DNA from: Parcubacteria bacterium C7867-002
GTDB taxonomy: Bacteria > Patescibacteriota > Minisyncoccia > Phycocordibacterales > PALSA-1337
Reading direction: 5' to 3'
DNA length: 33,611 bases
NCBI GenBank assembly: GCA_001189105.1
Contig: LFCL01000021.1
Location: 1 to 33,611 of the forward strand
This document shows, one piece after another, positions 1 through 33,611 of the stretch. Both the position numbers and the translations under genes were made by a program. The stretch's first letter is position 1. Each line of letters begins with the position of its first letter. The notes beneath the pieces were generated by a model. That model did no database searches, was not told the DNA's origin, and saw only the letters and a list, made by a program, of their open reading frames with translations.

Positions 1-114
1 GTTATTCGTGGCCACGAAAGTAACGGCATGATTTTCGCAGTATCTGGTCTGGATGGGGCATTTTCATTACTTGAACCGCAGGTGCCTATTCCACCAGGTA
101 GTATTGCTGGATAA
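1..114 (+). CDS. C-terminal end of a tRNA-binding (Trbp111/EMAP-like) domain protein, probably methionyl-tRNA synthetase C-terminus (partial at left edge)
   Basis: Frame 1 reads VIRGHESNGMIFAVSGLDGAFSLLEPQVPIPPGSIAG*, resembling the '(L)RGVESQGMILAA...LL.PD..VPPGS' end of Trbp111-type domains. Not in the ORF track because it is partial. Confidence 0.7.
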   Translation, partial: VIRGHESNGMIFAVSGLDGAFSLLEPQVPIPPGSIAG

Positions 115-118
115 TTAT

Positions 119-736
119 ATGGATTTTTTACACACACTTCTCGATCCAAGTAGTATTATTCCGACCATAGGGACGCTCGGGGTAATTGCAATTATTTTTA
201 CTGAAACAGGTTTGTTCTTCGGTTTCTTTCTTCCCGGGGATTCATTGTTATTTACCGCAGGCTTTTTTGCTTCGCAGGGATATGTTTCGTTGCCATGGCT
301 CTTGATTGGAACATTTGTGGCGGCTGTAGTGGGGGATAGTGTTGGCTATGCGTTTGGTAGAAGAGTTGGTCCTGCCATATTTACCAAAGAGGATTCACTT
401 TTTTTTAATAAAAAATATATTGCTCGCGCCCAGTCTTTTTACGAGAAGCATGGCAAAAAAACCATTATCTTGGCACGTTTCGTTCCGATTGTACGTACAT
501 TTGCTCCAATTGTAGCTGGTATCGGGAATATGGATTACCGAACGTTTATTTCATATAACATACTCGGAGCATTTGTGTGGACGTGGGGAATGTTGTGGTT
601 GGGGTATGGGCTCGGTTCATTAATCCCAAATCCTGACAAATACGTTCTACCTGTAGTTATTGTTATTATTTTGGTTTCGGCATCTCCGGCCTTGCGGGAA
701 ATTTGGAAAAACAGGAAAGAGCTCATGGGTAAATAA
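119..736 (+). CDS. DedA family (SNARE-associated) membrane protein
   Basis: FGFFLPGDSLLFTAGFFAS, GDSVGYAFGRRVG and RFVPIVRTFAPIVAGIGNM motifs typical of DedA; start moved to MDFLHTLL. Confidence 0.9.
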   Translation: MDFLHTLLDPSSIIPTIGTLGVIAIIFTETGLFFGFFLPGDSLLFTAGFFASQGYVSLPWLLIGTFVAAVVGDSVGYAFGRRVGPAIFTKEDSLFFNKKYIARAQSFYEKHGKKTIILARFVPIVRTFAPIVAGIGNMDYRTFISYNILGAFVWTWGMLWLGYGLGSLIPNPDKYVLPVVIVIILVSASPALREIWKNRKELMGK

Positions 737-777
737 GCGGGGAGAACCCAGTTTTCTTTTTTTGCTATAATGTGGTC

Positions 778-1761
778 ATGCACATGTCGTCGTTCTTCCA
801 TTTCTTTCCGCCACCAAAGTTTTTGGTCATGAAACATGCGGGTCTGGATATTTCAGACGATGCTCTCTATGCACTCGAATATGGTCGTCCGTCTCGGTCT
901 TCTGGCTGGAAAGAGACTGTTGCCAAGTTTGGATCGGTCGAGGTTCCACCTGGACTAATTCAGGCAGGGGACATTAAAGATGAAAATAAACTTATCGAAC
1001 TTCTTACTGTCTTGGCAAAGAAAGTCGGACTCTCGTATGTAAAGGTTTCCGTTCCGGAAGAAAAAGCCTACTTATTCCAAACAAGTGTCCAAGGTAGCAC
1101 GATCGACGAGATTCGACAGAACATCGAATTCAAATTGGAGGAGAATGTTCCTTTGGCGGCCGCGGATGCAATTTTTTATTATGATCTGCTTCCTCTCTCG
1201 GTAACCGGAGGAGTGTTACGTGCCAGTGTGTCTGTGGTGCCACGAGCATATATCGAACATTCCATCGAACTTCTTTCTCGGGCAAAAGTATTTCCGATTT
1301 CATTTGAAATTGTTCCGAAGGCAATTGCCCGCGCTATTTCAGAATCAAACTCAGACACGACCATTCTTGTGTTACATGTCATGAATCGAAAGACAGGGAT
1401 ATATATCGTCTCTGGTGGGGTTGTTTCGTTTACGTCTACTATGACCTCGGGAAGCAGTACTCCTACAGAAGAAGGTCGTCCATCGTATACCAATCTGTTG
1501 GTCAAAGAGATTGATCGTGTCTATTCATATTGGGCTTCCCGTGAAGGATTCACTTCTTCAATCAGTCAGATCGTATTGGTGGGGAAGGAAGCTTCTGCAT
1601 ATGAGAATGTCATTGTGGCGGCCGTTCAGGGTGAAAATGTTCCGGTAGTAGTTGCTGATGTGTGGAAGAATACCTGTGATCTCAATTGTTATGTTCCCCC
1701 TATTTCAAAACCTGATTCGTTGGAGTATGTCGTAGCCGCCGGTTTGGCAATGGATTCTTAA
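778..1761 (+). CDS. Type IV pilus assembly PilM-like ATPase (actin-like fold); start could instead be 829 (MKHAGLDIS)
   Basis: MKHAGLDISDDALYALEY start, IEFKLEENVPL motif, first gene of a PilM-N-O-like run; TGCTATAAT directly upstream. Confidence 0.75.
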   Translation: MHMSSFFHFFPPPKFLVMKHAGLDISDDALYALEYGRPSRSSGWKETVAKFGSVEVPPGLIQAGDIKDENKLIELLTVLAKKVGLSYVKVSVPEEKAYLFQTSVQGSTIDEIRQNIEFKLEENVPLAAADAIFYYDLLPLSVTGGVLRASVSVVPRAYIEHSIELLSRAKVFPISFEIVPKAIARAISESNSDTTILVLHVMNRKTGIYIVSGGVVSFTSTMTSGSSTPTEEGRPSYTNLLVKEIDRVYSYWASREGFTSSISQIVLVGKEASAYENVIVAAVQGENVPVVVADVWKNTCDLNCYVPPISKPDSLEYVVAAGLAMDS

Positions 1762-1765
1762 TTAT

Positions 1766-2308
1766 ATGCAACACACCCTTTTACCTCCACGAGAACGTGC
1801 AAACCTTCGCCGAGAATATCGGATTCGTGTTGTCATTATATTTTGTTTCTTGCTTTCATTGGCAGGCTTGATCGGTGCAGCAACATTGTTTCCTTCATTC
1901 ATCTTCGCTCTTAATGAAGAGAGAGATCAGATTGCACTTTTGGAATCTCTCAAAGAACACAAAGATGAGAGTGGAGTAACTGCGTTGGAGTTAGATTTTC
2001 AGCGTGATAATGCGTTGATCAACGCACTGAGTGTGACGTCGAAAGTTCCACGTTCTTCGGTGACTATTCAGAGTATTGTCGGTGTTCGTAAGGAAGTAAA
2101 ACTCACGTCACTATCGGTTGATTCGCCAACCCCAGAGAGCCTCATTGTGATTATTCAGGGTATTGCACCTAATCGGGACACGTTGTTGGCCTTCAAGACT
2201 CGATTGGAAGAATTGGTTCCTGGAGGAGGTGTCGAACTGCCGGTCTCTGATTTGGCCAAAAGTAAAGATCTCCAATTTTCCATGAGGATTACCCAAACAT
2301 TCAAATGA
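1766..2308 (+). CDS. PilN-like membrane protein
   Basis: Short N-terminal cytoplasmic segment, one TM helix and a periplasmic coiled region, directly after the PilM-like gene. Confidence 0.55.
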   Translation: MQHTLLPPRERANLRREYRIRVVIIFCFLLSLAGLIGAATLFPSFIFALNEERDQIALLESLKEHKDESGVTALELDFQRDNALINALSVTSKVPRSSVTIQSIVGVRKEVKLTSLSVDSPTPESLIVIIQGIAPNRDTLLAFKTRLEELVPGGGVELPVSDLAKSKDLQFSMRITQTFK

Positions 2309-2865
2309 AACATACGCCCCACCACACAGTCTTATTGATTCTTGCCGTATCGGTAACGATATTAGTCGGCGCAGTCTATGGCTACATGCATTATGTGGTG
2401 AAGATTTCGATTACGCGAGCAGCTACTGCGCGCGATATTGTCGCTTTGGAAAAAGCCAATAAAGGTCGTGAACAGGCGGTACGTGCACTGCATGAACGGA
2501 CAGCTGCTGACCGGGCATCTTTGTCTAACTTTTTTATTCCTGCAGATCGAGTTGTTGAATTTATCGAAGCTATCGAAGCTTTGGGTCCCCAAACAGGAAG
2601 TGTGGTCACCTTGTCATCGATCGATGATATTCCGCCGGGTCAAATTGAAGGAAGTAAGTACGGTCTTGCTCGGGCACGGGTCGAAGCCCGAGGATCATGG
2701 TCATCGGTGATGCGTGCGTTGTCGCTGGCTGAGAATCTTCCATATGCGATCTCTGTAACGGATGCACGTGTTGATTCGGGAGGTAAGGGGTCTGGGTGGA
2801 AAGCTGAGTTTGTGTTAGAAGTTCTTTTATCAGATCCTCTATCATCTACTGCGGAGACGCCTTAA
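2305..2865 (+). CDS. PilO-like membrane protein
   Basis: Overlaps the stop of the previous ORF by 4 nt; single N-terminal TM plus coiled coil; position in operon. Confidence 0.45.
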   Translation: MKHTPHHTVLLILAVSVTILVGAVYGYMHYVVKISITRAATARDIVALEKANKGREQAVRALHERTAADRASLSNFFIPADRVVEFIEAIEALGPQTGSVVTLSSIDDIPPGQIEGSKYGLARARVEARGSWSSVMRALSLAENLPYAISVTDARVDSGGKGSGWKAEFVLEVLLSDPLSSTAETP

Positions 2866-2868
2866 TAT

Positions 2869-3207
2869 ATGAATTTCTTCAAGAAAAAAACTACATCACA
2901 CAATGTCATGCTCCTCTCTACTCGCGGTGGCTTTTTCCATCGCATAGGTCGGGATTATTATGTTGATTGGGGAGGCATGTTGGGAGTGGTGTGTGTGATC
3001 ACGCTGATATTTGTTGGTCTCGGTCTCTATGCGTATATGAATATCGAGCATCGCTTATCCGAAGCTTCGACGCTGGATACTGCCAAAAAACCTGAAACTG
3101 TTGATGAACAGAAACTACAAGTTATCATCGAGCAGTTTTCCGCCCGTGCCGCGGAGCGCGCCATATTGTTGAAAGGGTATGGCGGATTCGGTGATCCGTC
3201 GTTGTAA
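2869..3207 (+). CDS. Small single-TM protein of the pilus-like operon
   Basis: Immediately downstream; one TM helix (GMLGVVCVITLIFVGLGLYAYM). Confidence 0.5.
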   Translation: MNFFKKKTTSHNVMLLSTRGGFFHRIGRDYYVDWGGMLGVVCVITLIFVGLGLYAYMNIEHRLSEASTLDTAKKPETVDEQKLQVIIEQFSARAAERAILLKGYGGFGDPSL

Positions 3208-3257
3208 AGTGTCAGATCTGTGCTATTTTGTAGGTGTAGTGAATAGTGTGTGAGTAT

Positions 3258-3300
3258 GCCTTCGTAGTTCAATGGATAGAACAGCGAACATGAAGCCGGT
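3258..3300 (+). pseudogene. tRNA-Arg 5'-half duplicate (truncated/degenerate tRNA)
   Basis: GCCTTCGTAGTTCAATGGATAGAACAGCG is identical to the first 29 nt of the intact tRNA 74 nt downstream; anticodon loop is altered, T arm and 3' acceptor strand are absent, and a T7 run follows. Confidence 0.7.
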
Positions 3301-3331
3301 TTTTTTACAACGTAAGTAATGTGATCCAATA

Positions 3332-3406
3332 GCCTTCGTAGTTCAATGGATAGAACAGCGGACTTCTAAGCCGTTGATCGTGGTTCGATTCCACGCGAGG
3401 GCACCA
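3332..3406 (+). tRNA. tRNA-Arg(TCT), CCA encoded
   Basis: GCCTTCG/CGAGGGC acceptor stem, D arm GTTC..GAAC, loop CTTCTAA, T arm CGTGG-TTCGATT-CCACG, ACCA 3' end. Confidence 0.9.
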
Positions 3407-3429
3407 GGATTAAGATAATTAGTATTTAT

Positions 3430-3867
3430 ATGGATTCAAAAATAACATTTCAAAAACAGAATATTCCATTCGAAGCAGAACCTAACATCGCGGAACCTCA
3501 TGTAGAGATTTCAGATGATAATGTGACACTGAGTTTTGCTACAAAAAATTCTGCTAATGATGCTGAACTAATTTTCATAGAAACTCTCATGTATCGAATT
3601 GGTTCTCCAAATGATGAAGGATTCTATGGTTTTGGTTCTGATCCGAGAATTAAAAACGACACTATTTATTCACGGCAAAACTTTCCGACTTTAGAGTTCG
3701 GTAATTTCTATCAGGTTAACGGTGTGGACTGGAAAGAGAATCTGTTGGGTAAAGGAACACAGGTTTTAGATGAAAAGTATAAAGAAGGTGAAGGTTTTTC
3801 TCATTATGTCTTTTTTATGAAAGACGGAACTTTTGAATGTGTGGCGAAGAGTTGGAATGTAAAATAG
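3430..3867 (+). CDS. Hypothetical protein (145 aa)
   Basis: Intact ORF between two tRNA genes; no recognised family. Confidence 0.6.
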   Translation: MDSKITFQKQNIPFEAEPNIAEPHVEISDDNVTLSFATKNSANDAELIFIETLMYRIGSPNDEGFYGFGSDPRIKNDTIYSRQNFPTLEFGNFYQVNGVDWKENLLGKGTQVLDEKYKEGEGFSHYVFFMKDGTFECVAKSWNVK

Positions 3868-3893
3868 CTACCTTGAACCACTGCTAATTTTTG

Positions 3894-3966
3894 TGCGCCT
3901 TGAGGGACTTGAACCCCCGACCTTTCCAGTGTAAATGGATTGCTCTACCAACTGAGCTAAAGGCGC
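3894..3966 (-). tRNA. tRNA-Val(TAC)
   Basis: Reverse strand GCGCCTTTAGCTCAGTTGGTAGAGCAATCCATTTACACTGGAAAGGTCGGGGGTTCAAGTCCCTCAAGGCGCA; loop TTTACAC; CCA not encoded. Confidence 0.85.
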
Positions 3967-4017
3967 ATAGTTGAACCTAACTTTGCGCTGACTTACAGAT
4001 TAGCGTATATTCATGAT

Positions 4018-4803
4018 ATGAGCAATAAAGGAATACCGAATATCGCAATTCTCTATGAAGATGCTGATTGCGTGGTCATCAACAAGCCTGCACATCTGAT
4101 GGTGCATTCAAACGGCAAAGAAGCCGGTCCTTTTTTGACGGATTGGATTGTTGAGCGTTTTCCCATGGCCAAAGGGGTGGGGGAACCTGCTCGATCTGAG
4201 GCTGGAGTTGACCTCGATCGTTCGGGTATCGTGCATCGTCTCGATCGCGATACGTCGGGTGCTTTGATTATTGCAAAAACTCAAGAATGTCATGCGTGGT
4301 TGAAGAAACAATTTCAAGACAGGACAGTATTCAAAAAATACCTGGCTTTTGTGTGGGGAGAAATGGAAGAGGAGTTCGGCACGATCAATCGTGAGATCGG
4401 ACGCAGTGGGAGTGATTTCCGTAAATGGACTGCACAACGGGGTGCGCGTGGTGAGATGCGCGAAGCAGAGACCTATTGGACACGTATCTGGACAGGTATA
4501 TCCGAAGGTAATCCCGAAGAGCGTAAAGATGGCATTGGAAATAAATTTTCATTATTGGAAGCAGAACCAAAGACTGGTCGCACACATCAGATCCGTGTGC
4601 ACTTTAATGCCATATACCACCCAGTCGTAGGGGATAGTCTCTATGCACCAAAGCGCCCACTCGCTCTCGGTTTCGAAAGACTGGCGCTCCACTCCTGGAT
4701 ATTTGAATTTGAAAATAGGGAAGGCAAACGAATTCGCATCAAAGCACCATTTCCTGAAGATTTCGAGAGGGCGATTACTGAGCTGAATATCACATTGAAA
4801 TAG
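4018..4803 (+). CDS. RluA-family pseudouridine synthase
   Basis: GIVHRLDRDTSGALIIAK catalytic motif and EPKTGRTHQIRVHF. Confidence 0.93.
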   Translation: MSNKGIPNIAILYEDADCVVINKPAHLMVHSNGKEAGPFLTDWIVERFPMAKGVGEPARSEAGVDLDRSGIVHRLDRDTSGALIIAKTQECHAWLKKQFQDRTVFKKYLAFVWGEMEEEFGTINREIGRSGSDFRKWTAQRGARGEMREAETYWTRIWTGISEGNPEERKDGIGNKFSLLEAEPKTGRTHQIRVHFNAIYHPVVGDSLYAPKRPLALGFERLALHSWIFEFENREGKRIRIKAPFPEDFERAITELNITLK

Positions 4804-4815
4804 TTTTCGGTGCTC

Positions 4816-5490
4816 CTAATTCTTCTTCACTCCAACAATGCGCCCGTCATTGAGCGTCACCGTCTTCTCGGCCATTTTACCGAATTCTTCTTCGTGGGTA
4901 ACCATGATGATCGTCTGACCCTGCTTATGAAGTTCTTTGAAAATTTCCATAATAGTCCGAGATGATTCGTTATCAAGGTTTGCAGTTGGTTCATCGGCAA
5001 AGAGAATATCTGGATTATGGGAAATTGCACGAGAGATACTGACGCGCTGTTGCTCTCCGCCAGATAACTGACTCGGAAGCTGGTTGGTATGTGTACCGAG
5101 ACCAACAGTCTTGAGAGCATTTTGGGCGATCGACATGGCTTTCTTGTGAGGTATGTCTTGCATGAGGAGGGGAAGAGCGACATTTTCAAGTGCAGTAAGT
5201 TCCGGAATCAGGGCGTAATCTTGAAAGACGTATCCCAGGCGGGCTAGACGAAATGATGTTTTTTGTTCCGTTGTCATCGTGTGCGTATTGATTCCGTCGA
5301 TGATTATCTCGCCTCGTGTCGGTTCATCGAGCAGACTGATCTGGTACATAAAAGTACTTTTACCCGCACCTGATCGGCCCATGATGGCTATAAATTCACC
5401 TTCCTCAATTTTGAAATCGATCCCTTTCAAGACAGATGTTTCCACCTGTCCGTTCATGAATGTTTTATGTAGGTTTTTGACTTCAATCAT
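4816..5490 (-). CDS. ABC transporter ATP-binding protein (MacB/LolD type)
   Basis: Walker A GRSGAGKST, signature LSGGEQQRV, Walker B ILFADEPTANLD. Confidence 0.95.
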   Translation of the reverse strand: MIEVKNLHKTFMNGQVETSVLKGIDFKIEEGEFIAIMGRSGAGKSTFMYQISLLDEPTRGEIIIDGINTHTMTTEQKTSFRLARLGYVFQDYALIPELTALENVALPLLMQDIPHKKAMSIAQNALKTVGLGTHTNQLPSQLSGGEQQRVSISRAISHNPDILFADEPTANLDNESSRTIMEIFKELHKQGQTIIMVTHEEEFGKMAEKTVTLNDGRIVGVKKN

Positions 5491-5499
5491 ATGAGTGGA

Positions 5500-6756
5500 T
5501 TATTTACGGCCTAATATAGAATCGAGTGTGTTCTTGCGGACGATCATACGGGCAGGTATGTATCCTGCAATAATCGTTGCGACCACCAATAGGCTGATAC
5601 GGAGAAGGGTGCCACTGAGTGGTGCTACGAGGATACCATCACTAAAGGGGAAGTCTATCGGATGGCGTGCGATAAACGGTTGGAGAAATGCATACAGGAG
5701 AACAAAGCCGATTGCTGAACCGATAAAGGCATAGAAGATCGATTGCATCACATAGGAAATTTCGATGGCATGACCGCTGATGCCGATACCTTTGAGAATA
5801 CCGATGAACTTGCGACGAGTTAGGGCGTTGATGAAAATCACAATGAATATGGTGATCGATGCTACAACCAAACCGATCGAACTAATCATGTTACCGAGCA
5901 GTGCAAATGTGTCGCGGATATCCTTGATGAATTTTGGTTGAGCATCCGCAGAAGATTGAACTTTGGCAAATTTTCCAACGCCGTTACGTAACAGGGTATC
6001 GCGCACTACAATCGGGTCGGCACCTTCTTTTAATTTGATCGCAATCTCATCAACGTTGAAATCGTTACGACCGATCATGCCCCGCAATTGTGTATCAACC
6101 ATATAGGCACGGAAACTAACCTCATCTACCTTGGTCTTGAGTATTCCTTTGACGGTTACTTCGCGTTCAACGTCACCAGTTTTGATGCGGACTTTGGTTC
6201 CTGGTCCGACATTGTCGAGCGCACTAAAGCCAGGGCTATCTACGGGAACGTATTTTTTTAATAAATATGATCCAAGGAGAATCTGGTCGTAATCGCCTGG
6301 TTCCAGGTATTCACCCTCGACGATCCATTGGGAAAGACCGGTTACTGCATCTTCGGCTCGCGGATCAATACCTACAATCTGTGTTCCGGCTGTATTGGGT
6401 TTTTCATCTGGATCAGTACGAGACTTATAGTTCGCTTCGATGGTTGATCCGTTCATGTAGCGAGCTGTCATGGCTTCGACGTGGGGAAGACTCTGAATCG
6501 TTCGAATAATATCAGGACTATATTCTATGTATGTCTTGGTGTTGAGGTTTGAAACAATAACATCGCTCGTATATTGCGCACGCACCGCTTCGATTGCACC
6601 TTGGATCAAGCCAACGAGAATACCAGAGACAATTACCAAGTTAAGGAATGTGAGCACCATCACGAAGATGATGAGACTGTTTGTCCATACACTCGAGCGT
6701 CGCAATTGGCGTACAGCGAGGAAAAACCCAATGCGGAAGTTGAGTGGTGAAAACAT
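5500..6756 (-). CDS. ABC transporter permease (FtsX/MacB-like)
   Basis: Four-TM architecture with large periplasmic domain; FIGILKGIGISGHAIEISYVMQSIFYAFIGSAIG; adjacent to ATPase gene. Confidence 0.88.
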   Translation of the reverse strand: MFSPLNFRIGFFLAVRQLRRSSVWTNSLIIFVMVLTFLNLVIVSGILVGLIQGAIEAVRAQYTSDVIVSNLNTKTYIEYSPDIIRTIQSLPHVEAMTARYMNGSTIEANYKSRTDPDEKPNTAGTQIVGIDPRAEDAVTGLSQWIVEGEYLEPGDYDQILLGSYLLKKYVPVDSPGFSALDNVGPGTKVRIKTGDVEREVTVKGILKTKVDEVSFRAYMVDTQLRGMIGRNDFNVDEIAIKLKEGADPIVVRDTLLRNGVGKFAKVQSSADAQPKFIKDIRDTFALLGNMISSIGLVVASITIFIVIFINALTRRKFIGILKGIGISGHAIEISYVMQSIFYAFIGSAIGFVLLYAFLQPFIARHPIDFPFSDGILVAPLSGTLLRISLLVVATIIAGYIPARMIVRKNTLDSILGRK

Positions 6757-6757
6757 G

Positions 6758-8275
6758 CTATTTTTGTGGAATATCCAGAATGATGATGTCTCCTTCGGAG
6801 AGGCCGCTCACAATCTCGACTTGGCCAAGGGAAGTTGAGTCGCCGGTTTCGACTAGTACTTCAACCGTACCATCCTCGACTTTCTTTTGTACGTACTGAC
6901 GACCATCACGTTTGAGAAGGACGCTCTGGGGAACAACGATGGTGTTGGTTTTTTCGAGAGTGATAATGGATACACTTCCTGTCATGCCGGATTTGATGCG
7001 AGGATCGTTTGACTGGAAGGAGAGTACGACTTTGTAAGTCGATACGCCGTCACGAATTGTCTCCGCTGGATCGATGGTGGCGACCGTGGCATCGAACACT
7101 GTTTCACTGCCATATGCATCCAACGTAACCTTGGCTGGATTGCCAGGTTTGATGTGGGCAATGTGTACTTCAGGAACATAACTTTCAATATTGAATGAGT
7201 TTGTGTTCATGAGTGAGATCTGTGAGGAATTTGAGGCAATGATTTCACCAACAGTGATGTCCATACGGGTGACGGTACCGTCGAACGGTGCGACGATGAG
7301 TGTCTTGCGTAAACGAGCCTGAGCACTTTCTACGTCGGCCTGGGCGGCTTTGACATTTGCCATCTGTCCATTGAGATCGAGTTGAGCTGTTCCAGCCTCT
7401 GAAAGGGCAAGAGTGTCACGTTCTTTACTCCACGTTGCATATGCGTCTTGTGCTGTGTTCAGGGCTGCAGCAACTTCTTGACCTGCTGTGTTGAGGGTCA
7501 CTCGATAGGATTCTTTTTCTGATTCGGATATACCGGCATTCTCCATGATTACGCGGAGATGGTCGAGGAAGGTGTTAGTGGATTTCAGAGCGTCGAGCGT
7601 GGATTGTGCAATGGTCTGGAGAGATGCTGTTGGTATCGGTTCTACGAGTTGAGAGAGGTTTTGTTTGAGAGTAGTGAGCTTTTCGGTAATTGAGGCACGT
7701 TCATTTTCAATAGCCGCCTCAGCTGAATATGGAGAGACCCAGAAAATAATATTTGGATTGACACTTGAGCCGTTTTCGAAAAGGGTATCAACGTCATTGA
7801 GGAGGGTGATTTCGGTATCGAGGTGGGCTGCGCGTAATGCTACAACCAATGCGCGGGATGCGTCAGTATACGCTTGGCGATCAATCGTCAGTTGTTCTGG
7901 TCGGGTACCTTGGGTGAGGGAAGCGAGTTTGGATTGTTCGCGTTCGAGAGCAGCTTGCTTTTGGAGGAGTTCGGCACGCGCATCGCCATTTTCCAAACTG
8001 GCGATAATTGTGCCTTTGGTGACCACGCTGCCGATAGCAGAGTTGATGGAAGCCAAACGACCTCCTTGTTCAAAACCAAGATCAGCGCTTTGGGCAGCGA
8101 CTACCTTGCCCGATACGGAGACCTGGCGTTTGAAAGTACTACGACTGATGGTTTGCGTTTCGGGGGTACCATTTGAGTCGCCGAAGGTGGTAAAACCGAT
8201 ACCTGCCAGGATTATAAGGACAAGTATTGAGTATACGTAAGGGCGTTTAAGGAATATATTTTTAACTTTTTTCAT
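6758..8275 (-). CDS. Efflux periplasmic adaptor subunit (HlyD/MacA-like)
   Basis: N-terminal TM, VSGKVVAAQSADLGFEQGGRL biotinyl-lipoyl-like motif, coiled coil, APFDGTVTRMDITVGEII; operon with ABC genes. Confidence 0.9.
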   Translation of the reverse strand: MKKVKNIFLKRPYVYSILVLIILAGIGFTTFGDSNGTPETQTISRSTFKRQVSVSGKVVAAQSADLGFEQGGRLASINSAIGSVVTKGTIIASLENGDARAELLQKQAALEREQSKLASLTQGTRPEQLTIDRQAYTDASRALVVALRAAHLDTEITLLNDVDTLFENGSSVNPNIIFWVSPYSAEAAIENERASITEKLTTLKQNLSQLVEPIPTASLQTIAQSTLDALKSTNTFLDHLRVIMENAGISESEKESYRVTLNTAGQEVAAALNTAQDAYATWSKERDTLALSEAGTAQLDLNGQMANVKAAQADVESAQARLRKTLIVAPFDGTVTRMDITVGEIIASNSSQISLMNTNSFNIESYVPEVHIAHIKPGNPAKVTLDAYGSETVFDATVATIDPAETIRDGVSTYKVVLSFQSNDPRIKSGMTGSVSIITLEKTNTIVVPQSVLLKRDGRQYVQKKVEDGTVEVLVETGDSTSLGQVEIVSGLSEGDIIILDIPQK

Positions 8276-8389
8276 GGGTTTGGGATAGAAATTATTGTAG
8301 CACAGGCCTCACGAATAAGGGTACTTATGATCGATATACAGGGTATTCTCTTGAATATTAAAAAAGGGTATGGTAAGGTAGTGACCTAT

Positions 8390-8818
8390 ATGGCTACTGC
8401 AATTATTTCTCCTGCAAAAGTTGAATTCCGCAAGAAGCTGGACGTCCGTCCTGGCGATACTATTCGCGTATGGCAAAAGATCGAAGAAGCCAAGGGTAAG
8501 TTCCGTCTCCAGGCTTTCGAAGGTCTCGTTATGGCTCGCAAACACGGTAGTGAAGCAGGTGCTACTTTCACGGTTCGCAAGGTTATCGACTCTATTGGTG
8601 TAGAACGTATTTTCCCTTTGTATTCTCCAATGATCGATGAGATCGAGATGGTCCGTCGCGCAAAGGTCCGTCGCGCAAAGCTCTACTTTGTCCGTCGCAA
8701 GGCTGCAAAGGAGATCCGTCACCAGATGCGTCGTACTATGAACGCTACCTATGCAGAAGATACACCAGACGTAGTCGCTGCTCCGGTAGAGGTTCCAAAA
8801 GAAGAGGTTGCAAAGTAA
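8390..8818 (+). CDS. rplS: 50S ribosomal protein L19
   Basis: FRKKLDVRPGDTIRVWQKI, RLQAFEGLVMARKHG, TVRKVIDSIGVERIFPLYSP, VRRAKLYFVR. Start placed at MATAIIS rather than the longer ORF. Confidence 0.93.
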   Translation: MATAIISPAKVEFRKKLDVRPGDTIRVWQKIEEAKGKFRLQAFEGLVMARKHGSEAGATFTVRKVIDSIGVERIFPLYSPMIDEIEMVRRAKVRRAKLYFVRRKAAKEIRHQMRRTMNATYAEDTPDVVAAPVEVPKEEVAK

Positions 8819-8843
8819 AAATCACCCACGAGGTGATTTTTTG
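8819..8843 (+). terminator. Intrinsic terminator after rplS
   Basis: AATCACC-CACGA-GGTGATT followed by TTTT. Confidence 0.85.
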
Positions 8844-8881
8844 TTGAAAAAGTTGGTTGATTCGGCTATAGTGGTGCATAC

Positions 8882-8968
8882 GCACGGGTGGCGAAATTGG
8901 TAGACGCACTACCTTGAGGTGGTAGCGCCCATTAGGGCATGGAGGTTCGAGTCCTCTCCCGTGCACCA
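8882..8968 (+). tRNA. tRNA-Leu(GAG), CCA encoded
   Basis: GCACGGGTGGCGAAATTGG... loop CTTGAGG, long variable arm, GGTTCGAGTCC T loop, CCCGTGCACCA. Confidence 0.93.
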
Positions 8969-9495
8969 TAGCTCGTGTTAGACAATACAAACCTCCACTT
9001 CTTTTTACTCCATATCGGTCCGGCATAGTCGACGCCGATTCGAGGAGTCTTTTGTATATTACGTGGTTTTATTTTCGTCGGTCCTTCTTCGATCCACAGA
9101 CCATTTTTCCTCGAAAGAATCTTGTTATTCAGATCTTTGGCAATACCCAACGCTTTGGTCAATCGTGCTGGACCCGAAATACCTTCGACAGCACGAATCA
9201 GGACTGCAGAAGGGTAATCTCGAGGGCCAGTGACCACATTGAACATCCAGTGAATTCCATAAACGAAATAAATATAGGTCCGGGCCGCTGGTCCAAACAT
9301 CACTTCGGTTCGCGGTGTCCGTCCTTTTGAGGCATGAGAAGCACGATCCTCGAAACCATCATAGGCTTCTGTTTCGGTAATCATATAACGTTCTGTTTTT
9401 CCATCGCGAGTACGCGCTAACATACAACCAATCAGATCTTCGGCAACCTGAAGGGTTGGACGATCGAAGAAAGAAGAGAGGAGGGGTTTTTTCAT
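8932..9495 (-). CDS. 3-methyladenine DNA glycosylase (AAG/MPG family)
   Basis: FFDRPTLQVAEDLIGCML, ITETEAYDGFEDRASHASKGRTPRTEVMFGPAARTYIYFVYGIHWMFNVVTG. C-terminus runs antisense into tRNA-Leu. Confidence 0.9.
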   Translation of the reverse strand: MKKPLLSSFFDRPTLQVAEDLIGCMLARTRDGKTERYMITETEAYDGFEDRASHASKGRTPRTEVMFGPAARTYIYFVYGIHWMFNVVTGPRDYPSAVLIRAVEGISGPARLTKALGIAKDLNNKILSRKNGLWIEEGPTKIKPRNIQKTPRIGVDYAGPIWSKKKWRFVLSNTSYGARERTRTSMP

Positions 9496-9634
9496 GAAGT
9501 TCAGAATACCGATTCGAGCTTGGATATACAAGCCTCGCAGGTTTACTACCCAGGTTTTATCTGTTATAAATGAGCAATCATATGTTTTGTTGATTGTGCG
9601 TCTGCACTTTTAATTATGTATATGAATAGAATAT

Positions 9635-9708
9635 GGTGCCTATGGTGTAATGGTTAGCACTCGGCTCTGTGAAAGCCGCAGCATGGGTTCGAATCCCATT
9701 AGGCACCC
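9635..9708 (+). tRNA. tRNA-His(GTG)
   Basis: GGTGCCTATGGTGTAATGGTTAGCACTCGGCTCTGTGAAAGCCG...GGGTTCGAATCCCATTAGGCACC; loop CTGTGAA; extra 5' G opposite C73. Confidence 0.9.
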
Positions 9709-9716
9709 ACGAACAA

Positions 9717-9737
9717 AATCCGCGAAAGCGGATTTTT
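9717..9737 (+). terminator. Intrinsic terminator after tRNA-His
   Basis: ATCCGC-GAAA-GCGGAT followed by TTTT. Confidence 0.8.
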
Positions 9738-9751
9738 GAGTGGGTGACTAA

Positions 9752-9773
9752 GCAAGGTGCCTGCGCACCTTGC
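9752..9773. repeat. Perfect inverted repeat
   Basis: GCAAGGTGC-CTGC-GCACCTTGC. Confidence 0.85.
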
Positions 9774-9774
9774 G

Positions 9775-9883
9775 GATGGGATTCGAAGACCTTGAGTATA
9801 TTTTCGAGTCCCGAGCTTGTCGAGGGATGAGAAAATGCGAAAGGTGTACTGAAGCTGTAAGCTTCGAATCCCATTAGGCACCC
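9775..9883. repeat. Long nested hairpin ending in a 21-nt copy of the tRNA-His 3' end
   Basis: ATGGGATTCGAAG (9776-9788) pairs with CTTCGAATCCCAT (9862-9874); inner ACCTT/AAGGT, ATTTTC/GAAAAT, TCCC/GGGA. TTCGAATCCCATTAGGCACCC at 9863-9883 is identical to 9688-9708. Confidence 0.85.
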
Positions 9884-9920
9884 CCTACGTCACTTTAAAA
9901 CTAATGTATACTATTTCCAC

Positions 9921-10909
9921 ATGCTTCCGCTTGGTAAACAGTATATTTCTCTCCTCAAGACACAAAAGGTGCTCGTACCTCTAGCTATTTTTGTTGTAGG
10001 ACTGATCTCTGGGTATGCTATTGCCCAAGCTCAAGATCCCGCTATTCCTATACGCAATATTCGTGAAGAATCAGCAGACTATACTTTTATTAATCCACTT
10101 CTGTTTGTAAAAATTCCTGAAAATCAGTCCTTTCCCGAATACGCTCCTTTAAAAGAAAAACTTTCAGAATATGTAGAAGATGCACTCAATCAGGCTACTG
10201 TTTCAGATATGTCAGTTTATTTTCGTAACCTTAAAAAGAGTCAGTGGATTTCAATTAATCCGGAAGAAACTTTTTCGCCAGCAAGTATGTTGAAGGTTAT
10301 TACATTGATAACTGTGTTGCGAGTCGTTGAAGCGAATCCGAGTTTGATGACTGAGAAGGTGGTGTTGAAAGGGGAGGATAAGCAGTTTGTAGACTCTCAA
10401 GTGCGTTACCCGACAAAAAATCCCATTCGCGCAGGTCGTGCGTATACCATCGAAACATTATTGGAACATCTTATTATTGAATCTGATAATGTTGCGAATG
10501 CTGCGCTCATTGCGTTTGTTGGGGATGAGCGTCTAAAAAAAACATATGAAGACTTGGAAGTTTCATATCCAGGAACATCAGCTGGAGATGTGCTTATTCA
10601 GAGAAAGCGCTTGAACTTTTGAGTCAGACAGATTTTACTGAAGGAATCGTTGCGGGTGTACCTCAGGGTACCCTCGTCTCCCATAAGTTTGGAGTCAGAA
10701 CCGTCGCGTCTCATGAGTTGACTCCGGATTCTCAAATGGTTTCGAATCACGAGTTGCATGATTGTGGAATAGTGTATTATCCGAATAACCCTTATTTCAT
10801 CTGTGTAATGACTCAAGGAAAAGAATTTAACAGTCTTCAATCGGTCATACAAGGTGCATCAGAACTTGTGTGGAAATATGTAGCTGAGACACATGGGCAG
10901 GAAATATAA
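9921..10909 (+). pseudogene. Class A beta-lactamase-like serine hydrolase, split by an out-of-frame internal loss
   Basis: ORF 9921-10622 has SxxK (SPASMLK) and SDN (ESDNVAN). The second frame (AYSEKALELLSQTDFTEGIVAGVPQGTLVSHKFGV) has the KTG-equivalent HKFG. Frame switches near 10590. Confidence 0.8.
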
Positions 10910-10936
10910 CACCCTCATATTTGCTATACTACATCT

Positions 10937-11509
10937 ATGAAAAGATTATTTATTGTACATGGTTGGGACGGAAGTTCGAGTGAACCATTGATCGCCTGGC
11001 TCGGTAAAGAAGGTAAGAGACTCGGTTTCGAGACAACGGTTTTGGATATGCCAAATCCTGCCAGTCCAACCATCGACGCCTGGGTCAATCACCTTGAGTC
11101 AGTGGTGATGTATCCCGACGAGAACACATTTTTTATCGGTCACAGTATGGGTTGTCAGGCTATTTTGAGATACCTTCAGGCCCCAGAGATCACTGAAGCT
11201 GGTGGGGTAGTATGCATTACACCCTGGATCACTCTTGTCAACATGAATACAGATGAAGAGAAGACTATTGCTCGTCCGTGGCTCGAGAATCCCATTAACT
11301 TTTCTCAGATCAAAAAAGTAGTTAAGAGAATTAGTATGATTTTCTCCGACAATGACCAGTTTGTTCCATTGGCTGAAAATAAAGATCTCTTTGTTGCAAA
11401 GCTTGATCCGGCTATTGTTATCGAGCAGGGCAAAGGACATTTTGCAGAAAGTGATGGGGTAACCCAGTTGCCAAGCGCGATTGCGGAATTGCAAAAGATA
11501 AGCGGTTAG
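10937..11509 (+). CDS. Alpha/beta hydrolase, RBBP9/YdeN family
   Basis: FIVHGWDGSSSEPLIAWL, FIGHSMGCQAILRYL, FSDNDQFVPL, KGHF. Confidence 0.9.
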   Translation: MKRLFIVHGWDGSSSEPLIAWLGKEGKRLGFETTVLDMPNPASPTIDAWVNHLESVVMYPDENTFFIGHSMGCQAILRYLQAPEITEAGGVVCITPWITLVNMNTDEEKTIARPWLENPINFSQIKKVVKRISMIFSDNDQFVPLAENKDLFVAKLDPAIVIEQGKGHFAESDGVTQLPSAIAELQKISG

Positions 11510-11551
11510 TAGGTAGAGGGAATGTGTGTAAATCTGGTATCCTTAATGTAT

Positions 11552-12601
11552 ATGCACGAAAAGATACGAAGCATACATACCTGGTTACGGTTACACGAAC
11601 GACATCTTTCATCGCTCGCTCTTTTGGGTGGATTTATTCTCGATGCGTTTACTCTCAGGCGCGTCGATTTGCCGTTTGAGAATATTTTGATCATGAGTTA
11701 TTTCGTCCTGCTGATGATCGGGATTGTCATTCTCAATCTTTCGGACGCTCGAAAATATCATGGTCCACTGGCTGCACATGTGCCACATATTATTCCGCTG
11801 GCGATTCAGTTTGCATTTGGAGGCCTGTTTAGCGGATTCACCATATTTTATTTTCGTAGCGGTTCGATCGTGGCTAGTTGGCCGTTCATACTTATTCTCG
11901 TCGCGTTGTTATTGGGAAATGAATTATTGCGTCGTCATTATGCGCGAATGGTGTTCCAAATCAGTACCTTTTTCACGGCGCTTTTCTTTTTCACTATATT
12001 CTTCATACCCGTGCTCATCTCTCGGATGGATTCGCTGGTCTTTGTGTTGAGTGGTCTGATCACTTTGGTTCTTACTATGATATTTATTGGAATCCTGTAT
12101 TATTTTGTTCCGGACCAAGTAATGAAAAGTCGGAAGCCGCTGACATATTCCATTATCTCAATTTTTATCTGTGTAAATGTACTTTATTTCCTCAATGTCA
12201 TTCCACCGATCCCTCTTTCACTTAAAAATGTCGGCGTATATCACAGTGTTGCAAGACAGGGGAACGGATATGTCGTTCTTGATGAGGAACATTCGCGGTT
12301 TAATTGGTTGGAATTTTTCCAGGATGTTCATGTGGTCAAAGGTGACCCGGTATATGTCTACAGTGCTGTTTTTGCGCCCACAAATATTAACACTGAAATT
12401 GTTCATCATTGGCGCCACTTCGATAAGAGTATAGATCGGTGGGTTTCGGTGAATAAAATTCCGTACACTATATTCGGCGGAAGTGACCATGGGCATCGAG
12501 GATATTCGATGAAGACAAATTTGGCACCCGGAGAATGGTCTATCCTCTTTGAAGTTATATACACCGATGAAACTCCAAAACTTATTGAGAAAATATTATA
12601 A
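11552..12601 (+). CDS. Multi-TM membrane protein with C-terminal DUF2914-like domain
   Basis: Several hydrophobic helices, then HHWRHFDKSIDRWVSVNKIPYTIFGGSDHGHRGYSMKTNLAPGEWSILFEV. Confidence 0.7.
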   Translation: MHEKIRSIHTWLRLHERHLSSLALLGGFILDAFTLRRVDLPFENILIMSYFVLLMIGIVILNLSDARKYHGPLAAHVPHIIPLAIQFAFGGLFSGFTIFYFRSGSIVASWPFILILVALLLGNELLRRHYARMVFQISTFFTALFFFTIFFIPVLISRMDSLVFVLSGLITLVLTMIFIGILYYFVPDQVMKSRKPLTYSIISIFICVNVLYFLNVIPPIPLSLKNVGVYHSVARQGNGYVVLDEEHSRFNWLEFFQDVHVVKGDPVYVYSAVFAPTNINTEIVHHWRHFDKSIDRWVSVNKIPYTIFGGSDHGHRGYSMKTNLAPGEWSILFEVIYTDETPKLIEKIL

Positions 12602-12621
12602 GTGATATACTAGAGGGGTAT

Positions 12622-13176
12622 ATGAAACGCTCCCGCGCACGTCGTGAACTTATCAAAGATTTTCTTCTGATTTTGATCGGTGTGGCATTTGCTTTGTTTT
12701 TGGGTACATCGGGTTTTTTAGATCAACTCATTGCACTCATCGGTAACACGGCCATTGCGAGTTTCGCTGCGGGTATTTTCTTTACTTCGGTTTTTACCTT
12801 GGGTCCCGCATCGGTGACTTTGGTGCATGTTGCAGAACACGGACCTCTTTCGACTGTGGCGATATGGGGTGCGGCAGGAGCAGTCTGTGGTGATCTTATT
12901 TTGTTCTTTTTTATCCGTGATCATTTTGCAGAACATCTGACCAAATCACTCAAACCGTCGCGTGTGCGCAGTATCCTGACCTCATTTCATCTTGGTTTCA
13001 TGAAATGGTTATCGCCGATCTTGGGTGCTTTGATTATTGCGTCACCATTGCCGGATGAATTCGGTTTGGCATTACTCGGACTTTCAAAGATTCGATTGGC
13101 GGTGCTGATACCGATTTCCTTTGCAATGAATATGTTGGGCATATACGGGCTTGTTTGGGTTGCAGGGTTGGCATAA
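12622..13176 (+). CDS. Multi-TM membrane protein of unknown function
   Basis: Intact hydrophobic ORF with TGATATACT upstream. Confidence 0.65.
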   Translation: MKRSRARRELIKDFLLILIGVAFALFLGTSGFLDQLIALIGNTAIASFAAGIFFTSVFTLGPASVTLVHVAEHGPLSTVAIWGAAGAVCGDLILFFFIRDHFAEHLTKSLKPSRVRSILTSFHLGFMKWLSPILGALIIASPLPDEFGLALLGLSKIRLAVLIPISFAMNMLGIYGLVWVAGLA

Positions 13177-13197
13177 TCCTATATAATCAGAACCACT

Positions 13198-13860
13198 ATG
13201 AATATAAAACGTATACTTTTTTGGGTGTGTTTTGTTGCGGTGCTCGGTCTTATTATGTGGGGATTGATCGTTGCGATGAATAAAGAGCCGGGAACAGCAG
13301 GTTCCAATCTCGGCACTCCTATGGACATTACCGCTGCCGACCATGTCCGTGGTCCAAACAACGCCCCTGTTACTTTGATTGAGTATGCTGACTATCAGTG
13401 TCCCGCATGTGCCTCATTTAACCCTATTGTCGAACGTCTGGTTGCAAATTCTTCAAGCACGCTCCGTTTTGTTACCCGTCATTTTCCTTTGGCGCAACAT
13501 CGTAATGCTGTCGCTGCTGCACAAGCAGCCGAAGCAGCGGGCAAACAGGGTAAATACTGGGACATGGCAGGACTCCTGTATGACAATCAAACAGCATGGG
13601 AAAATCTCAGTACTACCGAAGCTGCGCAGTTGTTCAGGGGATATGCAGAGCGTCTTTCGCTCAAGCTCGATCAATTTGATGTTGATGTCAGTAGTGCAGA
13701 AATCAAAGCAAAGATCGACGCCGATCGTGCCGACGGTCTCAAGATCGGTGTGTCGGGTACTCCTACGTTCTTTGTAAACGGCACGTCTATTACTAATCCT
13801 TCAAACTATGATGCATTTAAACAAATTATTGACACGGCAGCTCTCGGCGATTCCCAGTAA
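13198..13860 (+). CDS. DsbA-family thioredoxin-fold oxidoreductase
   Basis: YADYQCPACASFNPIVERL (CxxC) and VSGTPTFFVNG cis-Pro loop; N-terminal TM. Confidence 0.93.
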   Translation: MNIKRILFWVCFVAVLGLIMWGLIVAMNKEPGTAGSNLGTPMDITAADHVRGPNNAPVTLIEYADYQCPACASFNPIVERLVANSSSTLRFVTRHFPLAQHRNAVAAAQAAEAAGKQGKYWDMAGLLYDNQTAWENLSTTEAAQLFRGYAERLSLKLDQFDVDVSSAEIKAKIDADRADGLKIGVSGTPTFFVNGTSITNPSNYDAFKQIIDTAALGDSQ

Positions 13861-14281
13861 GCTTGTTATCGTCGCTCTCATTATTGCAGTACTTGGTTTT
13901 ATTGATGCTGCATATTTGGCTCTTGAGTATTATTCAGGGGAAATTCCACCATGTTCAATTGTGGAGGGTTGCGAAAAGGTATTGACGAGTGAGTATGCGA
14001 AGGTGGCAGGAATTCCGGTTGCGCTGGGGGGAGCAATCTTTTATCTCTTGGTACTCATAGGCCTGTTCGCATATCTTGAAGGGAAGAACGAAAAGTTGCT
14101 GCGTTATGCATTGATCCTAACGGCCATCGGTTTTCTTTCGACACTCTATTTCTTGTTCATCCAAGCATTTGTGCTTGAAGCCTTCTGTCTCTATTGTCTT
14201 GGTTCAGCAATTTCCTCGACGCTCTTGTTTGTGATGGCTATTTATATCTTTTCAAAGTACTCTGTAGTTCGTGAAGCCTAG
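13808..14281 (+). CDS. Vitamin K epoxide reductase (VKOR) family protein
   Basis: GFIDAAYLALEYYSGEIPPCSIVEGCEKVLTSEYAKVAGIPVALGGAIFY and FCLYCLGSA CxxC; overlaps the dsbA-like gene. Confidence 0.9.
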   Translation: MMHLNKLLTRQLSAIPSKLVIVALIIAVLGFIDAAYLALEYYSGEIPPCSIVEGCEKVLTSEYAKVAGIPVALGGAIFYLLVLIGLFAYLEGKNEKLLRYALILTAIGFLSTLYFLFIQAFVLEAFCLYCLGSAISSTLLFVMAIYIFSKYSVVREA

Positions 14282-14283
14282 TT

Positions 14284-15219
14284 ATGCATAAACCATCAAA
14301 TATTCTTACAGTCTCCTCGGAACCTCAGTACGAGTTGCTCGATTCGGGGGGGGGGGAAAAGCTCGAGCGTTTTGGTACGCATGTATTGTCGCGTCCAGAC
14401 CCTCAGGCATTGTGGCCAAAATTGTTACCTGAATCAGAATGGAAAAAAGCTGAGGCATATTTTACGCGCAACGATAGTGGAGCTGAGTGGACATATGTAC
14501 AAGGAAAACCTTTGGAAAAATGGTCGATCGATTTTGGTGGATTAAAAATGTGGATCAAACCCACAGCATTCAAGCATACCGGACTTTTTCCTGAACGAGC
14601 GTCAAATTGGAAATGGATGGGAGAGAAAATTAAAAATGAAGTCTTACATCTTACACATAAAAACTCAGCTGCAACTGAAGGTGTGGTAGGTGAAGAGCAG
14701 GGGATTGAAGTATTAAATTTATTTGGATATACCGGAGGAGCGAGTTTGGCATGCGCGCAGGCTGGTGCAAAAGTGGTTCATATCGACGGCTCCAAAGCAG
14801 CGGTTACCTGGGCTCGTGAGAACGCGGAGCTTTCTGGTCTGGCGGATAAGCCTATTCGTTGGATCGTTGAAGATGCTCGTGCGTTTGTCGAACGGGAGAT
14901 CCGTCGTGGTCGTACCTATGATGCCATCGTCATGGATCCACCTGCATTTGGTCATGGTCCAGAAAGTGAGCTCTGGAAGATCGAAGAGCACTTTTTGGCA
15001 TTGATTGAAAATTGTAAAAAACTTTTGAAGCCAGAGCCGCTATTCTTTTTGATAAATGGATACTCCGCAGGATATTCGGCGATAGCTTACGAGAACAATC
15101 TGTTATCTTTACAGAAACAGTATGGCGGTCAGATTGAGATAGGTGAATTAACGTTGCAGGAAAGTGGTCACGATGGACGTCTCCTTCCATGTGGTATTTT
15201 TGCCCGTTGGGAGAAATAA
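14284..15219 (+). CDS. Class I SAM-dependent methyltransferase (RlmI-like rRNA methyltransferase)
   Basis: NLFGYTGGASLACAQAGAKVVHIDGSKAAVTWARENAELSGL and DAIVMDPPAFGHGP. Confidence 0.88.
   Translation: MHKPSNILTVSSEPQYELLDSGGGEKLERFGTHVLSRPDPQALWPKLLPESEWKKAEAYFTRNDSGAEWTYVQGKPLEKWSIDFGGLKMWIKPTAFKHTGLFPERASNWKWMGEKIKNEVLHLTHKNSAATEGVVGEEQGIEVLNLFGYTGGASLACAQAGAKVVHIDGSKAAVTWARENAELSGLADKPIRWIVEDARAFVEREIRRGRTYDAIVMDPPAFGHGPESELWKIEEHFLALIENCKKLLKPEPLFFLINGYSAGYSAIAYENNLLSLQKQYGGQIEIGELTLQESGHDGRLLPCGIFARWEK
14346..14356. repeat. G11 homopolymer inside CDS
   Basis: gattcGGGGGGGGGGGaaaa, in frame as D-S-G-G-G-E-K. Confidence 0.95.
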
Positions 15220-15222
15220 CAT

Positions 15223-16038
15223 ATGTCCACAATTCTCTCTGGTCGTACAGTTCGCGATGCTATTGTCCCTGAGCTCGTCCGTCGGGTTCAGGCTCTTTCG
15301 TGTGAACCAACACTTGCCATCATTCAAGTGGGTGATCGGCCAGATTCAACCTCATTTATCGGGGCAAAGAAAAAGTTTGCCCAACAGATCGGTATACAGG
15401 AAAAACATATTCAAGTTCCGAGTTCTATTTCAGAAAAAGAACTTATTTCTATCATACATGAATGTAATGCAGACGATTCTCTTCATGCCATCATTGTGCA
15501 GTTACCATTGCCTGAGCATATCGATCGTACAGCAATTATCGAAGCTATTAGTCCTACAAAAGATGCCGATGGTCTGACGTCGGGTGCCTTGGTAATGCCT
15601 GCAACCGCTCGAGGTATTCGTGAGTTACTCCATTTTTATCACCTGTCACTTCAGGAAAAAAAGGTCACTGTCGTAGGACGCTCGCTTCTGGTGGGGAAGC
15701 CAGTGGCGGACATGTGTCGCACAGAAGGAGCGATCGTCACCGTGTGTCACAAAGGGTCAATTGATATCATGAAAGAAATAGCTGCAGCCGACGTTTTAAT
15801 TGTGGCAGCAGGAAAAGAAGGGTTGGTGGGAAGGGAACAGGTACGTCAGGGTCAGGTTGTGATTGATGTCGGTATTAACAAAACACAAGATCATCGTGTG
15901 GTCGGAGATGTTGATTTTGAGCATGTGAGAGACGTTGTCACAGCGATAACTCCCGTTCCTGGGGGAGTAGGACCGATGACGGTCTGTGCATTGTTTGAGA
16001 ACGTGGTGGATCTGTGTGAGAGGTATGTGAAGCAGTAG
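15223..16038 (+). CDS. folD: Bifunctional methylene-THF dehydrogenase/cyclohydrolase
   Basis: VGDRPDSTSFIGAKKKFA, VQLPLPEHID, KDADGL, VVGRSLLVGKPVADM, TPVPGGVGPMT. Confidence 0.96.
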   Translation: MSTILSGRTVRDAIVPELVRRVQALSCEPTLAIIQVGDRPDSTSFIGAKKKFAQQIGIQEKHIQVPSSISEKELISIIHECNADDSLHAIIVQLPLPEHIDRTAIIEAISPTKDADGLTSGALVMPATARGIRELLHFYHLSLQEKKVTVVGRSLLVGKPVADMCRTEGAIVTVCHKGSIDIMKEIAAADVLIVAAGKEGLVGREQVRQGQVVIDVGINKTQDHRVVGDVDFEHVRDVVTAITPVPGGVGPMTVCALFENVVDLCERYVKQ

Positions 16039-16087
16039 TTTCGTATATAATAAGGTATTATCGATACATTAATACATAAAAACATTT

Positions 16088-16882
16088 ATGAGTATTCAAG
16101 AAAAAGTTTGGAAAACAGGGATGTGGGTCGGAGTGTTACTCGCTGTCTTTTTGGCAGTGGTATCTATTAAGGAATTGAAGTCTATTGCCTATGTAGGCAA
16201 GGATACGCCAATCATGAACAGTATTTCTGTGAATGGTAAGGGTGAAGAGGTGAGTATTCCTGACATTGCAACGTTCTCCTTTAGTGTAACGGAAACCGAT
16301 AAGCAGGTTGCGGTTGCTCAGGAAGCCGCCACCAAGCGCATCAATACAGCTCTTGCTGCGGTGCGTGCGGCAGGGGTTGCAGAGAAGGATATAAAAACAA
16401 CTTCCTACAGTATCAATCCTCATTATGAATATGAGCAAGGTATTTGTACGGCATTGCGTTGTGGACCAGGTAAAAATGTCCTTACAGGTTACGATGTGAG
16501 TCAGGCTGTCGAAGTGAAGATCCGTGATTTAGCCAAGGCAGGGGAGATATTCAGTACCATCGGTGGTCTTGGTGTTGATAATGTAAATAATCTTGCATTT
16601 TCAATCGACGATATTGAAGCGGTCAAAGCTAAGGCTCGTGCCAAGGCGATTGCCAATGCCCAAGCAAAGGCAGATGAACTCTCGAAGCAGCTCGGTGTTC
16701 GTCTTGTCCGCATCATGAGTTTCTATGACTCGAGTGATGATATGAATCCATACTACTATGGTCGTGGCGGGGATATGATGGAAGTTTCTGCAGTAAAGAA
16801 TCAGGCTGCTCCATCTCCAGAAATTCCAACAGGAGAGCAGGAGATTGTCTCGAAAGTAACCGTTACGTACGAGATTCGTTAA
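16088..16882 (+). CDS. SIMPL (DUF541) domain protein
   Basis: ISVNGKGEEVSIPDIATFSFSVTETDKQVAVAQ, KDIKTTSYSINPHYEYEQG, TGYDVSQAVEVKIRDL. Confidence 0.9.
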   Translation: MSIQEKVWKTGMWVGVLLAVFLAVVSIKELKSIAYVGKDTPIMNSISVNGKGEEVSIPDIATFSFSVTETDKQVAVAQEAATKRINTALAAVRAAGVAEKDIKTTSYSINPHYEYEQGICTALRCGPGKNVLTGYDVSQAVEVKIRDLAKAGEIFSTIGGLGVDNVNNLAFSIDDIEAVKAKARAKAIANAQAKADELSKQLGVRLVRIMSFYDSSDDMNPYYYGRGGDMMEVSAVKNQAAPSPEIPTGEQEIVSKVTVTYEIR

Positions 16883-16909
16883 AGAAGGGGTGGATTAAGA
16901 ATAAAGAAC

Positions 16910-16946
16910 AAAAATACCGTGAGATACTATATCTCACGGTATTTTT
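16910..16946 (+). terminator. Intrinsic terminator (both strands possible)
   Basis: ATACCGTGAGATA-CTA-TATCTCACGGTAT + T5, A-rich on the other side. Confidence 0.88.
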
Positions 16947-16980
16947 GAATCTCCCTGGCCTATCCTTGGAGTTCAGCCGC

Positions 16981-17010
16981 TTGACTTCTGTCCTATAACC
17001 GTGATATCTT
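16981..17010 (+). promoter_or_regulatory. Sigma70-type promoter for secE-nusG-rplK
   Basis: TTGACT - 18 nt - TATCTT, followed by CCCCCGAGGGG-TTTTTT (17024-17040) in the short leader. Confidence 0.55.
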
Positions 17011-17059
17011 ATACGTATCAATCCCCCCGAGGGGTTTTTTAATAAAAGACAATTCTACG

Positions 17060-17236
17060 ATGAAACTCACTGAATACATTAGACAAACCCAGGTTGAAAT
17101 GAGTCATGTCAATTGGCCCAACCGCAGTCAGACAATAAAGTTTACGATCATGGTTATCGCTGTGTCAGTTGCTACTGCTATCCTCTTGGGAGTTGCCGAC
17201 TTTGTCTTCTCGAAATTGCTCACATTACTTTTCTAA
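17060..17236 (+). CDS. secE: Preprotein translocase subunit SecE (58 aa, missed by ORF track)
   Basis: MKLTEYIRQTQVEMSHVNWPNRSQTIKFTIMVIAVSVATAILLGVADFVFSKLLTLLF; VNWPNR motif, single TM, directly upstream of nusG. Confidence 0.93.
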   Translation: MKLTEYIRQTQVEMSHVNWPNRSQTIKFTIMVIAVSVATAILLGVADFVFSKLLTLLF

Positions 17237-17240
17237 TATC

Positions 17241-17786
17241 ATGTCAAAACAACAGTCAACAGGGGAGCGCAATTGGTACGCCATTCATACCTATGCTGGC
17301 TATGAAAACGCAGTTGCCCGTAACCTCAAACAACGTATCGAATCTCTCGGCATGGAAGACCGCATTTTTAATGTAATCGTACCAACTGAAAAGACCATTA
17401 AGATCAAAGGAGGCAAGCGTGTCGAGGAAGAAGAAAAGATTTACCCAGGATACGTCTTGGTGGAAATGATCGTTAACGACGATTCGTGGTACGTTGTGCG
17501 TAACACACCTCGCGTTACTGGTTTCGTAGGTGCAGGAGTATCTCCAGTTCCGATCGATGTAAAGGATTTGGAGTCTCTCTTCGCTCGTATGTCCAAGGGC
17601 GATGTTCAGCACACCATCGACCTTTCTCAGGGTGACCTTGTGAAGGTAAGTGATGGTCCATTTAAGGACTTTGAAGGGAAGGTAAGTGAGATCGACACTC
17701 AGCGTGGCAAGGTCAAAGTACTTGTCTCGATGTTCGGTCGCGAAACTCCAGTCGAATTGGATTTCTTGCAAGTAAAGAAGGTTTAA
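17241..17786 (+). CDS. nusG: Transcription termination/antitermination protein NusG
   Basis: WYAIHTYAGYENAVARNL, PGYVLVEMIVNDDSWYVVRNTPRVTGFVG, KOW region GDLVKVSDGPFKDFEGKV. Start corrected to MSKQQST. Confidence 0.97.
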   Translation: MSKQQSTGERNWYAIHTYAGYENAVARNLKQRIESLGMEDRIFNVIVPTEKTIKIKGGKRVEEEEKIYPGYVLVEMIVNDDSWYVVRNTPRVTGFVGAGVSPVPIDVKDLESLFARMSKGDVQHTIDLSQGDLVKVSDGPFKDFEGKVSEIDTQRGKVKVLVSMFGRETPVELDFLQVKKV

Positions 17787-17806
17787 TGTAACATCTCAGA
17801 ACTACT

Positions 17807-18229
17807 ATGGCCAAGAAAATCATCAAAAAAGTAAAGGTTATCGCACCAGCAGGCAAAGCTACCCCAGCTCCTCCACTTGGTCCTACACTCGGTCAGGCCG
17901 GAGTTAACATTGGTGATTTCACCAAAAAGTTCAACGACGCTACCAAAGACAAGATGGGAGACATGATCCCCGTGGTTATCACTGTCTACGATGATCGTTC
18001 ATACGATTTCGTTCTCAAGACTCCTCCTACTTCTAGCCTCATCCTCAAGGCTATCAAGAAAGACAAAGGTTCAGGCAAGCCAAACCTCACAAAGGTTGGA
18101 ACACTCTCAAAGGCAGACCTCAAGGGTATTGCCGAACGAAAGATGCCAGACCTCAATGCAAACGATATTGATGCAGCAATGAAGATCGTTGCGGGTACAG
18201 CAAGACAGATGGGGGTGGACGTTAAATAA
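17807..18229 (+). CDS. rplK: 50S ribosomal protein L11
   Basis: [46 protein letters not shown]. Confidence 0.97.
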
Positions 18230-18241
18230 ATATCTCAGAAA

Positions 18242-18280
18242 TAAAATCCCGCATCACATGATGCGGGATTTTATTTATTT
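18242..18280. terminator. Bidirectional intrinsic terminator between rplK and the DHFR-family gene
   Basis: AAATCCCGCATCA-CA-TGATGCGGGATTTT with A/T flanks on both sides. Confidence 0.88.
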
Positions 18281-18284
18281 GTAA

Positions 18285-18791
18285 CTACTTCGCTGTCCCC
18301 GAATGATCAACCGAATATTCCAAAAGCAGGGCACCACTCTCGGTTTGTCCGCAAGCCACCAGTTTCAGGTGTGCTGCCATTTCTTCATTAAATAAACGAA
18401 TACCTTTGCCAAAGACAATAGGCTCTATCGTGAGATATAGGGTATCAACCAGCTTTGCCTTCATGAACATGGTGTAGATGTGAGAGCCTCCACAAATCGC
18501 CACTTCTTTGAATCCGCGCTCCTTGAGTTCGGTGAGGAGATCGTGCGGATTTTTTTGAGTTATTTCAGCACCTTCAAATGTCTTGGATTTTGAGTAGACA
18601 ATATTTACCCGTTCTTTGAGAGGACGAGGAAGTGTGGTGTAGGTAGTTGAACCCATGACTACAACTCCAGCACGCTTGGTGAGTTCAACAAAACGACGCT
18701 TGTCTTCCTTTCCGGTCCACAAAGCAGCATGTTTTTCGTCCCGGGCAATATATCCGTCTGCGGAGACTGCGGCGATAATAAAGGTTTTCAT
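18285..18791 (-). CDS. Dihydrofolate reductase family protein (DHFR/RibD-C fold)
   Basis: IIAAVSADGYIARD, GVVVMGSTTYTTLPRPLKERVNIVYSKS, VAICGGSHIYTMFM. Confidence 0.88.
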   Translation of the reverse strand: MKTFIIAAVSADGYIARDEKHAALWTGKEDKRRFVELTKRAGVVVMGSTTYTTLPRPLKERVNIVYSKSKTFEGAEITQKNPHDLLTELKERGFKEVAICGGSHIYTMFMKAKLVDTLYLTIEPIVFGKGIRLFNEEMAAHLKLVACGQTESGALLLEYSVDHSGTAK

Positions 18792-18850
18792 ACAAGTATT
18801 GTAGCATGTCAGGTGATGTGATAAGTTAGAAGAACATTACCTAAACCATC

Positions 18851-19474
18851 ATGACCAGTAAAGGATTTTTCACTAACGGGGGTATATTCGGACAAGGATC
18901 AAATTTTAATGATCGTTTTATTGCTGATTACAAACATCTCAAGAAAATCATCGATCATTGTAAGGGAATTGGCTTAAAAATTGTTCTTACACAAGGTACA
19001 TATGACATGGTACACATTGGCCATGCTCGATATTTCGAAGAGGCAAAGAAGCACGGGGATTTGTTGGTGGTTGGGGTAGATAGCGACAAGAAGGTTCGTG
19101 CCCGTAAAGGCCCTGATCGTCCCCTTGTGCCGGAAAAAGAGCGTTTAGAAATGGTTACCCATTTGCGTCCAGTAGATATTGTTACCATTAAAGAAGTCGA
19201 TATGCCTCAGTGGGCTTTGATACGCATGATCCAACCAGATGTTCTTATTGTGACGCAGGAAACGGTAGAAAAATATGGCAAAGCAAAAATGGCCGAAATG
19301 AAAAAACTATGCGGCGAGGTGAAGATTTTGGAACCACGCGCTACAACATCCACAAGTGCCAAGATTCGCCTGATGCAACTCAAGCTTGCAAAGAGGTTCG
19401 AAAAAGCGATTGTTCCTCGGTTGGCAGATATGATCAGTGATGCATTGGGTCATACGGTACCAAAGAAAAAATAA
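18851..19474 (+). CDS. Cytidylyltransferase-like nucleotidyltransferase (RfaE2/TagD-like)
   Basis: LTQGTYDMVHIGHARYFEEAKKHGDLLVVGVDSDKKVRARKGPDRPLVPEKERLEMV. Confidence 0.85.
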   Translation: MTSKGFFTNGGIFGQGSNFNDRFIADYKHLKKIIDHCKGIGLKIVLTQGTYDMVHIGHARYFEEAKKHGDLLVVGVDSDKKVRARKGPDRPLVPEKERLEMVTHLRPVDIVTIKEVDMPQWALIRMIQPDVLIVTQETVEKYGKAKMAEMKKLCGEVKILEPRATTSTSAKIRLMQLKLAKRFEKAIVPRLADMISDALGHTVPKKK

Positions 19475-19478
19475 TATA

Positions 19479-20351
19479 GTGATAAAAAAAGAAAATAAAA
19501 ATAAAAAGATAATTATTGCCTACATACCCATTTTCCATGATGGCTACAGACATTTTTTGGGACGCCATACCGATGTTGATATAATGTACGTACTTCATAT
19601 CGATGTTATTAGTAAGTTTAGATATTTAGTGAAAGATATCAGAGCAATTCTACCAGGAATTACGCAGGTTATTGTTCAAGCTCTTAATTATTTTGAGTCT
19701 GTAAAATTAATTAAAGAAGAGGATCTTAAACAGATAGCCCTCCAAGGGCATACTATAATCATGCCTGACGAAGATGTTATGCATGAATTGAAGAATGAAT
19801 ATTTTCCAAATGCAAATGTGATTTTTGATACGACCTTTTTGAGGTGGGATAAGAATAATTCTCTCAGTAAAAAAGAAGTTGCATTCGATGGGATTGTTTC
19901 AGTTAAGGAAAAGGATAAAACTATAATCACGGAACTTACCAAGCTTGCGGAAAAAAGTTCAGATTGGTGGAGGCAAGTCGGTGCGGCTGTAGTAAAAGAT
20001 AATAAGGTTATTTTGAAAGCGTATAATCATCACGTACCTTCTGATATGGCACCATATATATATGGTGATCCTCGAGCAAATTTTAATAAAGGCATACATG
20101 TTGAACTTTCATCTGCTATTCATGCCGAAGCTAGTCTTATTGCGGAGGCCGCCTCAAAAGGTGTTTCATTGGAAGGGACTTCGATGTATGTTACAACTTT
20201 CCCATGTCCTTCATGTGCCAAATTGATTGCATATGCAGGCATTAAAAAAATTTATTATGCAGAAGGGTATTCAATGTTAGATGGAGAGAGTGTATTAAAA
20301 GAGAGGGGAGTTGAATTATTTTTTGTTGACACAAAAAGTGGTACAGAGTAG
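19479..20351 (+). CDS. Cytidine/deoxycytidylate deaminase-fold protein with extra N-terminal domain
   Basis: IHAEASLIAEA and TTFPCPSCAKLIAYAGI zinc motifs; about 150-aa N-terminal extension. GTG start preferred. Confidence 0.82.
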   Translation: MIKKENKNKKIIIAYIPIFHDGYRHFLGRHTDVDIMYVLHIDVISKFRYLVKDIRAILPGITQVIVQALNYFESVKLIKEEDLKQIALQGHTIIMPDEDVMHELKNEYFPNANVIFDTTFLRWDKNNSLSKKEVAFDGIVSVKEKDKTIITELTKLAEKSSDWWRQVGAAVVKDNKVILKAYNHHVPSDMAPYIYGDPRANFNKGIHVELSSAIHAEASLIAEAASKGVSLEGTSMYVTTFPCPSCAKLIAYAGIKKIYYAEGYSMLDGESVLKERGVELFFVDTKSGTE

Positions 20352-20403
20352 CCTATATTTGAAGTAGAACATTTCACAATTCAACCGTAGAGAAAGGTTT
20401 TTA

Positions 20404-20989
20404 ATGGACACTATTGAACAGGCGACCCAAGCCGTATATACACAATTAAAAGTTCCTGGTGTGAATCAGGATGATATATGGCAATTATTCAATGTCAGTA
20501 ATTGGGACTATTACTGTCTGAAAGTCTCTCAATTGCAATCGGGTGTATGTCCCTTTTGTACACCGGATCCGGAAATAAACGAACTGGTGACAAGGAATTC
20601 TTCCTGGAATGCTTATCGTAACAAGATCGCTCCGCGAAAAGGACAGGAACATCAATGGGTTGTTGTTCTTCGGCGCCACGCGCTGCTCCATGAAAGAGTA
20701 TCGCCTCTCTGGTTGTGCATGGGTCATTCGTGATGGGGATGCGGTGCATAATGCTAAAAGTGTTCCGCATCTGCACGTCAATATCCATGTACCCACAGGG
20801 ATTGATGATGTCGAGATTACCATCGGTAAATCGCTTGAGAGCATGAAGACTAAGTTACCCGTTCTGCAGGCTTTCGAAAAAATGAGGCTCCTAAAGTTAG
20901 AGGGTCACCCAAACCCTCTTGAAGCTCTGGTGCCTGAGGAGGTCGCTTTGGTAGCCAATAGAATGGGTCCACCCAAGACTGCCAAGTGA
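20404..20989 (+). pseudogene. HIT-family protein split by an out-of-frame internal loss
   Basis: Frame 1: CPFCTPDPEINELVTRNSSWNAYRNKIAPRKGQEHQWVVVLRRHALLHE; frame 2: EYRLSGCAWVIRDGDAVHNAKSVPHLHVNIHVPTG (HxHxH). Frame switches near 20690. Confidence 0.75.
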
Positions 20990-21006
20990 GTACCGTTTTT
21001 TTCAAT

Positions 21007-21039
21007 TAGACGCTTTGATGTAATGTCAGAGCGTTTTTT
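21007..21039 (+). terminator. Intrinsic terminator
   Basis: ACGCTTTGA-tgtaatg-TCAGAGCGT + TTTTT. Confidence 0.75.
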
Positions 21040-21526
21040 AGTGGATTTTAGATTTTTCAGTCTTCTTGTAACTTTTAGGTTGACCAAATTTAAATCTCCA
21101 CGCTTCTTCTGGTCCTAATGTTTCAAGATTTGGTTCTATCAGATGGGCGTGTATGTGTAGAACTGTAGAACCGTAGTTACCGTGTTCAGAAGAGCCAAAA
21201 CGCATTGCTACACCGCCACCCGTCATACCTCTTTCTTTAGTTGCTTCTGCAAACATTTCAAACAGCTCTTTTCCGGCTTCAGGATCCAATTCAGAAAGAT
21301 GTTCTACATGCGTTTTGTGAATTGCGAGCATCTGATGTTTTATGTGCTCATAAGGCCATTGATTATCGGTAAGAATCCAAAACTTTCCCTCTTTGAGAAT
21401 GGGATTTTTGTGATATTTTTCGATATTTTCTCGACAGAAAGGACGAATCTGTTCCATGACAGCACGTTGATCTGCGCGGCGAATAGTTGAGATATTGATG
21501 AATCTGTTTTTTGGATCTTCAGCCAT
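21038..21526 (-). CDS. HIT-family hydrolase
   Basis: HQMLAIHKTHVEHLSEL, GGGVAMRFGSSEHGNYGSTVLHIHAHLIEP. Confidence 0.88.
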   Translation of the reverse strand: MAEDPKNRFINISTIRRADQRAVMEQIRPFCRENIEKYHKNPILKEGKFWILTDNQWPYEHIKHQMLAIHKTHVEHLSELDPEAGKELFEMFAEATKERGMTGGGVAMRFGSSEHGNYGSTVLHIHAHLIEPNLETLGPEEAWRFKFGQPKSYKKTEKSKIH

Positions 21527-21528
21527 AT

Positions 21529-22440
21529 TTATATTGCAACCGGAATACCTTTGATTCCAGGATGGGGGTTGTAATCTTCGAGAGTAAAATGATCTTTTCT
21601 AAAATCAAAAAAGTTCTTAACTGACGTATCAATTTTCATAGTTGCAAATGGTCTGGCTTCACGTGCGAGCATTGTTTCTACTGCAGGAATTTGATCCACA
21701 AAGATATGGGCATCCGAGAAACTATGAATAAATTCGTACGGAATAGTATTGGTAACTTGGGCAACCATCATGAGGAGAGCGGCATATTGAACCATGTTGG
21801 AGGGGACACCTACAGGAACATCTCCTGAACGTTGGAACATGTGAAGCGTGAGTTTATTGTCCAATACGCGGAAATGAATCCAGCCATGACACGGACACAC
21901 CACCACCTTTTGTTGTTTGCCAGTTCCACGAATAATGTATTGAGGAATCCAAGGAGTTATGAAATGAGTTTTGAGATGAGGAAATTCTTTGATCTGTTCA
22001 ATAATATTTTGGAATTGATTGTAAGGTTTACCTTCGGCAGTGGGGAAGTCATGGAAAGCTGCTCCGTATGATCCGGGTCCAAGGTCACCTGTTTCCAGAC
22101 CGCGCTTTTTACACTTTTCTTCAGTGACCCACGAGCTCCACCAATGACACCCAAATTCTTCCAATCCTTTTTGGGTTCGAACTCCATTTGCAAACGCACA
22201 AATCTCACCAATCGCTTGTTGCCACACAGTAACAGGTAAACGATCTGACTCTTTTGGTGCCATGTTACGTTCGTTGATGATAGGGAATCCATTTTCCAAT
22301 TTGAAACGAATAGGGGCAGGAGCGATGAGACTTATAGTGTCTACTCCTTGTTGACTGTTAGATCGCTCGCCCTTTTCCAGGATGTCTCTCAGTAATCGTT
22401 GGTACTGACTATCAGGTGTTCGTTGGTCAATAGTTTTCAT
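21529..22440 (-). CDS. thyA: Thymidylate synthase (ThyA-type, divergent)
   Basis: ENGFPIINERNM, GDLGPGSYGAAFHDF, VVCPCHGWIHFRVLDNKLTLHMFQRSGDVPVGVPSNMVQYAALLMMVAQ, DAHIFVDQ. Confidence 0.88.
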   Translation of the reverse strand: MKTIDQRTPDSQYQRLLRDILEKGERSNSQQGVDTISLIAPAPIRFKLENGFPIINERNMAPKESDRLPVTVWQQAIGEICAFANGVRTQKGLEEFGCHWWSSWVTEEKCKKRGLETGDLGPGSYGAAFHDFPTAEGKPYNQFQNIIEQIKEFPHLKTHFITPWIPQYIIRGTGKQQKVVVCPCHGWIHFRVLDNKLTLHMFQRSGDVPVGVPSNMVQYAALLMMVAQVTNTIPYEFIHSFSDAHIFVDQIPAVETMLAREARPFATMKIDTSVKNFFDFRKDHFTLEDYNPHPGIKGIPVAI

Positions 22441-22492
22441 GCCACAAATATATCATTTTTATATCGCATTGTCGTGATAAGATACAATCACT

Positions 22493-22915
22493 TTGGATCT
22501 CAAAATTAAGAAAATTGATTCCAGTGCCAAACTTCCTCAGCGAGCACATTCATATGATGCTGGTATAGACATTTTTTCCTTGGAACGAACCGTTGTCTCA
22601 CCGGGAAAACGGGTGGCCATAAGAACAGGTATATCACTTGAAATTCCTGAAGGGTACGTGGGTTTGGTGTGGGACAAGAGCGGGATTGCTATCACAGAAG
22701 GCCTTAAAACTCTGGGCGGGGTAATTGATTCGGCGTATAGGGGAGAGTTACTCATTGGAATGGTAAACCTCGGTAGTACTGAGTATGTATTCGAAAAAGG
22801 TCACAAAGTAGCACAATTGCTTATTCAAAAAATTGAATTGATGGATATTACCGAAGTCGAAAGTCTTTCAGGTACCACTCGGGGAGCAAAAGGCTTTGGA
22901 AGTAGTGGAAAATAA
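22493..22915 (+). CDS. dut: dUTP diphosphatase (TTG start)
   Basis: SYDAGIDIFS, WDKSGIAITEGLKTLGGVIDSAYRGELLIGMVNLG, KGHKVAQLLIQKI, TTRGAKGFGSSGK. Confidence 0.95.
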   Translation: MDLKIKKIDSSAKLPQRAHSYDAGIDIFSLERTVVSPGKRVAIRTGISLEIPEGYVGLVWDKSGIAITEGLKTLGGVIDSAYRGELLIGMVNLGSTEYVFEKGHKVAQLLIQKIELMDITEVESLSGTTRGAKGFGSSGK

Positions 22916-23004
22916 CCCTTGTGTAAAGGCAGACCTCGCCTAATTCTGGGGATAAACCTCTGGATAACCTGTTGACGGAATGGGGATAGGATGAGGCTCA
23001 ATGC

Positions 23005-23033
23005 TTGATTTTAACGGCAGTATTTGGTCTAAT
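23005..23033 (+). promoter_or_regulatory. Promoter for candidate ncRNA 1
   Basis: TTGATT - 17 nt - TCTAAT; predicted start about 23040, where the first stem begins. Confidence 0.6.
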
Positions 23034-23039
23034 TGTCGT

Positions 23040-23375
23040 TAGTGGGCTGGTGGGGATGGAACGTATAGGGCACTGAGGTCACCTTCCCCTGTGGCACAGG
23101 CCTCTTCCGTGAAGTTACCTGCCAGTCCACTCGATCTTTTGATAATGTAAAGTTTCGGTACCCAGATTGATTACTATGAATCTTGAGGCCGGCCCAATGA
23201 CTGATGGTTGGCTTCGAATCTTCAAGATCATCCTCTGATCGCGTTAAAGGTTCATGTGTGCTACCAACACTCAATCTGGGTACCCTTTATTTTCCTGATC
23301 TGCCTGGTTTTCTTGTTTTGTACCAGCTATCAGGTTCCTCGACCCGTCACATCGTGCATGTGTGATGGGTCTTTT
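23040..23375 (+). ncRNA. Candidate structured ncRNA (~335 nt), family not recognised
   Basis: Stems AGTGGGCTGG (23041-23050)/CCAGTCCACT (23122-23131), GGTACCCAGATTGA (23157-23170)/TCAATCTGGGTACC (23271-23284), CCTGAT..CTGGT/ACCAG..ATCAGG (23294-23334), then terminator. Confidence 0.7.
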
Positions 23376-23380
23376 CTTTT
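23341..23380 (+). terminator. Intrinsic terminator of candidate ncRNA 1
   Basis: GACCCGTCACA-tcgtgcatg-TGTGATGGGTC + TTTTCTTTT. Confidence 0.85.
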
Positions 23381-23442
23381 CTATTCTATATGTACGAGAA
23401 AAACCCTAGGCCTACTCGAGGGCTAATGATACAATGCAGGCC

Positions 23443-24657
23443 ATGAAAGATATCCAGGTAAAGAAATTAATCGATGCCGAGAAGAAACGCCAAAAGAGTG
23501 TTATCAATCTGATTGCTTCGGAAAACATCGTGTCAAAAGATGTGTTGGAAGCTCTGGGTACCGAACTGACGAATAAGTATGCCGAAGGATATCCAGGTAA
23601 GCGATATTACGGAGGAAACGAGGTTGTCGATAAGATTGAGACTCTTGCCCAAGATCGTGCACGTAAACTATTTGGTCTGAATGCTTCTCGCTGGCATGTA
23701 AATGTTCAGGCTCTCTCTGGTTCACCGGCCAATCTTGCCGTATATCTTGCGCTCATTCCGCTCGGAGGAAAAATTATGGGCATGTCACTCGATAATGGGG
23801 GACATTTGACGCATGGTCACAAAGTTTCGATGACAGGCAAAGCGTGGAAGCAGATTCCTTTTGGAGTTGATCCGAAAACCGAGACGATTGATTACGTTGA
23901 TCTCAAAGCAAAAGCGCTGACCGAAAAGCCAGATATTATTGTCGGAGGATTTACGGCGTATCCTCGGATTGTTGATTTCAAAAAATTACGTGCAATCGCC
24001 GACGCGTGCGGCGCGATACTGATGGTTGATATGTCTCACTTTGCAGGATTGGTTGCAGGAAAAGCATATCCATCTCCCTTTGAATATGCTGACGTAGTGA
24101 CGACTACGGTACACAAGACACTTCGTGGTCCACGTAGCGCACTGATTTTTTCACGATTGGATAAGACGATTACCAATCAAAAGGGGGTAGCGCACTCTTT
24201 TTCAGAATTAATTGATAAGGCAGTTTTTCCAGGACTCCAGGGTGGGCCACACCTCAACCAAGTTGCTGCGGTCGCCGTAGCTCTCAAAGAAGCCGCAAGT
24301 CCGGCTTTCAAAAAATATGCAGTGCAGGTCATCAAAAATGCCGCAGCTCTTGCGGATGAATTGAAAAAGTTGGGCTGGAGAATCATTTCCGGAGGGACTG
24401 ATAGTCACTTGATATTGATGGATACCTGGAGTCCGCCAGTTGGCGGAGGTGTAGGTCTCGGTGGTAAAGAGGCGAGCGATCGCTTGGAAAAAGCCGGCAT
24501 CATTGTCAATAAAAATACGATTCCCGGTGAGACGCGAAGTCCTGTTGATCCTTCAGGTATTCGTTTGGGTACGGCCGCAGAGACAACTCGGGGTAAAAAA
24601 GAAAAAGATTTCAGAAAGATTGCTCAGAGGATCGATGTGGTGTTGCGAAAGAAGTAA
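23443..24657 (+). CDS. glyA: Serine hydroxymethyltransferase
   Basis: NLIASENIVSKDVLEALGTELTNKYAEGYPGKRYYGG, MVDMSHFAGLVAGKAYPSPFEYADVVTTTVHKTLRGPRSALI. Confidence 0.96.
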   Translation: MKDIQVKKLIDAEKKRQKSVINLIASENIVSKDVLEALGTELTNKYAEGYPGKRYYGGNEVVDKIETLAQDRARKLFGLNASRWHVNVQALSGSPANLAVYLALIPLGGKIMGMSLDNGGHLTHGHKVSMTGKAWKQIPFGVDPKTETIDYVDLKAKALTEKPDIIVGGFTAYPRIVDFKKLRAIADACGAILMVDMSHFAGLVAGKAYPSPFEYADVVTTTVHKTLRGPRSALIFSRLDKTITNQKGVAHSFSELIDKAVFPGLQGGPHLNQVAAVAVALKEAASPAFKKYAVQVIKNAAALADELKKLGWRIISGGTDSHLILMDTWSPPVGGGVGLGGKEASDRLEKAGIIVNKNTIPGETRSPVDPSGIRLGTAAETTRGKKEKDFRKIAQRIDVVLRKK

Positions 24658-24668
24658 CCATATAAAAA

Positions 24669-24692
24669 AGCCGCTCCGATGTTCATCGGAGC
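24669..24692 (-). terminator. Intrinsic terminator for the minus-strand gene 24710-25228
   Basis: CCGCTCCGAT-GTTC-ATCGGAGCGG; T6 run on the minus strand. Confidence 0.8.
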
Positions 24693-24709
24693 GGATAAGA
24701 TTACAAAAC

Positions 24710-25228
24710 TTATTGTCGGAACGCAGGTTCCGTACTCACGGTGCGCTCGGGAAATGAATCACCGGTCGGTGACGGTTTCTCCGCTTTACTTTGCTCGAGC
24801 TCTTGGGGAGATTGTGGCTCGATAGCCTCACCAACGCAGCCGCGTAGATCAAACTCCAGTCTTCGAATCGGTGCATTAGTTCCCGAGAGGCGTCCCTTTG
24901 GTTGGATCGCGACATGAAGACAGCCATTTATATGTCGCACAAAAGATGTTGCCATGCCCGAGAAGCCGCTGGTTTTGTCGGTGACCTGTGTACCGAGAAT
25001 GTTGACAGGAACGTCAACCTCTTCGAAAACCCCATCAGGGAGTTCCAGGCGCGCTTGTTCGATGGGCATCTTGTCGATCGGTCTGCCATCTGTGGGATTG
25101 AGGCCTTGTGGTTGAAACAAGTAGTCGATTCTGCGGTCCATATCCAAACACCAATGTGTCAGGGTTCCTTGGAGGCCGGTGGCCTTGTCGGTACAAACGG
25201 TACCAAGCTTAATCACTCGTATTTGCAT
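24710..25228 (-). CDS. Hypothetical protein with two tandem copies of a ~50-aa domain
   Basis: VIKLGTVCTDKATGLQGTLTHW...YLFQPQGL and VNILGTQVTDKTSGFSGMATSF...VAIQPKGR are internally similar. Confidence 0.7.
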   Translation of the reverse strand: MQIRVIKLGTVCTDKATGLQGTLTHWCLDMDRRIDYLFQPQGLNPTDGRPIDKMPIEQARLELPDGVFEEVDVPVNILGTQVTDKTSGFSGMATSFVRHINGCLHVAIQPKGRLSGTNAPIRRLEFDLRGCVGEAIEPQSPQELEQSKAEKPSPTGDSFPERTVSTEPAFRQ

Positions 25229-25353
25229 AATGTGATAACGGTGCGTATGAGGTTATTGTTGAGAACTGGTCTATAGTCCAAAAAATACAATTACATTATT
25301 TATACAAAGAGTCAAGTAACAGAAAAATAAGGTTTTCTGTTACAATCACCTGC

Positions 25354-27090
25354 ATGGATGTATATAAGAAACTCATCGCAAGTCTCATCGAAGTTACCAC
25401 AAGGATAGGCCTCGGGGTCGACGCATCATCTCTCCGTCTCGATTATCCAGAAAATCCAGAACATGGTGACTATTCCACGAACGTGGCGTTGGCATATGCC
25501 AAAAAGGCTGGAACCAACCCTCGCGCTCTGGCAGAAAAGATCGTCGAAGAATTTACCAAGAATCAGCCCGATTTTATCGAATCAGTCAGTATCGCTGGTC
25601 CTGGTTTTATTAATTTCAAAATCAAGGATCACGTATTTGTAGAAAACAATATCAGCATTGCCCAGGGTGGGGCAAAATACGGATGGACATCAGAGGATGC
25701 TGGCAAACAGGTCATGGTTGAATACACCGACCCAAATCCGTTCAAGGTTTTTCATATTGGTCACCTCATGTCCAATGCAGTTGGCGAGTCTATTTCTCGA
25801 TTGATCCAATCTTCCGGTGCTGAGGTTGTTCGCGCCTGTTATCAAGGAGATGTAGGTTTGCATGTGGCGAAGACGATCTGGGCGATGAGTCACAAGATGC
25901 AAGAATCGGGATTCAAGATTCAAGAGGGCGCAACAATCAAAGAAAAAGTTCAATTTTTAGGAGAGATGTATGTGAAAGGTTCTCAAGCATATGAAGATAA
26001 TGCTGATGCACAAAAAGAGATTGCGGCGATCAATAAGCAGATTTTTGAAAAATCAGATCCGGCTATTAATGAGCTGTATCAAGCAGGAAGGAAGTGGAGT
26101 CTGGAATATTTTGATAGTATCTATGCCCGCCTCGGAACGAAGTTCAACACCTTCTTTTTTGAAAGTGAAGTTGCAGATTTGGGTATCAGTATTGTTAAAC
26201 AGTTTCTTGGTCAGGTCTTTCAGGAAAGTGAAGGTGCAACTGTGTTCAAAGGAGAAGATCATGGAGTTCACACACGCGTATTCATTACTTCGAATGGATT
26301 ACCAACCTATGAGACCAAAGAATTGGGTTTGAATACCGAGAAATTTAAGAAATATCCGAAGCTAGATCAGTCGGTGATTATCACTGCCAATGAGCAAAGT
26401 GATTATTTCAAAGTGCTGCTCAAAGTTTTTTCTTTGGTCAATCCTGCAATTGCCGAGAAAACGAAACATATGAGTCATGGGATCCTGCGTTTTGCTTCAG
26501 GCAAAATGTCTTCTCGAAAAGGGAATATTATTTCTGCTGAGTCGCTCATCGATGATATCAAGTCCTTGGTTCAAGAAAAGATTGCTGGTCGTGAATTTAC
26601 TCCAGCCGAAGCAGATGAAGTAACGGATGAGATTGCTATTGCAGCTATCAAGTACACGATTCTTCGTCAGTCGATCGGTAGCGATGTGATATTCGATTCA
26701 GCTACCTCAGTCTCCTTTGAAGGGGATTCTGGTCCGTATCTCCAGTATTCAGCTGTACGTGCTGCAGCAGTGTTGGAAAAAGCAAAGAGTGAAGGAATCG
26801 AAATGACTTCGACTGTTCCAGCCTCAAACACTTCAGTTTCTCATTTGGAAAAATTACTGACTCGTTTTCCTGACATCATCCATCGCGCCCGCAGTGAATT
26901 TGCTCCACAGCAAGTAGCAGGGTATCTCATAGCACTCTCGAGTGCCTTCAATGGTTTCTACGCTTCGCATATTATTGTTGATAAAAAAGATCCACTCTCA
27001 TCGTATCGTGTCGCAGTCACCAAAGCGTTTCTCACCACCATGACAAATGGGTTGTGGATTTTGGGAATAAAGGTGCCAAGGAGGATGTAA
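25354..27090 (+). CDS. argS: Arginine--tRNA ligase
   Basis: VEYTDPNPFKVFHIGHLMSNAVGESISRL, GILRFASGKMSSRKGNII, DALR-type C-terminal domain. Confidence 0.96.
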   Translation: MDVYKKLIASLIEVTTRIGLGVDASSLRLDYPENPEHGDYSTNVALAYAKKAGTNPRALAEKIVEEFTKNQPDFIESVSIAGPGFINFKIKDHVFVENNISIAQGGAKYGWTSEDAGKQVMVEYTDPNPFKVFHIGHLMSNAVGESISRLIQSSGAEVVRACYQGDVGLHVAKTIWAMSHKMQESGFKIQEGATIKEKVQFLGEMYVKGSQAYEDNADAQKEIAAINKQIFEKSDPAINELYQAGRKWSLEYFDSIYARLGTKFNTFFFESEVADLGISIVKQFLGQVFQESEGATVFKGEDHGVHTRVFITSNGLPTYETKELGLNTEKFKKYPKLDQSVIITANEQSDYFKVLLKVFSLVNPAIAEKTKHMSHGILRFASGKMSSRKGNIISAESLIDDIKSLVQEKIAGREFTPAEADEVTDEIAIAAIKYTILRQSIGSDVIFDSATSVSFEGDSGPYLQYSAVRAAAVLEKAKSEGIEMTSTVPASNTSVSHLEKLLTRFPDIIHRARSEFAPQQVAGYLIALSSAFNGFYASHIIVDKKDPLSSYRVAVTKAFLTTMTNGLWILGIKVPRRM

Positions 27091-27091
27091 A

Positions 27092-27118
27092 AACCCGCAC
27101 TATATTTCAAGTGCGGGT
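27092..27118 (-). terminator. Intrinsic terminator for the small minus-strand ORF
   Basis: ACCCGCACT-ATATTTCA-AGTGCGGGT with T5 on the minus strand. Confidence 0.75.
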
Positions 27119-27132
27119 GGTATTGAAGAGCT

Positions 27133-27291
27133 TTAAGTGCGAGGATTTTCGAACAGAATTGTAACGATAACATTATCTGCCATCGCACTACTTTGAGACA
27201 TGGAAATGATGGCAATTGTTCTCAGAAGAAGCCATTCATTGATTTCCTGCTGTACAATCCGTGTGCTGCCTGAAAAGATCTTTACTTCCAT
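27133..27291 (-). CDS. Small protein (52 aa) MEVKIFSGSTRIVQQEINEWLLLRTIAIISMSQSSAMADNVIVTILFENPRT
   Basis: Strong Shine-Dalgarno AGGAGG upstream of ATG, plus downstream terminator; shorter than the listed 80-aa ORF. Confidence 0.65.
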   Translation of the reverse strand: MEVKIFSGSTRIVQQEINEWLLLRTIAIISMSQSSAMADNVIVTILFENPRT

Positions 27292-27422
27292 AATTCCACC
27301 TCCTTTCTTTAAAAGAATATTAACATTGCTATTATGTTTAGTCAATATGGATAAAGGGTGCGTCTTGCAATACACAAACCCCCACCTTGCTAATATGTTA
27401 GAATAGCCTTACTTTATACCTC

Positions 27423-30400
27423 ATGGCCGATTCTGCCGCAGAACACAAGGAGAAGGTAAAAAGCCCTCATGCTGAACGTGAGGAGCGGATTTTGGCATCC
27501 TGGAATGAGAAGGGCATATTCAAGAAGTCACTTCAAAAGAACAAGGAGTCTGGCAAAGAATTCGTCTTCTACGAAGGCCCTCCTACAGCCAACGGTCTCC
27601 CGGGCATTCACCACCTCGAAGCACGTGCGTTCAAAGATGCGATTCCGCGTTATAAAACAATGCGTGGTTTTCATGTACGTCGCAAAGGAGGATGGGATAC
27701 TCACGGTTTGCCGGTAGAGCTGCAAGTCGAAAAAGAATTGGGCTTGAAGTCCAAAAAGGAAATCGAAACCTACGGCATCGAAAAATTCAATGAAAAGTGT
27801 AAGGACAGTGTCTGGAAATATGTTCGCGAATGGGAAACCTTCACCGATCGTATGGGATATTGGGTAGACCTCAAGGATCCGTATGTGACATACAGACCAA
27901 ACTATATCGAATCACTCTGGCACATCATCAGTAAAGTCGATAAAGATGGCTTGCTCTACAAAGACTACAAAGTGGTTCCGTGGTGTCCGCGTTGTGGAAC
28001 AGGACTTTCATCTCATGAATTGGCCCAGGGCTATCAGGATGTAAAAGATTTGTCGGTGTATGTGAAGTTTAAGATTCAGGATGCACGATTCACGAATGTA
28101 CATTTCTTGGCATGGACAACGACGCCATGGACTCTTCCAGGGAATGTTGCACTCGCTGTCGGAAAAGATATTGACTATGTACAGATAAAAACAGGGGAGG
28201 CTTCTCTTATTCTCGCCAAGTCACGACTTTCAATTGTAAAAGACCCGTATGAAATAGAAAAAGAATTCAAAGGCTCCGAATTGGTTGGGGTAAGTTACGA
28301 ACCCCTGTACCCATTTCTCAAAGACAATGTAGCTGGTGCAGAAAAAGAGAAGCTGGTAAACGCATTCAAAGTATATGCGGCGGATTTTGTGACCACCGAA
28401 GATGGGACAGGCATCGTGCATATCTGTTCCATAAAGAAAAGCACGAGCACACCTATCCTCATTGTTGGCGCTGTAAAACTCCACTCATCTATTTTGCGCG
28501 CGACTCGTGGTATATCCGCATGTCCGAACTTCGCAATAAGCTCGTTAAGGAAAATAAAGATATCACATGGCAACCAGCTCATATCAAAGATGGTCGTTTC
28601 GGTGAGTGGCTCAAGGAAGTAAAAGACTGGGCAATTTCCCGTGAGCGTTACTGGGGTACACCATTACCAGTGTGGGTTTGCGAAACATGTAACAAACGAA
28701 AGACGGTCGGCTCTGTGGCAGAAATTGCACATAAGCCGCGTAATACATACGTAGTCATTCGTCATGGGCAAGCAGAAAATAATGTCCGCGGTATTTTGTC
28801 TGGTACTGCGAATGCCCCGCACCATCTGACCGAGAAAGGGAAGCAGCAAGTTGTTGATGCTGCCAAAGAACTTTCTGGTACGAAGTTTGATCTGGTATTT
28901 GTCTCACCGTTTGTACGCACCCAAGAAACAGCTGCAATCTTGCAGGAACATCTTGGGTTTGCAAAAGAAATCATGCATACCGACGAACGTATTCGTGAAT
29001 TAGGGACAATCTCTGGGGATGGAAAACCGGTATCAGATTTCATCAAGGGATTCAAAGGCCACGATCGTTTTACCCAGGCTCCGGAGGGTGGAGGGGAGAC
29101 GTTTGCTGACATTAAAAAACGTATGGGTGATTTCCTCTATGATATTGACCAGACGTATGAAGGCAAGACTATTCTGATTGTTACGCACGAAACACCGGCA
29201 TTTTTGTTATTTGCAGCTGCTCATGGATGGAATCGTGCGCAGTCTATGCATATGCGTGCTGATATTGATTTTATAAACAATGCGCAAATTCGCGAATTGG
29301 ATTTTTCCATTGTTCCTCATAATCATGAATACGAACTCGATCTCCATCGTCCGTATATCGATCAGGTAAAACTCTCATGTGATTGTGGTGGGGACATGAA
29401 GCGCGTCAAAGAAGTCATGGACGTCTGGTTCGATAGTGGGGCAATGCCGTTCGCTCAGGAGCACTATCCGTTTGATGTAAAGAAAAAGGGATTCTTTTCT
29501 GGAGACACATTGCCATATCCTGCCGACTTTATTTGCGAAGCTATCGATCAGACTCGTGGCTGGTTCTATACGCTCCATGCTATCGGTACACTCATGGGTC
29601 GAGGTAAGGCATTTAAAAATGTCGTTTGTCTCGGACACATTCTCGATGCCGAAGGGAAGAAGATGAGTAAGTCGATCGGCAACGTCATCAATCCGTGGGA
29701 CATGATGAATACCTACGGTGCAGATGCTTTGCGCTTCTGGATGTATTCCGTCAATCAGCCAGGTGATTCAAAAAACTTCGATGAGAAAACCGTTGATGAA
29801 ATAATTAAAAAAGTATTCAATTTGGTCACCAACGTTACGTCGTTCTATAACATGTATGTTACGGGCGATGTGAAGATGTCTACCGCATCGCCACATGTCC
29901 TCGATCAATGGATCATCGCGCGTATGCACGGACTGATTAACGAAGTTACGACTGGTTTGGATGCATATTTATTCCTTGAACCAACTCGTGCAATCCGCGA
30001 TTTTGTAGCCGACCTTTCTCAGTGGTACGTTCGTCGATCACGTGACCGATTCAAGGATGGAGGAGAAGATACCGATCATGCATTACAGACAACTCGATAT
30101 GTTCTGACCACACTCTCAAAAGTAATGGCTCCATTTACACCGTTTTTTGCTGACTTTATATATGCAGAAGTGAAGGGTGAAAAGGAAAGTGTTCATTTGG
30201 AAGAGTGGCCGACTGCAAAACTTCCTGATCAAAAAATTTTTACTGATATGCAAACGGTCCGTGAGCTCGCTTCAAAAGGTCTCGAAGCTCGCATGAAGGC
30301 AAAGATAAACGTTCGTCAGCCGCTCGCTACGCTCAAGGTTAAAAAGCCGTTGATGCTTTCGCATGCACATGTTGATCTCATCAAAGATGAAGTAAACGTT

Positions 30401-30670
30401 AAAGAAGTTATTGTTGATACTTCAATTGCTACAGATGTTGAGTTGGATGTGAACATCACACCGCACCTCAAAGAAGAAGGTGATCTTCGTGAATTTCTCC
30501 GTAAGATTCAGGATATGCGTAAAGAAAAGAATTTGTCTGTGGGAGATGTGGCAGTACTCACGGTTCCACCTGAGATGAGGGATTTGGCGATAAAGTACGA
30601 ACCTGAAATCAAAAAGATAACAAATGTATCGGGTATAGAGTTTGGTTCGGTGCTCGACGTGAGAACATAA
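27423..30670 (+). CDS. ileS: Isoleucine--tRNA ligase, reading frame interrupted near 28424 (split in ORF track), with an inserted histidine-phosphatase domain
   Basis: PTANGLPGIHHLEARAFKDAIPRYKTMRG (HIGH region), ISRERYWGTPLPVWVCETC, DVWFDSGAMPFAQEHYPF, EGKKMSKSIGNVINPW (KMSKS). Frame 0 up to GTGIVHI, then frame 2 from LFHKEKHEHTYPHCWRCKTPLIYFARDSWYIRM. Confidence 0.93.
28742..29310 (+). other. Histidine phosphatase (PGAM-like) domain embedded in ileS
   Basis: YVVIRHGQAENN, HHLTEKGKQQV, LVFVSPFVRTQETAAIL, DERIRELGTISG, GGGETFADIKKR, ILIVTHETP. Confidence 0.92.
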
Positions 30671-31227
30671 TGCACACTATCACCACCACTCCCGGTTTTA
30701 TTTTGAGTGCTCGACCATACAGCGAAGCGGGGAAGATGTTTTCGATCTTTACGCGCGACCTGGGGTTAGTCTTGGTGGCTGCTCAAGGGATTCGTCTGGA
30801 GAAATCAAAATTGCGGTATCATACGCAGGAATATTCATTCGGCACATTCTCGGTGGTCCGGGGAAAAGAATTTTGGAGACTGACCAATGCTGATTCAACT
30901 GAATATAGGCTTGATATGGTGTTAGTACGTATCGCTACATTACTCAAGCGTCTTCTACAAGGGGAAGAGCCACATCCTGAACTCTATGATTGTCTGGAGG
31001 TAACTGCACGTATGAGCAAAACAATTTCAGCCGCACGATTACCTGAATTGGAATCACTGACCGCATTGCGCATCCTCAATCTTCTTGGTTACATCGGTAA
31101 CAACGAAGTGGTTCGTCCTTTTATCCAGTCTCTCGATATTACCGAAGAATTACTTTCTCAGTTGGCACCATTGCGACTCAAGGTGAATGGAATTATTAAT
31201 GTGGCACTGCAAGCTTCGCATCTGTAG
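30670..31227 (+). CDS. recO: DNA repair protein RecO-like
   Basis: TTPGFILSARPYSEAGKMFSIFTRDLGLVLVAAQGIRLEKSKLRYHTQEYSFGTFSVVRGKEFWRLTNAD; overlaps the ileS stop. Confidence 0.82.
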   Translation: MHTITTTPGFILSARPYSEAGKMFSIFTRDLGLVLVAAQGIRLEKSKLRYHTQEYSFGTFSVVRGKEFWRLTNADSTEYRLDMVLVRIATLLKRLLQGEEPHPELYDCLEVTARMSKTISAARLPELESLTALRILNLLGYIGNNEVVRPFIQSLDITEELLSQLAPLRLKVNGIINVALQASHL

Positions 31228-31268
31228 GAGCCTAGTTCAACAGGCTCCTTGTGGTACAATGTGTACAT

Positions 31269-33212
31269 ATGGCTTTAGAGGACGAAAGTCGCATTGAACA
31301 GTTAAAAAAGTCGCTCTACTCGCGGTCGGCGCCCGATGTGCGCACCCGTCGCAAATTACGTTTCTTTAATAACGGATCCGACGTAAAAACATCCTGGGAA
31401 CGTCCACCCGAAGAGGAACCGGAACCAGTTGTTCTGAACCAGGAGTATAAAGAAGAAAAAGTCACCATGTCATTCCTCAGTAAACTTCTCATCGCTTCTG
31501 CACTCTTTTGTCTCCTCGCGGTAGGTACGGGAGCATTTCTCTTTTTCCGTGGAGCAAGCCTCATTTCCGGAGATAATATCGATATCGTCATCAATGGGCC
31601 CGTATCTGTCTCTGGCGGGGAAGTTGTTTCATTCGATGTAAAAGTTTCCAATAAGAACACGGTAGATCTTCAAGTTGCAGACCTTTCGGTTACATTCCCG
31701 GACGGCACCACAGATCCTACTGATCCTGCAAAAGAACTCACAAGCTTCCGTGAGCTTTTGGGAGATATTCCGGCTGGCCGTTCCGCAAATAAGAAAATAG
31801 AGGCAATCATTTTCGGAGAAGAGAATATTCAAAAACAAATCGAAGTATTGGTAACATATTCCGTCAAAGGTTCAACTGCTGTGTTTACCAAGAGCAGAAC
31901 CTACGATGTACTCATTAGTTCATCACCGATTAGCATGAGCGTAAATTCGTTTACCGAGATCACGTCTGGTCAGGAGTTTGATTTCGATATAGAGGTAAAA
32001 TCCAATTCAAGCGAGACGCTCAAGAATATCCTTGTTCGTGCAGAATATCCATTTGGATTCACATTCCGTTCTTCTGAGCCAAAGACATTGGCAGGCAATG
32101 CAGTGTGGAAGATCGGCGACATTCCAGCAGGGGGTACGCGCAAGATCAAGATCCGTGGTGTCGTCGAAGGGGAGAATACTGATATTCGAGTCTTCCGCTT
32201 CAATATAGGTGCTCAAAGTTCTCGCGATGCTGAAGAGATTGGTACCGAGTATGCCCGTGTCGAACGTGAATTGGCCATTCAAAAGCCGTTCGTATCAGTC
32301 GAAATTTCTGCCAATAGCAATGAACCAGAGAAAGAGTACATTGCCACATTTGGCGAATCAACACGCGTTGAAATATCTTGGTTCAATAATCTGCCTGTAG
32401 CTATTTCTAATATGCAAATTATCGCAAAGCTCTCGGGTACTGCGTATGACAAGAACACGGTTCAGCCTGATTTGGGTAACTTCCGTTCGGCCAATGATGA
32501 AATTGTCTGGAATCAGATTTCAGTACCAGAACTTGGTTCGGTACGAGCAGGTGATAGTGGCAAGGTTTCCTTCACAGTTGTTCCGACAAATAAAAATCCA
32601 GGTTCTGCATCCGCGACAAATCCGTCTATGGCAATTAGTGTCAGTGTTTCCGGGAATCGTACCCAAGAATCAAGTGTACCTGAGACACTGAGTTCGACTG
32701 CCGTAAAAAACATCAAAGTCGCTTCCAATGTCAGTTTGTCCGGTCGCGTGGTGCGTACTGTCGGTCCATTTACCAATACCGGACCGATTCCTCCGAAGGT
32801 TGAACAGAAGACAACCTACACGGTTATATGGAGTGTGGATAATGCTTCGAATGCAGTAAACAATGCTCAGGTGACTGCTACCTTGCCAGCACATATACAA
32901 TGGCTTGGAGTCATCAGTCCTACCACAGAAAATGTGAGTTACAATCGTAATACGGGTATGGTCACGTGGGATATAGGAAGTATCGGTGCCAATACTTCAG
33001 GTTCTACGCGTCGCAAAGAAGTTAATTTTCAAGTCGCTCTTGAGCCAGGAGTAAATCTGGTGGATCAGGCCCCGATCGTGGTTGATCAGGCGTTATTGAC
33101 GGCTATCGATGAGTTTACGGGTGCAGCTTTGGAAAGTATGCAGGATTATATAACGACTCGATTTAGTACGGATCCTGCCTACAAAGAAGGGGATGAAAAG
33201 GTGGTCAGGTAG
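31269..33212 (+). CDS. Large single-TM surface protein with DUF11-like/Ig-like repeats
   Basis: N-terminal cytoplasmic tail, one TM helix, then repeated beta-rich domains (VSVSGGEVVSFDVKVSNKN, ITSGQEFDFDIEVKSNSSETLKN, ATLPAHIQWLGV...GMVTWDIGSIGANTSG). Confidence 0.78.
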   Translation: MALEDESRIEQLKKSLYSRSAPDVRTRRKLRFFNNGSDVKTSWERPPEEEPEPVVLNQEYKEEKVTMSFLSKLLIASALFCLLAVGTGAFLFFRGASLISGDNIDIVINGPVSVSGGEVVSFDVKVSNKNTVDLQVADLSVTFPDGTTDPTDPAKELTSFRELLGDIPAGRSANKKIEAIIFGEENIQKQIEVLVTYSVKGSTAVFTKSRTYDVLISSSPISMSVNSFTEITSGQEFDFDIEVKSNSSETLKNILVRAEYPFGFTFRSSEPKTLAGNAVWKIGDIPAGGTRKIKIRGVVEGENTDIRVFRFNIGAQSSRDAEEIGTEYARVERELAIQKPFVSVEISANSNEPEKEYIATFGESTRVEISWFNNLPVAISNMQIIAKLSGTAYDKNTVQPDLGNFRSANDEIVWNQISVPELGSVRAGDSGKVSFTVVPTNKNPGSASATNPSMAISVSVSGNRTQESSVPETLSSTAVKNIKVASNVSLSGRVVRTVGPFTNTGPIPPKVEQKTTYTVIWSVDNASNAVNNAQVTATLPAHIQWLGVISPTTENVSYNRNTGMVTWDIGSIGANTSGSTRRKEVNFQVALEPGVNLVDQAPIVVDQALLTAIDEFTGAALESMQDYITTRFSTDPAYKEGDEKVVR

Positions 33213-33214
33213 TG

Positions 33215-33242
33215 TTGACAAATACTAATAAAGGGTTATAGT
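33215..33242 (+). promoter_or_regulatory. Promoter for candidate ncRNA 2
   Basis: Consensus TTGACA - 16 nt - TATAGT. Confidence 0.7.
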
Positions 33243-33248
33243 AATTCG

Positions 33249-33431
33249 TAGATCAGTTCCTCTTCATCTTACCTGGGGCGCGACCTAGGTTTTGTCCCTT
33301 TCGCGCGTGCGTCGCTTGCTTTGTCTGTGTATTTGGAAGATGGGCACCACTCCCGTCTCGGTATGCTTCAAAGGTTTGATGCCAGTGGAAGGGACATTCT
33401 TTAAGTCGGGACTTTTCGTCCCGACTTTTTT
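33249..33431 (+). ncRNA. Candidate ncRNA (~183 nt), family not recognised
   Basis: Promoter upstream, strong terminator, nested stems GTTCCT/AGGGAC, CATCTT/AAGATG, GCGCGA/TCGCGC and GGTAT..CAAA/TTTG..ATGCC; no ORF. Confidence 0.65.
33403..33431 (+). terminator. Intrinsic terminator of candidate ncRNA 2
   Basis: AAGTCGGGAC-TTTTC-GTCCCGACTT + TTTT. Confidence 0.92.
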
Positions 33432-33447
33432 AATATACAATGCCGAG

Positions 33448-33611
33448 ATGATACACAAGGAAGAAACTATGGAGTTATTGGTCGCCTTATGCAAAAGGCG
33501 CGGTTTTATATTCCAAGGCTCCGAAATATACGGTGGTCTTGCGGGTACCTGGGATTACGGTCCTCTTGGAGTGGAACTGAAGAACCGCGTGAAGAAGAAC
33601 TGGTGGAACAC
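33448..33611 (+). CDS. glyS: Glycine--tRNA ligase (dimeric GlyRS type), 5' end only
   Basis: [54 protein letters not shown]; runs off the window and is absent from the ORF track. Confidence 0.9.

Follow-up and report, generated by a model that had tools for sequence, protein, structure and literature searches.

A histidine-phosphatase domain embedded in the isoleucyl-tRNA synthetase of a Parcubacteria bacterium and its relatives

The analyzed stretch of DNA (hereafter the window) comprises 33,611 nucleotides of Parcubacteria bacterium C7867-002 (contig LFCL01000021.1) and carries, between positions 25354 and 33609, a row of argS, ileS, recO (30670-31227), a gene for a DUF11-repeat protein (31251-33212), and the apparent start of glyS. 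The argS gene, an open reading frame at 25354-27090 on the + strand encoding arginyl-tRNA synthetase, is the upstream neighbor of ileS; argS was near ileS in 55 of the 80 related loci listed, and recO was also found near ileS in many relatives. The N-terminal half of ileS (27423-28424, + strand; TIGR00392 positions 7-330, E 1.6e-112) encodes the N-terminal part of the catalytic core and most of the CP1 editing domain, and was 70% identical to that of L032 (JAQBQT010000017.1), an intact insert-bearing relative with which the window ileS was compared. The C-terminal half (28424-30670, + strand; TIGR00392 positions 393-500 and 490-851, PF08264, and PF19302) encodes the end of CP1, an insert, the KMSKS motif (29660-29674, + strand, located by alignment to L032), the anticodon domain, and the C-terminal domain. 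A GIHH sequence at 27603-27614 (+ strand) represents the non-canonical HIGH motif (GXHH) of type-2 isoleucyl-tRNA synthetase (IleRS), and together with KMSKS and the PF08264 anticodon domain it provides the signature of an IleRS. The motif also places the protein in the GXHH subgroup of type 2, and the nearest solved structure of the relative is likewise an IleRS2. Against the MupA/MupB resistance IleRS model, the best score was only 379.3 bits, compared with a threshold of 1900. GXHH cores are common in these Patescibacteria, alongside HXGH cores within the same order.

Comparison with L032 and two other relatives (L033 and L034) revealed a break at 28424-28425 (+ strand). About 60 codons that would encode the end of the editing domain are absent here, and the reading frame shifts; the N-terminal open reading frame (27423-28622) is in a different frame from the C-terminal part (open from 28253). 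The preliminary description had taken the flanks of the insert to be intact, which needs correction, as ileS has lost both sequence and reading frame at 28424. Because the gene is split by the break and by the insert, its best single piece scored 374.6 bits with TIGR00392, below the full-length threshold of 621.4 bits, which intact relatives with an insert exceed once their pieces are combined. A second IleRS was not found in the window's assembly. Considering that IleRS is essential, we regard a truly dead gene as less likely than an assembly error or a minority deletion. The break lies outside the insert, and the insert itself is unaffected.

The insert is a 189-residue histidine-phosphatase domain at 28742-29308 (+ strand). 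Profile searches assigned it to PF00300 (histidine phosphatase branch 1) at 103.4 bits, where the cut-off is 21.7 (E 3e-31 in the whole-genome search), and it was the sole PF00300 match found in the 632-kb assembly, which is approximately 90% complete. The domain shares one frame with the downstream IleRS half and lies between CETC (a CxxC motif, 28679-28690, + strand) and CDC (a CxC motif, 29378-29386, + strand), the first and second halves of a zinc knuckle, which we take to correspond to the second zinc site of the Thermus enzyme. Where relatives have no insert, a linker of roughly 20 residues connects the two flanks. The active-site motifs, all on the + strand, comprise RHG (28760-28768), whose catalytic His is the predicted phosphorylation site, the phosphate-pocket Arg (R59 of the domain, 28916-28918), the proton-donor Glu (E86, 28997-28999), and the second catalytic His (H149, 29186-29188). 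AlphaFold modeled the window domain with a pLDDT of 94.9 (90 for the intact relative L032), and the fold matched PspA, PhoE (Foldseek TM 0.82-0.84), GpgP, and CobC. The profile score, the four active-site motifs, and the alpha/beta fold thus agree in assigning the domain to branch 1 of the histidine phosphatase superfamily. The proposal of the preliminary description, an internal, in-frame phosphatase insertion in IleRS with all four motifs in place, was borne out. None of the observations that it named as refuting was made, as the join recurs in relatives, homologous insertions proved to be abundant, and the catalytic His and Arg do not vary among related IleRS inserts.

Genome searches revealed the extent of this distribution. 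A query with the domain matched 192 of 197 genomes of the same order, and the best 150 of these 192 matches, one per genome, lay in frames of at least 656 aa, mostly about 1150-1250 aa. In a phylum-wide survey of IleRS in 126 nearly complete genomes, the synthetase was interrupted at the same site (ileS model position ~496-513) in all nine genomes of the window's own class and in 12 others, with a histidine phosphatase present in all 21 interrupted proteins, and most other surveyed IleRS were ordinary and uninterrupted. Three genomes of the own class from outside this survey (G532, G459, and G515) had an insert-free IleRS in the split form described below. Within the order, 28 genomes had a weak or no phosphatase match, six of which possess a full-length uninterrupted IleRS, suggesting that the phosphatase function can be lost; in three of these six, phosphatase matches were absent or only marginal. 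In a seventh of these 28 genomes (G138), the uninterrupted IleRS match ended before the end of the model. Divergent inserts of the same order still resembled histidine phosphatases in all 13 cases examined. The nearest named relatives, among the matches listed, were Candidatus Parcubacteria and related Patescibacteria, and a scan of public genomes yielded, among the matches listed, Patescibacteria plus one 0.4-Mb MAG labeled Spirochaetia. The IleRS-phosphatase contig of this MAG (L058) may belong to a mislabeled Patescibacterium.

The insertion is also found in valyl-tRNA synthetase (ValRS) of several lineages, in which a histidine phosphatase was detected at the matching site in five loci (L120, L121, L122, L135, and L155) and at a similar position in L131 (1195-5037, + strand). 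In addition, some synthetases harbored more than one phosphatase, including the ValRS of L171 (875-4708, - strand) with two in tandem, the IleRS of L124 with two, and the IleRS of L123 (1667-6382, + strand) with three in 1572 aa. Other enzymes were occasionally added as well, as evidenced by a GNAT domain plus phosphatase in the IleRS of L125 (2638-6990, - strand), and by the ValRS of L130 (1327-5157, + strand), which combines a histidine phosphatase with a serine hydrolase and, in its N-terminal half, a HAD domain. A single genome (G241) holds both the L125 IleRS and the L171 ValRS. Elsewhere, a C-terminal histidine phosphatase was found on an MFS-type transporter (L132, 3185-5056, - strand). 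In two IleRS inserts (L211 and L215), about 30 cap residues are gone and the catalytic motifs are kept.

Alignment of 112 related IleRS inserts showed that R7, H8, G9, R59, E86, and H149 are identical in all of them, against a mean column identity of approximately 45%. Only nine of the 189 columns were invariant, and these include all five tested catalytic residues (R7, H8, R59, E86, and H149; hypergeometric P = 7e-8). For the pairs in which it was computable, dN/dS of the insert (0.07-0.20) resembled that of the core (0.09-0.14), and the insert is under purifying selection. The insert is very likely catalytically active. In 88 of the 112 inserts, the residue next to the second His is acidic (THE/THD). 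Among the ValRS inserts, RHA replaces RHG in a few, and in L155 (2026-5004, - strand) the second catalytic His aligns to Ser, so that this insert is possibly a dead copy. Beyond the catalytic and structural residues, the pocket and cap are little conserved, which argues against one shared specific substrate, and the variable cap would fit a broad or lineage-dependent one.

To trace their histories, the synthetase core and the insert were compared as separate trees. Two IleRS core types occur in the group, namely A (GXHH, as in the window, about a third) and B (HXGH), and these split once, with 100% support, on both the pre-insert and the post-insert core tree. Only one A/B change is thus needed on each core tree, whereas the insert tree requires 14, at least five of them forced by well-supported branches, and an AU test rejected type A as one insert clade (log-likelihood difference 107.7, P = 9e-69). 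Similarly, the identity of the N-terminal core was about 0.62 within types and 0.48 between them, while that of the inserts was 0.37-0.43 within and 0.39 between. In these analyses, the window's insert was placed separately, and the first core tree was built without the C-terminal half of the window ileS. As the insert tree does not follow the A/B core types, the core and the insert have repeatedly recombined, with the phosphatase kept or regained. Mapped onto a 66-protein core tree, insert presence changed 10 times, with at least seven changes forced, and a single clade of all IleRS inserts was rejected more weakly (AU P = 0.01). The phylogenies indicate that the phosphatase has been gained more than once in evolution; an exact count of insertion events is not given, because many deep branches of the insert tree are poorly supported. 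A single origin tied to one IleRS type is ruled out by the conflicting core and insert trees.

Further information came from loci in which the two proteins are separate. Two loci, L148 and L149, have a stand-alone phosphatase gene of the insert's kind immediately flanked by argS and by an ileS that lacks the insert, and L151 shows nearly the same arrangement; the related stand-alone phosphatases of L150, L152, and L153 are encoded away from ileS. Both the split argS-phosphatase-ileS loci and the fusion support a functional link between the phosphatase and IleRS. The preliminary description had gone further, proposing a phosphatase step coupled to aminoacylation or editing and acting on a small phosphorylated molecule, a tRNA end, or an adenylate-related compound. 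A coupling to aminoacylation is likely in view of the indirect support from the retention through core replacement, the recurrence in ValRS, and the split loci, and neither tRNA ends nor adenylates are singled out by these data.

Taken together, we favor, as on balance somewhat probable, an active small-substrate phosphatase tethered to the isoleucine and valine synthetases, which would clean up a small phosphorylated compound at amino acid activation. The insert, which occupies a surface zinc knuckle in type-2 IleRS and, in other lineages, in ValRS, would be a phosphomonoesterase closest to PhoE and PspA rather than to the mutases. It would most likely follow the standard two-step chemistry, in which the His of RHG accepts the phosphate group, a proton comes from Glu86, and attack by water frees the phosphate. 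A small phosphorylated substrate is favored, as the matched phosphatases (PspA, PhoE, GpgP, and CobC) act on such compounds. The target could be a compound that arises at, or interferes with, the activation of isoleucine or valine, with AMP or a phosphorylated substrate analog as first candidates, by way of a guess, and tethering would hold the clean-up activity at the synthetase. A broader and distinctly more tentative reading is that Patescibacteria possess a phosphatase-dependent step in the formation of Ile- and Val-tRNA, that is, an in-cis clean-up or proofreading beyond CP1 that would have been repeatedly acquired, passed between IleRS and ValRS, and kept through core replacement.

Several other explanations were weighed against this tethered clean-up phosphatase. 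Mupirocin itself contains no phosphate, which counts against the idea that the insert protects its host by inactivating natural IleRS or ValRS inhibitors with a phosphate or with aminoacyl-adenylate mimicry, like drug-modifying enzymes placed in the drug target. The near-universal presence across an order would also be atypical for a resistance gene, and the hosts of the phosphatase include GXHH and HXGH cores alike. Such protection nevertheless draws some support from the rare addition of other modifying enzymes to the same synthetases (the GNAT of L125, and the HAD and serine hydrolase of L130), and from the hosts being type-2 IleRS, of which roughly one in three bears the GXHH motif linked to mupirocin hyper-resistance in IleRS2 (PMC10485003); overall, it appears unlikely. 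A passenger with a housekeeping job unrelated to the synthetase, lodged in a tolerated insertion hot spot, is comparably unlikely. The site also takes GNAT and hydrolase domains, a short linker suffices at this position in IleRS lacking the insert, and histidine phosphatases are abundant in these genomes, all in keeping with a passenger. A hot spot in which any domain fits is, however, weakened by every large insert of the phylum survey (21 of 21) including a histidine phosphatase, and the retention through core replacement, the recurrence in ValRS, and the argS-phosphatase-ileS form would be hard to obtain by chance.

Action on tRNA, for example stripping a 3'- or 2'-phosphate from damaged ends of tRNA-Ile or tRNA-Val before charging, would explain the attachment to two tRNA-binding enzymes at a matching loop. 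The nearest solved relatives act on small molecules, however, the cap is variable, and conserved non-catalytic surface residues were not seen in the insert alignment, such that a tRNA substrate seems improbable. Even less credence is due to the insert being the cofactor-dependent phosphoglycerate mutase of the cell, moonlighting on IleRS. This idea derives from dPGM_arch being the best NCBIfam match and from the domain being the only PF00300 match in the genome, but the score of 85.6 bits is far below the family cut-off of 225, the genome has its own cofactor-independent mutase (iPGM), and the nearest structures are phosphatases. Moreover, 16 of 60 genomes of the order exceeded the iPGM_N cut-off and most of the remainder lacked this domain, with the insert present in both groups; a glycolytic role is thus disfavored. 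Finally, the window ileS does have a break, which might bring to mind a misassembly that joined part of ileS to a phosphatase gene, though this break lies at 28424 and outside the insert. The same in-frame insertion recurs in at least 80 loci on named, independent public contigs and in at least 150 genomes of the order, which effectively rules out a local assembly join.

Both parts of the protein belong to known families, and what appears to be undescribed is the way they are combined, the reappearance of this combination in ValRS, and its retention when the core is replaced. In the open-licence literature, where absence is not proof, no description was found of an IleRS or ValRS fusion with a histidine phosphatase or of domain insertions in CPR aminoacyl-tRNA synthetases, a 2026 survey of domain insertions mentions no phosphatase, and the statement of the preliminary description that the fusion has no described function still holds. 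Enzymes built into synthetases usually signal quality control, and here a second, chemically different enzyme is found in two related synthetases across a large part of a major, little-understood bacterial radiation, with reduced genomes of about 0.6 Mb in which few spare genes remain. The insert thereby offers a testable handle on an unrecognized translation-linked reaction in Patescibacteria (CPR). Furthermore, its history is separate from that of the essential host enzyme, and annotators and tree builders should be aware that IleRS cores and inserts recombine.

Among known systems, the broad-specificity phosphatase PhoE/YhfR (1ebb, 1h2e) and the metal-independent phosphoserine phosphatase PspA (4ij5, 4ij6) are the best matches of the insert in sequence (E 8e-28 and 5e-27) and in fold, and the insert shares all their catalytic residues; it differs from them in its identity of only 22-25%, and in being embedded in a synthetase rather than free. 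The residue after the second His is usually acidic in the insert, whereas it is Gly in many relatives. For the host enzyme, the full-length model of L032 matched the type-2 IleRS of Priestia megaterium (8c8u; TMq 0.71, TMt 0.80) and also that of Thermus (1ile). The type-2 enzymes (8c8u/8c8v, 1ile) have the same core, KMSKS, and C-terminal arrangement, and the GXHH of the window is as described for IleRS2 (PMC10485003), but the protein studied here has about 190 extra residues forming a complete phosphatase between the zinc-knuckle halves, and the window copy lacks the end of the editing domain and is shifted in frame. A precedent for an IleRS with an extra small-molecule enzyme is the NCBIfam family NF040702 ('ileS with N-acetyltransferase domain'); the window protein is far below the cut-off of this model, and its added enzyme is a phosphatase. 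The CP1 editing domain of Ile/Val/LeuRS is itself an enzymatic domain inserted in the synthetase core, where it removes unwanted products (PMC7373986). The phosphatase insert differs from CP1 in fold, chemistry, and insertion site, and intact relatives carry both.
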